Below, piece after piece: positions 1-64,000 of a DNA stretch of 64,000 nucleotides. The notes beneath the pieces were generated by a model, which ran no database searches, was not told the origin of the DNA, and saw only the letters and a list, made by a program, of their open reading frames with translations. The DNA lies in the NCBI RefSeq assembly GCF_007671685.1, contig NZ_VCNL01000004.1, forward strand, positions 186,001 to 250,000, in the 5' to 3' direction. The translations under genes were made by a program, and so were the position numbers. Within the stretch, counting starts at the first letter, position 1; every line of letters begins with the position of its first letter. The stretch is from Halorubrum salsamenti. Its GTDB lineage: Archaea > Halobacteriota > Halobacteria > Halobacteriales > Haloferacaceae.

Positions 1-1
1 G

Positions 2-181
2 GGGTTCATGGGCAAGAAGGTGATGGCCGCCAAAGAGGCGCTCTCTGGCGGATCCGGCCGCGTCGTCGTCGCCGACGCCAACGTCCGCGATCCGATCGTC
101 GCCGCGCTCGGGGGCGAGGGGACGACGATCGAACGCTCCGCGATTGCGGAACAGGCCGAAACGGAGGGCGAGACCGCATGA
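2..181 (+). CDS. argB: Acetylglutamate / LysW-type amino-group kinase, C-terminal end (partial)
   Basis: Only the last 59 residues are in the window; the frame is open from base 2 and ends at the TGA that overlaps the argD start (ATGA). The tail begins with a glycine, phenylalanine, methionine and two lysines, then an alanine-rich helix and a VVVADANVRDPI strand, typical of the C-terminus of the amino-acid kinase family that phosphorylates N-acetylglutamate or a carrier-bound glutamate/aminoadipate. Identity rests mainly on operon position before argD, argE and argF. In haloarchaea this branch is thought to use a LysW-like carrier protein, whose gene would lie upstream of the window. Confidence 0.8.
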   Translation, partial: GFMGKKVMAAKEALSGGSGRVVVADANVRDPIVAALGGEGTTIERSAIAEQAETEGETA

Positions 182-1305
182 GCGGCTTCGTCTTCTCCGA
201 GAAGCCGATCGAGATCGCCTCGGGCGACGGCGTGACCCTCACCGGCACGAACGGGAGCGAGTACCTCGACTTCGGCGCGAGCTACGCGTGTACGCCGGTC
301 GGTCACTGCCACCCCGAGGTCGTCGACGCCGCGACGAGCCAGCTGGAGGAGCTCATGTACGTGCAGGCGTCGTACCCGCACGCGGCGCGGACGGCGCTGT
401 ACGAACGGCTCTCCGAGGCCGGACCGGGCGACGTCGACGAGGTCTGGCTCTGTAACTCCGGCACCGAGGCCAACGAGGCCGCGCTGAAGTTCGCCCGGCA
501 CGCGACCGGCCGCGAGAAGATAATCGCGACGACGCAGGGGTTCCACGGCCGGACGATGGGCGCGCTCGCGACCACGTGGAAGCAGAAGTACAAGCAGGGG
601 TTCGAGCCGCTCGCCGGCGGCGTCGAGTTCGTCGAGTACGGCGACGTCGACGCGATGCGAGAGGCGGTCGACGACGAGACCGCCGCGGTGATCTTGGAGC
701 CCTTGCAGGGGGAAGGCGGGATCAACCCCGCCGCCACCGAGTACCTGCAGGCGGTCCGGGAGGCGACGGAGGAGACGGGGGCCGCGATGGTCCTCGACGA
801 GATCCAGACCGGACTCGGCCGTACCGGGTCGCTGTGGGCCGCCGAGCGCCACGGCGTGGTGCCCGACGTGCTCACGACCGCGAAGGGGCTCGCCAGCGGG
901 CTCCCGATCGGCGCGACGCTCTGTCGCGACTGGATCGCCGAGGACGCCGGCAACCACGGCTCGACGTTCTCCGGCGGGCCCGTCGTCTCCGCGGCCGCGG
1001 GAGCGACCCTCGACGTGATCGAGCGCGAGGACCTCCCCGCACACGCCGCCGAGATGGGCGAGTACATCCGCGGGCAGATCGAGGAGCGCCTCGGCGACGA
1101 CGTTCGCGACGTGCGCGGCGACGGCCTGATGATCGGCATCGAGGTGAAGCGCGGCTCGAACCGCCTGCTGCGCGATCTGGCGATCGAGCACCAGGTGCTC
1201 GCGCTGCCGGCGGGCCGCACCGTGTTGCGCCTGCTCCCGCCGCTGACGATCGAGCGCGAGCACGCCGACGCGGTGGTCGACGCGCTCGCCGAGGTGATCG
1301 GGTGA
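178..1305 (+). CDS. argD: Acetylornithine / LysW-ornithine aminotransferase
   Basis: A 375-residue class III PLP-dependent aminotransferase that transfers an amino group from glutamate to the semialdehyde intermediate of arginine (or lysine) synthesis. Visible motifs: GTEAN at 95-99 (phosphate-binding loop), GFHGRT at 121-126, DEIQTG at 207-212 (cofactor-contacting aspartate), and AKG with the Schiff-base lysine at 236. The ATG overlaps the argB stop by four bases and the stop overlaps the next ATG by one base, so the three genes look translationally coupled. The family has both acetylated and carrier-bound substrates; the sequence alone does not decide between them. Confidence 0.93.
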   Translation: MSGFVFSEKPIEIASGDGVTLTGTNGSEYLDFGASYACTPVGHCHPEVVDAATSQLEELMYVQASYPHAARTALYERLSEAGPGDVDEVWLCNSGTEANEAALKFARHATGREKIIATTQGFHGRTMGALATTWKQKYKQGFEPLAGGVEFVEYGDVDAMREAVDDETAAVILEPLQGEGGINPAATEYLQAVREATEETGAAMVLDEIQTGLGRTGSLWAAERHGVVPDVLTTAKGLASGLPIGATLCRDWIAEDAGNHGSTFSGGPVVSAAAGATLDVIEREDLPAHAAEMGEYIRGQIEERLGDDVRDVRGDGLMIGIEVKRGSNRLLRDLAIEHQVLALPAGRTVLRLLPPLTIEREHADAVVDALAEVIG

Positions 1306-2489
1306 TGTCGACCGGCAAGGAGCGCGAATCGGACGCGACCGACGCGGACGATTCGGCGACCGGGTCGACCGCCGCCGACGACTCGTCGGCGCCCGGGACC
1401 GACGTGGTCGCGGGCGGCGGCTACCCCGAGGCCTGCGACACGCCGGCCCGGAAGCTGCTGTACGACATGGTCTCCATCCCCTCGCCCTCGGGCGAGGAGG
1501 AGCAGGCCGCGAAGCGCCTCGTCGACTTCTTCGAGGCCAACGGTCGGGAGGCGTGGATCGACGAGGTCGGTAACGTCCGCGCGCCCGCCAGCGACGCCGT
1601 CCTGCTGACCTCGCACGTCGACACCGTTCCGGGCGACATCCCGGTCGAGGTGAAGCCGGCGGACGAGGACGACGCGGTCGGCGAGCCGGGCGAGCCCGTC
1701 CTCTGGGGGCGCGGGACCGTGGACGCCACCGGTCCCCTCGTCGCGATGGCGGTCGCGGCGGTCAAAACGGGCGTCTCGTTCGTCGGCGTCGCCGGCGAGG
1801 AGACGAACTCGCGGGGCGCCCGGTTCCTCGTCGAGGACCGCGACGCGCCCGAGTCCGTGGTGAACGGGGAGCCCTCCGGCTGGGACGGCGTCACCCTCGG
1901 CTACCGCGGCTTCCTCGCGGGGACGTACGTGAACACGAGCGAGTCCGGTCACACCTCGCGCCCGGAGCCGAACGCGATCCAGCACGCGATCGACTGGTGG
2001 CACGGCGTCGAGGAGACGTTCGAACCGACCGACGACGACACGCCCGTCTTCGAGCAGGTGACGACCAAACCCGTCTCGGTCGACGGCGGGCTCTCCGACG
2101 ACGGGCTGGCCGTCGAGGCGACGATGGACGTGCAGCTCCGCGTCCCCCCCAACCGGACGGTCGACGAGATCCACGAGCTGGCCGAGACGGAGCTGTCGAC
2201 CGGCTCGGTCCACTGGAAGGAGCCGATCCCGCCGGTGATGGAGAGCCCCCGCACGGAGCTGGCGCGGGCGTTCCGCGTCGCGATCCGCGGCGCCGGCGGC
2301 GACGTCCGCCTGCTTCGCAAGACCGGGACGAGCGACATGAACCTGTTCGCGGCCGCGTGGGACTGCCCGATGATCACCTACGGCCCCGGGAACTCGGACC
2401 TCGACCACGCGCCGGACGAGCGGCTCCCGCTCTCCGAACTGGACCGCGCGACGGCGGTGTTGAGCGACGTCTGCCGGGACCGACCGTAG
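1305..2489 (+). CDS. argE: Acetylornithine deacetylase / LysW-ornithine hydrolase (M20 family)
   Basis: A 394-residue M20 metallopeptidase-family protein that releases ornithine (or lysine) from its acetyl group or carrier protein. The zinc signature LTSHVDTVPG and a following GRGTVDATGPL block are visible, as is the catalytic GEETNSRGA stretch. The ATG at 1305 shares one base with the argD stop. The first 45 residues are Asp/Ser/Thr-rich low complexity before the fold begins at YPEACDTPARKLL, an extension not needed for the fold. A GTG or later start is possible, but the overlap supports this one. Confidence 0.9.
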   Translation: MSTGKERESDATDADDSATGSTAADDSSAPGTDVVAGGGYPEACDTPARKLLYDMVSIPSPSGEEEQAAKRLVDFFEANGREAWIDEVGNVRAPASDAVLLTSHVDTVPGDIPVEVKPADEDDAVGEPGEPVLWGRGTVDATGPLVAMAVAAVKTGVSFVGVAGEETNSRGARFLVEDRDAPESVVNGEPSGWDGVTLGYRGFLAGTYVNTSESGHTSRPEPNAIQHAIDWWHGVEETFEPTDDDTPVFEQVTTKPVSVDGGLSDDGLAVEATMDVQLRVPPNRTVDEIHELAETELSTGSVHWKEPIPPVMESPRTELARAFRVAIRGAGGDVRLLRKTGTSDMNLFAAAWDCPMITYGPGNSDLDHAPDERLPLSELDRATAVLSDVCRDRP

Positions 2490-2514
2490 GCGTCACGGTA
2501 CCGACCGTGACGCC
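2489..2514 (+). other. Perfect 11-bp stem-loop at the argE stop codon
   Basis: GGCGTCACGGT at 2489-2499 pairs perfectly with ACCGTGACGCC at 2504-2514 around an ACCG loop, beginning in the argE TAG stop. There is no T tract directly after it, so it is not a typical archaeal terminator; it could slow or process the transcript between argE and argF, or be an operator. Confidence 0.5.
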
Positions 2515-2631
2515 GACTCCTTCTGAACCGGACCGTTTCGTCGCCGACGACTGACACAGCCACCACGACCGCCGCACCATGGCTCACCGATACCACCGCC
2601 ACCGACGCCACACCCAACACACCACCTACCA

Positions 2632-3531
<900 letters not shown>

Positions 3532-3562
3532 GAGCGGATCGGGGTTAGTTGAACGTCGACAC

Positions 3563-3789
3563 TATTTATAAACGGATATGCGGTGGCGCGCGCCTCCGAG
3601 CGCCCTCTTGGGCGCGAGTAGTGAGGGACCGAAGGACCCTCTGACAGCCGGCGCGAAGCGCCGGCGACGAAGCGAGCGGCGAGGCTGGGGCTTTGGAGGC
3701 GTTCACCGTCGATCTGCTGTCAACCATTTATAAACAGGCACACGACCCACAGGAGACGTTCGCTACGACGACAGATTCCTTATAAATGC
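3563..3789. repeat. Structured interspersed repeat, copy A
   Basis: Non-coding space between argF and tatC. It opens with TTTATAAAC and a block beginning TATGCGGTGGCGCGCGCC, followed by a hairpin GCGCCC-TCTT-GGGCGC (3600-3615), a GAGGG..CCCTC hairpin, a perfect GCCGGCGC-GAA-GCGCCGGC hairpin (3647-3665), then GGCTGGGGCTTTGGAGGC, TTCACCG and another TTTATAAAC near 3727. A last TTATAAA lies just beyond the tatC stop. The same ordered blocks recur near 14.1 kb and 47.1 kb, and in part near 25.3 kb. Confidence 0.8.
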
Positions 3790-3801
3790 CAGAGCGCCAG
3801 T

Positions 3802-4998
3802 CTAGTTCCCGGTCCACCGCAGGATCGCCAGCGTCCCCTCGTACAGCACGATCATCGTCAGCGTCACGATGATCGGCGCCATCCCGGTCGGGTCGGGGCT
3901 GAAGAGGAAGGCGATCCCGAGGAACGATCCCCAGAAGATCAGCCGCTTCGCCTCCAGCCACTGCCGGGTGACGAGGTTCATCATGATCGCGAGCATGATG
4001 AACAGCGGGATCTGGAACACGATCGCCATGAACGCGAGCATGATGACGATCAGGTTGAACGTCTCCGCGAGCCCGAACGCGATCGTCGCGGCGTCGGACG
4101 TGTAGGTGGTGAAGTACGAGAAGATCGCGGGCAACACGAGGAAGTGCGCGAACGCGATGCCGACGCCGCCGAGGATGAGACTCGTGGGAACCGCCGCGAG
4201 GTAGTAGCGCCGCTCGTTCTCGTACAGCCCCGGCTTCATGAACCGATAGGTCTGGTAGACGAACGCCGGGAGCCCGACGACGACGCCCGCGAGCCCGGCG
4301 ACCTTCAGCCGCGTGAGCGGGAGTTCGAGGGGGCCGTACAGCCGCGGCCGGTTCTCCATCGGCGCGGGGATGTGGTAGCTCCAGAAGTAGTTGATGAGCT
4401 CCGTCGACTCGGTGACGACGACCAGCGTCGCCAGCCCGCCGATGGCGAAGACGACGGCGAGCCGCCGCATCATCTCCTCGATGTGGGCCGCGAGAGGCAT
4501 CTCCTCGTCCGTCTCGGGCGCCTCTAAGCCCGCGAACTCCTCGTCGCTTCCGGCGGTCCCCCCGCCCGCGACGCCGCCGTCCTCGACGGTCGGCGCGCCG
4601 GCGTCATCCTCGGCAGTGGAGTCGTCATCTGAGGCGTCCTCGGCAGAGGAATCGTCCCCGAGATCCGGCTTCCCGCTGTCGTCGAGGTGCTTCGCGCTCC
4701 CCGGCTCGTGCGCGTCGAAGGTGCCGCCTTCGTCGCCTGCGCCCACGTCGTCGTCCGCGTCCGCCTCACCCGTGTCGATCTCCGAGGTGACCTCGGGGGA
4801 CACCTCCGGCTCCACGGACCCCGACTCGGCGTCGTCCCCGCTCTCGTCGCCGTCGGATCGGCGGTCTTCGGACGTGTCGCCGTCCGTTTCGGCCGCTTCG
4901 TCCGCTGCGGCGTCGGCGCTGTCGACCGTCCCGTCGGCGGCGGCCGAGTCGTCCTCGGGGGCCGAGGGCTCGTCACGCGACCGGTCCGAGTCGTCCAT
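3802..4998 (-). CDS. tatC: Sec-independent protein translocase TatC (TatCo-type) with long acidic N-terminus
   Basis: A 398-residue protein. Residues 1-165 are a low-complexity Asp/Glu/Ser/Thr region without predicted membrane segments; from about residue 168 (PLAAHIEEMMRRL) it is a normal TatC with six hydrophobic segments, including the conserved FxxPGLxxxE-type cytoplasmic loop (MKPGLYENERR) and the SPDPTGMAP region before the last segments. TatC recognises twin-arginine signal peptides of folded exported proteins, the main export route in haloarchaea. It is divergent from the fused tatC at 5120. The acidic extension is much longer than a minimal TatC and may be a cytoplasmic tether or docking region (inference). 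Confidence 0.95.
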   Translation of the reverse strand: MDDSDRSRDEPSAPEDDSAAADGTVDSADAAADEAAETDGDTSEDRRSDGDESGDDAESGSVEPEVSPEVTSEIDTGEADADDDVGAGDEGGTFDAHEPGSAKHLDDSGKPDLGDDSSAEDASDDDSTAEDDAGAPTVEDGGVAGGGTAGSDEEFAGLEAPETDEEMPLAAHIEEMMRRLAVVFAIGGLATLVVVTESTELINYFWSYHIPAPMENRPRLYGPLELPLTRLKVAGLAGVVVGLPAFVYQTYRFMKPGLYENERRYYLAAVPTSLILGGVGIAFAHFLVLPAIFSYFTTYTSDAATIAFGLAETFNLIVIMLAFMAIVFQIPLFIMLAIMMNLVTRQWLEAKRLIFWGSFLGIAFLFSPDPTGMAPIIVTLTMIVLYEGTLAILRWTGN

Positions 4999-5119
4999 TC
5001 ACTTCTTCTACGCAACCGGGTGACTATAGGCCTTTTCGGATAGCGGCGAGCGCCGGGCCGGCGCGCGGACGCGAACGTGGTCGAAAAGGTTGATAACGAC
5101 GACGGACTTCCGGACCCGT
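4999..5119. promoter_or_regulatory. Divergent tatC promoter region
   Basis: The 121 bases between the two tatC genes hold a CTATAG-type box at about 5022-5028 placed for a minus-strand start near 4998, and an AAAAGGTTGATAACG stretch at 5084-5098 placed 25-30 bases upstream of the plus-strand ATG at 5120. Both genes would then be leaderless or nearly so. This spacing is also the reason for choosing 5120 over the in-frame TTG at 5090. Confidence 0.5.
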
Positions 5120-7360
5120 ATGGCGAGTGCCCTCGACGAGGATACCCAGCAGTCGCTCGCGGACGGACGCGAGTCGGCGAAGGCCTTCCTCCGGTCGGTT
5201 CAGAAAGACCTCCAGAAGGTGTTCGTCGTCTTCCTGTTGGGCTTTCTCGCGACGTTCTGGGCGCTCCGCGTGTTCATCTGGGACCGGCTCAGAGCGATCA
5301 CCGAGTCGAACATGAACGCCGCGGTCGCCGCCGAGACGGACGTGATCGCCACCACTCCGTTCGAGGTGATCCTCCTACAGGCGAAGATCGGGCTGATCGT
5401 CGGCGTGATCTTCGCGATTCCGCCCTTCATCTACGTCGCCCGCGACGAGCTTCGTGCCCGCGGGGCGTGGCCGCAGTCGCCGATCGCGCGCTGGAAGCTC
5501 GCGGGAATAGGACTCCTCGGGGCCGGACTGTTCACGGTCGGCGTCGCGTACGGGGTCTACGCCTTCTTCCCGATCATGTTCTCCTTCCTGGCCGGCTTCG
5601 GGCTGGAGGCCGGGCTCCAGCCCACCTACGGGATCGTGATGTGGACGGAGTTCATCGTCTTCCTCTCGCTCTCCTTCGGTCTCGCCGGGCAGATGCCGCT
5701 TCTCATCACCGGGCTCTCCTACTCGGGTATCGTTCAGTACGAGACGTTCCGCGACAAGTGGCGCTACGCGGTCGTCGCCATCTTCGTCTTCGGTGCGGTG
5801 TTCTCCCCGCCGGATCCGTTCACCCAGCTGATGTGGGCGTTCCCGCTCATCGTTCTGTACGGCTTCAGCCTCTACCTCGCGAAGCTCGTCGTCACGGCCC
5901 AGCGGAGCTCCGACCGGATCGACGTGCTCGGTGCGGCCCGGAACCACTGGAACGTGGTGGGTGGCGCGGCCGTCCTCGGCGGCGGACTCGTGTACGCCTT
6001 CTACGAGTACGGCGGACGGACCGCCGTCAACGACTTCCTCCGGCTCGTCAACAGCGACTGGCGCTTCCTCGAACCCGGCGCGGGGCTCGGCACCGACCCC
6101 GCGACGGCGGCCGGGATCTACGCCGCCGCGTGGGCGCTCGCGTTCGTGGCCGTCGCGACGCTGTGGGCCGTCTACGCCGACCTCGACACGACGAGCGCGG
6201 GGTACCAGTACGGCGACCCGACCGCCATCGACGTGAGCGACCTCGACGCGGCCGGCGTCCGCGCCGCTCCGGACGACGCGTTCGCGGAGATGGACGAAGA
6301 GGAGTCGCTCGCGCTGGCGCAGGCCGCGCTCGACGACGACGACCCCGAGAAGGCGCAGGCGATCCTCGACCGGTTCGACGCAGTACACGGCGAGGACGGT
6401 GACGGCGAGGGCGCCTCCGACGCCGACGCGGCGGGGACCGGCGGCGGGGCGGGCGGCTCTGGCGGCGCCGGTGGCTCCGGCGACGACGGCCTGATGGGAA
6501 CCGTTCAGGACCGCACCTCCCGTGCGAGCTCCACGTTCCTCTCCGAGCTCACCGACGGCGACGAGGACGAGGCCGAAGACGACATCGGCGGCTACTACAA
6601 GGATCTCAGGTTCATCTTCGACTCGCTGCGGTCGCGGTCGTTCCGGCTCGTCGCCGTCTTCGGCGGCGTGATGGCGGCCGCGTTCACGTGGCTGTACCTC
6701 GGCGGGCTCGCGACGGTGCGCAACGACCTGGAGTCGCGCGTTCCGGCCGAGATCGAGGGCGGGATCAACATCATCACGCTCCACCCCGTCGAGGCGCTGA
6801 TCTTCATGGTGAAGTTCTCCGTCCTGCTCGGGATCGTCGCCGTGTTCCCGGTCGCGCTCTACTACGCGTGGCCCGCCCTGCGAGAGCGCGGCTTCGTCGC
6901 CGGACGCATCTACCAGGTGTACCTCTGGGCGGGCGCGCTGTTCGCCGGCCTGATCGGCGGCTTCGCGCTCGGGTACGCCTACATCGCGCCCGGGATCATC
7001 GGGTGGCTCGTCACCGACGCCAAGCTGGCGGACATGATCATCACCTACCAGGTGAGCGACTTCCTCTGGCTCGTCGTCTACACCACCGTCGGGATCGGCT
7101 TCCTCGCGGACATCCCGATCGCGATGCTCCTGTTGAACAACGCCGGGGTCCCGTACCGCGTCTTCCGGACCCGCTGGCGCGAGGTCGTCGTCGCGATCAT
7201 GCTGTTCGCGGCGGTGTTCACCCCCGCCGACGTGATCACGATGATCCTCGCGACGCTCCCGCTGATGGCGGCGTACGGTATCGGTATCGGCGTCCTGTTC
7301 CTCGTCACCTTCGGCGGCCGGCGGAACCTCTCGCCGCCCTCGGAGCTCGTCGGACGCTGA
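5120..7360 (+). CDS. tatC2: Fused double TatC translocase (TatCt-type)
   Basis: A 746-residue membrane protein with two TatC-like halves. Half one covers roughly residues 30-275, followed by two extra hydrophobic segments and a Gly/Ser/Asp-rich linker near 420-460; half two starts around residue 495 and ends near 730. Each half has a cytoplasmic-loop arginine-rich start and the conserved SPPDP / TPADV region before the final segments. Such 14-segment fused TatC proteins are known as TatCt in haloarchaea, where they are essential for Tat export. The ATG at 5120 lies 25-30 bases after a TATA-like box; an upstream in-frame TTG at 5090 would add ten residues. Confidence 0.95.
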   Translation: MASALDEDTQQSLADGRESAKAFLRSVQKDLQKVFVVFLLGFLATFWALRVFIWDRLRAITESNMNAAVAAETDVIATTPFEVILLQAKIGLIVGVIFAIPPFIYVARDELRARGAWPQSPIARWKLAGIGLLGAGLFTVGVAYGVYAFFPIMFSFLAGFGLEAGLQPTYGIVMWTEFIVFLSLSFGLAGQMPLLITGLSYSGIVQYETFRDKWRYAVVAIFVFGAVFSPPDPFTQLMWAFPLIVLYGFSLYLAKLVVTAQRSSDRIDVLGAARNHWNVVGGAAVLGGGLVYAFYEYGGRTAVNDFLRLVNSDWRFLEPGAGLGTDPATAAGIYAAAWALAFVAVATLWAVYADLDTTSAGYQYGDPTAIDVSDLDAAGVRAAPDDAFAEMDEEESLALAQAALDDDDPEKAQAILDRFDAVHGEDGDGEGASDADAAGTGGGAGGSGGAGGSGDDGLMGTVQDRTSRASSTFLSELTDGDEDEAEDDIGGYYKDLRFIFDSLRSRSFRLVAVFGGVMAAAFTWLYLGGLATVRNDLESRVPAEIEGGINIITLHPVEALIFMVKFSVLLGIVAVFPVALYYAWPALRERGFVAGRIYQVYLWAGALFAGLIGGFALGYAYIAPGIIGWLVTDAKLADMIITYQVSDFLWLVVYTTVGIGFLADIPIAMLLLNNAGVPYRVFRTRWREVVVAIMLFAAVFTPADVITMILATLPLMAAYGIGIGVLFLVTFGGRRNLSPPSELVGR

Positions 7361-7505
7361 CGGGCGCCGGGGCCGTCCGCCGTCACAGTCGTCCGCGTGC
7401 CGTTCGCTCGTCTTTCCGCCAGCGCCGCAGACCGGTCTTCCCGCCAGCGGCCCAGACCACCGAGACCGACGGGTATTCCCGCGCGCGCACGCAACAGAGG
7501 GCAAG

Positions 7506-10457
7506 ATGAGCAAGGACTACATCGAGGTCCGCGGCGCCGAGGAACACAACCTCAAGGACCTCGACGTCCGGATCCCGCGCGAGGAGTTCACCGTCGTCAC
7601 CGGGCTCTCCGGGTCGGGGAAGTCGTCGCTCGCGTTCGACACGGTCTACGCCGAGGGACAGCGCCGGTACATCGAGTCGCTGTCGGCGTACGCCCGCAAC
7701 TTCCTCGGGCAGATGGACAAACCGCAGGTGGAGGCCGTCGAGGGGCTCTCGCCCGCTATCTCCATCGACCAGAAGAACGCCGCGAACAACCCCCGCTCGA
7801 CCGTGGGCACCGTCACCGAACTGCACGACTACCTCCGGCTGCTGTACGCCCGGATCGGTACCCAGTACGACCCCGTCACCGGTGAGGAGGTCGGCGAGCA
7901 GTCTGCACAGGACATGGTCAACCAGATCCTCGAACTGCCCGAGGGGACCCGCGCGAAGGTCGCCGCGCCGGTCGTCCGCGACCAGAAGGGCGCGTTCGAG
8001 GACCTGTTCGAGGAGCTCGTGAGCGACGGGTACGCCCGCGTCGAGGTCGACGGCGAGCCGATCGACCTGACCGTAGACGACCCCGGCCTCGACGAGAACT
8101 ACGACCACACCATCGACGTGATCGTCGACCGCGTGACCGTCTCGCCCGACGCCCGCTCGCGGATCACGGACTCCGTCGAGACCGCCTTGGAAGAAGCGGG
8201 CGGCGCGCTCAAGCTGATCGTCCCCGACCCGCCCGAGGACGTGCCGTTCGCCTCGAACGCGCGCTCGACCGGGTCGCTCGCGGCGGACGCCGACGCCGAC
8301 GACCGGCTCGTCGTCGAGTTCTCCGAGGAGCTCGGCAACCCCAACTCCGACGTGCAGTTCTCGGCGATCGAGACGCGCTCGTTCTCCTTCAACAGCCCCT
8401 ACGGCGCCTGTCCCGAGTGCGAGGGGATCGGCTCGACGAAGGAGGTCGACGAGGGCCTCGTTATCGAGGACCCCTCGAAACCCCTCAAACACGTCTTCGA
8501 GCCGTGGAGCTACGACCGCACCTACTACTCCCGTCAGCTCGACAACGTCGCCGACCACTTCGGCGTCTCGCTGGACACGCCCTTCGAGGAGTTAGACGAG
8601 TCGATTCAACGGCAGTTCCTCTACGGCACCGACGATCTGGTCCACTTCGAGTGGACCACGAAGAACGGAACCCGCGAGAAGACCGAGCGCTTCGAGGGCG
8701 TCATCCCGAACTTAGAGCGCCGCCACGTCGAGACCGACTCCGAGCGCGCCCGCGACCACATCGAGGAGTACATGGCCGTGACGACCTGCCCCGAGTGCGA
8801 GGGCACCCGCCTGAAAGAGCAGTCGCGGCACGTCCTCGTGGGGGACACCGCGATCACCGCGGTGAACGAGATGTCGATCGCGGAGGCGCGCGAGCACTTC
8901 GAGGGGATGGAGGCGGAACTGACCGAGCGCGAGACGACGATCGCGACGGAGATCTTAAAGGAGATCCGCGCGCGGCTCGGCTTCATGGAGGAGGTCGGCT
9001 TAGAGTACCTCACGCTCGACCGCGAGGCGTCGACGCTCTCCGGCGGCGAGAGCCAGCGCATCCGGCTCGCGACGCAGGTCGGCTCCGGGCTCGTCGGCGT
9101 GCTCTACGTCCTCGACGAGCCGTCGATCGGGCTCCACCAGCGCGACAACGACCGCCTGCTCGACACGCTCACCGGGCTGCGGGACCTCGGAAACACCCTC
9201 GTCGTCGTCGAACACGACGAGGAGACGATGCGCCGCGCCGACGAGATCATCGACATGGGGCCCGGCCCGGGCAAGCGCGGCGGCGAAGTGGTCGCGCAGG
9301 GCGACTACGACGACGTGATCGCCGCCGAGGACTCGATCACGGGCGACTACCTCGCGGGCCGGAAGGAGATCCCGGTGCCCGACGAGCGCCGCGAGCCGGA
9401 CTGCGAGCTGACGGTGCGCGGCGCCCGCCAGCACAACCTCAAGGAGCTCGACGTACCGATTCCGCTCGGCACGCTCACGGCCGTCACCGGGGTCTCCGGG
9501 TCGGGGAAGTCGACGCTCGTCAACGACATTCTTTATAAGGGCCTCGTCCGCGAGATGAACGACAACACCTCCGTCGATCCCGGCGACCACGACGCGATCG
9601 ACGGAATGGACGGGATCGAGACGGTGCGGCTCATCGACCAGTCGCCGATCGGCCGGACGCCGCGTTCGAACCCCGCGACGTACACGGACGTGTTCGATCA
9701 CGTCCGCGAGCTGTTCGCGGAGACAAAGCTCTCCAAGCGACGCGGCTACGAGAAGGGCCGGTTCTCGTTCAACGTGAAGGGCGGGCGCTGCGAGGAGTGC
9801 GGCGGTCAGGGGACGGTGAAGATCGAGATGAACTTCCTCTCGGACGTGTACGTCCCCTGCGAGGAGTGCGGCGGCGCCCGCTACAACGACGAGACGCTCG
9901 ACGTCACTTATAAAGGTGCGACCATCTCGGACGTGCTCGACATGAGCGTCGAGGAAGCGTACGACTTCTTCGAGAGCCATCGGGGGCTCCAGCGGCGGTT
10001 GAAGCTCCTGAAGGACGTCGGACTCGGCTACATGGAGCTCGGTCAGCCCTCGACCACCCTCTCGGGCGGCGAGGCCCAGCGCGTGAAGCTCGCCGAGGAA
10101 CTCGGGAAGAAGTCGACGGGCGACACCCTCTACCTGCTCGACGAGCCGACGACGGGACTCCACAAGGAGGACGAGCGCAAGCTGATCGACGTGCTCCACC
10201 GCCTCGTCGACGCCGGCAACACGGTGGTCGTCATCGAACACGAGCTCGACTTGGTGAAAAACGCCGACCGCGTGATCGATCTGGGCCCCGAGGGCGGCGA
10301 CGGCGGCGGCGAACTCGTCGCGAGCGGGACCCCCGAGTCGGTCGCCCGCGAGGAGGATTCGCACACCGGCCGGTACCTCCGCGACATGCTCCCCGACGTC
10401 GACCTGGAGGGGCCGCGCGACGACCGCCGGAAGCCGGCGGTGGCCGACGACGACTGA
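7506..10457 (+). CDS. uvrA: UvrABC excision repair ATPase subunit A
   Basis: A 983-residue UvrA, the DNA damage sensor that loads UvrB in nucleotide excision repair. Two ABC ATPase halves are seen: Walker [10 protein letters not shown] at 33-41 and GVSGSGKST near 660, with signatures LSGGESQR and LSGGEAQR. Zinc-binding CPECEG and CEECGG pairs are present in both halves, as is the [15 protein letters not shown] hallmark. Length is usual. The C-terminus ends in an acidic tail. uvrB and uvrC are not in the window. The start follows a GAGGGC stretch five bases upstream that could act as a ribosome site. Confidence 0.98.
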
Positions 10458-10484
10458 GTCTCGGTCCCGAACGCTCCGCCGAAC

Positions 10485-12473
10485 TCAGAACTTCTCCAGT
10501 AAGTCCCCGTAGAAGTCGGTGTCTCGGTCGCCGGCGAGCTTCTCGACGATGAGCTCCGGCGTCGACCGCGCGAGGTGCCCCTTGCGCGGCGAGCGGTTCA
10601 CTCGGAGTTCGCCGTCGACGAGCCCGGCGGCCTCGATCCCGTCCACGGCGACCGCGAAGTCGGCGGCGTCGCGGATCTCCCGGGCCAGGTGGGAGACGAA
10701 GACGGCGGTGGCGTCCTGCTCGTCGAGCGCTTCGAGGATGCCCGCGATGATCTTCGCGGAGGCGCCCGGCTCCGTGATCGACTCCAGCTCGTCGACAAGC
10801 ACGAGCCGCCCGTCCGCGCCCTCGACGAGGTCGCCGAAGTCCCGAAGCGTCGCCTCGAACGCGCCGGCGTCGAGGGTCCCCTGCGATTTCGCGTAGTAGT
10901 GGACCTCCTCGAAGCGCTCGACGCTCGCCGACGCGGCGGGGACGGGCATCCCCATCTGCGCGAGGACGACCACGAGCGCAACGAGGTCGAGGGTCGAGGT
11001 CTTCCCGCCGGAGTTGACCCCCGACAGCAGGGTCGCGCCCGACACCCCGTAGTCGATCGGCTCCACGTCCTCGAAGTCGACGTCGAGGAGGGGCGAGCGG
11101 CCGCCCTCGATGCGGAAGCCCTTCCCGGCGCCCTCCTCCGGCCCGACCACCTCCGGCATCGTGCAGTCGAAGTCGCGCGCGAACCGCGCGATCGCCAGCT
11201 CCACGTCGAGTTCGAGGGCGTCCCGCACGAGCTCCTCGACCGGCCCGCGCAGGTCGCCGAGGTCGCTCGCCAGCTCCGCCTTCAGGCGGGCGGCCCGCCG
11301 GTCGCGCGCCGCCGAGAGCTCGGTTCGGAGCCGCGAGACGGCGCTCTCGTCGTGTTCGACCGGGAAGGAGGGATCGTCGCCGAAGGCGCGCTCGGCGAGT
11401 TCCGCCTCCTCGGGCTCCAGGCGAAGCGCGTCCGCGAGGTGTTCGCGGGCGCGAGCCATCGCGTCGTCGTACTCGTCGGCCAGCTCGCGGTCTAAGAGGG
11501 AGTCGACGCGGGCGCCCTGCTCGACGAGGGAGAGGAAGTCGGTCCCCTCGATGGTCACGTCGCGCTCGCGGATCGCTTCCCGGAGCCGGTCGTCGGCGAC
11601 CGACGCCGCGGTCGACACCGCGGCGTCCAGATCGTCGACGGCGGCCGTCAACCGCTCGAACTCCTCGTCGCCGACGATCGTCCCGTCGTCGTCGAGCCGC
11701 GCGAGCGCGTCGCGGAGGCGGTCGAGGTCCGCCGCGGGGGAGAGGTCGGCCGCCTCGTGGACCGCCGCGGCCGCCTCCAGCCGCTCGCGGTTCGCGGCGA
11801 AGAAGGCGAGCAGGCGCTCGGGGACGGTCTCGGCGGGCTCGTCGAGGGCGTTCGGCCGAACATGGACATCGCCCTCGACGTCGAGCCCGGCGAACTCCTC
11901 GTCTAAGACGATCACGGTCGCGTACGACCGCGCGAGCTCGGAGACGTCGCGCGTGTCTTCGACCGTCTCGACCGACAGCTCCGGGACCGCCGACTCGGCG
12001 CGGGCGAGCGTCTCGGCGTCGGCGGTCGCGAGACACCGGTCGCGCACGCGGACCGTCGGCGGGTCGGTGAGAGGTTCGACCCCGGTGAGAGCCTCGCGGA
12101 CCGCGGGGTCGGGCTGGCGTTCGATCGCGCTCTCGACGAACGACTGCGCCTCGTCGATCCGCGAGACCGAGGCGCTCGGGTAGAACGTCTCTAGCCGCTT
12201 GGCGGCGTAGTCGGTGACGGTGCGCTCGCGCAGCAGGTCGATCGCGGAGCGGTACACCTCGCGGGCGCGGTCGGTCGCCAGCACCCGCCCGTCGTCGCCG
12301 TGTCGCCGCCGGATCGCCCCGCGGGCGATCCGGGCCGCGCGGGCCTCGTTGACGCCGGGGGCGCGGGCGATCGCGGCCACGTCGCCGGACTCGACGGTCG
12401 CGACCGGGTCGTCGAGCTCGCGCAGCGACGCGGCCGTCTTCGCGCCGACGCCGGGGATCGCCTCCAACTCCAT
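10485..12473 (-). CDS. MutS-family DNA-binding ATPase with N-terminal helix-hairpin-helix
   Basis: A 662-residue protein convergent with uvrA. Residues 1-50 contain two helix-hairpin-helix-like turns (IPGVGAKTA and APGVNEARA). The middle is helical and Arg/Glu-rich, like a MutS clamp/lever region. The C-terminal third is a MutS ATPase: Walker A LSGVNSGGKTST near residue 480, Walker B LVLVDELES near 560, and a following FVSHL switch. The mismatch-recognition domain I of MutS1 is absent, so it belongs with MutS2/MutS5-like proteins rather than classical MutS; no Smr domain is visible. A role in recombination control or branched-DNA handling is inference. Confidence 0.85.
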   Translation of the reverse strand: MELEAIPGVGAKTAASLRELDDPVATVESGDVAAIARAPGVNEARAARIARGAIRRRHGDDGRVLATDRAREVYRSAIDLLRERTVTDYAAKRLETFYPSASVSRIDEAQSFVESAIERQPDPAVREALTGVEPLTDPPTVRVRDRCLATADAETLARAESAVPELSVETVEDTRDVSELARSYATVIVLDEEFAGLDVEGDVHVRPNALDEPAETVPERLLAFFAANRERLEAAAAVHEAADLSPAADLDRLRDALARLDDDGTIVGDEEFERLTAAVDDLDAAVSTAASVADDRLREAIRERDVTIEGTDFLSLVEQGARVDSLLDRELADEYDDAMARAREHLADALRLEPEEAELAERAFGDDPSFPVEHDESAVSRLRTELSAARDRRAARLKAELASDLGDLRGPVEELVRDALELDVELAIARFARDFDCTMPEVVGPEEGAGKGFRIEGGRSPLLDVDFEDVEPIDYGVSGATLLSGVNSGGKTSTLDLVALVVVLAQMGMPVPAASASVERFEEVHYYAKSQGTLDAGAFEATLRDFGDLVEGADGRLVLVDELESITEPGASAKIIAGILEALDEQDATAVFVSHLAREIRDAADFAVAVDGIEAAGLVDGELRVNRSPRKGHLARSTPELIVEKLAGDRDTDFYGDLLEKF

Positions 12474-12585
12474 CTGTCCGCGGGTATCGCGGCAACGCGC
12501 AAAAGGATGGGGGGTCCCGGCCCGCTACTCCCCCTGATCGTCCGCGGCCGACGCGCTTTTTCCCGCCGACCGCGAATCCGGGTCC

Positions 12586-13527
12586 ATGAGCCACCACACC
12601 CTCGCCGCCGACGGGAGCGACCTCGCCCCCGAGACGGCGGCGAAAGCGGCGGCCGTCCGCGACGCGCTCGCCGAGCGCGACGGGGTCCTCGTCGCCTTCT
12701 CCGGCGGGGTCGACTCCTCGGTCGTCGCGGCGCTCGCGCGCGACGCGCTCGGTGACGACGCGGTCGCGTGCACCGCGCGGAGCGAGACGCTGCCGGCCGC
12801 GGAGCTCGACGACGCGAGGCGAGTCGCCGGCGAGATCGGGATCCGCCACGAGACGGTCACCTTCTCCGAGCTCGACGACCCGAACTTCGTCGCCAACGAC
12901 GGCGACCGGTGTTACCACTGCCGGACGATGCGGCTCGGTCGGATGTACGAGACGGCCCAGGAGCTCGGCATCGGCACGGTCTGCGACGGGACGAACGCCG
13001 ACGACCCGGGCGAGGGCCACCGCCCCGGACTGCGCGCGGTCGAGGAGCTGGACGTGTTCTCGCCGCTTCTGGACGCCGATATCACGAAAGAGGAGGTGCG
13101 CGAGATCGCCGAGGCGTACGACCTGTCTGTCGCCGACAAACCCTCGATGGCGTGTCTCTCCTCGCGGATCCCGACAGGGCTGGAGGTGACCGAGGAGCGG
13201 CTGACTCGCGTCGAGAAGGCCGAGCGGGTGCTCCGCGAGTGGGGGTTCGAGGGGTTCCGCGTTCGCGACCACGACGGGCTCGCGCGCGTCGAGATCGCGC
13301 CCGACGAACTCGAACGCGCCCTCGATCCCGCCTTCGCCGACGCGGTTCACGAGCACCTCACCGACGTGGGGTTCGAGTACGTCACCCTCGACATGGCCGG
13401 CTACCGCACCGGGAGCGTGAGCCCGGGCGGTGACGGGGGCGAGGAGACGGGTGACGACACGGACCGCGACGGCAACGACGGGGGCGACGGGACGACCGTC
13501 GACCTCGGCCGGCAGTACCCTCGCTGA
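12586..13527 (+). CDS. larE: ATP-dependent sulfur transferase LarE-like (PP-loop family)
   Basis: A 313-residue N-type PP-loop ATPase. The adenylation loop SGGVDSS is at 39-45. Cysteines at 109 and 112 (RCYHCR) and at 190 (MACLSSRIP) match the layout of LarE proteins with several cysteines, which insert sulfur into the nickel-pincer nucleotide cofactor of lactate racemase and related enzymes. larB, larC and larA are not adjacent. The last 45 residues are Gly/Asp-rich low complexity. A GCTTTTTCCC stretch about 27 bases upstream suggests a leaderless start at this ATG. The family name is secure; the exact substrate in this organism is not. Confidence 0.88.
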   Translation: MSHHTLAADGSDLAPETAAKAAAVRDALAERDGVLVAFSGGVDSSVVAALARDALGDDAVACTARSETLPAAELDDARRVAGEIGIRHETVTFSELDDPNFVANDGDRCYHCRTMRLGRMYETAQELGIGTVCDGTNADDPGEGHRPGLRAVEELDVFSPLLDADITKEEVREIAEAYDLSVADKPSMACLSSRIPTGLEVTEERLTRVEKAERVLREWGFEGFRVRDHDGLARVEIAPDELERALDPAFADAVHEHLTDVGFEYVTLDMAGYRTGSVSPGGDGGEETGDDTDRDGNDGGDGTTVDLGRQYPR

Positions 13528-13641
13528 GGCGGTCGCGGGCAGGCGCGACGCGGCTCAGACGCAGCCGACCGCGAGCGAGCCGTTATCACCCGAGAGAACC
13601 CGACGCGAACGTTTATCAGCCGTGTTGGCGAAACGACAGCT

Positions 13642-13845
13642 ATGAGCGAGGCGAAGACGCTCGCGATCATCGCGGGCGGCGTGGGCGGGTCCGTCGGTGC
13701 GTTCGTCGGCGTCGCGGTCGGCGGCGACGCGCTCGGAACGACGCTGACGACCTTCGTCGTCGCGGTGCTCGTCGGTGCGGCGGTGATCGCGAGCGCCGTC
13801 ATCGCCGGCGACGTGGAGTTCTTCGCGAGCGCCGACGGCGAGTGA
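13642..13845 (+). CDS. Small two-segment membrane protein, unknown function
   Basis: A 67-residue protein with two hydrophobic glycine/valine/alanine-rich segments (about 6-28 and 36-55) and a short acidic C-terminal end. Such small alanine/valine-rich membrane proteins are common and poorly described in haloarchaea. A GTTTATC box 25-30 bases upstream supports an expressed gene with a very short leader. No function can be given from the sequence. Confidence 0.6.
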   Translation: MSEAKTLAIIAGGVGGSVGAFVGVAVGGDALGTTLTTFVVAVLVGAAVIASAVIAGDVEFFASADGE

Positions 13846-14007
13846 TCCAGTTCTTCGCGAGCGGCCTTATCGAATTCTCGGCCGGCGACGGATTCTGATC
13901 CGCGGCAGTCACTACTGGAACGGTGGCGATCGATAGCGGGAGTAGGTATTGCAGTTCGGTGGTACCGATTTAGTTATTTAAATAGACCTGAACCACGGCA
14001 TCGATCG

Positions 14008-14350
14008 CTTATAAACGAGGGTTGCGGTTGGCGCGCGCCTGCGAGCGGCCGCCCCCGGCGGCCGCGAGTCAGCGCGTGCGAGGGACGCGGTGAGCGCTCG
14101 CAGAGCGCGAACCGCGAGGCTGGGGAGGCGTGAGGTGCGGTTGCGGTGCTGTACGGGTGGGATTCAAAGGGGCAGCCGGCGAGGCGGACGCAGGTGACGT
14201 AAGCACTGCAGGGAGCGAGCAGCACGAGCGACCGAAGCGCGCAGCGAGCGTGCGTCCGCCTCGCCGGCTGGGGCTTTGGAAGTCTTCACCGCAAAGCCGT
14301 CGATCCCTTATAAACAGCCGACAGCAACACCACAATCCGACTTATAAATG
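14008..14350. repeat. Structured interspersed repeat, copy B
   Basis: This fills most of the 650-base gap between 13846 and 14496. It starts and ends with TTATAAA boxes. In order: GGCGCGCGCCTGCGAGCG with a perfect nine-pair hairpin (14043-14063), a GCGAGGGACGC segment with nested pairs, GAGGCTGGGGAGGCGTGAGG, GGGATTCAAAGGGGCAG, a 20-bp perfect inverted repeat (14173-14192 with 14251-14270, loop 58), GGCTGGGGCTTTGGAAG and TTCACCG. Flanking DNA at 13846-14007 and 14351-14496 shows no supported gene. Open frames here are repeat artefacts. Confidence 0.8.
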
Positions 14351-14496
14351 GCTACTCTCACGACGTACTACACCCACTCCCGTCATCGATCAAGAGGCAT
14401 CCTCCAGCGACCACCCGTTTCAGACAAAATATCTCTGCAGGGTCGGATCGCGACAGCACTTCGCGACCCGCGTTCACAGAAACGCGGCTGTCGCCC

Positions 14497-15678
14497 TCAG
14501 AACACGCCGGGACCGCCCTCGGCCCCCTGCCGGCGTCCGCTGATGATGCTCGGGGTGCCGCCCGTCTGGATGATGTTGAACGCGGTCATCAGGTCCGAGC
14601 GGGAGATGAGCCCGACCAGCTCGTTGTCCCGGTCGACGACCGGAAGCCGGCCGACACCGTTCTCCTGCATCGTCTGGAGCGCGGTCATCGCGTCGGTCTC
14701 GGGCCCGATGCCGACCACCTCGGTCTCCATCACGTCTGCGACCTGGTAGGCGTCCCGCTCGACTTCCCGAACCGATCGGGCGTCCTCTAAGGTCACCATC
14801 CCGATGAGGTCGTCGCCGTGAAGCACGGGGTAGCCGGTGTGTCTCTCCTCGAACATCCGGCTCATCAGGTCCGCTATCGACGTGTCCTCGGTGACGGTGT
14901 GGAGGTTCTCGCGGCGGGTCATCACGTCGGCGACGGTGACGTCCTCGAAGGCGGCCTTCAGGGTCGTCTGCTGGGCCTCGCCGGAGGCGGCGATGTAGAT
15001 GAAGAAGGCCAACACGATGAGCAGGAGCTGGAAGGAGAACAGCCCGATCAGCCCCATGAAGAAGGCGAACACCTTCCCGATCGCGGCGGCGCGCTGGGTC
15101 GCCTGCGCGTGCGGCTGGTTCCGCGCGAGGATCGCCCGGAGGACGCGCCCGCCGTCCATCGGGAACGCGGGGAGCATGTTGAACACGGCGAGGACGACGT
15201 TCAACAGCGCGAGGTAGCCGAAGACGAACAACACGCTCGAGCCGACCGGTGCGAACGCGAACACGCCGTAACAGACGACTCCGACAGCGACGCTGACGAC
15301 CGGCCCCGCGATCGCGATCCAGAACTCGTGTTTCCAGTCCTCGGGGAACTCGGTGAAGCTGGCGAGTCCGCCGAGCAGCCACAGGGTGATCGACTCGATC
15401 TCGTAGCCGTACCGCATGGCGACGATCGAGTGACCGAACTCGTGGAGGAGGACGCCGCCGAACAGCCCGAGCGCGGCCGCCAGCCCGAGCACCCACGGCG
15501 TGACTCCCGCCCCGACCACGTCGAGCTCGATGCCGGCGCCGAACGCTTCGTTCATCACCTCGGCGATCATCCCGACCTGCGAGCCGATGAGGTAGGCGAA
15601 GAGCGGCAGTACGATCAGAAACGTCCAGTTGAGCCTGACCGGGATCCCGAGCACGGTCCCGATTTTGAGTCCTCGCAT
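14497..15678 (-). CDS. Site-2-type intramembrane zinc protease with two CBS domains (M50)
   Basis: A 393-residue membrane protease. The zinc site HEFGH is at 79-83 inside a membrane segment and the second metal region NMLPAFPMDGG is near 178. About six hydrophobic segments span residues 12-235. The C-terminal part (about 245-375) holds two CBS domains, which bind adenine nucleotides and gate activity in related proteins. Site-2 proteases cut membrane-anchored regulators or remnants. A GTTTAAC box about 25-30 bases upstream supports this ATG. The tail is Gly/Arg-rich. The substrate is unknown. Confidence 0.93.
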   Translation of the reverse strand: MRGLKIGTVLGIPVRLNWTFLIVLPLFAYLIGSQVGMIAEVMNEAFGAGIELDVVGAGVTPWVLGLAAALGLFGGVLLHEFGHSIVAMRYGYEIESITLWLLGGLASFTEFPEDWKHEFWIAIAGPVVSVAVGVVCYGVFAFAPVGSSVLFVFGYLALLNVVLAVFNMLPAFPMDGGRVLRAILARNQPHAQATQRAAAIGKVFAFFMGLIGLFSFQLLLIVLAFFIYIAASGEAQQTTLKAAFEDVTVADVMTRRENLHTVTEDTSIADLMSRMFEERHTGYPVLHGDDLIGMVTLEDARSVREVERDAYQVADVMETEVVGIGPETDAMTALQTMQENGVGRLPVVDRDNELVGLISRSDLMTAFNIIQTGGTPSIISGRRQGAEGGPGVF

Positions 15679-15788
15679 GCCCTTGGATTAGTCGGGTGGG
15701 GGGTTAAACGTCTGGACGGTGGCGATGGACCGCACGGCGCCGACTCCCTCGCCGTGGTTTATAAGCGTCCCGCCGTCGATCGGTCGGT

Positions 15789-16187
15789 ATGGACGACAGC
15801 ACCGACGACGCGACGGCCGCGGGACCGGACCCCGTCGTGAAGCGCAGCGACGAGATTAGCTACGAGGGGGTCGACGCAGCCGAGGGGCTCCGGAAGGGTG
15901 TCCTCCTCGACGAGTCGGACGGCGCCCCGAACTTCGCGATACGGCGGTTCGAGCTCGCGGCCGGCGCCGCGGTCCCGCGCCACACGAACGCGGTCGAACA
16001 CGAGCAGTACGTGCTCGCCGGCGAGTACGTGGTGGGGATCGGCGAGGAGGAGCACGTCGTCGGTCCCGGCGACGCCCTCCTCATCCCGGCCGGCGTCGAG
16101 CACTGGTACCGGAACGAGGGCGACGAGCCGGGGGCGTTCATCTGCGCGGTGCCGAACGGCGACGACGAGATCGAACTGGTCGAGTAG
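15789..16187 (+). CDS. Cupin-domain protein
   Basis: A 132-residue single cupin barrel. The metal-binding motif appears as RHTNAVEHEQYVLAG, with His/Glu ligands, and the second motif as GDALLIPAGVEHWY with its histidine. Residues 1-30 are acidic and unstructured, as in other haloarchaeal proteins. The TTTATAAG box at 15757-15764 lies about 25 bases from the ATG, so the gene is probably leaderless. Small cupins of this kind include sugar isomerases, dioxygenases and regulatory binders; the activity cannot be fixed here. Confidence 0.88.
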   Translation: MDDSTDDATAAGPDPVVKRSDEISYEGVDAAEGLRKGVLLDESDGAPNFAIRRFELAAGAAVPRHTNAVEHEQYVLAGEYVVGIGEEEHVVGPGDALLIPAGVEHWYRNEGDEPGAFICAVPNGDDEIELVE

Positions 16188-16205
16188 CTCGCACGAACCC
16201 ACCGC

Positions 16206-17009
16206 TCACTCGATCGTCCCGACGCGGTCCGCGACGTAGCCGAACTGATCGCGGTAGCCGTACGGCGACAGCAACACGGGGTAGAAGGGCTCTTCGGCGC
16301 GGAGCTGCTCGTCGCCGGCGGCCGCGAACGCCTCGCCGGCCTCGACGCGTTCGAAGTTGCGCGCGAACACCTCGTACGCCTCGGCGTCCGGCTTCGGGAT
16401 CCGGTCGCGGAGCCGGAACACCGCCACGTCCTCGCGTCCGCCGGCGTCGACCACGCTCTCCGCCCCGGGCGCGGGAATGACACCGGTCGCCGCCAAGAAG
16501 GCCCGCGCCAGCCAATAGGCGTTGTCGGCGGCGGCCTCGGAGCCCTGAAGTCCGGCCTCCACCTCGAGGGTGTGCGGGTGTTCGATGAGTCGTCCCTCGG
16601 TAAACGCGTCGGTCTGGATCACGGCGTCGACCGGGAGGTGCGGGGCCACCGCGCGGGCGACTTCGTCCATCGAGTCGACGACGGCGAACGGCTCGGCGTA
16701 CGACTGCGTCGAGTGGATCGCGAGCGTGGAGCAGCCCTCGAGCGCGCCGAGCAGTTCGGCGGCGAGCCGCACCTCGTGCGCCTCCGCGTCCGGATCGCCG
16801 GGGAACGACCGATTGAGGTCGGCGTCGAGGTATCGGACGCCGGCGTCGAGCGCCGCCTCGTTGGCGATGATCAGCCGCACCGGGCGCTCGACGTCGAGGT
16901 CGGCGTCGAGGAGCCGTCGGATCGCGCGGGCGCCGCAGGGCTCGTCGCCGTGGATCGCGCCGACGACCGCGACCTCCGGCTCCCCCTCGCCCAGATCGTG
17001 AACGTCCAT
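16206..17009 (-). CDS. Succinylglutamate desuccinylase / aspartoacylase family zinc hydrolase
   Basis: A 267-residue M14-like zinc hydrolase. The metal motif HGDEPCG is at 19-25 and the AIHSTQSYAEPF block near 95 provides the distal histidine. The DADLNRSFPGDP segment is the substrate-carboxylate region typical of the family. Members remove acyl groups from N-acyl amino acids. A related but longer protein lies at 55339, so the genome carries at least two. It converges with the cupin gene and precedes nothing obvious in an operon. The specific acyl amino acid is unknown. Confidence 0.88.
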   Translation of the reverse strand: MDVHDLGEGEPEVAVVGAIHGDEPCGARAIRRLLDADLDVERPVRLIIANEAALDAGVRYLDADLNRSFPGDPDAEAHEVRLAAELLGALEGCSTLAIHSTQSYAEPFAVVDSMDEVARAVAPHLPVDAVIQTDAFTEGRLIEHPHTLEVEAGLQGSEAAADNAYWLARAFLAATGVIPAPGAESVVDAGGREDVAVFRLRDRIPKPDAEAYEVFARNFERVEAGEAFAAAGDEQLRAEEPFYPVLLSPYGYRDQFGYVADRVGTIE

Positions 17010-17078
17010 ACCTGTACGACGCGCTCGGACGGTAAGTCGCGTTCGGATCGGGGACGCGCCGCAGATCCCCTCGTCAGT

Positions 17079-17636
17079 TCAGTGCCTCTCGTCGATCCGC
17101 TCCGCGTACTCGTAGTCGGCGGGGTACGCCTCGGGGCGGGCGCCGTCGATGGCGATCGTCCATCCGTCGATCGCGGTCGGATCGTCGAGCGCGGCCCGGA
17201 GGGTCGCTCGGACCTCGTCGACGTCGACCCCGTAGAAGTCGCCCGGGAGCCCGCGGAGGTACTCCAGCGCCGTCTCGAACAGCGACCGCATCCCGTCGTC
17301 GTTCCCGAAGTCGACGCGCTTGTACGCGCCCGCCGCGACCTGCACCATCCCGTGGAGGAAGGCGCTCTCGGCGGTGCCGCTGCCGTAGTTGTACCACTCG
17401 TCCTCGAAGCAGTCGTGCGACTCGTGATACGCGCCGGCGTTGAACAGCCGGACGCCGTGCTCGGTCGCCCGCCGGAGGGTGGCGTGCTCCCAGTGGCCGC
17501 CGGCGATCCGCGTGTCGGCGGCGGGGTCTCCGTCTGTCGCGGCATCCTCGTCCGCAGCGCCCTCACTCGCCGCGTGCCACCCGGTCGGGTTCCCGAGCGG
17601 CGGGGCGACGCCGGGATCGCGGGTGTGCTCGTCCAT
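17079..17636 (-). CDS. DUF309-type protein
   Basis: A 185-residue protein. Its core carries the [17 protein letters not shown] motif, matching the DUF309 signature (F..G.Y.E.H...E..W), and the following [14 protein letters not shown] helix. The role of DUF309 proteins is not established; the His/Glu pattern could suggest metal binding. The first 55 residues are acidic linker. The ATG at 17636 is chosen over upstream starts, which would add an Arg-rich, non-haloarchaeal-looking extension. It precedes the deacylase gene on the same strand by about 70 bases. Confidence 0.8.
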
Positions 17637-17916
17637 GGACACGCGTCGCGCCCGCAGCGACCTAACCGTTTCGCGGGGGCCGCCGAGGGCGTCGCTTCGC
17701 GGCGACCGGTCCGCCCCGCCGGATCGAACGGCTCTTTCCGCCGCCGTCGTCGCCGGGACCGCCGCGGTCATCCTCGGCGAGCGCCACTTCCGGATCCGGC
17801 TCGTCGCCACCTCCTTGCCGTCGGCGGCGGAATGATCGCGTTGTGAGGGCCAAATCCCACCCCGCCGCACCTAACCGACGGGATAAAGGGGAGCGACGTT
17901 AAACCGTCGACTGCGT
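17637..17916. other. Intergenic stretch before tRNA-Leu
   Basis: About 280 bases with no gene I can support. An open frame of 66 codons from 17635 to 17835 on the plus strand has one hydrophobic run but an arginine-rich N-terminus and no promoter-like box, so I left it out. An A/T-rich stretch (ATAAAGG and GTTAAACC, 17883-17905) just upstream of the tRNA probably holds its promoter. Confidence 0.4.
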
Positions 17917-18000
17917 GCGAGGGTAGCCAAGCCCGGAAACGGCGGCGGACTCAAGATCCGCTCCTGTAGAGGTCCGTGGGTTCAAATCCCTCCCCTCGCA
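17917..18000 (+). tRNA. tRNA-Leu (anticodon CAA)
   Basis: An 84-base class II tRNA. The acceptor stem GCGAGGG (17917-17923) pairs with CCCTCGC (17993-17999) and the discriminator base is A. The anticodon stem GCGGA/TCCGC surrounds the loop CTCAAGA, giving anticodon CAA, which reads UUG leucine. A long variable arm (about CTCCTGTAGAG) precedes the T arm GTGGGTTCAAATCCC. CCA is not encoded, as is common in haloarchaea. No intron is seen. Confidence 0.95.
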
Positions 18001-18030
18001 TGAGCGCGTCCACAACGCGCGAATGCACAA

Positions 18031-18052
18031 GGGGGGAGGATTTGAATCAGGG
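18031..18052 (-). repeat. Inverted, degraded copy of the tRNA-Leu T-arm
   Basis: The stretch GGGGGGAGGATTTGAATCAGGG reads, on the minus strand, as a slightly altered version of the tRNA-Leu T-arm and acceptor end (TTCAAATCC then TCCCC). It lies between the tRNA and the direct copy at 18069. It could be a leftover of an integration or excision event. Confidence 0.55.
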
Positions 18053-18068
18053 AGCGCCTCTGGCGCGA

Positions 18069-18095
18069 CCGTGGTTCAAATCCCTCCCCTCGCAT
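18069..18095 (+). repeat. Direct repeat of the tRNA-Leu 3' end (att-like site)
   Basis: This 27-base segment repeats the last part of the tRNA gene (17974-18001) with a single G missing, covering the T arm, acceptor strand, discriminator and following T. Such 3'-end duplications are what tyrosine-recombinase elements leave at tRNA genes. Only about 67 bases separate the two copies and no integrase is nearby, so this looks like the scar of a lost element or stacked att sites. Confidence 0.65.
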
Positions 18096-18120
18096 CGCCG
18101 GGGTCCATCCCCGTGATGCG
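18091..18120 (+). other. Stem-loop overlapping the att-like copy
   Basis: CGCATC (18091-18096) pairs with GATGCG (18115-18120), and inside it GGGG (18100-18103) pairs with CCCC (18109-18112) around TCCAT. The stem begins inside the duplicated tRNA end. It could end the tRNA transcript or be a recombination-associated structure. Confidence 0.4.
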
Positions 18121-18190
18121 GAAGACGCTCTCGGAGCGCTCTTCCCTCGCAACACTTCACTCGAACTCGACGAGCGACTTCCAGCGACGG

Positions 18191-18634
18191 CTACGTCCCC
18201 GTCACGCTCTCGCTCCGGTACCGGGCGAGCGCGAGACCGGCGAAGACGACGACCGCGAGCTGGGCACCGACGCCGAGCGTGGACCCGAGCGCCTGTAGGA
18301 ACACCACGGCGCTCTGTTGCGGATCGGCGATCAGCAGTACGATACCGGTGCCGACGAGGGTCACGACCGCGGCGGCGAGGCCGGACGCGAGCGCGATCCG
18401 ACCGTCGCTCCGCGGGTCGTCGCGTCGCCGCCCGACGGCGAACGAGACGCCGAACAGGAGCCCGTAGACGAGCAGGAACGAGACGAACTGCCCGCCGGCG
18501 ACGTACAGCCCGAGCCTGCGAACCGGCGGCGTGTCTATCGGCGACGACACGAGAAGCGGGGGGAGCCGACGGAGGACGCTCAACGCGAACCCGACGCCCG
18601 CCGCGACGAGTGGAGGGACCGCTGACAGGTTCAT
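18191..18634 (-). CDS. Four-segment membrane protein, unknown function
   Basis: A 147-residue protein with four hydrophobic segments (about 5-22, 40-63, 82-104, 112-138) joined by short charged loops, one with the basic run GRRRDD. It resembles small haloarchaeal integral membrane proteins with no assigned role. The ATG at 18634 removes an upstream Ser/Arg-rich extension that has no membrane character and overlaps the pyrG promoter region. It is divergent from pyrG. Confidence 0.7.
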   Translation of the reverse strand: MNLSAVPPLVAAGVGFALSVLRRLPPLLVSSPIDTPPVRRLGLYVAGGQFVSFLLVYGLLFGVSFAVGRRRDDPRSDGRIALASGLAAAVVTLVGTGIVLLIADPQQSAVVFLQALGSTLGVGAQLAVVVFAGLALARYRSESVTGT

Positions 18635-18896
18635 GGGACGGCCGCGACTGCTTCCGCGGGAAAGGAGTAGCTTTCGCTTGCCGGTCAGCTGCGCCGGTCT
18701 CGCTGGTCTGCTCCACCCCTTCGGAGGGCTCCACCCCGGAGACCCCGCCTCGGCGACCGGACAACGCCGACGAGGCCGGGATGCGCTACGAGCCGACTGG
18801 GGCGTAGCGCGAGCCGCTCGCCGCGGAAACGTCACGAACGTCCACCCGAAACGAAGCGTCCGAAACGGTTTTGCCGGCCCCTGACGGACGGTCGAT

Positions 18897-20552
<1,656 letters not shown>

Positions 20553-21470
20553 ATGGTCGAGACGGAGGAATTCATCGCGGAGGCGAAAGCGGAGATCCGG
20601 GAGGCGATCGGCGACGCGAACGCGGTGATCGCGTTGTCCGGCGGCGTCGACTCCTCGGTCGCGGCGACGCTCGCGTACGAGGCGGTCGGCGACCAGCTCA
20701 CTCCCGTCTACGTCGACACGGGGCTGATGCGGAAGGGGGAGACCGACGAGATCCGAGACACCTTCTCCTTCATGGAGTCGCTGCGGGTGATCGAGGCGCA
20801 GGACCGGTTCTTCGACCGCCTCGCGGGCGTCACCGACCCCGAGGAGAAGCGCCACGTCATCGGCGAGGGGTTCATCGACGAGTTCGAGACCGTCGCCCGC
20901 GACGTGGACGCCGACTACCTCGTACAGGGGACGATCTACCCCGACCGCATCGAGTCGGAGGGGAACATCAAGTCGCACCACAACGTCGGCGGGCTCCCCG
21001 AGGTCGTCGACTTCGAGGGGATCGTCGAACCGGTCCGCGACCTCTACAAGGACGAGGTCCGCGAGGTCGCCCGCGCGCTCGGCTTAGAGGAGATAATCTC
21101 CGAGCGGATGCCGTTCCCCGGCCCCGGGCTCGCCGTCCGGATCGTCGGCGAGGTGACACCGGAGAAGGCCGCGGTCGCCCGCGAGGCGACTCACGTCGTC
21201 GAGGAGGAGCTGGAGGAGTACGACCCCTGGCAGGCGTTCGCCGCCGTGCTCGGGAAGGCCACCGGCGTCAAGGGCGACAACCGCGTCCACGGCTGGGTCG
21301 TCGCCGTGCGCTCGGTCGAGAGCCGCGACGGGATGACCGCGCGCGCCCAGGAGCTCGACTGGAGCACCCTCCAGCGCATCCAGAGTCGGATCACCGGCGA
21401 GAACGAGAACGTGGCGCGCGTCGTCTACGACGTGACCCACAAACCGCCCGCGACGATCGAGTACGAGTGA
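20553..21470 (+). CDS. guaAb: GMP synthase, ATP-pyrophosphatase subunit
   Basis: A 305-residue synthetase subunit that adenylates XMP and aminates it to GMP. In archaea the glutaminase is often a separate GuaAa, and no glutaminase domain is present here. The PP-loop LSGGVDSS is near residue 29; the QGTIYPD segment, the [12 protein letters not shown]-site and [11 protein letters not shown] follow, and the C-terminus ends with KPPATIEYE, the XMP-binding dimer tail. It starts on the base after the pyrG stop and overlaps the next start by one base. Confidence 0.97.
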
Positions 21471-21817
21471 TGGCGGCCCGACCTCTCGCCGTCGTCGCCG
21501 GCCCCGACGAGCACGGACTCGGCGAGGAACTCGAAGCGCTCGGCGTCGAGATCCGCCGTATCGAGGGGATCGTCACCGCCGACGCGCTCTCCGAGGCCGG
21601 AATCGAAGACGCCGCCTACTTCGTCCTCACCGACGTAGAGGAGGCGACCGGCATCCCGATCGCGAAGGAACTGAACCCGGACGTGCTCGCGGTGACGTAC
21701 GCCGAACGGTCGCTGCCGGAGTTCGTCTCCGGCGTCGCCGACCTCGCGATCGACCCGGCCCTGATGAGCCCGGAACTGGTCGCAGAAGAGCTCCATAACG
21801 GGACGAACGACGGATAA
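21470..21817 (+). CDS. Small haloarchaeal protein coupled to guaAb, unknown function
   Basis: A 115-residue acidic protein whose ATG shares the last base of the guaAb stop, so it is probably translationally coupled. It begins with a beta strand and glycine turn (AVVAGPDEHGLGEEL), followed by alternating strand/helix segments like a small Rossmann-type fold (inference). I recall such genes being labelled CTP synthetase by transfer from neighbouring pyrG; nothing in the sequence supports that label. Confidence 0.75.
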   Translation: MAARPLAVVAGPDEHGLGEELEALGVEIRRIEGIVTADALSEAGIEDAAYFVLTDVEEATGIPIAKELNPDVLAVTYAERSLPEFVSGVADLAIDPALMSPELVAEELHNGTNDG

Positions 21818-21856
21818 CGCCGCCTAACTCGTCTCCGTCGCCACCGGCGAACCGAC

Positions 21857-23218
21857 CTACCCATTGTTCTCGCTGTTACCGCCCTCGTCGCCGCTTATCT
21901 CACCGTCACCGCCGCTCGCCTCACCGTCCTCGATCGTGCCGGCGCGCCGCCGTCGCCGGACGGACAGCCACACCGCACAGCAGAAGGCGGTAGCGACGGC
22001 CGCCGTCGTGAGCGAGAACGCGACGCGGTAACCGGTCTCGGTGTAGACCACGGTCCCGGAGACGACGTCGCCGGTGCGGTACCCGTCGAGGACGACGCCC
22101 ATCGCGGTCGGGAGGACGGCCCCCCCGAGGAACCCCGCCCCGTTCACGGTCGCGGTGGCGACGCCGCTCGCCTCGGCCGGGTACTGCTCTTTGATTATCG
22201 GGAGCGAGAGCATGACGAACCCGAGGCTGAACCCCACGAGGAAGAACACGCCGGCGACCGCCGGGAGCGGCGGATCGCCGACGGCGGGCACGACGGCGAG
22301 CACGAGCGTGAACAGCCCGAGCCCCGCGATGAGCGGCCCGTGACGGCGGCCGAGCCGGTCGGAGACGCGCCCCATCGCCGGCGCGCCGATCAGCATCCCG
22401 ACCGCCCCCGCGAGCGTGAACGAGGAGGCGGTCGTCACGTCGAGCCCGTACACGACGACGAGGTACGGCACGCCCCAGAGCCCGATCACGGTGAGGATCG
22501 TCCCCATCGCCGAGAAGAAGACGACCGACAGCAGCCACTGGTCGAGGTCGCCGAGCAGCGTCCGGAGGTGCGCGCCGGTCTCGCGGAGGCTCGCCGTGCG
22601 CTGCTCCGGGACGTTCGCGATCGGATCGAGGCCGGCGTCGCTCGGCGAGCGGCGCACTAACGCGGCCACCGCGACCGCCGCCGCGAAGCCGACGACGGCG
22701 AGCCCGCGAATGGTCGGCTGCCACCCGATCCGGTCGATGGCGACCGCCAGCGGGACCGTCGCGAGGATCGCGCCGAGTCCGGCGATCCCGGTCGTCACGC
22801 CCGTCATCGTCGCGAACTCGTCGACGCGGAACCAGTTCGCGCAGAAGCGGAGCGTGGCGATGAAGATCACGCCGCTGCCGAGCCCGATCACCGCCCGCGA
22901 GAGGAACGCCGTGAGGTAGCTGTCGCTGAACGTGAACGCGACCGCGCCCGCGCTGAGGACGACCGCGCCCGCCGCCCCCACGTACCGCGCGCCGTATCGG
23001 TCGGCGACGACGCCGGTCGGGATCTGCACGACCGCGTAGATGAAGAAGAAAGAGGCGTGGAGCGTCCCGAGCTGCGACGCGGAGATCGCGAACGCGTCGA
23101 CCAGCTGTTCCGAGAGCACCGCCGTCGAGAGCCGGTGGACGTTGACGAGGAGGAAGACGACCGCCAGCGACCCCCACCCGAGCCAGCGGCGCTTCGTGGG
23201 GTCGGTGAGCGCGCTCAT
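21857..23218 (-). CDS. Major facilitator superfamily transporter
   Basis: A 453-residue membrane protein with twelve hydrophobic segments in two halves. The loop between segments 2 and 3 reads GVVADRYGARYVG, the MFS motif A, repeated in the second half as MGRVSDRLGRRHG. The N-terminal half resembles the nitrate/oxalate-type and sugar phosphate/anion MFS groups, but the substrate cannot be assigned. The C-terminal tail is Gly/Glu/Ser-rich and acidic. A TTTTAGG box 25-30 bases upstream supports this ATG. Confidence 0.9.
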   Translation of the reverse strand: MSALTDPTKRRWLGWGSLAVVFLLVNVHRLSTAVLSEQLVDAFAISASQLGTLHASFFFIYAVVQIPTGVVADRYGARYVGAAGAVVLSAGAVAFTFSDSYLTAFLSRAVIGLGSGVIFIATLRFCANWFRVDEFATMTGVTTGIAGLGAILATVPLAVAIDRIGWQPTIRGLAVVGFAAAVAVAALVRRSPSDAGLDPIANVPEQRTASLRETGAHLRTLLGDLDQWLLSVVFFSAMGTILTVIGLWGVPYLVVVYGLDVTTASSFTLAGAVGMLIGAPAMGRVSDRLGRRHGPLIAGLGLFTLVLAVVPAVGDPPLPAVAGVFFLVGFSLGFVMLSLPIIKEQYPAEASGVATATVNGAGFLGGAVLPTAMGVVLDGYRTGDVVSGTVVYTETGYRVAFSLTTAAVATAFCCAVWLSVRRRRRAGTIEDGEASGGDGEISGDEGGNSENNG

Positions 23219-23320
23219 GCAGGTCGATCCGCGATCCCGGGCCTAAAAGCGTGGTACTCCGGAAAACGAGGCTCTGCGGCGGCGGGGAAGCGCCTACCCT
23301 CCCCGAGTTCGATCGGCCGA

Positions 23321-24190
23321 TCAGGCCGTTTCCATTTCGCGCTCCAGATCGCGGAGCCGCTCGATCCGGTTCTCAGTCGACGGGTGCGTCGAGGCGAGCT
23401 TCCCGACGAACCCGGCCTTGATCGGGATGATGAAGAACGCGTTCATCTCCGCCTCCTCGCGGAGGTCCTCCTTCGGCACGCGGTCCATCCGGCCGTCGAT
23501 CGTCATCAGCGCGGATGCGAGCGCGCCGGGCTTCCCAGTGATCAGCGCCGCGCCGCGGTCGGCGGAGTACTCGCGGTACCGCGAGAGCGCGCGGATGAGC
23601 AGGAACGAGATGACCCACACGACGATCGACACGAGGATCGCGACGATGACGGGCGCGCCCTGCCGGTTGTCGCCGCTGAACAGCCATCCCCACCGCACGA
23701 TGAAGAAGGCGATCGTCGAGAGGAACGAGGCGATGGTCATCACCATCACGTCGCGGTTCTTCACGTGTGCGAGTTCGTGAGCGAGCACGCCGTCGAGCTC
23801 GTCGTCGTCGAGCGCCCGGAGCAGTCCGGTGGTCACGGCGACGGTCGCGTTCTTCTTGTTCCGGCCGGTCGCGAACGCGTTCGGCACCTGCGTGTCCGCG
23901 ACGGCGACGGTCGGCTTCGGGAGGTCGGCCTGCTGGCTCAGTCGCTCGACCCGGCGGTGGAGATCGGGATACTCGTCGGCGCTCACCTCGCGGGCGCCCA
24001 TGCTCCGCAGGGCGAGCTTGTCGCTGAAAAAGTACTGAGCGATCGAGAACCCGCCGAGCATGATCAGCGGGAACAGGAAGTCACCGAAGTACACGGTCAG
24101 CGCGCCGACGAACACGACGTAGAGGGCGAAGAGGAGGAACATCGTGAACGCCATCCGTCCACGCAGTCCCCAATCGGTCTTCCATTCCAT
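23321..24190 (-). CDS. htpX: HtpX-like membrane zinc protease (M48)
   Basis: A 289-residue M48 protease. The zinc site HELAH is at 138-142, preceded by ATVAVTTGLLRALDDDELDGVLA, which is the family pattern, with the third ligand in the EYSADRGAA block near 218. Four hydrophobic segments (about 14-32, 38-55, 150-172, 185-205) place the active site at the cytoplasmic membrane face. HtpX removes damaged membrane proteins. A TTTAATC box 25-30 bases upstream indicates a leaderless start. Confidence 0.94.
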   Translation of the reverse strand: MEWKTDWGLRGRMAFTMFLLFALYVVFVGALTVYFGDFLFPLIMLGGFSIAQYFFSDKLALRSMGAREVSADEYPDLHRRVERLSQQADLPKPTVAVADTQVPNAFATGRNKKNATVAVTTGLLRALDDDELDGVLAHELAHVKNRDVMVMTIASFLSTIAFFIVRWGWLFSGDNRQGAPVIVAILVSIVVWVISFLLIRALSRYREYSADRGAALITGKPGALASALMTIDGRMDRVPKEDLREEAEMNAFFIIPIKAGFVGKLASTHPSTENRIERLRDLEREMETA

Positions 24191-24286
24191 ACCCGTATTT
24201 TACCGCTCGCGCGATTAAAGGCTGCCGGGAGCGGGAGATCGTCCGACGACGGCAGCGCTTTTCCCCCGCCGCGGCCACCCGCACGC

Positions 24287-25210
24287 ATGGAGACCGTTCT
24301 CGTCACCGGCGGCCGCGGCGCCTCCGGGCGCTGGGTCGTCGACCGGCTCGCGGGCGACTACGAGGTCGTCGTCGTCGACTACGAACGCCCCGGCCCCGGC
24401 GTCGACCCGACTCCGCACGTCTCGTTCCGCGCGGCCGATCTCGCCGACCGCGGCGAGGCGCTCGACACCGTCCACGCCGTCGCCCCCGACGCCGTCGTCC
24501 ACTGGGCCGCGATCCCCGTCGCCGGCACCCACCCCGACGGCCGTGTGTTCGAGACGAACGCCCGCGCCGCGAAGAACGTCCTCGACGCCGCGGGGCGCGC
24601 CGACGCCCGGATCGTGCAGGCGTCGAGCGACGGGGCGTACGGCTTCTTCTTCGCCGATCCGACGCCGGTCCCCGACGAGCTTCCCATTACCGAGGATCAC
24701 CCGCTCCGACCGGAGGACCCCTACGGCCTCTCGAAGGTGACCGCCGAGGCGGCCGCGGGTGCGGTCGCGCGCCGCGAGGGCGTTCCGGCGGTATCGATCC
24801 GCCCCTCGTGGATCCAGTACCCCGGCGAGTACGCCTGTCGGAGCGACGACTACGTCGACGATCTGGACGCCGGCGCCGGCAACTTCTGGTCGTACGTCGA
24901 CGCCCGCGACGTCGCCGACCTCGTCGCCGCCGCGCTGGCGGGCACGGCGGGACCGGACCCGGCCGTCCCGTCCGGAGCCCACGAGGCGGTCAACTGCGTC
25001 GCCGCCGACAACGCGCTCGGCCGACCGCTGCTCGATCTGGTGCGGGAGTCGTACGGCGAGATTCCGGACGACTGCGCGGTCGACGAGGGGGACGACCGGG
25101 GCGCCTACGCGATCGAAAAGGCCGACCGGCTGTTCGGGTGGAAACCGAGCCGATCGTGGCGCGAGGCAGCCGGCGAGGACGTTCCCGAGCCGACGCTGTC
25201 CGAGGGGTAG
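24287..25210 (+). CDS. NAD-dependent epimerase/dehydratase (extended SDR)
   Basis: A 307-residue extended short-chain dehydrogenase. The nucleotide site TGGRGASGRWVVDRL is at 6-20 (family pattern GxxGxxG), and the catalytic YGLSK (Tyr/Lys) is near 146-150 with the serine from VQASSDGAYG. Members interconvert or dehydrate NDP-sugars or act on related carbonyls; the substrate is not evident. A GCTTTTCCCC stretch about 25 bases before the ATG is the probable promoter. It stands alone and is followed by a repeat fragment. Confidence 0.88.
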   Translation: METVLVTGGRGASGRWVVDRLAGDYEVVVVDYERPGPGVDPTPHVSFRAADLADRGEALDTVHAVAPDAVVHWAAIPVAGTHPDGRVFETNARAAKNVLDAAGRADARIVQASSDGAYGFFFADPTPVPDELPITEDHPLRPEDPYGLSKVTAEAAAGAVARREGVPAVSIRPSWIQYPGEYACRSDDYVDDLDAGAGNFWSYVDARDVADLVAAALAGTAGPDPAVPSGAHEAVNCVAADNALGRPLLDLVRESYGEIPDDCAVDEGDDRGAYAIEKADRLFGWKPSRSWREAAGEDVPEPTLSEG

Positions 25211-25224
25211 ATCTGGAAGAGATG

Positions 25225-25380
25225 CCCTTATAAACGAACGAGGCGTGAGGCTGCGGTGCGGTTGCGGTCCGGGCGGGACTCAAAGGGGCAGTCGCCGTCG
25301 ATCCAATATCAGCCGTTTATAAACAAACGCCTGAAGATCCGGAAACAGCCATCCTTCCGCCAAGAATCACTTATAAACAA
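25225..25380. repeat. Structured interspersed repeat, shortened copy C
   Basis: This occupies the gap between the epimerase and arlJ. It has three TTATAAAC boxes (about 25228, 25316 and 25370) and only the middle block: GAGGCGTGAGGCTGCGGTGC followed by GCGGGACTCAAAGGGGCAG. The left hairpin block and the GGGGCTTTGGAG block are missing, so it looks like a decayed or deleted copy of the elements at 3.6, 14.0 and 47.1 kb. Confidence 0.7.
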
Positions 25381-25400
25381 CGAACGTATCGAATCGATTC

Positions 25401-27137
25401 TTAAATCGACAGGATCGCGTTGACCAGCGTCCGCGTCGCGATCGCCGTCGCCGCGCCCAGCCACGTCAACAGGACGAAGTGGATGTACCCGTTCGCGGGG
25501 TTGCCGCCGTCGATCCGCCGGATCATCTGCGAGGAGAGGGAGGCGTTGAACAGCACGACCGTGAGCAGCAGGTACTCGATCAGCGGGATGTCGTACGCCC
25601 CGGGGTAGACGATCTGGCCGATGTCCATCTGATCGAGCTGGAAGTCGGCCGTCAGATCAGCGAGGATGGCGACGATCTCTAACCCGATGAAGAAGGCGAA
25701 CGTCGCCGCCGCCGTGATCCCGTACAGCAGGCCGATAAACGTCATCGCCGCCTGCCGACGCTGCTCGCGGAGCTGGTTGACGGCGTTCATGTTCTTCGAG
25801 ATCAGCTCGCCGAGCATCTTCGGGTCCCCGCCCATCCGCCGGCCGACGAGGTACATCTCGGAGAACTTCTGGATGAGGTACGACCGGGTGTCGTAGGTGA
25901 ACTGCTCCCACGCGCCCTCCGTGCTGATCCGCATGTTGAGCCGGCGGTAGAGCCGCTCGATCGACGGCGAGAGGGCGCCGAAGTTCTTGTCGCGCAGCGT
26001 GGTCAACACGTCGGTCGTCGTCGACTGCTTCGCGCTCTCGGTCGCACCGAGCGCCCGGACGAAGGAGGGGAACTCCCCGTCGCGGGCCGTGATCGCCTGT
26101 TCCTCGCTGCGGAGGATGACGCCGGTAATAAAGAGGGGAGAGATCGGCACCGCGAGGTACAGCGGGAGCCGCACGTCGTCGATGAAGAAGAGCAGCCCCG
26201 GGAGCCCCGGACCGTGCCCGAACATCCCGGCGGCCGTGATCCCGATGATGAGGAAGGAGAGCCCGCCGCCGATCCCGAGCGACGCCCAGAGCTTCAGGTC
26301 GCCGGGGGCCCGCTCGTCCGGGTGGAACCAGATCGGGTCGTACGGCGAGGTCGCACGGATCATCGCGTAGAAGCCGAGCTGGACGAAGACGAACAGCACG
26401 ATGACGGCCGCCACCGTCGCGGTCGGGTCGTTCCCGGTCAGGATCGGCAGGACGATCGCGAAGACGAGGGCGAACGTCATCGAGAGGATCATCGACATGT
26501 ACAGGTCCTTCATCACCTCCAGGTTCGACAGCGAGGACTCGTACAGCGTCTCGTACTTGGCGAGCATGACGTCCTGCTCGGAGACGAGGAACTCCTCTAG
26601 CGACTGGCCCGCGCCCATCGTGTAGCCGAGCCGGTCGAAGAAGTCGGCCATCGCGTCGGAGGGGACCTCCTCGGCCCGCCGGCGACACGCGTCGTCGAGG
26701 CTCTGGTTCCAGGTGTCGACGAGGTGGACGACGCGGGCGATCTCCTCGGCCGCGACCCCGTACTCCTCCTCTTTCGCTAAGGTCCGGAACACCTCCATGC
26801 GGTCGATGTTCGTCGTCGACAGCACGGTCATGTGCGTCATCACGAGATGGAGTTGGTTGTCGATCTTGTTCTCCAGACTGGAGAGGTAGATCTTCGGGTA
26901 GATCACCGCCGACACCACTACCAGTCCGCCAAACATCGGGACGGGAACCCGCGCCGCGAACGGGAGCGGGAGGACGAACAGCCCGACGACGCTCGCGAGG
27001 AAGACGATGACCGCCGGAACCAACACGAGCCCGACGTACTTCCGCTTCGAGATGTCAAGCTTGTCGTACGACTCCATGACGGCCGAGGTTAGCTCGGCCG
27101 CGGTCGCGAGTCCGTTGCCGACCTCCTTCACCGCCAT
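25401..27137 (-). CDS. arlJ: Archaellum membrane platform protein ArlJ (FlaJ)
   Basis: A 578-residue polytopic membrane protein of the T2SF (GspF-like) family. It has groups of hydrophobic segments near residues 35-75, 215-265, 290-345 and 470-577, with two cytoplasmic helical domains between them that would contact ArlI. The stretches MGAGQSLEEFLVSEQDV and KMLGELISKN match the conserved cytoplasmic T2SF pattern. ArlJ is the membrane anchor of the archaellum motor. It follows arlI with two bases between stop and start. Confidence 0.95.
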   Translation of the reverse strand: MAVKEVGNGLATAAELTSAVMESYDKLDISKRKYVGLVLVPAVIVFLASVVGLFVLPLPFAARVPVPMFGGLVVVSAVIYPKIYLSSLENKIDNQLHLVMTHMTVLSTTNIDRMEVFRTLAKEEEYGVAAEEIARVVHLVDTWNQSLDDACRRRAEEVPSDAMADFFDRLGYTMGAGQSLEEFLVSEQDVMLAKYETLYESSLSNLEVMKDLYMSMILSMTFALVFAIVLPILTGNDPTATVAAVIVLFVFVQLGFYAMIRATSPYDPIWFHPDERAPGDLKLWASLGIGGGLSFLIIGITAAGMFGHGPGLPGLLFFIDDVRLPLYLAVPISPLFITGVILRSEEQAITARDGEFPSFVRALGATESAKQSTTTDVLTTLRDKNFGALSPSIERLYRRLNMRISTEGAWEQFTYDTRSYLIQKFSEMYLVGRRMGGDPKMLGELISKNMNAVNQLREQRRQAAMTFIGLLYGITAAATFAFFIGLEIVAILADLTADFQLDQMDIGQIVYPGAYDIPLIEYLLLTVVLFNASLSSQMIRRIDGGNPANGYIHFVLLTWLGAATAIATRTLVNAILSI

Positions 27138-27139
27138 GG

Positions 27140-28813
27140 CTATCTGACGTTCCGGTGCATGTCGAAGGGGAGCCCCTCGACGCCGTCGCGCTGGAAGGAG
27201 TCGATCGCGTTGTTCACCTCGTGGTAGCCCAAGATTCCCTCTTGGATCATCCGTTCGATCAGCTCCGCGCGGAACTCCAGGTCGTCGTAGATGTCACGGG
27301 TGTCGGCGTATCCCAGCAGCGTCGCGATCTGCTCTTCTAACACGTAGGAGTTGTTCATCCCCTGGAAGACGATCTCGTCTTCGACGGGGTCCCAGCTGAA
27401 CACCTCGCGGGTGACGACCCCCTCCATCTCCTTGGAGTACCCCTCGATCTCCTGGACGCTCGTCACCCGGCGCAACACCTGATCGCCCTGTTTCACCCGG
27501 TTCTGGAACAGCGCCACGTCGGCGTTGTCCATGAACGTCTCGGGGACGTTGATCGGCTCGGAGGTGAACCGCTGGATCATCGAGACGATGTCGGACGCGT
27601 GGAACGTCAGCATGACCGGGTGCCCCGTCTGGGCCGCCTGGAACGCCATGCGCCCCTCGGCGCCGCGCACCTCGCCCACGATAATGTAGTCGGGACGAGA
27701 CCGCAGCGCGGCGGCGACGAGGTCGAACATGTCCACGTCGGAGGAGCCCTCTCCGCCGCCCTCGCGGGTCAACAGCTGCTGCCAGGTGTTGTGCGGCGGG
27801 ATGACCTCGGCGGTGTCCTCCGCGGTGTAGATCTTCGAGTCGCTCGGGATATACGAGAGGATGGCGTTCAACGTCGTCGTCTTGCCGGACGCCGTCTCCC
27901 CGACCACGAACACCGTCTGCTCGTTCTCCAAGCAAAGCCAGAGGTACGCCGCGAGCTCCGGCGAAAGCGTCCCCCAGTTGGTGATCTGGTTGATCGACAG
28001 CGGCACCTCCTCGCCCTGCCGGATCGTGAGCGAGGAGCCCTTCAGCGACACGTCGTCGGAGTAGATGATGTTGATACGCGACCCGTCCGGCAGCGTGGAG
28101 TCGACGATGGGGTCGGAGTCGGACAGCGGGTCGCCGATCCGCTCGCCCATGTTTCGCAGCCAGTTGTCGAACTCCTGCGGGGTGCCGAAGTCGACGGTCG
28201 TCTCCAGCATGCCGAACGTGCCGTGATCGACGTGACACTCCTTGGGGCCGATGACGTGGATGTCCTCGTTGGCCGAGTCGCGCATCACCGGTTCGAGCGG
28301 GCCGAGACCGACGATATCGCGGTTGAGCCGGTAGCGGATGTTCTCGTAGGTCTCCTCGGTGACCGACAGCTTCCCCATGTTGAGCAGCTTCGAGAGGCTG
28401 CCGCGGAACCCCTGGTTCTGCTCGTCGACATGGGTGACCTCCTCTAACAGCTCCTCGATGAGGTCGTCGTACTCGGATTCGCTGTCGGGGGCGCTGTGCT
28501 GGCCACTCACCGTGAGAAGGCGGTTTTTCACCTCGTTGAGGACCTCCGCCTGCGGACCGGAGACCTCCGGCTCGATGGCGTAGTACTTGGTGTCCTGCCC
28601 GAGGTCGCCGTAGATGTGGCTGTAGATGGGTCCGCCGACGGGGTAGATGACGTTGGGCCGGTTCGACTCGTACTCGGCTTTCGGCTCCTCGATGAACTGC
28701 GGGAACTCCCCGGTGATCTGCTTGAACTCCCGCAGGTGCTCGCGGAGGTGCGGCCGCCGCATGGCCGCCTTCCGGAGCTCGTCCGACGGTTTCGCGGTTC
28801 CGTGTTCGGTCAT
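27140..28813 (-). CDS. arlI: Archaellum motor ATPase ArlI (FlaI)
   Basis: A 557-residue secretion ATPase of the type II/IV family that powers both assembly and rotation of the archaellum. Walker A GETASGKTT is near residue 304, followed by the Asp box in IYTAEDTAEVI, Walker B IIVGEVRGAEG with arginine fingers nearby, and a His box in TGHPVMLTFHASD. The N-terminal ~180 residues form the archaeal-type N-domain. The C-terminal end is helical. Order arlH-arlI-arlJ is the standard one. Confidence 0.97.
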   Translation of the reverse strand: MTEHGTAKPSDELRKAAMRRPHLREHLREFKQITGEFPQFIEEPKAEYESNRPNVIYPVGGPIYSHIYGDLGQDTKYYAIEPEVSGPQAEVLNEVKNRLLTVSGQHSAPDSESEYDDLIEELLEEVTHVDEQNQGFRGSLSKLLNMGKLSVTEETYENIRYRLNRDIVGLGPLEPVMRDSANEDIHVIGPKECHVDHGTFGMLETTVDFGTPQEFDNWLRNMGERIGDPLSDSDPIVDSTLPDGSRINIIYSDDVSLKGSSLTIRQGEEVPLSINQITNWGTLSPELAAYLWLCLENEQTVFVVGETASGKTTTLNAILSYIPSDSKIYTAEDTAEVIPPHNTWQQLLTREGGGEGSSDVDMFDLVAAALRSRPDYIIVGEVRGAEGRMAFQAAQTGHPVMLTFHASDIVSMIQRFTSEPINVPETFMDNADVALFQNRVKQGDQVLRRVTSVQEIEGYSKEMEGVVTREVFSWDPVEDEIVFQGMNNSYVLEEQIATLLGYADTRDIYDDLEFRAELIERMIQEGILGYHEVNNAIDSFQRDGVEGLPFDMHRNVR

Positions 28814-28889
28814 GTCTTACTCCGTGTCTCCCGTCCGATCGGTCGCGTCCCGGCGGCCGGGACGGCTGTGCGTCGACCCGCGCATGCGT

Positions 28890-29639
28890 TCACGCGACGC
28901 TGCGGCTCTCGATGACGATGCCGGTCCCCGAGCGGACCGAAAAGCCGATCGTGTCGCCGACCTGTTCGCCCATCCCCGCGAAGCGTTTCACGTTGATCTG
29001 GCGGCGGATGTCGTTTCCGACCTCGATCATCTCCAGTTGGAGGAAGACGTCGGCGATCGACCGGAACGGCCCAATAGCGTCGTCGTCGACGGCCGAGGGG
29101 TCGACGGTGAGCACCACCACCTTCCCCTGCGAGATGATCTCCCGGAAGAAGGAGATGATCTCCAGGGCCGCCTGTCGCTCCTCGTTCTTCCGAACCAGCG
29201 CCTCGAAGGTGGGGTCGTTCCGGAAGATGGCGTCGAACGTGTCCAGGAAGACGACGTCGGAGTTCCACATCGCCTCCGCGTTCATCAGCCGCTTGAGCAA
29301 CTCCTTGCGCTCCCCGTCGTCGTCGGAGAACGCCCCGCCGGAGTCGAAGTCGGCGTGGAGGAAGAGCATCTCCTCCTGGAGGAGCGGCTTCACCATGTCG
29401 TACTCCAGCGAGTGCATCTGGTCGATGAACCCGCGGACGGTGAGCTCCGTCGACATCATCGTCACCGACGCGCCCTCCTCGACGAGCCCGTAGGCGAACC
29501 GCTGGGAGATGGCGCTTTTGCCGGCGCCGTAGTCGCCCTCCATGAGGACGATGCTACCGCGGGGGATCCCCCCGCCGAGCTCCTTGTTCAGCCGGTCGCG
29601 ATCGCCGAGCCCGAGCGAGAGCAGGTTGTCGCGGGGCAT
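28890..29639 (-). CDS. arlH: Archaellum ATP-binding protein ArlH (FlaH)
   Basis: A 249-residue KaiC/RecA-fold protein. The Walker A is GDYGAGKS at 35-42 and a Walker B-like strand VVFLDTFDA follows near 135. ArlH binds ATP but hydrolyses it poorly and regulates ArlI within the ArlX/ArlCDE ring. It starts one base after the arlG stop on the minus strand. A second KaiC-like ATPase at 41408 is clearly related in fold but separate. Confidence 0.95.
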   Translation of the reverse strand: MPRDNLLSLGLGDRDRLNKELGGGIPRGSIVLMEGDYGAGKSAISQRFAYGLVEEGASVTMMSTELTVRGFIDQMHSLEYDMVKPLLQEEMLFLHADFDSGGAFSDDDGERKELLKRLMNAEAMWNSDVVFLDTFDAIFRNDPTFEALVRKNEERQAALEIISFFREIISQGKVVVLTVDPSAVDDDAIGPFRSIADVFLQLEMIEVGNDIRRQINVKRFAGMGEQVGDTIGFSVRSGTGIVIESRSVA

Positions 29640-29640
29640 C

Positions 29641-30135
29641 TCAGTTACTCCCCTCCACGCGGAACTGGAACAGCTCCTCGTCGCCGTTGGCGGTGACGTA
29701 CACCCGGTGGTCGCCGTCGTCGAGGCCGCCGCTCGTTCCGTCGAGCGCGTTCACGTTGATCGTGAGCCGCAACACGTCTCCGCGGCTCCACGCCGCGCCC
29801 GCGTCGGCGGAGACGAGCTCGCCGTCGATGGCGCTCGGCGGGACGTAGCTCCCGTCGAAGACGACGTCGAGCCCCGAGCCGTCGGGCGCGAGCCGATAGG
29901 TTCCGGTGTTCTTTATCAAGAGGGTCACGTTCTGGGTGCTGGCGTTGTACACCCCCGCGTTCGCGTCGGAGATGATCGTCACGTCGGTCCGGAGCGTCTC
30001 GGTCGCGTCCAGTCCGGCGTCGTCGACCGCCGCGCTCACGCGGTCGACTCCCGTGGTGATCGTACCGACCACGCCGGCCGCGATCACGAGGCTCGCGATG
30101 AACAGGATGAGGTGCGAGACGGGAACGCTGGCCAT
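29641..30135 (-). CDS. arlG: Archaellum stator protein ArlG (FlaG)
   Basis: A 164-residue protein with one N-terminal membrane segment (about 5-26, following MASVPVSHL) and a beta-rich outer domain. ArlG and ArlF form a complex at the S-layer that acts as the stator. Sequons at NVT in the beta domain suggest glycosylation is possible (inference). The gene follows arlF directly, with adjoining stop and start. Confidence 0.9.
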   Translation of the reverse strand: MASVPVSHLILFIASLVIAAGVVGTITTGVDRVSAAVDDAGLDATETLRTDVTIISDANAGVYNASTQNVTLLIKNTGTYRLAPDGSGLDVVFDGSYVPPSAIDGELVSADAGAAWSRGDVLRLTINVNALDGTSGGLDDGDHRVYVTANGDEELFQFRVEGSN

Positions 30136-30597
30136 CTACGCGCTCACCTCCGCGGCGTCGCGGACGCCGGACTCGACGACGAGGACGACGCGGGTCTCTC
30201 CCGCGGCCACACCGGTTGAGAGGTCGCCCTCGTCGACCTCGATGGTCAACGTCTCGCCGCCGAGCCACAGCTCTGTGTCGCCGTTGCCGTCGACCGTCGT
30301 GGTCGCGTTCGGCCCGCCCACGTCGACGTACACGTTGTCGACGAGCAGCGTCGCGTCGCCGGCGACGAGGCCGAGGGAGCCGTCGTTGGTGGCGTTGACG
30401 GTGAGAGTCGTGTCGTCGAACGTCGCGTTCGTCACCGTGAACGCCGTGTTCTGCCGCTCGAGCGCGCGTTCGTTTATCCCGTGTTGCGCGTCGCTGACGC
30501 GGTCGAAGCCGTTGGCCGCGACGGGATAGAACGTCGTGAACGCGAAGAACAGCCCCGCGACGATGATGGCCGTCGACGCCGAGACGCTAACGCCCAT
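30136..30597 (-). CDS. arlF: Archaellum stator protein ArlF (FlaF)
   Basis: A 153-residue protein with one N-terminal membrane segment (about 5-25) and an immunoglobulin-like beta domain, the known form of ArlF, which binds S-layer protein and anchors the motor. Its start lies eleven bases inside the 3' end of the arlCE reading frame. Three or four N-X-S/T sequons occur in the outer domain (NATF, NATN, NATT patterns). Confidence 0.9.
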   Translation of the reverse strand: MGVSVSASTAIIVAGLFFAFTTFYPVAANGFDRVSDAQHGINERALERQNTAFTVTNATFDDTTLTVNATNDGSLGLVAGDATLLVDNVYVDVGGPNATTTVDGNGDTELWLGGETLTIEVDEGDLSTGVAAGETRVVLVVESGVRDAAEVSA

Positions 30598-32398
30598 CGC
30601 CCCACCCTCCGTCGGCCGGGTCGGCGCGGTCGGAACGCGGGTTCGGGTCGTTCATCGGCCGCGGGGAGCCGCCGTTGCGCTCGCGCCCCTCGGAGCCGCG
30701 ATGGTCTGCGTGGTCGTCTCGGTGGCCAGCGTGGTCGTCCCGCCTCCCCGCGTCGCCGCCCTGACCGTTCTCGCTCGCCCGACGGTCTCGGTCGTCGCCG
30801 CCGCGATCGCCGCCTCGGTCCTCGCGCGGGGCGCGTCCCTCGCGACCTCCTCGCCCCCCGCGACTCCCCGAACCGGCCCGCGGCGGTCCGCCGCCGACCA
30901 GCGAGCCGCCGGCGAGGTCGTCCCAGCGGTCGAGCAACAGCAGATGGCCGCTCGTCCCGTTGAGCTGGGTGACGTACCGGAGACTGCGGGTGTGGTGTTC
31001 GCGGACCAGCCGGTCGGTCCCCGGCCGGTCGACGAGGTTGCGGTCGATCGTGCCGAACCCGGAGAGGAAGTCGCGGAGCCGCGCGGCCGCGTCGGGACCG
31101 ACCCACTCGATGCGCTCGTAGTAGTTGATCGCGCGCACCGCGTCGGTGACGTCGCTCTCGGAGACGAGGAACTCCAGCCACTCCATCACGAGGAGGTCGC
31201 CGACGTAGTCGCCGGGGAGCTCCGTGAGGTACGGCTTGCCGCGAGTCCCCGAGAGGTCGTCCTCGCGGACGTACTCGAAGCCGCCGCCGTTCGCCTCGGC
31301 GGGGTCGCCGCCGGGCCGCTGGCCGCGCGAGCGGTCGGGCTCCGGCTCCGGTTCGGGGTCCGGCTCCGGCGCGTGACCGTTCGTCGCCGGGCCGTCGTCG
31401 ACGGGCTCGTCTTCGAACGAGTCCATCCCCTCGTCGAAGTTGACGCCGTCATCGGGCCCGTCGTCGAACGGGTCCGACTCGTCGCCGAGGTCCTCCTCGA
31501 ACGAGTCGCCTCCGTCGTCGAACGGGTCCTCGTCAGCGGGCGCGTCCGCGTCCGTTTCGGCGCCGTCCTCGTCGGCCCAGTCGGCCTCCCCGGCGTCGTA
31601 CTCCTCTTTCAGCTCGCTGAAACTCTTTCCATCGTCGTTCATGTCGTCTCCGTCGTCCGCCGCCGCGGTCTCGGACGCGGCGTCGGCGGGGTCGCCGTCG
31701 TCCGTGTGCTCGTCGTCCGGTTCCTCGTCCAGCTCGGCGAACTCGTCGTCGTCCTCGAAGTCGTCGTCGAGCAGGTCGTCGTCGAAGAACCCGTCGGCGT
31801 CCGCGTTCGCGACGTCTTCGTCGAGGTCGTCGTCGCCCGCGTCGTCCCCTTCGTCGTCGTCGAAGAGGCCGAACGACCCCTCACCGCCGCCGTCGACCCC
31901 GCCGAAGCCGCTGGAGTCGTCGACGAACGGGTTGATGCCGCGGGTGACCATCTCGTAGATGTCGAGTAAGTTCCGCACGTCCTCCTCGATGTCGTCGACG
32001 GCGGCCGAGATCTCCTCGTTCTCCGAGCGGACGGTCGAGACGGTCGACGAGAGCGAGGAGACCTCGTTCTCCAAGTCGTCGAGCCGTTTCTCCAGCTCGT
32101 CGGTGTCGGCGCCGCCGCCACCGCCGTCGTCGAACCCGTCGTCCCACTCGTCCATCCCGTCGAAGTCGTCGAAATCGTCGCCGCCGCCCATTCCGCCGCC
32201 CATTCCGCCGCCGCCCATCCCGCCATCTCCCATCCCGCCGCCGAAGGGATCGTCGCCGCCGCCCATGCCTCCGGAATCGTTGTCGTCGGAGCCGTCATCG
32301 TCGAGGAACCTATCGAGGACGCTCGCACCGACGAGCCCCAGCGTGGCGACTATCCATGCAGCCGTTGGAGATCCCCACACCGGTAGTTCGAGGCCCAT
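30587..32398 (-). CDS. arlCE: Fused archaellum switch protein ArlC/D/E (FlaCE-type) with RGG-like tail
   Basis: A 603-residue fusion. Residues 1-30 hold a hydrophobic segment. Residues about 44-90 are Met/Gly/Asp repeats. A coiled-coil ArlC-like domain runs about 92-155 (heptad-rich from ELEKRLDDLENEV). A long Asp/Glu-rich region follows, then the ArlD/E domain at about 370-490 beginning GKPYLTELPGDYVGDLL. The last ~90 residues are Arg/Gly/Asp/His-rich. ArlCDE links the motor to the chemotaxis adaptor and CheY. Other haloarchaea have separate ArlCE and ArlD; here one gene carries all, and the Arg/Gly tail is unusual. Confidence 0.9.
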   Translation of the reverse strand: MGLELPVWGSPTAAWIVATLGLVGASVLDRFLDDDGSDDNDSGGMGGGDDPFGGGMGDGGMGGGGMGGGMGGGDDFDDFDGMDEWDDGFDDGGGGGADTDELEKRLDDLENEVSSLSSTVSTVRSENEEISAAVDDIEEDVRNLLDIYEMVTRGINPFVDDSSGFGGVDGGGEGSFGLFDDDEGDDAGDDDLDEDVANADADGFFDDDLLDDDFEDDDEFAELDEEPDDEHTDDGDPADAASETAAADDGDDMNDDGKSFSELKEEYDAGEADWADEDGAETDADAPADEDPFDDGGDSFEEDLGDESDPFDDGPDDGVNFDEGMDSFEDEPVDDGPATNGHAPEPDPEPEPEPDRSRGQRPGGDPAEANGGGFEYVREDDLSGTRGKPYLTELPGDYVGDLLVMEWLEFLVSESDVTDAVRAINYYERIEWVGPDAAARLRDFLSGFGTIDRNLVDRPGTDRLVREHHTRSLRYVTQLNGTSGHLLLLDRWDDLAGGSLVGGGPPRAGSGSRGGRGGREGRAPREDRGGDRGGDDRDRRASENGQGGDAGRRDDHAGHRDDHADHRGSEGRERNGGSPRPMNDPNPRSDRADPADGGWGDGR

Positions 32399-32514
32399 TA
32401 CCGTATACCATCCTCAGAACGCACTTCAATTCACCCCTCAAAATATCAGCTGTGAGAAGACGCGCGTTCGGCGGAGATCCGGACACGCCGCGCCATCTCC
32501 TCAGCGGTTCGATC

Positions 32515-33033
32515 TCAAAGCGTCCGCTCGAACCCGTCGGCCGCTCGAACGACCAGCCGGCCGTCCGCCCTGAACCGGACGGTCCGTCCGACGCCGTCGC
32601 CGACGGCGCGCTCGACCACCGGAATTCCGGCCGCGTCGAGGCACTGCTCGGCGCGCGCGACGTTCCGCGGCCCGACCGCGTCCGTGAGATCGAGCATCTC
32701 CGCGCCGCCGGCGACGCGCGCTTCGAGTCGGTCGAGGGACGCGCCCTCGGCCTCCAGCTCCGCGATCAGCGTCTCGATGCCGGTGTCGACGTACTTGCCC
32801 GGTCGTTCGATCCCGGTATCGGTCTCGGTGCCGTTCGGTAGCATCGCGTGTAACAGCCCTCTGACGCCGGTCGACCGGTCGACGAGCGCCACGGCGACGC
32901 ACGAACCGAGGCCGCTCGTCGTCAGCGTTTCCCCGCCGGTCGCGACCGACAGATCGCTGACCCCGACCTTGATCCGGCCGGCGTCGGGGGCTCGGGAGAG
33001 CGTTCCCTCGCGAGACGACGGGGGGTGGCTCAC
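32515..33033 (-). CDS. cheD: Chemoreceptor glutamine deamidase CheD
   Basis: A 172-residue CheD, which deamidates receptor glutamines and interacts with CheC. The active-site motif TSGLGSCVAVAL near residue 39-50 holds the catalytic cysteine, and the histidine lies in RGLLHAMLP. The GGAEMLDL stretch completes the pattern. The ATG overlaps the cheC stop by four bases. No cheA, cheB, cheR or cheW is next to it in this window. Confidence 0.93.
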   Translation of the reverse strand: MSHPPSSREGTLSRAPDAGRIKVGVSDLSVATGGETLTTSGLGSCVAVALVDRSTGVRGLLHAMLPNGTETDTGIERPGKYVDTGIETLIAELEAEGASLDRLEARVAGGAEMLDLTDAVGPRNVARAEQCLDAAGIPVVERAVGDGVGRTVRFRADGRLVVRAADGFERTL

Positions 33034-34229
33034 GACTCCGAGAGTCGGTCGAGCGCCCGGGTCAGTTCGCGCTCGTCAGGGAGCGCGTACACGTCGCACC
33101 GCGCCTGCACGCCCTCGGTCCGGATCGCGGCGTCGATCACGAACCCGTAGTCCTGTCGCTGACTCAGTTTGGCGACCAGCGGGCTGATCGCTGCCGAGCC
33201 GATGTCGTGGACGAACTCCGGCGGCGAGTGGGTGATCGACGTGCCGAGCACGTTCGCCCAGCCGTCGATGAACCCGCTCGTCATCACGTTGCCGAGCTCG
33301 CAGAGGGCGTTCTCCGCCATTCCGCCCAGCGGTTCGTCCGGTTCGGTGGGGAGCATCGAGGCCGCGATCTTCGCCGCGGACTCCTCCTCGAAGAGGATCG
33401 CGAGGTAGCCGCTCGGCTCTCCCTGGAGCTCGAAGACGGTCCCCGCGTGCGGCTCGACGCCCACCTCGGCGGGCACGTCGGCGAGGGGGACAAATCGTAG
33501 TCGACTCACGTCGACACTCGTGGTAAGTCCCGTCATCATCGCGATGTTGTCGGCGGCGTTCGCGGAGCCGCGCTTCGCCAGCGACGCGAACGTCGACAGC
33601 GACTCGTAGGGAACCGCGGTGCTGTCGGCGCCGTCGTTCCCCGCCTCGCCGTCCGCGCCCGGCGCGGCGGCCGGCGCGGTCTTACCCACGACGAGGTCGC
33701 GGAACTTCCCGGAGTCGGGGAGCATGTAGATGGAGAAGTCGAGATCCGCCGTCGTCGCGTCCAGCCGGCTCTCGAAGAGGAACACGCCGTCTCCGGCGAG
33801 CGCCCCGTCGGGGAGGACGGCGGCGCCGTCGGCTTCGAAGTACCGGGGCGGCGTCATGTCGATCGCCGTCCCGAGGTAGTTCGCCCAGCCGTCGAGGAAG
33901 CCGCCGAGCGCGATGTTGCCGACCTCGGTCACCGCGCTGCGTCCCATCGACGCCCCGCCGGGCAGGAGCGAGAGCAGAGCGTCGACGTTGTCCGCGTCGA
34001 ACGCGAGGACCGCCTCGCCCTCCAGTCCGCCGCGGAGGTCGACGCTCACCCCGATCGACTCCCGGCCGGCGAACGCCTCGGCGAGGTCCTCGCCGCTGGC
34101 GACGCTGGCGCCCGTGACCTCCACGGAGAGGTCCGTGCCCGTCAGGTCGGTGAGCGCGCCGGCGGCCTGTCCGGCCCCCCGCTCCGCCAACCGGTTGCAG
34201 GCGCCGAGCGCCCGAACGTCGACGCGCAT
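33030..34229 (-). CDS. cheC: Two-domain CheY-P phosphatase CheC
   Basis: A 399-residue protein made of two CheC-like halves. The first half has the phosphatase signature S98-x3-E102-x2-N105 within SAVTEVGNIALGGFLDGW. The second half near 300-320 has the related NALCELGN followed by SGFIDGWANVLG, with Asn in place of the first Ser/Asp. Activity of one or both halves is expected from the family, but the variant second site may be weaker. The start overlaps the cheY stop (TAATG). Confidence 0.92.
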   Translation of the reverse strand: MRVDVRALGACNRLAERGAGQAAGALTDLTGTDLSVEVTGASVASGEDLAEAFAGRESIGVSVDLRGGLEGEAVLAFDADNVDALLSLLPGGASMGRSAVTEVGNIALGGFLDGWANYLGTAIDMTPPRYFEADGAAVLPDGALAGDGVFLFESRLDATTADLDFSIYMLPDSGKFRDLVVGKTAPAAAPGADGEAGNDGADSTAVPYESLSTFASLAKRGSANAADNIAMMTGLTTSVDVSRLRFVPLADVPAEVGVEPHAGTVFELQGEPSGYLAILFEEESAAKIAASMLPTEPDEPLGGMAENALCELGNVMTSGFIDGWANVLGTSITHSPPEFVHDIGSAAISPLVAKLSQRQDYGFVIDAAIRTEGVQARCDVYALPDERELTRALDRLSES

Positions 34230-34585
34230 TATACCGCCGATCCGATGGCGTCGAGCACGTTCGGCTTCTGGAACGGCTTCGTGATGTACCCCTCGGCGCC
34301 GGCCTTGATGGCCGCCTTCATCTTCTCCTCCTGCCCGACGCTGGTGCACATGATCACCGTCGCCTCCGGGTTGGCTTCGAGGATCTCCGTCGTCGCCTCG
34401 ATACCGTCCCGGATCGGCATCACGATGTCCATCATCACGAGGTCGGGGCCGTGTTCCTCGTACATGTTGACCGCCTCCACGCCGTTTTCGGCCTCGCCGA
34501 CGATCTCGAACTCCCCTTCGAGGATCTCCCGGAGCAGGTTCCGCATGAACTCCGAATCGTCTGCGATAAGCACGCGCGTTGCCAT
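34229..34585 (-). CDS. cheY: Chemotaxis response regulator CheY
   Basis: A 118-residue single-domain response regulator. The acidic pair D9/D10, phosphoacceptor D53 in MMDIVMP, T81 in MCTSVG and K103 in ITKPFQ are all present. CheY-P carries the signal from CheA to the archaellum switch, through the archaea-specific adaptor CheF in known systems. The ATG at 34585 is preferred over a start at 34681 that would add an unlike Arg-rich segment. It leads cheC and cheD as an overlapping unit. Confidence 0.95.
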   Translation of the reverse strand: MATRVLIADDSEFMRNLLREILEGEFEIVGEAENGVEAVNMYEEHGPDLVMMDIVMPIRDGIEATTEILEANPEATVIMCTSVGQEEKMKAAIKAGAEGYITKPFQKPNVLDAIGSAV

Positions 34586-34687
34586 AGTTATCTGGAAGGC
34601 GGGACAGCGCTCACTTAACGACTCCCCCGCGGTTCTCAGCGATGAGAACCGACGTGGGAGGCCGGATCGTCGAGACCCCAAGCGTGC

Positions 34688-36916
34688 TCACACCCAGTGA
34701 CCGAGGAGGTACGTCGCGCCCACGAGGACCGTCCCGCCGAACGTCTCCCGCGTCCCGATACCGAAGGGGAGGAACGTCGCCGGCGCGTCGCCCGGCACCT
34801 CGTCGTCGCCACCCTTCGACGGCCCCTCGTTCGCCCCGCCACCGTCCGAACCGTCGCCACCCGCCTCGTCGTCGCCGTCCGATTCACCTTCTCCCCCATT
34901 CCCTCCGTCGGTCGCCGCCGACCCCTCTTCTCCGGCGCCGGGCTCGTCGACCCGCGTCACCGACGGGTCCGCCTCCACGGTCAGCGTCCCGTTCACGCTG
35001 TGCCCGTCGATCGCGAGCTCGTACGGGTACTCACCCGGCTCCAGCTCGGCGTCGATCTCGCCGAACGTCTCCGCTTTCGAGGCTCCCGGTTCGACCGTGA
35101 GGTGGCGCTCCTCGACGACCGCCCCGTCGTCGACGTCGAGCGACAGCCGCTCCCGGGTCTGTAGCTGCCCGACGTTTCGCACCGTCGCGGAGAGGTTCGA
35201 CAGCGACTCGCCCCGGGTCACCGTGAGATTCGTCGTCGTCTCGTTCGACAGCCGCAGGCGGGCTGGGTCCCCCGCGTCGTCGACGACGATGATCCTCCGG
35301 CTGTCCTGCAGCGACTGTCCCTGGTAGAGCCGGTAGCTCGCCTCCGTCCCCGGCGTCACGTTAGTGAGCCCGCTGTCGACGGAGAAGTTCCCGTCCTCGA
35401 TCGTCAGCTCCGACTCCGTCCGTGACGGCTCGCCGTCGTCGTCCCTGACGATCGTCGCCGACAGCTCCGTCACGGGGAGGATCGACGTCGACCCGGTGAT
35501 GGTCTCGTTGTCGGCCTCGACGAGGAGGTCGCCGTCGGCGGTGGCGTGGTCGTACCGGAGGTAGCGCTCGCGGACGCTGAACGACGCCTCGGCGCTCACC
35601 CGGCCGTCGGCGCTCCCGTGGTACGGGTACTGCTCCGACAGCCGGTCGTCCGCGGCCGACTCCGGTTCGAAGGCGGCCGGGGGCCCCTGCCCGTCGCGGA
35701 ACGCGTACCGCTCGCCTTCGGTCCCCTCCAGGGCGAACTCGACCGAGAACTCGTCGCCCGGCTCGGGGTCGGCGGTGAACGGGCCCCCGTCGCTCGTGTC
35801 TATCGCGAGGTAGAACCGGCTGGGCGCCCGATCGCTGTCCCCGCGTTCGAGCGTCTCCCCCTCCGCGAGATAGAGCGTGACGTCGTCCGGGTCGGCGTTC
35901 GCGAGGTCGAGTTCCGCCGTCCGCTCGTTACCATTGGAGTTCGTCTGTCGGACGCGGAGCGAGACGCCCTCTTCGGCGTCGAGGAGATCGGCGAGGGCCC
36001 GGTGATCGATCTGGGACTTGTCCTCGATCGACCCGGCGGACCGCTGCTGGGCGAAATACGAGAGGGCGCCCCAGATCCCGGTCGACTCGAATCCGAGCAC
36101 GACGCGGTCGCCCTTCGTCACCGCCGTTCGGTCGAGCCCGCTCTCCCGGAGCGCGCCGAGCGGTTCGGTCCCGCCCTCGCCGTCGGTGGTCACCTCGCTG
36201 TCCGCGGTCGTGAACACCTCGACGCTGTCGTTGAACGCCGGCTTCCGCAACACGAGATCGGACTCCGCGGCCACCTTGACCGGGTCCACGGCACCAGAGT
36301 CTCGGACGACGAACGTCCCGTTCGTGACCGCGAGCCGGTATCGCTGTGGATTTAGAGGGCGCGCGAGTCCGTCGGCGCCGGTCGCGCCGGTCGCGCCGGA
36401 CAGGTTCGCGAGGTCCTCCGCGATCACGTCGCCCGCCTCGTTCCTGAACTCGAGGTCGCAGTTCACGTCGGAAGCACTGCAGCTATCGACGTCGCTCTCG
36501 TTCGTCCCGAGAAGCCGCGTGTTGATCGTCGTGGATCCGCCGGACGCCTTGACGACGTCGACGAACCCGACCGTTCCGCCGGAGTCGGTGAGTCGGTTGC
36601 CGCCGATCAGCAGGTACGCGCTGTCGTTCCCGGACGCGCCGACGACGTGTCTGATCTCCACCGGGTCCCCCGCCGTCCCGGTGTACATCGGTCGGCTGAA
36701 CGATCCGCGGATCTCCTGACGGGCGGCGCCGCCCGGTTCCGTTTCGTCGTCGGTCGCGATCGCGGGAGCGATCCCGTCTCCACCGGCCGCCGTCGCGTCT
36801 CCTCCCGCGAGCGTCGCCGCGGCGGGGCCCGTGGCCGCCGCACCGAGAAACGAGAGGAGCACCGCGAGCGCGACCAGCACGACGCCGAGGTCCGAGAGCC
36901 GGGTGCGGAGCGTCAT
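34688..36916 (-). CDS. Secreted cell-surface protein with C-terminal anchor
   Basis: A 742-residue protein. A signal peptide is visible from the ATG at 36916 (residues about 8-30 hydrophobic, ending before an Ala/Gly-rich stretch); an in-frame ATG at 37063 would add 49 Arg/Ser-rich residues. The long body is acidic and beta-rich with many N-X-S/T sequons, similar to haloarchaeal S-layer-like surface proteins. Near residues 585-680 there is a CARDB-like beta domain (NLTVTRGESLSNLSATVRN). An Asp/Gly/Glu linker leads to the last 30 residues: LPFGIGTRETFGGT then a hydrophobic segment and a final HWV. No canonical PGF sorting motif is seen. It precedes cheY on the same strand. Confidence 0.82.
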   Translation of the reverse strand: MTLRTRLSDLGVVLVALAVLLSFLGAAATGPAAATLAGGDATAAGGDGIAPAIATDDETEPGGAARQEIRGSFSRPMYTGTAGDPVEIRHVVGASGNDSAYLLIGGNRLTDSGGTVGFVDVVKASGGSTTINTRLLGTNESDVDSCSASDVNCDLEFRNEAGDVIAEDLANLSGATGATGADGLARPLNPQRYRLAVTNGTFVVRDSGAVDPVKVAAESDLVLRKPAFNDSVEVFTTADSEVTTDGEGGTEPLGALRESGLDRTAVTKGDRVVLGFESTGIWGALSYFAQQRSAGSIEDKSQIDHRALADLLDAEEGVSLRVRQTNSNGNERTAELDLANADPDDVTLYLAEGETLERGDSDRAPSRFYLAIDTSDGGPFTADPEPGDEFSVEFALEGTEGERYAFRDGQGPPAAFEPESAADDRLSEQYPYHGSADGRVSAEASFSVRERYLRYDHATADGDLLVEADNETITGSTSILPVTELSATIVRDDDGEPSRTESELTIEDGNFSVDSGLTNVTPGTEASYRLYQGQSLQDSRRIIVVDDAGDPARLRLSNETTTNLTVTRGESLSNLSATVRNVGQLQTRERLSLDVDDGAVVEERHLTVEPGASKAETFGEIDAELEPGEYPYELAIDGHSVNGTLTVEADPSVTRVDEPGAGEEGSAATDGGNGGEGESDGDDEAGGDGSDGGGANEGPSKGGDDEVPGDAPATFLPFGIGTRETFGGTVLVGATYLLGHWV

Positions 36917-37285
36917 CTCCGCCTCCTCCCCCACGTTCCCCTCGCCCGGTTTAGTGCGCGATCCGGTAGGCTCGGTGCGCGAATCGGCACGCCCGCTGCG
37001 GACGCGGGCTGTCGTCGTCCGGCCGGACCGATCCGCGTCGTCCGGTGAAGCTCTGGAGGTCATCGTGGTGTCCGTTTCGTCCTGACGGGCCGAGTCGTTT
37101 CCACGGCCCGCCGTCGGTTGGTACGTGGTCGGGATCTCAGTGACTAAAGCGTACCTTCCCGATTATCGTAACAGAGAACCGGACCCTCCGCCACGGAGGT
37201 GAATCGACCCAAACCGACAGATGGCGGCGGGATCGAGTCGTCAACAAAGCTCCGAAGAGTTAAGTCCGCCCGCGGTACGCTTTCG
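36917..37285. other. Divergent intergenic region between surface protein and zinc-ribbon gene
   Basis: About 370 bases. The 36917-37063 part is open in frame with the surface protein and could be coding if the upstream ATG is used. A TTACGATAAT box around 37155-37165 on the minus strand is the likely surface-protein promoter. On the plus strand GAGTTAAG at 37256-37263 lies about 25 bases before the ATG at 37286. Confidence 0.5.
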
Positions 37286-37753
37286 ATGAGGATGAAGACC
37301 TGCTCCCGGTGTGACTCGTCGCTCGACGACGAAGCCCGCTACTGCGTCGAGTGCGGCGCCCCCCAAACGGAGGACGCCGCTGAGGAACTCGACGACTACG
37401 TGCAGCGACAGGCCCAGCAGGTGGCCGCCGACTCCGGGGATGCAGGCGGCGGAGGCGGACACGCCGGAAGCGGCGGTGACGGGTCCGGATACGTCTCGAC
37501 CGAGGAGCTCACCGACCGCGAGCAGCTCTGGCGCCGCGGCTGTTACGTGCTCGGCTACGGGACGATCGTCGTCGCGCTCACGCTGGTCCCGCAGATCGGT
37601 TCCTTCCCCCTGATACTCGGTGGGATCGCGATCTTACCGCCGATCCGCCGCCTGACCTCGGAGCCGCTCGGGAGCCCGCTGAAACGCGAGGTGATGGCCG
37701 GACTGTACGCGGTGTTCGCGCTGCTCGGCGTCGCGCTGCTCGTTCTTTTATAA
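37286..37753 (+). CDS. Zinc-ribbon membrane protein
   Basis: A 155-residue protein on the strand opposite the motility genes. A zinc ribbon CxxC...CxxC (CSRCDSS and CVECGAP) occupies residues about 5-25, followed by a Gly/Ser/Asp linker and two hydrophobic segments (about 92-120 and 136-155). Such domain order occurs in haloarchaeal membrane proteins of unknown role. Start 37286 (MRMK) follows a TATA-like GAGTTAAG by about 25 bases. It is inserted among archaellum genes but nothing ties it to motility. Confidence 0.75.
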   Translation: MRMKTCSRCDSSLDDEARYCVECGAPQTEDAAEELDDYVQRQAQQVAADSGDAGGGGGHAGSGGDGSGYVSTEELTDREQLWRRGCYVLGYGTIVVALTLVPQIGSFPLILGGIAILPPIRRLTSEPLGSPLKREVMAGLYAVFALLGVALLVLL

Positions 37754-37789
37754 GCATCCGCTCGGAACAGTCGTTCCAGAAAGCGCTCG

Positions 37790-38524
37790 CTACTCGATCC
37801 GGAAGCCGTTCGCCTCCTCCGCCGCGCGCACCAGATCGCCGATGCTGTCGCTCGCCGTGAGCCCCTGGCTCGCGGCGAAGCGCTTGATCGCCACCGGCGG
37901 GACGTCGACGGTCGTCTCGCTCGCGACGAGCAGGAGCCCGAGCGCCTCGGGGGTGGGCGAGCTCGGGCCCGCGTTGGACGCGAACCACGACACGAGCGAG
38001 TCGAACGTCGCCGTCACGTCGTTCGAGACCATCCGCTGACGGGTGGTGTCGCCGTCGACGTGGAGCGTCGCGTCGATCCCGTAGGTGAACCCGTCGTCGT
38101 CGAAGGAGTTCGCCAGCCACCGACTCACCGACTGGCGGTCGACTTCGGGGGTGGCGTGACCGCCCTGTGGGTGGTTCGTGGAGGCGCCCTGCGGCCGGGC
38201 GGCGTTCCCGCCCTGCACCTGACCGCCCGCATCACGGGGCGCGTCGGCGCCGGGGACATCCCCGCTCCCCGCACCTCCCGGACCACCACCCGGATCGGGT
38301 GGTCGCCTCTCCGCCGGATTCGCCGGGTCGGCGGACGTGAAGCCGGTCTCGTCGGCGGGGGACCGGTCCGGCTGCGCCCGCCGGATGTTGGGCCGGCCGT
38401 TCGTCCCGACGACGTACCGGCTCTCCCCGATCTCGACGACGCTCTCGTCGTCGGTGAAGTCGAGCTCGTCGGGGTCGGCCGGCGGCGCGTCGGGGTCGGC
38501 GGCCGGTGCGTCGCGGTCGCTCAT
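37790..38524 (-). CDS. Acidic conserved-looking protein in the motility block, unknown
   Basis: A 244-residue protein downstream of the archaellin genes. Residues 1-40 are Asp/Pro-rich with a short strand SRYVVGTNGRPNIRR; 45-125 are Pro/Gly/Ala-rich low complexity; 127-244 form a folded helical domain beginning RQSVSRWLANSFDDDGF and ending RAAEEANGFRIE. No enzyme motif is seen. Location between archaellins and chemotaxis genes suggests a link to motility, but this is inference. It follows archaellin 2 by 85 bases on the same strand. Confidence 0.65.
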   Translation of the reverse strand: MSDRDAPAADPDAPPADPDELDFTDDESVVEIGESRYVVGTNGRPNIRRAQPDRSPADETGFTSADPANPAERRPPDPGGGPGGAGSGDVPGADAPRDAGGQVQGGNAARPQGASTNHPQGGHATPEVDRQSVSRWLANSFDDDGFTYGIDATLHVDGDTTRQRMVSNDVTATFDSLVSWFASNAGPSSPTPEALGLLLVASETTVDVPPVAIKRFAASQGLTASDSIGDLVRAAEEANGFRIE

Positions 38525-38609
38525 GGTAACGCCGTGAACGCGCGAGAAAATAGGTGTTCCGGGCGGATCGATCCGCCGAGGAAGTGGTTAGGGGGCTCTT
38601 CGAGGCTCG

Positions 38610-39548
38610 TTAGAGTCTGACTGCTTCGTCCTTCGTGTTGAACAGGTCGGGCGCACGCAGTTCCACCTGCGTCGCCGCGCCGGCGGGCGAGACGATGTCG
38701 AGGGTCGCCTGTTCTCCCTCACCGAACGCGCTACCGCCAGCGTTGAACGCACCGGCGTCAGGATTTAAGAGGATCTGGAACTGCGACTCGCTGTCGAGCA
38801 CGGCACTCGACTGAAGCGTGCCGTCGTCGCGGACCGCGAACTCGTTGCCCTGTAAGTCGCTGGCGCCGCTTACGAGGTCGACAACAGAGACGGTGTCAGT
38901 ATCAGCCTCAACATCGTTGGGTTGAATGAGAGTGACCGTTAACGTATCTCCAGAATCGACCGAACCGGAGATATTAGTTAGGCTGACTTCTCGGGTGTTA
39001 ACGTCAGTGTTGGAATCGCCACTGAACGTCGTGAAGTCGGTATTACCATTGCCGTCAGTCACAGTAAGGTTGAACTGCCCGGTAGTAGTTGTGGTAGTAT
39101 TGGCGGTTAGTGTCCCGTTACCAACGTTGTACTCTGCTTGGGCGTCCGTTTCGTTATTACCGGTAGTGACGTCATCGATGGACGTGTCAACCGTTCCACC
39201 GGGGACGAACACGAGGTTCTCCTGACCGTCCGGGCCGACCGCTTGGATCGTCGTTTCGGTCAGGTCGATGTTGTCGGAGCCGGGCGCGCCGGAGACCGAC
39301 AGGCGGATCTCCTTAAGAGTATCAGTATCTGCGCTGACGATACCGACGGAGCTACCGACTTCGATGCGTTCGGACACGAGGTCCGTACTCTCCTGGCCCG
39401 TTGCTTCCGCCTGTGACTGGAGGAACCCGGCCGTGTTGATCAGGACGCCGGCGGCGATCGCCGCCACCAGCACCATCGCGATGAACACGATGAGCGTCCC
39501 GATCCCCACCTGACCACGTTCCTCGGAGTTAGTGATGAATTCGAACAT
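38610..39548 (-). CDS. arlA2: Archaellin (filament subunit) 2
   Basis: A 312-residue type III pre-archaellin. The signal ends at ERGQVG, cleaved by the prepilin peptidase after the glycine, and is followed by the hydrophobic helix [15 protein letters not shown] that packs in the filament core. The rest is beta-rich and Thr/Asn-rich with several N-X-S/T sequons (for example NLTETT, NNET, NLTVTD, NISG), so it is probably N-glycosylated. The middle is visibly less GC-rich than neighbours. Its first 120 bases are nearly identical to archaellin 1. Confidence 0.97.
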
Positions 39549-39550
39549 TG

Positions 39551-40153
39551 TTACAGCCTCACCGAGCTATCCTCGCTCGTGATAGTCGTCGGAACGCGGA
39601 TCTCCTTGGTCGTCGTCGCCCCCGCGGCCGTCGTGAACGTTACCGTAAGGCGCTCGCCTTCGGCGAGTTGCGCGTAGTCGATGTCGGCACCACTGGCACT
39701 TCCGTTAAGCACGATATTGATGTTGACACGGTCGCTGTTGTCCGTGAGAATGTTACCTTTATCAGTGCCGATGATGTCCGTCGTGGTAACCTCTGCCACG
39801 TCATTGTCGTTGAGATCGAAGGTAGCCTGTCCGTCCTGACCGATGAATTCGGCCGTCGTCTCTTGGAGGTCGACCGGACTCGAACCGGGTGCGAGCGCGA
39901 CGACGAAGTCGAGTTCGTTGATCCCGTCGTTGGTTGCCGTTACGTTACCCGAAGTACTCACGACCTGTAGTCGGTCGCTCACCTGGCTCGTACTCTCCTG
40001 CCCCGTTGCTTCCGCCTGCGTCTGGAGGAAGCCGGCCGTGTTGATCAGGACGCCGGCGGCGATCGCCGCCACCAGCACCATCGCGATGAACACGATGAGC
40101 GTCCCGATCCCCACCTGACCGCGCTCTTCCTCGTCCAGTAGTGTTTCGAACAT
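39551..40153 (-). CDS. arlA1: Archaellin (filament subunit) 1
   Basis: A 200-residue pre-archaellin with the same ERGQVG cleavage site and core helix as archaellin 2, but a shorter outer domain. Sequons include NVTAT and NGSAS. It is first in the unit: archaellin 1, archaellin 2 (two bases between stop and start), then the acidic unknown. Major and minor archaellins of different lengths are common in haloarchaea. Confidence 0.97.
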
Positions 40154-40481
40154 TGTGTGTTGCGTTGGCCCCCGGCCTTCCCGGCGGGCGTTATCGCTAG
40201 GGAGCAGGATTTCCCTATTAAAGACTCCGCGCCGATTATTTAAGCTGATAAAATGCTGCAGTAGTGCGGTTATCGGGTTATTTTCTGCCTATTGGTTTTT
40301 GAATACATTAACAATATCTCTATCTGATTATCGCCGCTGGATCTGTGGGAACCCCGTATGGCCGGACGGCTCGGACGAGATCGGCGCACAGATCTGCGAC
40401 GCTGACTGGTGCGATCGTCGAGAGAATTCCCGCTTGAAAATCCGAATAGCGATCGTCCGCGCCGCGTGATTTCGACCCGGC
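40154..40481. promoter_or_regulatory. Archaellin promoter region
   Basis: A 328-base gap, A/T-rich from about 40215 to 40330, unlike its surroundings. On the minus strand CTTTAATAGG near 40217-40226 and GCTTAAATAATCGG near 40234-40247 are TATA-like and would give a leader of 40-70 bases for archaellin 1, an exception among mostly leaderless genes here. No gene is supported in the remaining part toward 40481. Confidence 0.5.
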
Positions 40482-40820
40482 TCAGCGGTCCTGGATCCGC
40501 GTCAGTTCCGAATCGGGGATCACGAACTCCCGCGTGCCGGGCTCGTACACCGCGAGGCTTCCCGCGACCAGCGCCATCGACGCCGCCAGCAGGCCGGTGT
40601 TGACGAGCAGTAGCGCCTGCGGGTTCGCGAACGCGGTCCGGAAGGCGGCGACGGGTGTCGCCACGGCGGCGAGGACGACGAGCCCGAACCCGACCGCCAG
40701 GTACGCCATCGCCGTCCGACCCGACGACCGATACGCCGAGACCGCGAACGCAAGTAGCGTCGCGCTCGCGCCGGCCAGCACGGTGGTCGTCACGAGATAT
40801 AGCCCCTCGATGAGCTCCAT
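40482..40820 (-). CDS. Small three-segment membrane protein next to a winged-helix regulator
   Basis: A 112-residue protein with three hydrophobic segments (about 5-27, 38-60, 68-92). It resembles a haloarchaeal family of unknown function that is commonly placed beside winged-helix regulators, as here (divergent). A TTTATAACC box about 25 bases upstream supports the start at 40820, or the GTG two codons earlier at 40826. Sensor partner of the regulator is a reasonable but unproven guess. Confidence 0.7.
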   Translation of the reverse strand: MELIEGLYLVTTTVLAGASATLLAFAVSAYRSSGRTAMAYLAVGFGLVVLAAVATPVAAFRTAFANPQALLLVNTGLLAASMALVAGSLAVYEPGTREFVIPDSELTRIQDR

Positions 40821-41005
40821 ATCCACCCTGACCGGAGTCGGGTTATAAACTTACGGTAGCGGCTATCACCGTCGATAACACCCGAGAATACGCGTAAGCG
40901 AACGAAAGCCCGTTAGAGCGGGCGACGTGCCACCGGGCGGGATTTTCGACCTGCATCGATCACCGGTACCCTTTTAAGCTCTAAAAATCAACGGCGATAA
41001 CGTGA

Positions 41006-41344
41006 ATGGTGGGGGACAATCTGATCGCGGTACTCGGCAACAAGTACAACACGGACATCCTAACCGCGACCGGTGACGCGAAGTCCGCGCAGGAACTCAG
41101 CGACGAGCTCGACGTCCCGATCGCGACGTGTTACCGCCGGATCAACGAGCTGGAGGAGGCCGACCTCCTGGAGCTTCACGACCGTCCGCTCTCGGACGAA
41201 CACCGCCGCGTGAAGGTGTACCGCCGGAAAGTGGACGGCGTCGATGTCGACTTCCGCGACGGGCTCACCGTGGAGGTCGAGGAGCGCTCTGCGGTGAAAA
41301 ACCGACTCGACGACGTGTGGCGCGACCTCTCGTCCGGTCAGTAA
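41006..41344 (+). CDS. Winged helix-turn-helix transcriptional regulator
   Basis: A 112-residue DNA-binding protein. The ArsR-like helix-turn-helix occupies about 25-60 (SAQELSDELDVPIATCYRRI recognition region) with a beta wing LHDRPLSDEHRRVKVYRR. The C-terminal 35 residues are acidic. The TTTTAAGC box about 25-30 bases upstream gives a leaderless start. Divergent from the small membrane protein at 40482. Target genes are unknown. Confidence 0.88.
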   Translation: MVGDNLIAVLGNKYNTDILTATGDAKSAQELSDELDVPIATCYRRINELEEADLLELHDRPLSDEHRRVKVYRRKVDGVDVDFRDGLTVEVEERSAVKNRLDDVWRDLSSGQ

Positions 41345-41407
41345 CCGCTCACGTTCCCCGTTACGCCGCGTTTTTCCGCCCGTACCGTCCGTACCTCTCC
41401 CCCGGGG

Positions 41408-42136
41408 TCAGAACGAGGGTTCTTCGGACCGACCCATCATCGAGAACCCGCCCGCTCGCTCGTGGACGGTAATTCCGCCCTCGCCGATCTCCATCGGGAA
41501 GATGTCGGTGTCGATGTCCTGTTTCCGCATCTTCGCTACCCAGACGTACCGGTTGACGCCGGAATCGGTCGGCGTCTGGATGAAGTAGATGTTCCCGTCG
41601 GTGAGGAAGTTCTCCAATCCGACCTCGGTGTCGGGGAACACCGCGCCCTGCTCGTTGATGAGCAGCGAGGTCAACCCGTTCGCCTTGAGGATGTCCGAGA
41701 ACTTCAGCAGGTACGTGCGTTTCTCCTGTTCGGCGTCGAAGAAGAGCTGGAACATCGACAGCGAGTCGAGCACTAGCCGGTCGAAGTCGCCGTCCTCGAT
41801 CGTGTCTAGCAGCTTGTCGACCGCCGTCGAGAAGTCGGTCTCGCGCAGCATTTCGCGCTTGTCGAGGATGACGATGTCGCCGCTGTCAACGAGGTCGTCG
41901 AACCCCTCCAACCCGATCGACTCCGCGGCGCCGCGGATGTCCGCTTCGTCCTCCTCGAAGGAGACGTACACCCCCCGTTCGTCGTGTTCGGTGACGCCGT
42001 GGTGGAGGTACTGAATCCCGAAGATACTCTTGCCGGTACCGGGGTTCCCGGAGACGAGGACCGTCGATCGCTCCGTGATGCCGCCGGAGAGGATCGAGTC
42101 GAGTCCCTCGACCCCGGTGGAGACGAGTTCTGACAT
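41408..42136 (-). CDS. KaiC/RAD55-like ATPase (HTR-like protein)
   Basis: A 242-residue single-domain RecA/KaiC-fold ATPase. Walker A GNPGTGKS is at 30-37, Walker B LVLDS at 121-125, with an INEQG sensor strand following near 165. Similar proteins in haloarchaea have been named HTR-like and resemble ArlH. It is driven by a clear TTTTATATA box (42157-42168) placed about 25 bases from the ATG. It is divergent from the HalX response regulator. A sensory or regulatory role is likely but unproven. Confidence 0.85.
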   Translation of the reverse strand: MSELVSTGVEGLDSILSGGITERSTVLVSGNPGTGKSIFGIQYLHHGVTEHDERGVYVSFEEDEADIRGAAESIGLEGFDDLVDSGDIVILDKREMLRETDFSTAVDKLLDTIEDGDFDRLVLDSLSMFQLFFDAEQEKRTYLLKFSDILKANGLTSLLINEQGAVFPDTEVGLENFLTDGNIYFIQTPTDSGVNRYVWVAKMRKQDIDTDIFPMEIGEGGITVHERAGGFSMMGRSEEPSF

Positions 42137-42280
42137 TCGTCCCGTCCTTGGCGACGAGAGTATATAAAAGACGATCCGACGGACCAACCGCACAGACGCC
42201 GACAGGTTTATTCCTCGACACGCCGCCCCTTCCTGTATGCCCGGTGAAGCGTCCCCCGTCGACCGCGGCGGTGATCGGCG
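42137..42280. promoter_or_regulatory. Divergent promoters of KaiC-like ATPase and HalX regulator
   Basis: Minus-strand TATA TTTTATATA lies at 42157-42168. Plus-strand AGGTTTATTCC lies at 42204-42214, about 30 bases before the ATG of a 15-codon leader ORF at 42237. The two promoter boxes are about 40 bases apart, close enough for shared regulation. Confidence 0.6.
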
Positions 42281-42284
42281 GTGA
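42237..42284 (+). CDS. 15-codon leader ORF overlapping the HalX regulator start
   Basis: ATG at 42237 lies about 30 bases after a TATA-like box, as a leaderless start would. The peptide reads MPGEASPVDRGGDRR and its TGA (42282-42284) overlaps the GTG start of the response regulator (42281-42283) as GTGA. An in-frame stop at 42272 rules out a longer regulator. The ORF may serve to deliver ribosomes to the regulator by translational coupling. It could also be chance. Confidence 0.4.
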   Translation: MPGEASPVDRGGDRR

Positions 42285-42844
42285 GCCATCCATCGGTCCT
42301 CGTCGTCGAGGACGAGCCCGACATCGCCGCGCTGTACGCCGGTTTCCTCGAGGAACGATACGACGTTACCCTCGCCGAAACCGCCGCCGAAGCGATCGAT
42401 CGGGTCGACGACGCGATCGACGTGGTGTTGCTCGACCGTCGGCTTCCCGACGGGAGCGGCGACGACGTGCTTGAGCATATCCGCGAGACCGGCTACGACT
42501 GCCGCGTCGCGATGGTCACCGCCGTCGAGCCCGACTTCGACATCATCGATATGGGGTTCGACCTGTACCTCACCAAGCCCGTCAGCCGCTCGAAGCTGCT
42601 GGCGGCGATCGACACGCTGCTGACCCGTAGCGAATACGACGCTCTGATACAAGAGGCCGCGGCGTTAGCGAGCAAGCGCGCGGTGCTCAACGTCCAGAAG
42701 CCGGCCGCCCAGCGCGAGGGGAACGAGGCGTACGCCGAGCTGGTCGAACGGCTCGAAACGCTCGACGCCGACATTGACGAGCTCGGCGAGTCGCTATCGT
42801 CCGACGATTACCGCGCGATGTTCCGCGACCTCGGCGAGGCCTGA
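42281..42844 (+). CDS. HalX-type response regulator
   Basis: A 187-residue protein. The receiver domain (about 3-112) has E10/D11, phosphoacceptor D52 in LLDRRLP and K99 in LTKP. The C-terminal 70 residues form the helical HalX-type region (LIQEAAALASKRAVLN and DDYRAMFRDL). HalX proteins are haloarchaeal regulators of unclear output. The GTG start overlaps the stop of a 15-codon leader ORF; an in-frame TGA nine bases before it excludes a longer protein. Confidence 0.88.
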   Translation: MSHPSVLVVEDEPDIAALYAGFLEERYDVTLAETAAEAIDRVDDAIDVVLLDRRLPDGSGDDVLEHIRETGYDCRVAMVTAVEPDFDIIDMGFDLYLTKPVSRSKLLAAIDTLLTRSEYDALIQEAAALASKRAVLNVQKPAAQREGNEAYAELVERLETLDADIDELGESLSSDDYRAMFRDLGEA

Positions 42845-42888
42845 CGCGGTCGAACTGCGGGCTTCTCCCTCTTCGCTGCCCGGTTTCG

Positions 42889-44310
42889 CTACGAGAGCTG
42901 TTCGCCGACCAGTCGGTCCGCTTCGGCGATAAACGCGTCGCGCTCGCCGATCGGGACGGTGGCGCCCGCGGCCACGTCGTGGCCGCCGCCGTCGCCGCCG
43001 ACCGCCCGACTCGCCTCCCGCATCACTACCGAGAGGTCGAGCCCCTGTCGAACCAGCGCGTGCGACCCCCGCGAAGACACCTTCAGCTCCTCGGCGCTCT
43101 CCTCCGCGAACGCGATCACGGGCTTCGAGCGGTCGAGGGCCGGCGAGCCGATCGCCATCCCGGCGACGATGCCGACGATCGTCTCGCGGATCCGCGAGCC
43201 GGCGTCGAACCACTGGAGGAACTCCTCGTCGGTGACGCCCTCCGTCTTCACCCACTGTAACCCCTCCGAGAGGTTCTTGCGATGATTCCGCAGGAGCCGG
43301 CGCGCCTCGGCGAGCGCGTCGCCGCGGTCGCCGAGACACACCGCGAGCCCCACGTCGGCCCGCTCGTAGCGGGCGGTGGCGTTGAGGAGCGTGGAGAACT
43401 CGCTCACGTCCCGCAACTCCGTGCCGGGCTCCTCGTCGACGAGGGTGTAGGAGGTGCCGACGAGCGCCTCGATCCGGTCGGCGGGGACGCCGGAGGCGAC
43501 GGCGCGGCGCATCAGCGCGGACGCCAGCGCCTGTCGCTCCTCGCCGTCGAGGTCGACCCAGCGCCGCCACTCCCCGTCGCGTTTCACGTCCACGTCGAGG
43601 TCGGTGAGGAAGGAGATCGCGCCCGCCTCGTCGTTCGAGACGCCCGGGATCTTCACGTCGGAGGCGTATTCCAGCAGCTTCGGGAGCGGGCGCGTCTGTC
43701 TGCCGTACAGGTCCAGATCGGTCTGCGCCTCGATGACGCCGGCGTCGACGCCGTCGGCGACGACCGCCTCGTTGGCGCCGACGAGCCCGCCGTCGGAGTC
43801 CTGCATATCGCCGACGGCGCCGACCACAGCCAGCGCGGCGAGGTCGCGGTTGTCGCCGTCCGGCCCTTCGAGCGCGCGGGCGAGCACGTAGCTCGCGCCG
43901 GCTCCCGACAGCTCGCTCGCGCCGTTTATCCCCTCGAGCAGCGGGTTGAGGTGGAACTCCGTGTCTCGGTCGGCCGGCTGGTGGTGGTCGGCGATCACGG
44001 GGACGAAGTCGCCGCGGTCCTGGTGGTCGGCGATCACGTCGAGCTGGCCGGAGCCGAAGTCGGTGAACAGCACCACGTCGAACTCGCGGGCGGCGATCCC
44101 CGCGATCGACTCGGCGTCGAGCTGCTTCTCGAAGACGACTTCGTGGTCGATCCCGGCCCGCTCGAGCGCCGTCGAGGCGATCGCGCCGCTGGTGAGCCCG
44201 TCGGCGTCGATGTGGGACGCGAGCAGCACGCGGTCCGCGGCGCGGAGCCGGTCGGCGCAGGCGTTCGCGCGCGCAGCGAGCTCCGGTACGGGAGGATCGG
44301 CGACTGCCAT
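42889..44310 (-). CDS. DHH/RecJ-like phosphoesterase
   Basis: A 473-residue DHH-family protein. Motifs: SHIDADGLTSGAI near 43 (motif I), TDFGSGQ (motif II), ADHHQP near 130 (DHH), and the C-terminal DHHA1 domain with GGDGGGHDVAAG (GGGH variant). Archaeal members include the RecJ-like single-strand nuclease GAN that associates with GINS at replication forks, and several RecJ paralogues occur in haloarchaea, so the exact one is not certain. ATG at 44310 removes a Ser/Arg-rich upstream segment. Confidence 0.88.
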   Translation of the reverse strand: MAVADPPVPELAARANACADRLRAADRVLLASHIDADGLTSGAIASTALERAGIDHEVVFEKQLDAESIAGIAAREFDVVLFTDFGSGQLDVIADHQDRGDFVPVIADHHQPADRDTEFHLNPLLEGINGASELSGAGASYVLARALEGPDGDNRDLAALAVVGAVGDMQDSDGGLVGANEAVVADGVDAGVIEAQTDLDLYGRQTRPLPKLLEYASDVKIPGVSNDEAGAISFLTDLDVDVKRDGEWRRWVDLDGEERQALASALMRRAVASGVPADRIEALVGTSYTLVDEEPGTELRDVSEFSTLLNATARYERADVGLAVCLGDRGDALAEARRLLRNHRKNLSEGLQWVKTEGVTDEEFLQWFDAGSRIRETIVGIVAGMAIGSPALDRSKPVIAFAEESAEELKVSSRGSHALVRQGLDLSVVMREASRAVGGDGGGHDVAAGATVPIGERDAFIAEADRLVGEQLS

Positions 44311-44466
44311 TACCGACCGTAGGCTCGCGATCGGGGATAAACTCACGCTTCGGCCGGGCGACGGTGAGGACCGCACCCGAGCCGAGACGGCCGCGCCGAC
44401 ACAGGCGGAGGCATCACTTGCCGTAACTGGCGGTTATAGATGTTTGTAGATATATGCACTACACAC

Positions 44467-45780
44467 ATGACACGTGGGTTCAACACCCGGAGTCTCCACG
44501 CCGGCGCCGAGGCGGACCCGGCGACCGGGTCGCGCGCGACCCCGATCCACCAGACGACCTCCTTCGTCTTCGACGACGCGGACACGGCGGCGGAGATGTA
44601 CGCGCTCCGGGCGGAGGGCCACATCTACTCCCGGCTCTCCAACCCGACCGTGAACGTCCTCGAAGACCGCATCGCCGACCTGTCGGGCGGCTCCGACGCG
44701 GTCGCGACGGGCTCGGGAATGGCCGCGCTCGACGCGATCGCCACCGTGCTCGCGAGCGCGGGCGACAACGTCGTCGCCAGCTCCGAGATGTACGGCGGGA
44801 CGGCCGCGTACCTCACGAGCATCGCGAACCGCCGCGGGGTCGAGGCGCGGCTCGTCGACACGCTCGACGACGAAGCGTACGCGGAGGCGATCGACGACGA
44901 CACCGCGTTCGTCCACGTCGAGACGGTCGCGAATCCCTCGCTCGTCACGCCCGACTTCGAGCGGCTCGCCGAGATCGCCCACGAGCACGCGGTCCCGCTC
45001 GTGGTCGACAACACGTTCGCGACGCCCTACCTCTGCCGGCCGTTCGAGCACGGCGCCGACATCGTCTGGGAGTCGACGACGAAGTGGATCACGGGCAACG
45101 GCACCACCGTCGGCGGCGTCGTCGTCGACGGCGGGCAGTTCCCGTGGGACCACCCCGACGCCGACTACGACGAGCTCGACGGTCAGTCCCCGGCCTACCC
45201 GATCGACTTCGTCGAGCAGTTCGGCGACGCCGCCTTCGCCAACGTCGCCCGCCAGCGCGGTGTCCGACCGACCGGCGGCCAGCAGTCCCCCTTCGACGCG
45301 TGGCAGACGATACAGGGGCTCAACACGCTCCCGCTCCGGATGGAGCGACACTGCGAGAACGCCCGGACCGTCGCCGAGTTCCTCCGGGGCGACGACCGGG
45401 TCGACTGGGTGGCGTACCCCGGCTTCGAGGACCACCAGAGCCACGACAACGCCGCCGAGTACCTCGACGGCTACGGCGGGATGGTCACCTTCGGCGTCGA
45501 CGGCGGCTACGAGGCCGCCAAGACGTTCTGCGAGGCCGTCGACCTGACGAGCTTCCTCGCGAACATCGGGGACGCGAAGACGCTCGTCATCCACCCGGCC
45601 TCGACCACCCACGCCCAGATGGAAGAGGCGCAGCAGCGCCTCGCCGGCGTCTACCCCGAGATGCTCCGGCTCTCCGTCGGGATCGAGGACGCGGACGACG
45701 TGATCTCCGACCTCGATCGGGGGCTCGCCGCCGGCGAGCGCGCGGCGACTGGGCGAGCCGAAACGGACTCGGAGGTGTGA
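44467..45780 (+). CDS. metY: O-acetylhomoserine sulfhydrylase family PLP enzyme
   Basis: A 437-residue Cys/Met-metabolism PLP enzyme that adds sulfide to O-acetylhomoserine to give homocysteine. The family block [13 protein letters not shown] is near 58, the PLP lysine is in [10 protein letters not shown] near 205, and the length of about 430 residues favours MetY over shorter cystathionine enzymes. The neighbouring metX provides the substrate. The ATG at 44467 is about 30 bases after GGTTATAG. An earlier in-frame ATG at 44440 falls inside the promoter. Confidence 0.94.
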
Positions 45781-45784
45781 CGCC

Positions 45785-47083
45785 GTGAGCACCGTCCCGA
45801 CCGACCACGGCGTCGCCTCGCTCGGCGAGTTCGCCTTCGAGTGCGGCCAGTCGGTCCCCGACTTGGAGGTCGCCTACGAGACGCACGGCGAGTTCGACGG
45901 CGACAACGTGGTGTTGGTGTGTCACGCGCTCACCGGCAGCCAGAACGTCGCCCGGTCGCCCGCGCCGGAGCGCGACGAGGGGACCCGCGGGGCCGGGCAG
46001 GCCGGACAGGCCCGCGCCTGGTGGGACGACATCGTCGGCCCGGGGAAGGCGATCGACACCACCGAGTACTACGTCGTCTGCGCGAACGTCCCCGGCTCCT
46101 GTTACGGCACCACGGGACCGGCGAGCGAGCGCCCCGCCGACCTCGACCTCCCCGAGGAGCCCGACCACGACCGATGGGGGACCGCGTTCCCGCCGGTGCA
46201 GGTCGAGGACTGGGCGCGCGCGCAGCGCCGCCTGCTGGACCACCTCGGCGTGGGGCGGCTCCGGGCCGTCGTCGGCGGGAGCGTCGGCGGCATGAACGTC
46301 CTGGAGTGGGCGAAGCGCTACCCGGACGACGTCGACCGCGTGGTCGCCATCGCGACCGCCGGACGCCTCGACGCGCAGTGCCTCGCGCTCGACGCGGTCG
46401 CCCGGCGGGCGATCCGCGCGGACCCGAACTGGAACGGGGGCGACTACTACGGCGAGGGCCGTCCCTCGCCCGACGAGGGGCTCGCCTTGGCCCGCCAGAT
46501 CGGTCACATCATGTACCTCTCGAAGGCGTCGATGGAGCGGAAGTTCGGCCGCCGATCGGCGGGCCGCGACTCGCTGACGCGCGAGGAGGGGGACCTCGGG
46601 CTGCCGCCGGAGCCGACGGCCGCGTTCTTCCCGTACCGGGAGGTGGAGTCGTACCTCGACTACCAGGCGGAGGGGTTCAGCGACCGGTTCGACGCCAACA
46701 GCTACCTCTACCTCACGCGCGCGATGGACGAGTACGACCTCGCGGCGGGCCACGGCACCGATGCCGACGCGCTCGGCGCCTTCGACGGCGAGGCGCTCCT
46801 GTTGAGCTTCACCGCCGACTGGCACTTCACCGTCGAGCAGTCGTCGTCGCTCGCCGACGCGTTCCGCGCCGGCGACGCCCCGGTCGCGCACCACGTGATC
46901 GACTCCGACCACGGCCACGACGCGTTCCTCGTCGAGCCCGAGCACGTCGGCCCGCCGCTCCGCGACTTCCTCGCGGAGGGGGTCGAAGGCCGAGCCATCT
47001 CCGACGGCGGCGGCGAGGGCGGCGAGTCCGCACGCCCAGAGTCGGACCACGCGCCGGTCCACGCGAGCCTTTTTAAGGGATAG
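45785..47083 (+). CDS. metX: Homoserine O-acetyltransferase
   Basis: A 432-residue alpha/beta-hydrolase-fold acyltransferase. The nucleophile elbow is [12 protein letters not shown] with the catalytic serine, the substrate-entry CHALTGSQN block is near 40, and the catalytic Asp/His pair appears in SFTADWHF and [12 protein letters not shown]. It acylates homoserine for MetY. The GTG start lies four bases after the metY stop, so the pair is an operon. The last 30 residues are a Gly/Glu tail. Confidence 0.95.
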
Positions 47084-47107
47084 TTGACGGCTTTTCAATG
47101 ATGACCG

Positions 47108-47550
47108 ATATGCGGTGGCGCGCGCCTGCGAGCGGTCGCCATCGGCGACCGGGAGTCAGCACGTGCGAGGGAGTCGCTGGCGCCGGCGGCGCCAGCGACA
47201 GGGCGAGAGCGGAGCTCTCGCTTGCAACCGGACGCAGTCCGGTGACGAGGCTGGGGAGGTGTGAGGCTGTGCGGTGCGGTCGGGACGGGACTCAAAGGGG
47301 CAGTCGCCGGCGGCGCTGCCGCCGGCTGCCAGAGGCGCGAAGCGCCTCGCTGCCGTGAGGGCGAAGGCGCGGGACGTAAGGACCGGAAGGAAGGAGCGCT
47401 AGCGACTGACTGAGGACCGCAACGACCGCACCGAGCCCTCACGGCTGGGGCTTTGGAGGCCATCACGGTGGAGTTGTCGATCACGTACTACCGAGCGACT
47501 GGGGCTTTGGAGCTGTTCACCGCCGATCTGCTTGCAACTACTTATAAGCG
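47108..47550. repeat. Structured interspersed repeat, full-length copy D
   Basis: This fills most of the 556-base gap between metX and the acyl-CoA synthetase. In order: TATGCGGTGGCGCGCGCC, hairpin CGGTCGCC-ATC-GGCGACCG (47133-47151), a 12-pair hairpin (47171-47197), smaller hairpins, GAGGCTGGGGAGGTGTGAGGC, GGGACTCAAAGGGGCAG, hairpins 47306-47326 and 47332-47348, an outer stem 47352-47362 with 47435-47445, then GGCTGGGGCTTTGGAGGC, a second ACTGGGGCTTTGGAG, TTCACCGCCGATCTGCTTGCAAC and TTATAAG. It is the longest copy in the window. No credible gene is inside. Confidence 0.85.
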
Positions 47551-47639
47551 AGCGACTGCCTCGTCGAAATCTCCTCCCTCTGACTATAACGATCAACCAT
47601 GATAACGTTCATAATTCTCGACTCCGTGGTGTGTGAGGT

Positions 47640-49292
47640 ATGCCCGGTGGACACTCTCAGACCCTACGACCGTTCCTGTGGCGCGCCGAACGACTGTATC
47701 CGGACACAGAGATCGTCTCCCGGACTCACGAGGGGCGCACGCGACACACGTACGCCGAGTACGCCGACCGCACGGCCCGGCTCGCGAACGCGCTGGACGA
47801 GTACGGGATCGAACGCGGCGACCGGATCGCGACGTTCTGCTGGAACCACACCCGCCACTTCGAGACGTACTTCGGCGTCCCGAACGCCGGCGCGCAGCTC
47901 CACACGATCAACCCGCTCCTGCCCGACGAGCACATCCGGTACATCGTCGAGGACGCCGCCGACGAGATCGTCTTCGTCGACGCGTCGTTGGCCCCGAAAC
48001 TCGCCGGCGCGGCCGAGGGCGCCGAGGAGTTCGACGACGTCGACTTCGTCTCCATGGGCTCGTCCGAGATCGACGCGCTCGACGCCATGCCCTACGAGGA
48101 GTTCATCGCGGACCAGCCGACCGACTACGACTGGCCCGACCTCGACGGCGACCAGCCGGCCGGCCTCTGTTACACCTCCGGCACCACGGGGAAGCCGAAG
48201 GGCGTCGAGTACACCCAGTCGATGCTGTGGAGCCACACGATGGCCTCCCAGACGCCGCAGGGGATCCCGATGGAGGACTCCGACGTTGTCATGCCAGTTG
48301 TTCCCATGTTCCACGTCAACGCGTGGGGGATGCCGTTCACCGCGACCGCGGCGGGCGCGAAACACGTCTATCCCGGCCCCTCGCCCGAGCCGGCCGACCT
48401 CGCCGCGCTGATCGAGGAGGAGGGCGTGACGATCTCCGCGGGCGTGCCGACGGTGTGGCTCGGGCTGCAGGAGTACATCACGGAGGGCAACGACGTCGAC
48501 CTCTCGACGCTCGACACCGTGATCGTCGGCGGCGCGGCCGCCCCGCGGGCACTGATCGAGTGGTACGACGAGCGCGGCGTCGAGGTGCTCCACGCGTGGG
48601 GGATGACCGAGCTGTCGCCGATCGGCACCGTCTCCCATCTCACGGACGACCTGCGCGACGCCGACTACGAGACGCAGGTCGACAAGCGCTCGAAACAGGG
48701 GCTCGTCGTCCCCGGACTGGAGTTCGAGGTGATCGACGAGAACGGCGAGGAGGTTCCCTGGAACGGCGAGGACTTCGGCGAACTGCGGATCCGCGGCCCG
48801 TGGGTGACGAAGGAGTACTTCGCGCGCCCGGAGGCCAGCGAGGAGGAGTTCGTCGACGGCTGGCTGAAGACCGGCGACGTGGTCACCGTCGACGAAGACG
48901 GCTACATGCAGCTCGTCGACCGGACGAAGGACGTGATCAAGTCGGGCGGCGAGTGGATCTCCAGCGTCGAGCTGGAGAACGCGATCATGGCCTACGACGG
49001 CGTCAGCGAGGCGACCGTGATCGGCGTCCCGCACGAGCGCTGGCAGGAGCGTCCCGTGGCGTTCGTCGTCGCGGCCGACGGCGTCGACCGCGACGCCTTA
49101 GTCGAGGAGATCGAGTCGGGGCTCCGCGAGGAGTACCCGAAGTGGTGGGTACCGGACGCGGTGGAGTTCATCGACGAGGTTCCCAAGACCGCGACCGGGA
49201 AGTTCTCGAAGAAGGACCTCCGGGAGCGGTACGCCGACCAGTCGCTCGTCGAGGGGTCGGTGCCGGAAGACGACGCGCCGGAGCAGGGGTAG
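47640..49292 (+). CDS. AMP-forming acyl-CoA synthetase
   Basis: A 550-residue adenylate-forming enzyme that activates a carboxylic acid with ATP and joins it to CoA. The ATP motif YTSGTTGKPKGVEYT is near 180, the AWGMTELSP motif near 320, the TGD hinge (LKTGDVVT) near 415 and the C-terminal lysine in KTATGKFSKKDLR near 520. It resembles medium/long-chain fatty acid CoA ligases. A CATAATTC box about 25-30 bases before the ATG suggests a leaderless start. Exact chain length is unknown. Confidence 0.93.
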   Translation: MPGGHSQTLRPFLWRAERLYPDTEIVSRTHEGRTRHTYAEYADRTARLANALDEYGIERGDRIATFCWNHTRHFETYFGVPNAGAQLHTINPLLPDEHIRYIVEDAADEIVFVDASLAPKLAGAAEGAEEFDDVDFVSMGSSEIDALDAMPYEEFIADQPTDYDWPDLDGDQPAGLCYTSGTTGKPKGVEYTQSMLWSHTMASQTPQGIPMEDSDVVMPVVPMFHVNAWGMPFTATAAGAKHVYPGPSPEPADLAALIEEEGVTISAGVPTVWLGLQEYITEGNDVDLSTLDTVIVGGAAAPRALIEWYDERGVEVLHAWGMTELSPIGTVSHLTDDLRDADYETQVDKRSKQGLVVPGLEFEVIDENGEEVPWNGEDFGELRIRGPWVTKEYFARPEASEEEFVDGWLKTGDVVTVDEDGYMQLVDRTKDVIKSGGEWISSVELENAIMAYDGVSEATVIGVPHERWQERPVAFVVAADGVDRDALVEEIESGLREEYPKWWVPDAVEFIDEVPKTATGKFSKKDLRERYADQSLVEGSVPEDDAPEQG

Positions 49293-49333
49293 GTCGCTCG
49301 CAGCCGTGGGCTTCTCCCCGTCGCGGCCGCGGG

Positions 49334-49777
49334 CTACTCCCCGTCCCGCTCGCCGACGACCCACTTGTGCGAGTAGCTCTCGCCGCAGGTGCAGTGGGCG
49401 TACGCGTGGACCACGTCGCCCTCGGCGTAGAGGCCGCCGACCTCCTCGTTTTGCGCCTCCGCGAACGCGAAGACGAACCGGATCTCGTGGTCGTCGTCGG
49501 GGGCCTCCTCGGCGAAGGGACACGTCCCGTCGTCGAGCGAGCCGGCGATCTCGCCCTCGGCGCCCATCGCCGTCTTCGCGAACTCCATCGCTCCCATTCC
49601 CGTGCCGGCCTCGAACGCGGACCGACCGGTCTCGCCGTCGAGGATCAGCCGGACCCCGCCGTCCGTCTCGGTGCCGACGCTGCGGAGCCGGGAGTCGTCA
49701 TCGAGGTACGCGTCGCTCAGGTAGAAGACCACGTCGTCGAGCCGCTCGCCCGCGAGGAACTCGTCGAGGTTGCTCAT
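49334..49777 (-). CDS. Haloarchaeal protein of unknown function with C-terminal Cys/His motif
   Basis: A 147-residue acidic protein, convergent with the acyl-CoA synthetase. The N-terminal part is alpha/beta (LDEFLAGERLDDVVFYL), and the C-terminal part has AHCTCGESYSHKW, a Cys-x-Cys...His arrangement that could hold metal. It resembles a conserved haloarchaeal family (possibly DUF5807; I cannot verify this here). No function can be assigned. Confidence 0.72.
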   Translation of the reverse strand: MSNLDEFLAGERLDDVVFYLSDAYLDDDSRLRSVGTETDGGVRLILDGETGRSAFEAGTGMGAMEFAKTAMGAEGEIAGSLDDGTCPFAEEAPDDDHEIRFVFAFAEAQNEEVGGLYAEGDVVHAYAHCTCGESYSHKWVVGERDGE

Positions 49778-49981
49778 GCCGGTCCGAGGCGCGTGAGCGG
49801 TAAAAGGCGTGCGAGTCGCGTCGAGTCGGGATCGCCTCGCGCCGACCGCGAATCGCCGTCGACGTCCGCCGCGACGCCCACTATCGCCGCCCGCCGCGAT
49901 GTCTCGGTTCCTGTCGAACCGATGTTAGCTCACGCGGAATCGGGATAACTGTTAATACGTACCACTGAGATCCGTCCCCTG
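49778..49981. promoter_or_regulatory. Intergenic region with TATA box for the 34-residue ORF
   Basis: About 200 bases with no gene I can support. CTGTTAATACG at 49947-49957 is a strong TATA-like box about 27-30 bases before the ATG at 49982. Confidence 0.45.
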
Positions 49982-50086
49982 ATGAGTGCGCAAACGCCAT
50001 CCGGAGATCGGCTCGCCGAGTGGGCGGAGCTGGTCGACGAGGACGTGCCGGAGGAGCTCCGAGAGGAGCGGTCCGGCGACTGTTAA
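49982..50086 (+). CDS. 34-residue acidic small protein upstream of hef
   Basis: A short frame encoding 34 residues (starts MSAQTPSGDRLAEWAEL, ends EERSGDC). It is acidic, as expected of a haloarchaeal protein, and its ATG is about 27-30 bases after a clear TATA box, so a leaderless message would begin on it. The stop lies 52 bases before the hef ATG. It may be a real small protein or the first ORF of the hef transcript. Confidence 0.5.
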   Translation: MSAQTPSGDRLAEWAELVDEDVPEELREERSGDC

Positions 50087-50138
50087 CTTTCACCTCGCTT
50101 CGCGAAGGCTTTAGGCCGGTGCCGGCCAAGGGCCGCCG

Positions 50139-52568
50139 ATGGCGACCGAGGCCGCCGGCATCGACAGACCCCTGCTCGTCGACGACTTCCTCCAGGAGCG
50201 CCGCTACCAGCTCCAGCTGGCGGCGTCCGCCACCGACGAACACACCCTCGTCTGTCTCCCGACCGGCCTCGGCAAGACGACGGTCAGCCTGCTCGTCACC
50301 GCCGAGCGCCTCCACGAGGCGGGCGGGAAGGCCCTCTTTTTAGCCCCCACCAAACCCCTCGTCCAGCAGCACGCCGACTTCTACCGCGAGGCGCTCTCGG
50401 TCCCGGACGACGAGATCGTCGTGTTCACCGGCGACGTGAAGCCGGACGACCGCGCCGCGCTCTGGGCGGACGCCCGGATCGTGATCGCGACCCCGCAGGT
50501 CGTCGAGAACGACCTGGTCGGCAACCGGATCTCGCTGCGCGACGTGACCCACTGCACCTTCGACGAGTGCCACCGCGCGACCGGTGACTACGCGTACGTC
50601 TACATCGCGGAGCGCTACCACGCCGACGCCGCCGATCCGCTCGTCACCGGCATGTCGGCCTCGCCCGGCGGCGACACCGAGGAGATCGAGACGGTCTGCG
50701 AGAACCTCGGGCTCGTCAACGTCGAGGTGATGACCGAGGAGGACGCCGACGTCGACGAGTACACCCACGACACCGACGTGCGGTGGGAGCAGGTGACGCT
50801 CCCGGACGAGGTCCTCGAGATCCGCGACGCGCTCAACGAGGTGATCACCGACCGGCTGGAGAAGCTGAAGTCGCTCGGCGTGACGAACACGACGAATCCC
50901 GACCTCTCGCAGAAGGACCTCAACAAGATGCGCGGGCAGCTGAAGCAGATGATGGACAACGACCAGTCGGACGGGTACAAGGGGATGTCTACCCACGCCG
51001 AGGTGATGAAGCTCCGCCGCGCGACCGAGCTGGTCGAGACGCAGTCGGTCGAATCCGTCCGGCGCTACTTCGAGCGCCAACGCGAGGCCGCGCGCTCGTC
51101 GGGCGCCTCGAAGGCGAGCCAGCGCATGGTCGCGGACCCCAAAGTGAGAGAGGCGATGCGGAAGGCGGAGTCGTTCGACGGGCTCCACCCGAAGTTCTCG
51201 AAGGCCCGCATCCTGCTCGCGGAGACGCTCGGGATCAACGGGGGCGAGCGCTCCATCCTGTTCACCGAGTCCCGCGACACCGCCGAGGCGCTCGTGGAGT
51301 TCCTCTCGGCGAGCTTCGACGTCCGGAAGTTCGTCGGGCAGGGCGACAAGGAGGGCTCCGACGGGATGAGCCAGACGCAGCAGCAGGAGACGCTCGACGA
51401 GTTCAAGAACGGCGACTTCGAGGTGCTCGTCTCCACGAGCGTCGCCGAGGAGGGCCTCGACGTGCCCGAGGTCGACCTCGTCTGCTTCTACGAGCCCGTC
51501 CCGACCGCGATCCGCTCGATCCAGCGCAAGGGGCGGACCGGCCGGCAGGCCGAGGGGAAGGTGGTCGTCCTGATGGCCGAGGACACCCGCGACGAGGCGT
51601 TCTTCTGGATCTCCCGCCGGCGCGAGAAGAAGATGGCCAGCCAGCTCGCCGAGCTGAAGGAGGCCACCGACGACATCGAGGAGACCGTCGGCGACGACGG
51701 GCAGGCGGGGCTCGACGCGTTCGCCAACGGATCTGCTGAGGACACGGACGCGGAAGGCGACGATGGCGCGGGCGACAGTGACGGCGACGGCGCCGACAGT
51801 ACCACCGACAGCGACGACGGTGAGGACGGCGACGCCGGCCTCAGCGACTTCGCGGCGGAGGCGCGGGACGGAGACGGGGAGGGTGACGACGGAGTCGTCG
51901 CCACCGCCGGCGTCGACGAGGGGGTCGAGGTCGTCGTCGACCAGCGCGAGCTCGACTCCTCCATCGCGAAGGATCTCTCGACGCGCGACGGGCTCGTCAC
52001 CCGGCTGGAGACGCTCGCGGTCGGCGACTACGTGCTCTCCGACCGGGTCGCCGTCGAGCGCAAGTCGGCGGCGGACTTCGTCGACTCGATGCTCGATTCC
52101 GACCGCTCGATGTTCGAGCAGGTCGGCGAGCTCTCGCGGGCGTACGCCCGCCCCGTGATGGTCGTCGAGGGGACGAACCTCTACGGCCAGCGCGACATCG
52201 ATCCCAACGCGATCCGCGGCGCGCTCGCGTCGCTCGCGGTCGACTTCGACGTGAGCGTCCTCCGCACCGAGGGCGAAGAGGACACAACCGAACTGCTCGC
52301 GACCATCGCCAAGCGAGAGCAGGAGACACGCGATCGCGAGGTGAGCGTCCACGGCGAGAAGACGACGAAGACCCGCGCGGAACAGCAGGAGTACGTCGTC
52401 TCCTCCATCGCCGACATCGGACCGGTCACCGCGCGCACCCTGCTCGAACACTTCGGCACCGTCGAGGCCGTGATGACCGCGCCCGAGGACGACTTACTGG
52501 AGGTCGACGGCGTCGGGCCGGTGACCGCGGAGCGCATCCGCGAGGTCGTCGGGAGCGACTACGAGTAG
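50139..52568 (+). CDS. hef: Hef helicase/nuclease (ERCC4-type)
   Basis: An 809-residue archaeal XPF/FANCM-like protein that processes stalled replication forks. The SF2 helicase part has PTGLGKTT at 41-48, FDECHR near 142, an SAS-type motif in TGMSASPGG and the QRKGRTGRQ motif VI near 466. An acidic low-complexity stretch (about 525-590) separates it from the ERCC4 nuclease core with GDYVLSDRVAVERKSA near 625-642 (ERK triad intact), and tandem helix-hairpin-helix turns end the protein. GCTTTAGG about 27 bases upstream suggests a leaderless ATG. Confidence 0.97.
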   Translation: MATEAAGIDRPLLVDDFLQERRYQLQLAASATDEHTLVCLPTGLGKTTVSLLVTAERLHEAGGKALFLAPTKPLVQQHADFYREALSVPDDEIVVFTGDVKPDDRAALWADARIVIATPQVVENDLVGNRISLRDVTHCTFDECHRATGDYAYVYIAERYHADAADPLVTGMSASPGGDTEEIETVCENLGLVNVEVMTEEDADVDEYTHDTDVRWEQVTLPDEVLEIRDALNEVITDRLEKLKSLGVTNTTNPDLSQKDLNKMRGQLKQMMDNDQSDGYKGMSTHAEVMKLRRATELVETQSVESVRRYFERQREAARSSGASKASQRMVADPKVREAMRKAESFDGLHPKFSKARILLAETLGINGGERSILFTESRDTAEALVEFLSASFDVRKFVGQGDKEGSDGMSQTQQQETLDEFKNGDFEVLVSTSVAEEGLDVPEVDLVCFYEPVPTAIRSIQRKGRTGRQAEGKVVVLMAEDTRDEAFFWISRRREKKMASQLAELKEATDDIEETVGDDGQAGLDAFANGSAEDTDAEGDDGAGDSDGDGADSTTDSDDGEDGDAGLSDFAAEARDGDGEGDDGVVATAGVDEGVEVVVDQRELDSSIAKDLSTRDGLVTRLETLAVGDYVLSDRVAVERKSAADFVDSMLDSDRSMFEQVGELSRAYARPVMVVEGTNLYGQRDIDPNAIRGALASLAVDFDVSVLRTEGEEDTTELLATIAKREQETRDREVSVHGEKTTKTRAEQQEYVVSSIADIGPVTARTLLEHFGTVEAVMTAPEDDLLEVDGVGPVTAERIREVVGSDYE

Positions 52569-52638
52569 CTGCGACGGGACGGCAGAAGCGCTTGCCACGA
52601 AAAGCGTACTTCAGGAGTCTGCTCGGCGAAACAGTATT

Positions 52639-52656
52639 GTATACTGGGTAGTATAC
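52639..52656. promoter_or_regulatory. Inverted-repeat operator in the vapBC promoter
   Basis: GTATACT (52639-52645) and AGTATAC (52650-52656) form a perfect 7-bp inverted repeat around GGGT, overlapping the TATA region and ending eight bases before the vapB ATG. In VapBC systems the antitoxin-toxin complex binds such palindromes to repress its own promoter, so this is the expected operator. Confidence 0.7.
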
Positions 52657-52664
52657 GAACGCAC

Positions 52665-52877
52665 ATGAGCAAGAGTATCCGCGTCGACGAGGACACGCAC
52701 GCCGCACTCGCGTCGCTGAAGGGCGACGACGAGACCTTCGACGACCTACTGACGCGGCTGATCCGCGAGCGCCGTGAGGATATCCGGGCCGGGGCCGGCC
52801 TTTGGGCGGGGACCGACGCGCCCGAGCGTGCACGAGAAAAACGCCGAGAGATGAAACGCGGGGTCGACTCGCGGTGA
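52665..52877 (+). CDS. vapB: VapB-type antitoxin
   Basis: A 70-residue protein. The N-terminal SKSIRVDEDTHAALASLK stretch is a ribbon-helix-helix-like DNA-binding start, and the C-terminal half is charged and likely flexible (AREKRREMKRGVDSR), as the toxin-wrapping tails of VapB antitoxins are. The stop overlaps the vapC GTG (GTGA). The start sits directly after a palindromic operator. Confidence 0.85.
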   Translation: MSKSIRVDEDTHAALASLKGDDETFDDLLTRLIRERREDIRAGAGLWAGTDAPERAREKRREMKRGVDSR

Positions 52878-53266
52878 CGGTGTACGACAGCAGCGTTCTC
52901 ATCGATTATCTCGCTGGACGAGATGCGGCCGTCGAGTGCGTCCACGAACATGCCGACGAGCCAGCGAACGCCCCGCCGCTCGCGCTGTTCGAGGTGTACC
53001 AAGGCGAGGTGTTCCGGTCGGGATCAACGAATCTCGACGCGGTCGACGACGCTCTCGACTGGATACAGGTAGTCGACACGCCGGCGACGGTCGCCCGTGA
53101 GGCGGCGGTGCTTCAGGACGCGCTCCGCGACCGAGGTGACCCGCTTGCGGCCCGTGACGCATTCATCGCGGGGACCGCTGTCGCCCTGAACGAGCGACTC
53201 GTCGTGTCCGACGCCGATTTTGATGTTGATGGACTGCGTGACGTTCTCGATCTCGACCTCGTCTGA
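52874..53266 (+). CDS. vapC: VapC-type PIN-domain toxin ribonuclease
   Basis: A 130-residue PIN protein. The conserved acidic residues are D5 (VYDSSVLIDYL), E40 (LALFEVYQGE), D95 (ARDAFIAG) and D113/D115 (VVSDADFD), giving a complete metal site. VapC toxins cleave RNA, often tRNA, when the antitoxin is lost. GTG start overlaps the vapB stop. The longer frame beginning at 52802 reads across vapB in another frame and is not used. Confidence 0.9.
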   Translation: MTVYDSSVLIDYLAGRDAAVECVHEHADEPANAPPLALFEVYQGEVFRSGSTNLDAVDDALDWIQVVDTPATVAREAAVLQDALRDRGDPLAARDAFIAGTAVALNERLVVSDADFDVDGLRDVLDLDLV

Positions 53267-53272
53267 GGGGAC

Positions 53273-54361
53273 TCATTCGAACCCGCTCACCAGCGTCACG
53301 ACCCACTGTCCGAGATCGTACTCCGCCCGGACCTCCACGCGCGTCACCCACTTCACCCACTGGAACCCCCGCCGATCGGGCGCGACCAGCCGCGCGGGCG
53401 CCCCGTGGCCGTGGCTCAGTCGCTCGCCGCCGACGCGAGTCGCGAGCAGGGCCTTCTCGGCCTCCTCGATCGGGAGGCTCCAGCGGTAGCCGGTGACGGA
53501 GGTGAACCGGACGTACGCGGCGTCGTCGTCGAGCTCGCCCGCCGCGTCGAGCAGGTCGCCGACGCGGATCCCATCCCACTCCTGGACCGTGTACCAGCCG
53601 CTGGTACAGTCGAGCAGGGCCTCCGTCTCGTGGCCGGCGGCGAGTTCGTCGGCGGTCAGTTCGACCGGCTCGCTCACGAGCCCCTCGACGCGCAGCCGAT
53701 ACTCGTTCCGGTCGATCGGGTCGGGGTCGTCGGCGACCCACGAGGTGATCGGGAAGGCCGCGTTTCCCGCGCCCTCGCGCGGCTGCGATCCGGTGAACCG
53801 CCGATCGGAGCCGGCCGTGTCGAGCGCGTCGTTGACGCTCTGCTGGAGTCGGTAGGTCGCACCGCCCGCGGCCAGGAGGACGGTGTAGCGGACCGCGGTC
53901 CGGCGGCGCTCGAAGTCGACCCGCCGCGGGACTCTGAATCGCGTCGCCGCGTGCGCGGCCACGAGCGGGACCAAGGCGAGCCCGAAGCCGACGTGGACGG
54001 AGAGGAGCGTCCAGTACGAGACCCGCACGTCGAGCCCGAACACCCACGCGGTCCCGGTCGCGAGCGCGCCGAGCGCGGCGACCAGCGTCAGGACCGACAG
54101 CGCGGTCGACCGCTGCCAGAGGGTCGGGTCCGTGAGCCGGGATCGGACGCGCGCGAGCTTCCACGCGAGCAGCGCGACGATTCCGACGCCGAGCGCGCGA
54201 TGGAGCCAGAACAGCGGCCACCCCTCCGGGACGCCGACGGTGAAGGAGACGAGCCCGGTCGTCGCCTCGGCGACGACGAACGCGAACAGCGACCAGTCGA
54301 CGGCGCGCGGCGGCGGCTCCAGTCGGTCGAGCGCTTCGCCGGTTCGGGAGCGCACGCCCAT
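53273..54361 (-). CDS. Membrane-anchored molybdopterin oxidoreductase (sulfite oxidase fold)
   Basis: A 362-residue protein. Residues 22-42, 54-70, 88-108 and 116-138 are four hydrophobic segments with histidines (WLHRALG and VHVGFG) that could bind haem, like a cytochrome b561-type module. A fifth region after ERRRTAVRYT is hydrophobic. From about 195 the sulfite-oxidase-type molybdopterin domain follows, with the ligand cysteine C252 in LDCTSGWYTVQEWDGI and RLSHGHGAPARLVAPDRRGFQWVKW near 320. The electron donor is unknown. It converges with vapC. Confidence 0.85.
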   Translation of the reverse strand: MGVRSRTGEALDRLEPPPRAVDWSLFAFVVAEATTGLVSFTVGVPEGWPLFWLHRALGVGIVALLAWKLARVRSRLTDPTLWQRSTALSVLTLVAALGALATGTAWVFGLDVRVSYWTLLSVHVGFGLALVPLVAAHAATRFRVPRRVDFERRRTAVRYTVLLAAGGATYRLQQSVNDALDTAGSDRRFTGSQPREGAGNAAFPITSWVADDPDPIDRNEYRLRVEGLVSEPVELTADELAAGHETEALLDCTSGWYTVQEWDGIRVGDLLDAAGELDDDAAYVRFTSVTGYRWSLPIEEAEKALLATRVGGERLSHGHGAPARLVAPDRRGFQWVKWVTRVEVRAEYDLGQWVVTLVSGFE

Positions 54362-54419
54362 CTCGATCGTGGTACGTGCTAGCGAGACAAAAGCGTCGTC
54401 ACGGTTCGGTCGCTCCGCG

Positions 54420-55247
54420 CTACAGCTCGTGGGCTTCCCCGTCCACCGCCAGCGGCTCCGCGAACGCCTCGTCGGGCGGGTAGTAGTGCGCGAGGTGGAC
54501 GAGGCGGGTGCGGTCCGCGTCGAGCTCGTCGGCGAGCGCGAGCGCGCCCTCCCGAGTCATGTGCTTCGTACCGAACGTGCGCGGGACGCCGTCGGGACCC
54601 TCGTGGCGCCCGCCGATCGGGTGGTGCTCGCAGAGCGAGGCGGGGACGATGGCGTCGGCGAGCAGGAGGTCGGCGTCGGAAAGCGCCTCGCGGGACCGCT
54701 CCGGAATGTCGTAGCTCGTGTCGCCCGTCAGCGAGAGCTTCGCGCCCGTCTCGGGGTCCTCGATCACGACGCCGTAACACAGCAGCGGCGGGTGATCGAC
54801 GGGGACGAACCGGACCTCGAACCCGCACGTCTCGAAGGGCTCGAACGGGTCGCGGGAGTGGACGCCGATGCGGTCCTCCAGGTAGTCGTACTTCGCGCGG
54901 ATCGTCTCCGCGACGCTCTCGTCGGTGGCGGGGTCGGTCTCCGACGGCGCGTGGACCGGGAGCCCGTCGACCAGCCGGTAGACGTTGCCGAGCCCGTCGA
55001 GGTGGTCGAAGTGGATGTGCGTCACGATGCCGGCGTCTGGCAGCGGGACGTCGTTGCCGAGGAACTGGCTCCGGAAGTCCGGGCTGAAGTCGACGAGCAG
55101 CGACTCGCCGGTGCGCTCGTTCGCGACGTGGACCGAGAACCGCGAGCGCGACACCCCGCGCTCGCGCGCCGCGGCGCAGGTGTCGCAGTCGCAGCCGACC
55201 GTCGGCGTCCCGGTCGTGTCGCCGGCGCCGAGGAGGGTGACCCGCAT
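54420..55247 (-). CDS. Metallo-beta-lactamase fold hydrolase (PhnP-like)
   Basis: A 275-residue metallohydrolase. The Cys cluster GCDCDTC is at 18-24 and the metal motif HIHFDH at 77-82 is followed by LSLTGDTSYD near 175, and further His residues (GTKHMT, LVHLAHYY) complete the dinuclear site. The N-terminal CxCxxC is a feature of PhnP-like cyclic phosphodiesterases. The natural substrate here is not known. Start 55247 removes an eight-residue upstream piece. Confidence 0.87.
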   Translation of the reverse strand: MRVTLLGAGDTTGTPTVGCDCDTCAAARERGVSRSRFSVHVANERTGESLLVDFSPDFRSQFLGNDVPLPDAGIVTHIHFDHLDGLGNVYRLVDGLPVHAPSETDPATDESVAETIRAKYDYLEDRIGVHSRDPFEPFETCGFEVRFVPVDHPPLLCYGVVIEDPETGAKLSLTGDTSYDIPERSREALSDADLLLADAIVPASLCEHHPIGGRHEGPDGVPRTFGTKHMTREGALALADELDADRTRLVHLAHYYPPDEAFAEPLAVDGEAHEL

Positions 55248-55338
55248 TTCAGATCGTGGTCGGCGGCCCACAGCCTTAGCGTCCGTGATCGACCGCTCTC
55301 GCCCCGGTTTATAAGCCCGTCAGGCACGACGCTCCGGT

Positions 55339-56364
55339 ATGCACGACGCTCGCGACCTCGTCCTCGCGCGACTCCCCTCGGGGATCCCGGTCCGCACGAC
55401 CGTCCACGTCTACGGCGAGGGGAATCTCGTCGACGGCCCGGACGGTCCCGAACTCGACGTTCCCGCCGACGGCGGTCCCGTCGTCTACGCGCAGGCGGCC
55501 CAGCACGGCCGGGAGGTGAACGGGACGGCGGCCCTCCGCCGGCTCCACGAACGACTGACGAGGACGGGCGAGGACGCGGTCGACGCGGAGGTCGCGGGCA
55601 CCCTCGTCACCGTCCCGGTCGCCGACCCGCTCACCTTCGACCGCGTCTCGTACACCACTCCGGAGTCGCTCGACGCGATCCACTCCAACATGAACCGCTG
55701 CTGGCCCGGCGACGCCGACGGGACCCTCCACGAGCGGATGGCGGCCAGCCTCTGGACCGTCGCGAGCGCGGCGGACGCGGTCGTCGACCTCCACACCGGG
55801 TCGCCCGCGATGCTCACCCACGCGGTGTACATGCGCGACGACGCGGCCTGCCGGGGCCTCGCGGAGGCGTTCGGCACCGATCTCCTGCTCGCGGAGGCCG
55901 CGGGCGACGAGGCGGACGCGGAGTGGGCGGAGCGCGGCTTCGCGGGCAAGCTCCGCGTCGCCGCCACCCGCGAGGGGATCCCGACGGTCACCCCCGAGCT
56001 CGCGCACAGCCGCGAGGTCGTCCCCGAGGCGGTCGACGCCGGTGTCGAGGGGATGATCGGTGTGCTCCGACACGAGGACCTCCTGCCCGGTGACCCGGCG
56101 CCGTGGGACGGGACGGCCGCGCGGAACCACCTCGGGCGCGTCGAGGCCGCGGACTCCGGGCTGTTCACTCCGGAGCGCGGCCTGTCGGTCGGCGACGAGG
56201 TCGAAGAAGGCCAGCGGCTCGGCGTCGTTCACGACCCGGCGACGTTCGAGTCGCTTCAGACCGCCGCGGCCGACCGCGACGGGATCGTCTACTCGATCGC
56301 CCGCGAAGCGACCGTCACCGCGGGCTCGACGCTCGTCGGCGTGGCTGAGCGACTGGACGAGTGA
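55339..56364 (+). CDS. Succinylglutamate desuccinylase / aspartoacylase family zinc hydrolase 2
   Basis: A 341-residue member of the same family as the gene at 16206, but longer and with an extended C-terminal beta domain. The first metal motif is altered to QHGREVNG (family HGxExxG), and the DLHTGSP block provides the distal histidine. SNMNRCWPGDADG is the substrate-carboxylate segment. TTTATAAG at 55309-55316 lies 23-30 bases before the ATG, so leaderless. The C-terminal biotinyl-lipoyl-like hairpin (LSVGDEVEEGQRLG) is seen in related acylases. Confidence 0.86.
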   Translation: MHDARDLVLARLPSGIPVRTTVHVYGEGNLVDGPDGPELDVPADGGPVVYAQAAQHGREVNGTAALRRLHERLTRTGEDAVDAEVAGTLVTVPVADPLTFDRVSYTTPESLDAIHSNMNRCWPGDADGTLHERMAASLWTVASAADAVVDLHTGSPAMLTHAVYMRDDAACRGLAEAFGTDLLLAEAAGDEADAEWAERGFAGKLRVAATREGIPTVTPELAHSREVVPEAVDAGVEGMIGVLRHEDLLPGDPAPWDGTAARNHLGRVEAADSGLFTPERGLSVGDEVEEGQRLGVVHDPATFESLQTAAADRDGIVYSIAREATVTAGSTLVGVAERLDE

Positions 56365-56395
56365 GCTGACGCGACTGGACGGGTTTGTCGTCGAG

Positions 56396-56905
56396 CTAGG
56401 GTCGCCGCACCCGGATCGTCCCCGTGGCGTCGACGGTGACGAACAGCCGGTCGCGCACCTCACGCCCGTGAACCGCGTCGCCCGCGCCCTCGCCGATCGT
56501 CTTCATCAGGTCGGGCGCGGTCTGGTTCACCTTCACGCCCGCCTCGTCGCAGGCGTCGTACACGCGCTTCGGCGCGTCGTAGAGGTCGGTCCCCGTCTCG
56601 ATCTCCACGCGGACCGGGGCGGAGAGCGCCTCCGCGAACGCGACCGTCTCGCGGGCGCTCGCCACGTTGTCGCGGGCGCTGGCCTCGACGCTGGAGACGT
56701 TGGCGCGCGACGTGCCAAGCTGGTCCGCGATGTCCGACTGACGGAGCCCCCGCTCGCGGAGGGCCAACACCTCTGCCTGCCGGCGGGTGAGAACGCTCTC
56801 GTCCGCGTCGAACCCCGCGCGCTCCAGCAGATCCGCGGCGTCGATGTCGTCGGGATCAGGTTCGGGGCTGGGATCGGCGTCGGGAGCCCCGTCGTCTGCG
56901 ACCAT
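56396..56905 (-). CDS. Tfx-family helix-turn-helix DNA-binding protein
   Basis: A 169-residue protein. The helix-turn-helix ESVLTRRQAEVLALRERG plus RQSDIADQLGTSRANVSSVE is the Tfx-type DNA-binding domain, a regulator first described near methanogen formylmethanofuran dehydrogenase genes. The rest has an alpha/beta domain with VRVEIETGTDLYD. The ATG at 56905 is chosen because TTTTTTGAG lies about 25 bases upstream; a start at 56932 would fall inside that box. Targets unknown. Confidence 0.85.
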   Translation of the reverse strand: MVADDGAPDADPSPEPDPDDIDAADLLERAGFDADESVLTRRQAEVLALRERGLRQSDIADQLGTSRANVSSVEASARDNVASARETVAFAEALSAPVRVEIETGTDLYDAPKRVYDACDEAGVKVNQTAPDLMKTIGEGAGDAVHGREVRDRLFVTVDATGTIRVRRP

Positions 56906-57032
56906 ACGCGCCGTCAGGGGACGCGTGCTCAAAAAACGGCGGTTTCGACGGGGATGAGAAACGGAATCGAAGTCGGCGGCGGATCGGTAGCGTCCGGACT
57001 GTCCGTGGGGTGGGGCTGCCCCCGAGACGCGC

Positions 57033-57530
57033 CTACTTGCCCCAGAAGTTCTCGCGACTGCCGAGCCGCTCGCGGTCGGGGCGGTCTCGGCGTCGGTCGC
57101 CCTCGTCGTCTTCGTCCTCCCCGTCGCCGGACGCGTCGGCGTCCCCGGCGGGATCGTCTCCGTCGGCGTCGTCGCCTTCTTCCTCCTCCGGATCGTCGGG
57201 GAGGCGTTCGACGACGTCCTGTGCGGTCGCGTGGCTCGATTTTACGCGGTGGATCCGGACCTCGGCGCGCGCCGGGGGGAGGAGCCCGTCGACGAGGACG
57301 ATGAAACCGTCGTCGGTGCGGCCGACGCCCGCGCCGCTCTCGTGGATGTCGTCGACCTCGACGACGACCTCCTCGCCGGGTTGGACCGGCTGCTGTTTCA
57401 GCTCGTAGATGGGCATATCGTAGTGGTTACACCACTCCGCGCCGCCCTTGTTGCCGTAGTGTTGACACCCCATCCCCTCGATTCGTTCGTCGAAACTGGG
57501 GCAGTCGTCGGCGAGTGGACAGTCCGCCAT
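57033..57530 (-). CDS. TRAM-domain RNA-binding protein with N-terminal Cys cluster
   Basis: A 165-residue protein. The N-terminal 35 residues hold Cys/His residues (CPLADDCPSF, GCQHYG, WCNHYD) that may bind metal, then a TRAM beta barrel runs about 44-100 (PVQPGEEVVVEVDDIHESGAG ... ending in RIHRV). TRAM proteins bind structured RNA and act as cold-shock-like or modification factors. The C-terminus is a long Asp/Glu/Arg tail. Haloarchaea have several TRAM proteins of unclear role. Confidence 0.85.
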   Translation of the reverse strand: MADCPLADDCPSFDERIEGMGCQHYGNKGGAEWCNHYDMPIYELKQQPVQPGEEVVVEVDDIHESGAGVGRTDDGFIVLVDGLLPPARAEVRIHRVKSSHATAQDVVERLPDDPEEEEGDDADGDDPAGDADASGDGEDEDDEGDRRRDRPDRERLGSRENFWGK

Positions 57531-57653
57531 ATCGTACGGGAGACCGGCCGTTGTTGAAACGTTTTCGACTGGGCGATCGGAAATGCGTCGTATCAGCGGC
57601 TCATCCGGTGAACGGTGGATAAATCGGTCTGGGGGTCCGGTTCCGGTCCCGGC

Positions 57654-58001
57654 TCAGAGGAACTCCCGGACCTCCGAGTACCACATGTCGTGGTGGTCGA
57701 CCGCGTCGACCGCGTCAGCCACGTCGACCGCGATCGCGTGCCAGCACCGCTCCGAGGGGTCCTCGGCGTCGAGGTTGTACGTCGCGTCCGCACAGGTGCA
57801 CTCGCCGTCCTCGACGACGTACTCGTCGTCGTGGCCGACCACGACGGTGAAATCGCGGTAGCGCTTCACGCGCCCCTCCCCGACCGCCTCGATGGCGCGC
57901 TTCCCGCGGTCGCCGTGTTCGTCGACGACGGCCGCGGCGATCGGGCCGGTTAGCTCTCCGGCCGCCGCGATCGCCGCGCGCCAGTCGTCGACCGGCTCCA
58001 T
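57654..58001 (-). CDS. SWIM zinc-finger protein
   Basis: A 115-residue protein whose centre reads GECTCADATYNLDAEDP then SERCWHAIA, the Cys-x-Cys...Cys-x-His SWIM zinc finger. The upstream strand KRYRDFTVVVGHDDEYVVE is typical of the SWIM context. SWIM fingers bind DNA or protein; the role here is unknown. TTTAACCG about 25 bases upstream supports a leaderless start. Confidence 0.85.
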   Translation of the reverse strand: MEPVDDWRAAIAAAGELTGPIAAAVVDEHGDRGKRAIEAVGEGRVKRYRDFTVVVGHDDEYVVEDGECTCADATYNLDAEDPSERCWHAIAVDVADAVDAVDHHDMWYSEVREFL

Positions 58002-58187
58002 GACGCCCCCTTTTCGGGCGTTCGGTTAAACACCGTCGGTCAGGACGACGTCTCCCACCGCGACGGAGTCGTTCGTCCAGCCCATGCGCGCCGACACCGA
58101 TTACGCGCGGTACGATACCGACTCTGAAACGGACTGCGAGCGCGACGTCGACCGGAGGCGACGTCGGACGAGAGCGCCCGCCGGGTC

Positions 58188-59822
58188 TCAATCGTCCCCC
58201 TTGTAGACGAGCGCTTCGGCGAGCGAATCGGACTTACATCCCGTGCTCAGCCCGATACGGAGGCCGTTGTTGTCGGCACCGGTTCGGTCCCGTAGCGGTA
58301 GCAGATCGTCGAGAACCGACGCCGAGATCAGCATCGTCGAGATCGGCCAGGCCTTCGGCCCGAACTGGAGCGATTCTTCGAGAACGTCGCCGCGAACGCC
58401 CGGATCCGGAAGTCGGACGCCCTCGTCGGACGCGTAACCGCAGAACGCGACGCCGACGTCGGGAGTCCGTTCGAGTTGCGGGACCTGCGAGGAGAGCTTT
58501 TCGGGATGGAGCCGGTCGTCGTCGTCGAGCAGTTGGACGTGCCTCCCGTCGGCGATCTCGATACCGTGCGTTCGCGCCCGGTTTGCACCGCGTCGTTCGG
58601 TGTGCTCGACGTATTCCGTGTCATATCTCTCGGCGACCGGGCGCGCATTTCCGGTTCCGGAATCGTCGACGACGATGGTCTCGACCGGAGCGTAGCGCTG
58701 GTCCCGAACGCTTTCGATGGCCGTAGCGAGCCGTTCGTTTCGGTTGGACGTCGGGATAACGACCGACACGAGCGGTCCCGGTCGGGCACGCGAGCTGGGC
58801 GATTCCGCACCGCCAGCCGGCGGGATCTCACCGGAGTCTTCCGGTTGCCGGGGAGAGGTCTGATCGCCGTCAACCGAAGGGCCGAACGCCGTTTCAGCCG
58901 GAGAAAGGGCGCCTCCGCCGGCGCCCGAATCGGACGCTTCCTCGGGCGGGTTGGGTTTCGTCCGATCGTCGGTTACCGTCAGCCATGGAACTGTCACGAG
59001 AGCCGGTGTCCGGATCCCCGGCGGATGACCGAACAGCCTGACCGGGAACGGAGCGACGACTTCGCCGACGTGGTTCCCGTGGTCGGAGGTGACGACGATC
59101 CTCTCATCCAACGCGTCGATGAGCTCCTGCACGTACGGCAGCACGAGCCAGAGATTCTCTTCGTACGCCTGTCGGACGCGCTCGGTCGAGTAGGCACCGT
59201 CGCGGAGTGCGTCCCAGACCGGCCGTTCGTCGGCGTCGGAACTCTCCCCCTCTGCGCGCCGTTTCCCCCGCATCCGACCGTGAGCGAGACGCTTGCCGAG
59301 CGGACCGATAAACGGGTAGTGCGGCTGCACGAAATGCGTGATGATCCGGTGGTCGGGGTACCGATCACGCGCCGCTTTGGTTGCGGAGGCCATCGCCGCC
59401 GGCGGGAGCGTCCCGAGGCCGTCGTCCCAATCGGTCTCCCAGACATCGACGATGTCGTGAAAGACATCGTCAAGGTCGACGGGACACCAGTCGTCGACCC
59501 GGTGCATCGGGTTCGCTGTTACGTAGACGGTGTCCTCGTAGGTCTTCCCGTCGAACGTCCGTTCCAGAAACTGCGGTGTTGCGGTCGCGAGCGAAGTTCG
59601 GGCGGACAAGTCGCCGTCGATCCAGTTCTGTCGTTCGAACATATCGAACCGACAGCCGTCCAAGATGACCAGCAGGTCCCACTCCTCGGTCATAACGTCG
59701 CGGCCCGAGGGCGTTCGCCACGAAAAGTACGTTTCCATCGCCAGTTGGATCCCGATTCCGACTGGACGCGGGAGGAAGTCGACGCCGAGGGGTCGGAGCC
59801 GACGGCGGGTCTTTTTGTTCAT
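58188..59822 (-). CDS. Fusion of alkaline-phosphatase-like domain and GT2 glycosyltransferase
   Basis: A 544-residue protein. Residues about 45-285 form an alkaline-phosphatase/sulfatase-superfamily fold: LVILDGCRFD at 51-60, THFVQPHYPF at 162-171 and VVTSDHGNHVGE at 243-254 supply metal ligands. Residues 286-349 are a Pro/Glu/Ser linker. Residues 350-544 form a GT2 glycosyltransferase: VVIPTSNRN, IVVDDSG, and a DDDD acidic motif at 433-436. Compared with the related enzyme at 62113, about 90 C-terminal residues are missing. The start overlaps the upstream gene by four bases (ATGA). It probably modifies surface or exopolysaccharide chains (inference). Confidence 0.82.
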   Translation of the reverse strand: MNKKTRRRLRPLGVDFLPRPVGIGIQLAMETYFSWRTPSGRDVMTEEWDLLVILDGCRFDMFERQNWIDGDLSARTSLATATPQFLERTFDGKTYEDTVYVTANPMHRVDDWCPVDLDDVFHDIVDVWETDWDDGLGTLPPAAMASATKAARDRYPDHRIITHFVQPHYPFIGPLGKRLAHGRMRGKRRAEGESSDADERPVWDALRDGAYSTERVRQAYEENLWLVLPYVQELIDALDERIVVTSDHGNHVGEVVAPFPVRLFGHPPGIRTPALVTVPWLTVTDDRTKPNPPEEASDSGAGGGALSPAETAFGPSVDGDQTSPRQPEDSGEIPPAGGAESPSSRARPGPLVSVVIPTSNRNERLATAIESVRDQRYAPVETIVVDDSGTGNARPVAERYDTEYVEHTERRGANRARTHGIEIADGRHVQLLDDDDRLHPEKLSSQVPQLERTPDVGVAFCGYASDEGVRLPDPGVRGDVLEESLQFGPKAWPISTMLISASVLDDLLPLRDRTGADNNGLRIGLSTGCKSDSLAEALVYKGDD

Positions 59823-60712
59823 GCGAGAGATCGCTGTCGCGAAGCGCCGTCTGTGGGTTGATCCGAGACGTCTCGGAGGTCCGGATGGTCGGTACCAGGA
59901 CGCTCACCGTCGGCCACGGCGCGGCAGGTCCGCAGCCAACCGGCGTGGCGCACGAGGAAGGCCACGGGCACCGCGTCAAGTTCGAGCAGTTTGGCGATGC
60001 AGAGCCGATGTTTCCCGCTGACGAGCAGCAGTTCGCCGTCTCGCCCGACGTCGACGATGATCTCGCGCTCAAGCGCGTCAATGAAGTTCCCGTCGCGATC
60101 ACGGGGCGCGGTCCGCTCTCGATAACTCAGACAGCCGTTCCGCTCCATACTCCGATGGATCCGCTCCAGTTCCCCGCACCGATCGAGGACGTCAGATCGG
60201 GTCTGACAGTCGTGCCAGACGTACTCAGCGCCGTCTTCGAGGCGAGCAATGACGTCTCGGATAAACCGCGTTTCCGTCCACGGTCGGTCGTCGAGAAAGC
60301 GGGCACGAAGCGCCCGGTACAGCGGACTCTCGGCGACGGTGTCGGCGTGGAAGAGCTCCTCCGGTGGGCCGCCGTAGGTCGGTGCGGCCTCATGTGGGCG
60401 CCGATCCCAGTCGCCGTCCCGAACGCTCCCGAACAGCTGGTCCCGGTTCCGCCACGGGGGGTAACACCGCCGCGTGAACCGGCGTATCCGGGACGGAGAG
60501 ACCGATCGGATCTTGAACGGGTCCGACAGCGGCGTACTCTCGTCGAGATCGGTCGGGTATCGTCGCCGGTAATAGGATGGAGCGACAGACCAGTAGACCG
60601 ACTTCGTCAGTGGCGACGCGAGCGGACTTCGAAGGAGGACGTACTCCGATCCGAGACGACAGGTCCCCTTGACTCCTCGATCCGCGTACACGTCAGCGAT
60701 CGCTCCAAGCAT
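59819..60712 (-). CDS. Unknown protein with ParB/Srx-like C-terminal segment, coupled to the fusion glycosyltransferase
   Basis: A 297-residue protein with many aromatic and arginine residues. Residues about 205-255 (REIIVDVGRDGELLLVSGKH then RLCIAKLLELDAVPVAFLVRH) match the strand-GxHR-helix pattern of ParB/sulfiredoxin-like folds, which bind nucleotides. Its TGA overlaps the ATG of the phosphatase/glycosyltransferase fusion. Proteins of this look occur in haloarchaeal glycan regions, but no activity is established. The function is unknown. Confidence 0.65.
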   Translation of the reverse strand: MLGAIADVYADRGVKGTCRLGSEYVLLRSPLASPLTKSVYWSVAPSYYRRRYPTDLDESTPLSDPFKIRSVSPSRIRRFTRRCYPPWRNRDQLFGSVRDGDWDRRPHEAAPTYGGPPEELFHADTVAESPLYRALRARFLDDRPWTETRFIRDVIARLEDGAEYVWHDCQTRSDVLDRCGELERIHRSMERNGCLSYRERTAPRDRDGNFIDALEREIIVDVGRDGELLLVSGKHRLCIAKLLELDAVPVAFLVRHAGWLRTCRAVADGERPGTDHPDLRDVSDQPTDGASRQRSLA

Positions 60713-61075
60713 CTCCCGGCACGTAGCGTACGAGACGTATTGTTAGTACCACTGTAACGGAGTTATATCCGATGTAAGATGCTGTCGAGGCCCGCAACGT
60801 ACGCGACGCGTTCACGTCGATCCTCCCGCGCCGCCTCGGTCCCGGCGGACCTCCGTCGGAAGAGGCCGGGTCGCATTCTTATTAACTTATTAATAATATA
60901 TGGAAACCGAGAATCACGTGAGCGTAATGATTCGCACGAGTCCGACGGACCGAGTCGATCCCGTCGAGGGGCCATCCGAGAGAGAACTCTTACCGGCGAG
61001 ATCGTCTACGCCCGGAGGTGCGTTCCGATACAGTTCGCTACCGGACGGAGAGCGGCTCGAAGGGTGTGAGCCGCC
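60713..61075. promoter_or_regulatory. Intergenic A/T-rich region in the glycan cluster
   Basis: About 360 bases between divergent genes. The segment TTCTTATTAACTTATTAATA (60877-60896) followed by ATATATGG is far more A/T-rich than its surroundings and could hold promoters for both directions. Each would have a long leader (about 150-170 bases), unlike most genes here. A 63-codon frame starting at 60900 is not convincing. GTTATATCC near 60761 may be a closer minus-strand promoter. Confidence 0.45.
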
Positions 61076-61996
61076 ATGGAACCGAATATGAGGGGCGAGA
61101 CGGTGGCCGAGCCCGTCAACGAGTTAGACGGGAAGGTGACGGCGGTACCGCCTATTGGACTCGGAACGTATCGAACCGGAGGGTACAAGTGCTTTAACGC
61201 CGTTCTGGAGGCTCTCGAGGTCGGCTACCGTCACGTTGACACCGCGATGGCGTACGAGAACGAGGCCGTCGTCGGCCGCGCAATCGAGGCCTCAACGGTC
61301 GATCGCGAAGCCGTGTTCGTCACGACCAAGGTGAAGGGATACGCAGAGTTCTTGGACCGCGATCGACTGACCGAGGCGGTTGAGGGTTCGCTCAAGCGGC
61401 TCGGGATGGATCGAATTGACCTCGTGTTGCTCCACTGGTGGAACCCGGACGGGGACATGGTGGAAGTGTTCGGGGCGCTCTCCGATCTCGTGGAGGACGG
61501 GAAAGTAACCCACGTCGGGGTCAGTAATTTCTCGACCGAGCAACTCGCGCGGGCGATGGACGCTTCCGAGGTCCCGATAGCGACCAACCAAGTCCAGTAC
61601 AACCCGTACTTCCATCAAGACGAGATGCTCTCGTTCTGTCGGGAGCACGACGTGCTGCTGACGGCGTACAGCCCCCTCGCCGCCGGTACCGTCGTCGACG
61701 ACGAGACGCTCACACGGATCGGCGAACGGTACGGGAAGTCGGCCGCACAGGTCGCCCTCAGGTGGCTCGTCCAGCAGGACGGCGTGGTCACGATCCCGAA
61801 GACGACGAGTTCGGACCGTCTGCGGGAGAACCTCGACCTGTTCGACTTCGAACTCACGAACGCCGAGATGGATCGGATCCACGACCTCGAGGGCCCGCTC
61901 TCGTTCCGGCTGACCAACGATCGAGGAGCCGTAACTCGGTTTCGGTCCGCCGTCGGCCCGTACGTGCCGAAGGAGATCCGGGACATGATCCCGTGA
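61076..61996 (+). CDS. Aldo/keto reductase
   Basis: A 306-residue (beta/alpha)8 NADPH-dependent oxidoreductase. The catalytic tetrad is complete: D55 and Y60 in HVDTAMAY, K85 in TTKVKG and H120 in LLHWWNP. NADP-binding signature IPKTTSSDRLREN is near 240. Length fits. The ATG at 61076 is used; another in frame at 61088 is possible. It lies beside glycosyltransferases, but its substrate cannot be predicted. Confidence 0.93.
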   Translation: MEPNMRGETVAEPVNELDGKVTAVPPIGLGTYRTGGYKCFNAVLEALEVGYRHVDTAMAYENEAVVGRAIEASTVDREAVFVTTKVKGYAEFLDRDRLTEAVEGSLKRLGMDRIDLVLLHWWNPDGDMVEVFGALSDLVEDGKVTHVGVSNFSTEQLARAMDASEVPIATNQVQYNPYFHQDEMLSFCREHDVLLTAYSPLAAGTVVDDETLTRIGERYGKSAAQVALRWLVQQDGVVTIPKTTSSDRLRENLDLFDFELTNAEMDRIHDLEGPLSFRLTNDRGAVTRFRSAVGPYVPKEIRDMIP

Positions 61997-62112
61997 ACGC
62001 CGTCCCACCGGTTACCGTTCGACATCCGCCACCACTGCGGCCCGACCCGCTATTTCGCGTTTTTATCTGTTTGTACGGTCTTAACAATAATCCCACGCGG
62101 CAAGGAACGTGT

Positions 62113-63042
62113 ATGCCTCCGAAGATATCTGTCATCATTCCGACCTACTATCGGAACAATCTCCTCCCGAAGGCGATCGAGAGCGTCCTCGACCAGGACT
62201 ACGAACCGATCGAGCTGATCGTCGTCGACGACTCCGGAGAGGGGCACGCGGAGCCCGTGATACAGAGGTACGACGAGGTCCAAGGTATCATTCACGAGGA
62301 GAACGGCGACTGGAACGCGGCCTACACGTCCGGGATCGAGGCGTCGACAGGCGAGTACGTTCAGTTCCTCGACGACGACGACGAACTCCTCGAGAGTAAG
62401 TTGACGAAGACGGCCGAGGTACTCCGAGAGAACCCGGACGTCGGGGTCTCGTACTGCGGCGTCATCAAGGGAGGCGAGCGACACTACCCGAAGCCGAAGG
62501 TGTCGGGCGACTTCTTAGAGGAGGCGCTGGCCTTCCAGACGTTCCCGATGTGGACGGGATCGATGCTGATAGAGCGCGATGTCTTGCTCGACTGCCTGCC
62601 GCTCGCGGGAATGGATGAAGACGACGATCTCGGTATCGAGTTGGGCGACACCGACCTGAAGATCGAACTGGCCCGGCGGACGGAGGCCGACTACGTCGAC
62701 GAGTGCCTCGCCGCGTATCGACAGGAGACGAACGGGAAATGGACCGGTCCCCGGCGATTCGAGAAGGTGAAACAGAACATCGAACACCAGCGCGAACTGT
62801 ACGACCAGTATCCGTCGATCCGGCGGGAACTCCTCGAGAACTGGCATCAGCGGCAGGCACGATACTGGCTCGAGGAGAAGACGTGGTCCGCCGAAGCGGT
62901 GTCTCACTTCCTGCAAGCCGCCTACTACGCGAACGGACTCACTAGTCGGTTGAAATGCGGAGCCGGAGCCGCAGCGTCCCTGTTCGGCCGGCCGGGCTGG
63001 AGCGTCGCCTGGGCGGTCCGGAACTCCGTCAGCCATAGCTGA
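62113..63042 (+). CDS. Family 2 glycosyltransferase
   Basis: A 309-residue GT-A enzyme. Motifs ISVIIPTYYRNN at 5-16, LIVVDDSGEG at 35-44 and the acidic motif DDDD at 87-90 (metal/sugar nucleotide) are visible, then a helical C-terminal part. It is a close relative of the second half of the fusion at 58188, including EESLxFxxx..WxxxSMLI spacing. It likely transfers a sugar to a lipid-linked or surface glycan. The long frame from 61762 overlaps the reductase and is not used. Confidence 0.92.
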   Translation: MPPKISVIIPTYYRNNLLPKAIESVLDQDYEPIELIVVDDSGEGHAEPVIQRYDEVQGIIHEENGDWNAAYTSGIEASTGEYVQFLDDDDELLESKLTKTAEVLRENPDVGVSYCGVIKGGERHYPKPKVSGDFLEEALAFQTFPMWTGSMLIERDVLLDCLPLAGMDEDDDLGIELGDTDLKIELARRTEADYVDECLAAYRQETNGKWTGPRRFEKVKQNIEHQRELYDQYPSIRRELLENWHQRQARYWLEEKTWSAEAVSHFLQAAYYANGLTSRLKCGAGAAASLFGRPGWSVAWAVRNSVSHS

Positions 63043-63102
63043 CGGCGTGGAGGAAGCGGTAACTCCGTATTAACAATTACTACACAGCGAAACCAGGATA
63101 CA

Positions 63103-64000
63103 ATGCCGGATATACCTCTCCGCGAGAAATTACACGGCCTCTATTTGATCGCGTCGTACAGACCGCGGTTCACCGCCGCGATCGTCGTGTTCAGCGTGTT
63201 GACCGCGCTGCTTGAGGGGATCGGTGTGACCCTGATCGTCCCGCTGATCGAGGTTGCTCAGTCGTCCGGAGCGCCGCCAGACGGCGGTATCGCCGGCGCC
63301 TTCGCACGCGTCTATCAGCTCTTCGGGCTCCCGTTCACGATCGGTTCCATCGTCCTCGGAGTCGGGGTGGTGCTCACCGTGAGATACACGTTCACATTCC
63401 TGACCCAGTGGGCGCGCGTGTATCTACGGACCAACTACGTCGCTGACCTCCAGTCTCGCGGGTTCGAGAACACCTTAGACGCTCGGATCGCCTACTTCGA
63501 CCGCGAGGGATCGGACGACATTCTCAACGCGATCGTCACGCAGGCACAGAAGGCCGGCGAGGCGATCGAGGCGTTCATTCGGGTGTTCCAGAGGAGCATG
63601 CTCATCCTGATGTACCTCGGAATCGCGCTGTACCTCGCTCCGGTCCTGACGGTCGTTTCGGCGGCCTTCGTTGGGCTCTTGACCTTCGGGCTGCGGAACA
63701 CCGTCGAGTCCGCGTACACTATCGGCGACCGCGTCGCCGAGGCCAACGAGCAGATACAGCGGGTCGTTCAGGCCGGCACGCAGGGCATTCGCGAGGTGAA
63801 GACGCTCGGATACGGCGCCGAACTGCGCGACAATTTCGCCGCGGCGATGGAGCAGTACATCGGCTCCTCGATCCGGGTGAAACGCAACGAGGCGCTGATC
63901 GGAAACGTGTACAACCTCTCGATCGCGTTGGTGATATTCGGGTTGATCTACGCTGCGCTCACGCTCACGAGCATGTCGTTCGGTGCGCTCGGGGCGTTCC
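63103..64000 (+). CDS. ABC exporter, transmembrane part (partial, runs off the window)
   Basis: The frame from the ATG at 63103 is open to the window end (299 codons), missing the ATP-binding half. It has hydrophobic segments at about 20-45, 80-108, 155-176, 178-195 and 268-290 with the intracellular coupling-helix sequence IQRVVQAGTQGIREVKTLG typical of type-1 exporters. Position after glycosyltransferases suggests export of a glycan precursor, but other substrates are possible. TATTAACAATTA about 30-35 bases upstream is a likely promoter. Confidence 0.85.
   Translation, partial: MPDIPLREKLHGLYLIASYRPRFTAAIVVFSVLTALLEGIGVTLIVPLIEVAQSSGAPPDGGIAGAFARVYQLFGLPFTIGSIVLGVGVVLTVRYTFTFLTQWARVYLRTNYVADLQSRGFENTLDARIAYFDREGSDDILNAIVTQAQKAGEAIEAFIRVFQRSMLILMYLGIALYLAPVLTVVSAAFVGLLTFGLRNTVESAYTIGDRVAEANEQIQRVVQAGTQGIREVKTLGYGAELRDNFAAAMEQYIGSSIRVKRNEALIGNVYNLSIALVIFGLIYAALTLTSMSFGALGAF

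Follow-up and report, generated by a model that had tools for sequence, protein, structure and literature searches.

A haloarchaeal fusion of an alkaline phosphatase-superfamily domain to a GT2 glycosyltransferase, with a probable decay of the GT2 half in Halorubrum

Introduction

In Halobacterium salinarum, the alkaline phosphatase (AP)-superfamily proteins Agl30 (VNG1056C) and Agl31 (VNG1057C) sulfate sugars of the N-glycan, as seen on deleting the genes and on expressing them in Haloferax volcanii (PMC11980604), and the N-glycosylation cluster of Halorubrum PV6 includes a gene for a 'sulfatase' (PMC6137143). Other relevant members of the superfamily are the phosphoethanolamine transferases EptA and MCR and the related LtaS, which are anchored in the membrane by N-terminal transmembrane helices and act outside the cytoplasm, and the family S1 sulfatases (e.g. 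choline sulfatase), which share the AP fold and carry the signature C/S-x-P-x-R. GT2 transferases such as AvpGT, SpsA and TarP are built on a GT-A fold with an acidic metal motif. A fusion to a GT2 domain is unreported for Agl30 and Agl31, and our literature search for papers naming an AP-GT2 fusion found none.

Here we describe such a fusion in a 64,000-nucleotide stretch of the Halorubrum salsamenti genome (hereafter, the window). The reading that we favour, with moderate confidence, is that of a glycan-modifying fusion protein with a working AP domain, whose GT2 partner is decaying in the window lineage.

Results

The gene (positions 58188–59822, minus strand) is an uninterrupted frame of 544 aa, running from an ATG start to a TGA stop, and is a genuine AP-GT2 fusion gene, real and conserved. 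As a sequence-only reading of the window had proposed, two folds share the frame: an AP-superfamily domain (residues 1–290; 58953–59822, minus), recognised by superposition of an AlphaFold model and by family profile matches, and a GT2 domain matching PF00535 at residues 353–470 (E=8e-25). The low-complexity linker described between them was also recovered (residues 291–349; 58776–58952, minus), the sequence being rich in Pro, Gly, Ser and Ala from about residue 289 to residue 349. The GT2 domain is divided into a nucleotide-binding part containing the DDDD motif (residues 350–466; 58425–58775, minus) and an acceptor part (residues 467–544 and the stop codon; 58188–58424, minus).

The same fusion is present in Halorubrum lipolyticum DSM 21995, at 82% amino-acid identity and with the same frame and stop position. 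Its neighbours are those seen in the window: a 297-aa upstream gene (59819–60712, minus), whose stop overlaps the ATG of the fusion by 4 bp in both species, a complete GT2 relative (309 aa; 62113–63042, plus), which served as the yardstick for the GT2 truncation, and an aldo/keto reductase gene (61076–61996, plus) located between both GT2 genes in the same order.

The assignment of the C-terminal half to GT2 follows from its GT-A nucleotide-binding domain with the metal motif LLDDDD (residues 431–436) and from a model that matches GT2 structures. While the GT-A fold and the acidic metal motif are common to AvpGT, SpsA and TarP, the window GT2 differs from these enzymes in lacking the C-terminal tail characteristic of its subfamily, in its altered acceptor part and in being fused to an AP domain. 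Compared to the complete relative at 62113, it ends about 100 residues early, which upholds the shortening noticed previously, and the missing tail is present in all other aligned GT2 relatives, bar the truncated pair. On the acceptor side, the GADD..xEL motif of the subfamily is altered to GADNNGLRIGLS in the window and to GADDGGLRIEPD in H. lipolyticum, with the conserved DD motif carrying D518N in the window. A search for a remnant of the lost tail 3' of the stop was unconvincing (in the window, a best score of 49 where shuffled sequences gave a 95% level of 45; in H. lipolyticum, 39 with a level of 46).

Differences between the window and H. lipolyticum were then counted at columns that are conserved in GT2 relatives. 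In the nucleotide-binding part, none of the 39 conserved columns had changed, versus 14 of the 78 variable ones (p=0.0045), while in the acceptor part changes affected 7 of 20 conserved and 10 of 54 variable columns (p=0.21), so that the two parts differ in conserved-column change (p=0.0002); all of these p-values are descriptive, the dividing residue having been set after inspection of the alignment, where the relatives' best match to solved GT2 structures ends. Most of the acceptor-part changes are seen in just one of the two species (window: D518N, A526S, F531S; H. lipolyticum: L525P, A526D and the loss of four residues). With a dN/dS of 0.54 (90% CI 0.26–1.00), the acceptor part is likely under relaxed constraint, short of proven full neutrality. 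This pattern suggests that the GT2 half of the window protein is probably no longer catalytic, or is on the way to becoming inactive, and that at most nucleotide-sugar binding is left.

Two other readings of the GT2 half have to be weighed. The protein might be fully bifunctional in the window, with a truncated GT2 that still works as a minimal GT-A sugar transferase and an AP domain that modifies its product. Consistent with this, the structure predicted for the truncated GT2 is that of an entire GT-A core (pLDDT 90.9) and matches SpsA and AvpGT, although the prediction owes much to relatives with an intact domain and would not show damage; in addition, the nucleotide-binding part is under constraint and the frame is open in two species. 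Nevertheless, the universal presence of the tail in the other aligned relatives, the D518N substitution and the free variation of conserved acceptor columns between the two species make this reading unlikely, if still credible. Alternatively, the remnant could be a non-catalytic sensor or docking module for nucleotide-sugars, steering or regulating the AP domain, as might be suspected from the sharp contrast between the constrained nucleotide part and the eroding acceptor part. However, a recent decay by which the nucleotide part has merely been spared so far could look alike, and just two truncated sequences exist; we consider this possibility rather improbable as well.

The favoured reading also supposes an AP domain that is still active. 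The AP half alone (residues 1–290) reached no Pfam cutoff (PglZ, E=0.03); the Sulfatase family PF00884 was matched weakly by 14 of 39 members of the AP family (best 1e-5), and the family profile matches choline sulfatase structures (E 5e-5). The AlphaFold model of the AP half, derived from 39 sequences (pLDDT 88.7), superposes best on EptA (PDB ID: 5fgn; Z 16.3, rmsd 3.0, 210 aligned residues, 13% identity), with MCR and sulfatases at Z of about 14–15; phosphoethanolamine transferases (Z about 15–16) are the top structural matches, slightly over the sulfatases (Z about 14). The modelled AP-type alpha/beta fold thus places the AP half in the alkaline phosphatase superfamily.

Residues D55, H168, D247, H248 and H266 are invariant or nearly so in the AP family and are kept in the window; judging from motif position, D55, D247 and H248, together with H168 and H266, are candidate metal ligands. 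T82, a position occupied by Thr or Ser in the AP family rows shown, is likewise a candidate nucleophile. The predicted Thr nucleophile and D-H metal ligands would correspond to those of EptA, MCR and LtaS, whereas the window AP lacks their transmembrane helices, is only 13–17% identical to these proteins and has Asp as the predicted first metal ligand. As for the S1 sulfatases, which resemble the window AP in fold and through the weak PF00884 matches across its family, their formylglycine signature is absent at the presumed AP nucleophile, where the window reads TATPQF and the relatives mostly SxTxEF. No transmembrane segment was detected in the AP-GT2 protein (highest 19-aa Kyte-Doolittle mean 1.14), and its product is best read as a soluble, cytoplasmic glycan-modifying fusion protein.

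For the AP domain, the comparison of the window with H. lipolyticum gives a dN/dS of 0.20 (90% CI 0.14–0.29) that never reached 1 in bootstrap, compared with 0.57 for the linker, indicating that this domain probably still works in the window. This bears on the reading of the whole gene as a decaying pseudogene, for which the GT2 truncation and the substitutions at conserved GT2 columns could be invoked. Given the constraint on the AP domain, the intact frame in both species and the retained 4-bp overlap with the upstream gene, we regard a pseudogene as very improbable. The doubt expressed earlier between a bifunctional and a degraded fusion was justified: degradation appears to apply to the acceptor and C-terminal part of the GT2, after the fusion, and not to the AP half or the nucleotide-binding part, which are constrained.

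Outside Halorubrum, a complete fusion of 616 aa was found in genome G326, which belongs to another haloarchaeal family. Its AP and GT2 domains are 58% and 62% identical to those of the window, in the same order and separated by a shorter linker, and its GT2 is complete, with the tail and the GADD..LRIEL motif intact. By eye, the G326 gene lies in a polysaccharide gene cluster with UDP-GlcNAc 2-epimerase-like and UDP-sugar dehydrogenase-like genes; no ParB-like neighbour was found there. The two-domain order sought in other haloarchaea thus exists in H. lipolyticum and in G326, and the fusion is not unique to one strain. That sequencing or assembly wrongly joined two genes, a reading for which we found nothing in favour, has a negligible probability, since a species sequenced independently shows the same frame and stop and a third genome has a related fusion.

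Altogether, three AP-GT2 fusions were found among roughly 520 genomes, in overlapping searches of the genus (52 genomes), the family (170), the family of G326 (146) and the order (392, evenly drawn), with one genome per species and only the best candidates scored, so that rarer fusions may have been missed. Further genomes, among them G090, G479, G491 and those of g32, also have long frames near AP or GT2 matches; these have the look of upstream extensions driven by GC and were rejected as AP-GT2 fusions. In plasmids, no place covered 80% of the AP-GT2 query.

Maximum-likelihood trees were built for each domain, and both place the three fusions in a single clade (support 100/99). Since they group together in both trees, they probably go back to one fusion event, after which the gene was inherited vertically or passed between families, and the loss of about 100 C-terminal GT2 residues would then have occurred in the window lineage, after the fusion. 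An LxxLGY tail ends 36 of the 37 stand-alone AP relatives and is absent from the fusions, where the variable low-complexity linker stands in its place and runs straight into the GT2 start, as would fit a junction immediately ahead of the AP tail. Separate AP and GT2 genes side by side, which had been suggested as something to look for, do occur: genus g4 (G057, G058) has them as a tandem pair, and other genera have them a few kb apart, these loci having been partly picked for that adjacency, so that no frequency can be derived. The g4 tandem pair was rejected as the direct ancestor on the basis of the trees, where its AP falls among the AP genes linked to ParB and its GT2 joins the window gene at 62113.

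The 297-aa upstream gene belongs to a family for which no Pfam match was obtained. Its GKHR motif and a weak, non-significant SbnI profile match (E=0.25) tentatively hint at a ParB/SbnI-like fold, and its relatives adjoin AP genes in at least four other haloarchaeal genomes. The complete GT2 (62113–63042) clusters with its counterpart from the g4 ParB-AP-GT2 locus, and an intact partner of that type hence lies about 2.3 kb from the fusion. Across positions 60000–64000, the G+C content, at first about 0.70, falls to about 0.61 towards the right end, which holds the glycan-type genes, resembling the edge of an island.

Discussion

In the scenario that we favour, a haloarchaeal AP-superfamily enzyme would have been joined, close to its C-terminal tail, with the beginning of a GT2 glycosyltransferase. 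In the complete version of the protein, the GT2 would add a sugar to a surface glycan under construction, and the AP domain would put a charged group on the same glycan or take one off. This complete version persists in G326, while the window lineage has a GT2 without its tail.

As for the group handled by the AP domain, sulfate transfer is the most likely role, by analogy with Agl30 and Agl31, and transfer of phosphate or of a phospho-head-group is possible. A glycan sulfotransferase is our leading guess because Agl30 and Agl31 sulfate N-glycan sugars, because a Halorubrum cluster contains a 'sulfatase', and because the window domain has no formylglycine signature and, like the transferases, a Thr at the presumed nucleophile. 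The slightly better structural match to phosphoethanolamine transferases than to sulfatases counts against this guess. With the two Halobacterium proteins it shares a haloarchaeal AP-like fold and a glycan gene context, and Agl31 is soluble, as is predicted for the window fusion, in which no membrane segment was found. Their C-termini, read from primers in PMC11980604 (LEDLGYL in Agl30 and LEELGYT in Agl31), resemble those of the stand-alone relatives of the window domain, whereas the window fusion has lost the LGY tail; the motif being weak and general, and the comparison relying on primer-read ends, the shared LxxLGY is a weak hint of a link.

Because fused enzymes tend to share a substrate, the complete fusion in G326 links the poorly understood AP-like enzymes of haloarchaea with one particular sugar-transfer step, and it offers a direct handle on the role of a large AP-like family in which few presumed members have been assigned a role by experiment. 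The window copy, in turn, is a case of stepwise enzyme loss from a fusion. More speculatively, and with little confidence, AP-GT2 might represent a type of haloarchaeal enzyme in which one polypeptide attaches a sugar and afterwards charges it with sulfate or a phospho-group, the GT2 having been reduced in Halorubrum to a nucleotide-sugar-binding guide of the AP domain.

Other arrangements of related genes were seen along the way. In the genus of the window, four to five paralogous AP-like genes lie within about 10 kb (G042:C1:868496–876329 and G016:C102, locus L103). Elsewhere, at positions 5870–9186 of locus L056 (G059:C8), two GT2 genes from the subfamily of the window GT2 form a tandem pair, and their long frames overlap.

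Follow-up and report, generated by a model that had tools for sequence, protein, structure and literature searches.

The archaeon Halorubrum salsamenti encodes a 297-residue protein, here called P, with a well-supported predicted ParB/sulfiredoxin (Srx) fold. P belongs to a family that is common in haloarchaea and that is tied there to glycan and lipid genes, not to DNA segregation. Our preferred reading, to which we give about even chances, is that P is a nucleotide-dependent phosphotransferase, a SerK/Srx-like kinase acting in glycoconjugate or lipid synthesis. We infer this activity and the nature of the substrate from the fold, an enzyme-like pattern of conservation, the glycan setting, the recurrence of phosphate-handling partners, and the precedent of SerK, SbnI and Srx. 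In what follows, the window is the whole stretch of 64,000 nucleotides in which P lies, and the homologues of P make up the P family.

P is a real gene under purifying selection. Its stop codon (TGA, 59821-59819) shares bases with the start codon (ATG, 59822-59820) of an adjoining fusion gene to give a four-base ATGA overlap, as a preliminary description of this DNA had noted, and the same overlap occurs in Halorubrum lipolyticum (locus L003). The P proteins of the two species are 87% identical over 297 codons, and a simple Nei-Gojobori count gives a dN/dS of 0.23 for the P frame versus 1.13 for an overlapping antisense open reading frame; the low ratio and the identity to L003 are what establish the gene. 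The features of the window that bear on P are collected in Table 1.

Table 1. Features of P, its fusion partner and their neighbours in the window
Feature	Position	Strand	Basis
P gene, predicted ParB/sulfiredoxin fold with helical insertion	59819..60712	-	ORF, ATG start, AlphaFold2, fold matches, dN/dS
ATGA stop/start overlap of P and fusion gene	59819..59822	-	sequence of window and H. lipolyticum L003
N-terminal part of predicted ParB/Srx core, residues 66-79	60476..60517	-	structure alignments, conservation
Predicted helical insertion in core, residues 104-205	60098..60403	-	model secondary structure, conservation
C-terminal part of predicted ParB/Srx core, residues 218-256, ending in R255-H256	59945..60061	-	model, conservation
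VSGKHRLCIAKLLEL, residues 231-245 of P, the stretch flagged earlier	59978..60022	-	sequence
GxxR phosphate motif, residues 233-236 (GKHR)	60005..60016	-	conservation
Partner gene, 544-residue fusion of alkaline-phosphatase (AP) superfamily and GT2 domains	58188..59822	-	ORF, Pfam, fold searches
AP-superfamily domain of partner, residues 47-285	58968..59684	-	AlphaFold2, fold search, conservation
GT2 domain of partner, residues 350-544, shortened	58191..58775	-	PF00535, E 8.3e-25
Aldo/keto reductase, divergent to P	61076..61996	+	PF00248, E 1.4e-64
Stand-alone GT2 glycosyltransferase	62113..63042	+	PF00535, E 1.8e-26
ABC transporter, MsbA/HepA type, runs off window end	63103..63999	+	PF00664, E 5e-13

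The resemblance of P to ParB/Srx proteins is beyond chance by several routes, each of which is modest alone. The AlphaFold2 model (pLDDT 88.5, pTM 0.86) consists of a ParB/Srx core with a helical insertion of about 100 residues; it has strands at residues 218-222, 228-232 and 248-256 and about 41 residues after the core, with no separate helix-turn-helix (HTH) or C-terminal dimerisation domain. When the model was compared with the PDB by Foldseek, 45 of the 50 matches listed (of 68) were ParB, Noc, KorB, PadC, Spo0J, SbnI or sulfiredoxin, the other five rows being two entries without a ParB-type name; each match is weak, the best having an E value of 0.052 and none among those listed reaching 0.001. 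VIA-align placed ParB and Srx (the Arabidopsis protein) at the top with a Z score of 4.8, which is within the range flagged by the tool's own warning, and SerK (entry 5x0b) at 3.5. Its rows were mostly members of the ParB/sulfiredoxin superfamily, and the structure alignments mostly cover model residues ~66-260.

Profile comparisons point the same way. The top match of the P-family profile among PDB sequences is SbnI (E 0.03), and a match to UDP-2,3-diacylglucosamine hydrolase on another stretch of the family (E 0.21) was taken as chance. The P of the window, used alone, gave a single PDB match at chance level (E 0.45) and no family in Pfam and NCBIfam, the ParB model included, at E values up to 1. 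The Pfam ParB model PF02195 likewise matched 0 of 50 P-family members at E up to 1; this miss is partly the model's own limit, because PF02195 has no match in the genome from which the window comes, although a CBS-ParB gene is present there. Among the PHROGs, a ParB-like family was matched by 6 of the 50 members (best E 0.0011), although four of the seven PHROG families matched by the P family are not ParB-like and the P of the window matches none. Finally, hhalign related the P family to the haloarchaeal CBS-ParB family (E 1.8e-6 in a single comparison) through a segment of the form GRDGELL..DGRHR. The fold proposed in the preliminary description, which had also called for structure prediction and a fold search, is thus upheld by the agreement of model, structure comparisons and profile matches, weak as the single matches are.

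The same description had singled out VSGKHRLCIAKLLEL as resembling the nucleotide-binding core of these folds. The alignments of both SbnI and CBS-ParB to P include this stretch, and nucleotide binding by it is predicted. It contains the GxxR sequence that is described as the phosphate (P) motif, or Box II, of the ParB fold (PMC12704722). In a P-family alignment of 103 rows, some loci being repeated, G233 of this motif is kept in 99/102 rows and R236 in 102/102. Also invariant are H256 and W102 (each 102/102) and W145 (103/103), and nearly so are R255 (101/102), P73 (100/102), R224 (97/102) and the acidic positions D103 (100/102) and E183 (102/103). Within the helical insertion the conserved residues are W145, E147, T148, E183 and G193. 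This pattern suggests an enzyme, and D103, E147 and E183 are candidate counterparts of the catalytic Glu30 of SerK, which is mutated in entries 5x0g, 5x0j and 5x0k.

The P family is patchily distributed, occurring in 62 of 170 haloarchaeal genomes. A wider set gave matches in 119 of 292 genomes, for which about 109 is the safer figure because the best match in ten of them is only at E 1e-6 to 1e-5 and one of these ten (G174) is a CBS-ParB protein. More than one diverged copy is present at 15 of 60 loci. A scan of genome contigs with near-exact peptides, which may miss relatives elsewhere, recovered only L003. Viral origin was considered and set aside: tblastn with the window's P as query matched none of 50,697 phage records, and 14 pattern matches in a scan of viral contigs included no relative. 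A literature search, mostly of titles and abstract openings and with subscription journals largely outside it, found no description of the family.

Around P, the genes of the window include an aldo/keto reductase, which adjoins P in L003 too, a stand-alone GT2 glycosyltransferase, and an ABC transporter that matches a HepA-family model at E 9e-23, yet far under that model's cut-off. Beyond the window, a glycosyltransferase or Wzx gene was found at 14 of 19 P test loci versus 2 of 20 control regions (Fisher p 7e-5), the other five test loci having none by HMMs. The test loci were chosen by hand among the matches, with places holding several copies somewhat favoured, and two span only 12 kb; the control regions come from first-set genomes other than those of the test loci, 19 of them at about 0.37 along the contig and one at 0.12. 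A collection of 125 P-adjacent proteins is gene-caller-based and without a control set. The gene caller overlooked P at L035, L036 and L039 and, at the first two of these, the AP gene as well, and it truncated several P genes; the AP and CDP-alcohol counts given below were therefore taken from six-frame searches. No ParA-like gene (PF13614) lies on the 398-kb contig of P, and 14 lie elsewhere in the same genome. These results bear out the earlier view that the setting is one of glycan synthesis and not of chromosome partition, and a partition role for P was rejected on the absence of PF13614 from the contig and of an HTH from the model. Proximity to glycan and lipid genes is nevertheless no proof of activity.

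The fusion partner, which is 79% identical in L003, contains an AP-superfamily domain (AlphaFold2 pLDDT 87.8) whose fold is recovered by Foldseek with a best E of 1.1e-6. VIA-align places it closest to the catalytic domain of EptA/MCR (Z 16.2 over 209 residues, rmsd 4.2, 13% identity), but sulfatases and phosphonate hydrolases trail at Z 13-14.5, so that the substrate cannot be read from the fold. Like EptA, EptC and MCR, the domain has a conserved Thr/Ser, the putative nucleophile at position 82 (T/S in 23/23 AP-family members), and ligand-like residues at D55, D247 and H248 (23/23) and H266 (21/22); we take these to be nucleophile and metal ligands by analogy with AP motifs. Pfam Sulfatase matches weakly in 3 of the 23 members (best E 4e-4). 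FGly sulfatases carry a C/S-x-P-x-R formylglycine motif; this motif is absent here, most rows of the AP alignment having S-x-G/A-S/T-x-T/S-x-E/Q-F at that place. EptA/MCR phosphoethanolamine transferases also possess an N-terminal membrane domain, for which there is no room in the partner, as its AP fold is preceded by only ~46 residues and followed by GT2. The partner is presumably cytoplasmic, since it is fused to GT2. A weak PglZ match, which might have suggested a link to BREX, was put down to the AP fold alone. The GT2 half is 47% identical over 176 columns to the neighbouring stand-alone GT2 and then diverges; it is missing a segment of that neighbour and evolves faster (dN/dS 0.39 vs 0.24). 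It looks degenerate, and because it is shortened and its dN/dS is raised, a pairing of P with a working glycosyltransferase is doubtful.

An AP-superfamily domain nonetheless recurs beside P. It is found in all six members of the window's P subclade, in two gene orders (the subclade has an SH-aLRT of 99 in a quick tree with SH-aLRT support alone). Of the loci read, only those of the window and H. lipolyticum have the overlapping AP-GT2 fusion; in the remaining four members AP is a stand-alone, divergent gene. Across the wider samples an AP gene lies near P at 7 of 41 first-set loci and 0 of 19 second-set loci, as judged by an AP profile built from 20 loci, six of them P loci, which remote AP genes may escape; a weak match at L058 (E 7e-6), to a neighbour that Pfam assigns to the sulfatases, is excluded from the seven. 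In genome G118, a further AP gene outside the 7/41 count lies ~0.7 kb from P. AP-family genes are widespread, occurring in 147 of 167 genomes with as many as 11 copies, so some adjacency is to be expected in glycan regions. The preliminary description had suggested that P and the fusion protein may form a surface-modification pair, and had proposed a neighbourhood survey for phosphatase-like or GT2 genes. The AP partner does recur throughout the subclade, but 34 of the 41 and all 19 loci show no AP gene by this profile, and the fusion was seen in two close species only and has a degenerate-looking GT2 half; P and its AP partner may still act together in surface modification.

A second phosphate-handling neighbour marks another group of the family. 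A CDP-alcohol phosphotransferase lies beside P at seven of nine loci where P shares 44-59% identity with the P of L111, and at L111 itself. Two of the seven pairs have their genes on opposite strands. In the six-frame search, run with the L102 and L111 enzymes as queries and an E cut-off of 1e-6, no such gene turned up at 57 other P loci or in the 20 controls; L186 duplicates the L102 locus, and the two enter the count once.

Comparison with known systems places P near, and apart from, several of them. Sulfiredoxin shares with P a compact fold without an HTH, and its chemistry moves phosphate. The catalytic cysteine of Srx sits in the GxxR motif, whereas P's GKHR contains none; P also has the helical insertion, and no peroxiredoxin setting was seen. 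SerK and SbnI (a free serine kinase according to PDB names) share the GxHR motif and its surrounding strands, residues 6..95 of the 241 of SerK 5x0b aligning to model residues 36..258. They carry a C-terminal domain after the ParB-fold domain, however, whereas P has an insertion inside the core and a short tail, and the glycan and lipid operons around P are unlike the setting of either. The CTP-switch domain of bacterial ParB and Noc (PF02195) has the same core fold and GxxR motif, but P differs from canonical ParB in having no HTH, dimerisation domain, PF02195 match or ParA-like gene on its contig. CBS-ParB, which shares the segment aligned by hhalign, has N-terminal CBS domains, and a separate CBS-ParB/SerK-like gene is present in 59/59 genomes searched; P, in contrast, is patchy, often multi-copy and linked to genes for glycans and lipids, and none of 50 P-family members matched a CBS domain.

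SerK, SbnI and Srx are enzymes built on the ParB/Srx fold that bind adenine nucleotides (PMC12704722, PMC5120207), and SerK moves phosphate (PMC5120207). By this precedent, the GxxR motif of P would hold an NTP or NDP, and a phosphate would pass to a hydroxyl group on the acceptor, which would be a sugar, a polyol or a lipid-linked compound used in making surface glycans or lipid head groups. Against this stands the finding that 17 of 28 ParB-fold proteins showed no NTP binding in vitro after purification (PMC12704722). The helical insertion, with D103, E147 and E183, might hold and activate the acceptor. The partners could then use or remove the phosphate, by the EptA-like AP domain in the window's subclade and by the CDP-alcohol phosphotransferase in the other group, the order of these steps being a supposition.

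An unlikely though serious alternative is that P uses its nucleotide otherwise, for example to activate an alcohol or acid with CTP in a nucleotidyl- or ligase-type reaction. ParB-fold proteins bind CTP, ATP or GTP, and an archaeal SerK-like protein bound CTP (PMC12704722). One P group adjoins a CDP-alcohol phosphotransferase, which would suit such an activator, but that pairing is seen in one group only, and the small-molecule enzymes of this fold cited in PMC12704722 (SerK, SbnI and Srx) move phosphate. We consider it quite unlikely that P has no catalytic part in glycan synthesis and works instead as a nucleotide switch, controlling the glycan cluster or bringing its enzymes to the membrane, even though ParB, Noc, VirB and DndB all serve as switches or repressors (PMC12704722). 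The missing HTH and C-terminal dimerisation domain and the conservation of many charged residues across the insertion and the C-terminal end argue against a switch, and the diverged copies would seem to fit substrate diversity better. A basic amphipathic N-terminal stretch occurs in 25/50 P members vs 24/226 controls (an exploratory count over related rows), but the window's own P scores 1.17 against a membrane threshold of 1.34 on a HELIQUEST-like scale.

The SbnI match and the GxHR common to P, SbnI and CBS-ParB could also indicate a free-serine or other amino acid kinase, equivalent to SerK/SbnI and supplying O-phosphoserine. This is improbable given that the layout of P is unlike theirs, that a patchy, often multi-copy gene in glycan clusters is odd for central metabolism, and that the genomes searched have their own CBS-ParB/SerK-like gene. 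The fold, the motif and the PHROG names (ParB-like partition nuclease) agree with a partition protein or nuclease of ParB type that lies in a glycan region by chance, but this reading is hardly credible beside the recurring glycan setting, the lack of PF13614 on the contig and of an HTH, and the absence of a ParB call in Pfam or NCBIfam.

The kinase reading can be carried further, tentatively and at somewhat less than even chances, to a new class of ParB/Srx-fold kinases, perhaps CTP- or ADP-dependent, that act on sugars, polyols or lipid-linked acceptors with phosphodiester-handling partners. If this is true, the ParB fold enters glycobiology and phosphorylated surface glycans are predicted in haloarchaea; if P is a kinase, archaeal surface phosphorylation becomes testable through one gene and an R236A mutant. 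PF02195, which matches none of the 50 P-family members compared with it, was the domain query of a 2025 survey of the ParB fold (PMC12704722). P is also found on 16 plasmid records, where it is labelled 'hypothetical protein' in 13 and is unannotated in three.

The DNA of the window is haloarchaeal. The ORF encoding P is a real gene, because dN/dS relative to its closest named relative, in Halorubrum lipolyticum DSM 21995 (87% over 297 residues), is 0.23 in frame versus 1.13 for the long antisense ORF. As the preliminary description reported, the stop of P and the start of the gene that follows it overlap; this downstream gene is a fusion of an alkaline phosphatase (AP) superfamily domain and a GT2 domain, and the overlap reads ATGA both in the window and in H. 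lipolyticum. On the upstream side, divergent from P, lie genes for an aldo/keto reductase, a stand-alone GT2 and an MsbA/HepA-type ABC transporter.

The same description guessed a ParB/Srx fold, and P very probably has it. The AlphaFold2 model, made from an alignment of 50 sequences (those of the window and of H. lipolyticum, and 48 taken from loci in the matching same-family genomes), has a pLDDT of 88.5 and a pTM of 0.86. None of its 68 Foldseek matches in the PDB reached E <= 0.001; 45 of the best 50 were to ParB, Noc, KorB, PadC, Spo0J, SbnI or sulfiredoxin, and the other five were to 2hwj and 1vk1, neither of which has a ParB/Srx-type name in its title. VIA-align placed ParB and sulfiredoxin at the top (Z 4.8) and SerK at 3.5, values that are middling by the tool's own grading; what counts is the agreement across matches, and those listed included one clearly unrelated entry (Z 2.3). 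In a viral structure library the best E was 0.004, with none at 0.001 or better, and many of the 50 matches listed were named ParB or ParB/Sulfiredoxin. The structure alignments span residues of about 66-260, yet just 70-90 residues are aligned, and the strands of the model fall at 68-71, 76-79, 96-98, 218-222, 228-232 and 248-256; residues 104-205 can thus be read as a predicted helical insertion within the core. Sequence comparison is modestly in line with the fold: the P family profile matches SbnI (E 0.03) and aligns with a haloarchaeal CBS-ParB family (hhalign E 1.8e-6), and a ParB-like PHROG is matched by 6 of 50 P members (best E 0.0011), the window's P not among them.

Haloarchaeal ParB-CBS proteins are described in PMC12704722 (section 7). 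Pfam calls the CBS-ParB family ParB weakly (ParBc_2, E 0.025), and PF02195 found no match in the window's genome though a CBS-ParB gene is present there. This SerK-like protein or its relatives occurred in all 59 haloarchaeal genomes searched, and the gene is likely a core gene.

Coordinates of P, its partners and related features
Feature	Location	Strand	Remark
P gene	59819-60712	-	ORF
AP-superfamily + GT2 fusion gene	58188-59822	-	downstream of P
EptA-like AP domain	58941-59822	-	
GT2 half of fusion	58191-58775	-	shortened vs the window's stand-alone GT2
Conserved operon	L111:5201-11528, L102:5886-12541		methyltransferase, GT4, 6-pyruvoyl-tetrahydropterin-synthase-like (PTPS-like) protein, zinc dehydrogenase, CDP-alcohol phosphotransferase, P, DUF7475
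Clustered P-family matches	L050:5190-11819, L095:6258-13169		
Second P gene of the window's genome (G000:C1)	L071:9082-9972		
CBS-ParB protein	L092:2105-2974		SerK-like
Cluster c5 protein	L069:3081-4997		

Chromosome partition is the less likely role of P, which is probably an enzyme of glycoconjugate or lipid synthesis. HMMs derived from the 41 first-set loci detected a glycosyltransferase or a Wzx flippase in 14/19 additional P loci, versus 2/20 control regions (Fisher p 7e-5). Glycosyltransferases of groups 1/4, 2 and 61 are among the commonest Pfam families of 125 P-adjacent proteins, as are epimerases, ABC exporters, flippases and sulfatases, in a tally that had no control set and in which the gene caller erred in some loci. 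A family of about 640 residues (cluster c5) occurs in 11 of the first 41 loci; its representative had no Pfam match at E <= 1e-4.

Two kinds of phosphate-handling enzyme adjoin P, one in each of two P groups. The window's P belongs to a six-member subclade (SH-aLRT 99) in which the AP domain adjoins P in every member: in the window and H. lipolyticum it overlaps P and is fused to GT2, and in the other four the AP gene is separate and divergent. A seventh, co-directional adjacency (L055) lies elsewhere on the P tree. The AP profile found nothing in the other 34 first-set loci, the 19 second-set loci or the 20 controls, a weak sulfatase-type match in L058 excepted. Relatives of the domain are present in 147/167 family genomes (up to 11 matches, in G120), and because the adjacency persists across different gene orders, it speaks for a functional link. 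The domain model (pLDDT 87.8) gave its best structural matches with EptA/EptC/MCR catalytic domains (Z 16.2), sulfatases following from about 14.4 down; Pfam matches of the family are weak (PglZ in 16/23), and the putative nucleophile is Thr or Ser in 23/23. In the second group (44-59% identical to the P of L111), a CDP-alcohol phosphotransferase adjoins P in 7/9 further loci. The two genes are co-directional in five of these and on opposite strands in two, and in G189 they overlap by 4 bases. Searches of 57 other P loci and of the 20 controls gave no such phosphotransferase. GTP cyclohydrolase III is additionally present in L102 and in L065, a locus of the same genus.

The proposal that P and the fusion may form a surface-modification pair is right in part. 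The GT2 half is 47% identical to the window's stand-alone GT2 over 176 columns, but the GDTDLKIELA segment that comes next in the stand-alone protein is missing from it, as is the C-terminal part, and it has evolved faster (dN/dS 0.39 vs 0.24). It may be a degenerate leftover, and the candidate pair is therefore P plus the AP domain.

P carries the GxxR motif as G233-K-H-R236 (the G is present in 99/102 rows, the R in 102/102), and the arginine of this motif, according to PMC12704722 (section 8), is required for nucleotide binding in those ParB-fold proteins that bound nucleotide. Also highly conserved, over 103 rows with repeated places included, are W102, D103, W145, E147, T148, E183, R224, D225, G226, R255, H256 and W259. 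Several of these fall in the insertion or after the core, a placement that we infer to suit an active site better than a DNA-clamp surface. PMC12704722 cites SerK, SbnI and sulfiredoxin as enzymes with this fold. We put at about even the chance that P is a kinase-type phosphotransferase.

A protein search with P gave matches in 62/170 same-family genomes (E <= 1e-3), and the profile matched 119/292 genomes of the class (E <= 1e-5, about ten doubtful); in a phylum-wide draw of 246 genomes, those matching outside the class were G540 and G394. The phage records searched gave no match, and the 16 plasmid records that did are haloarchaeal without exception, with P annotated as 'hypothetical protein' at 13 places and not at all at three. 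More than one match occurred in 15/60 loci, with five in L050. The clustered matches, up to five within about 7 kb and some of them fragments, suggest diversification by acceptor. The window's genome carries a second P gene, and in a closely similar locus (L070) the P gene is flanked by beta-helix/pectate-lyase-like and C5-epimerase-like proteins.
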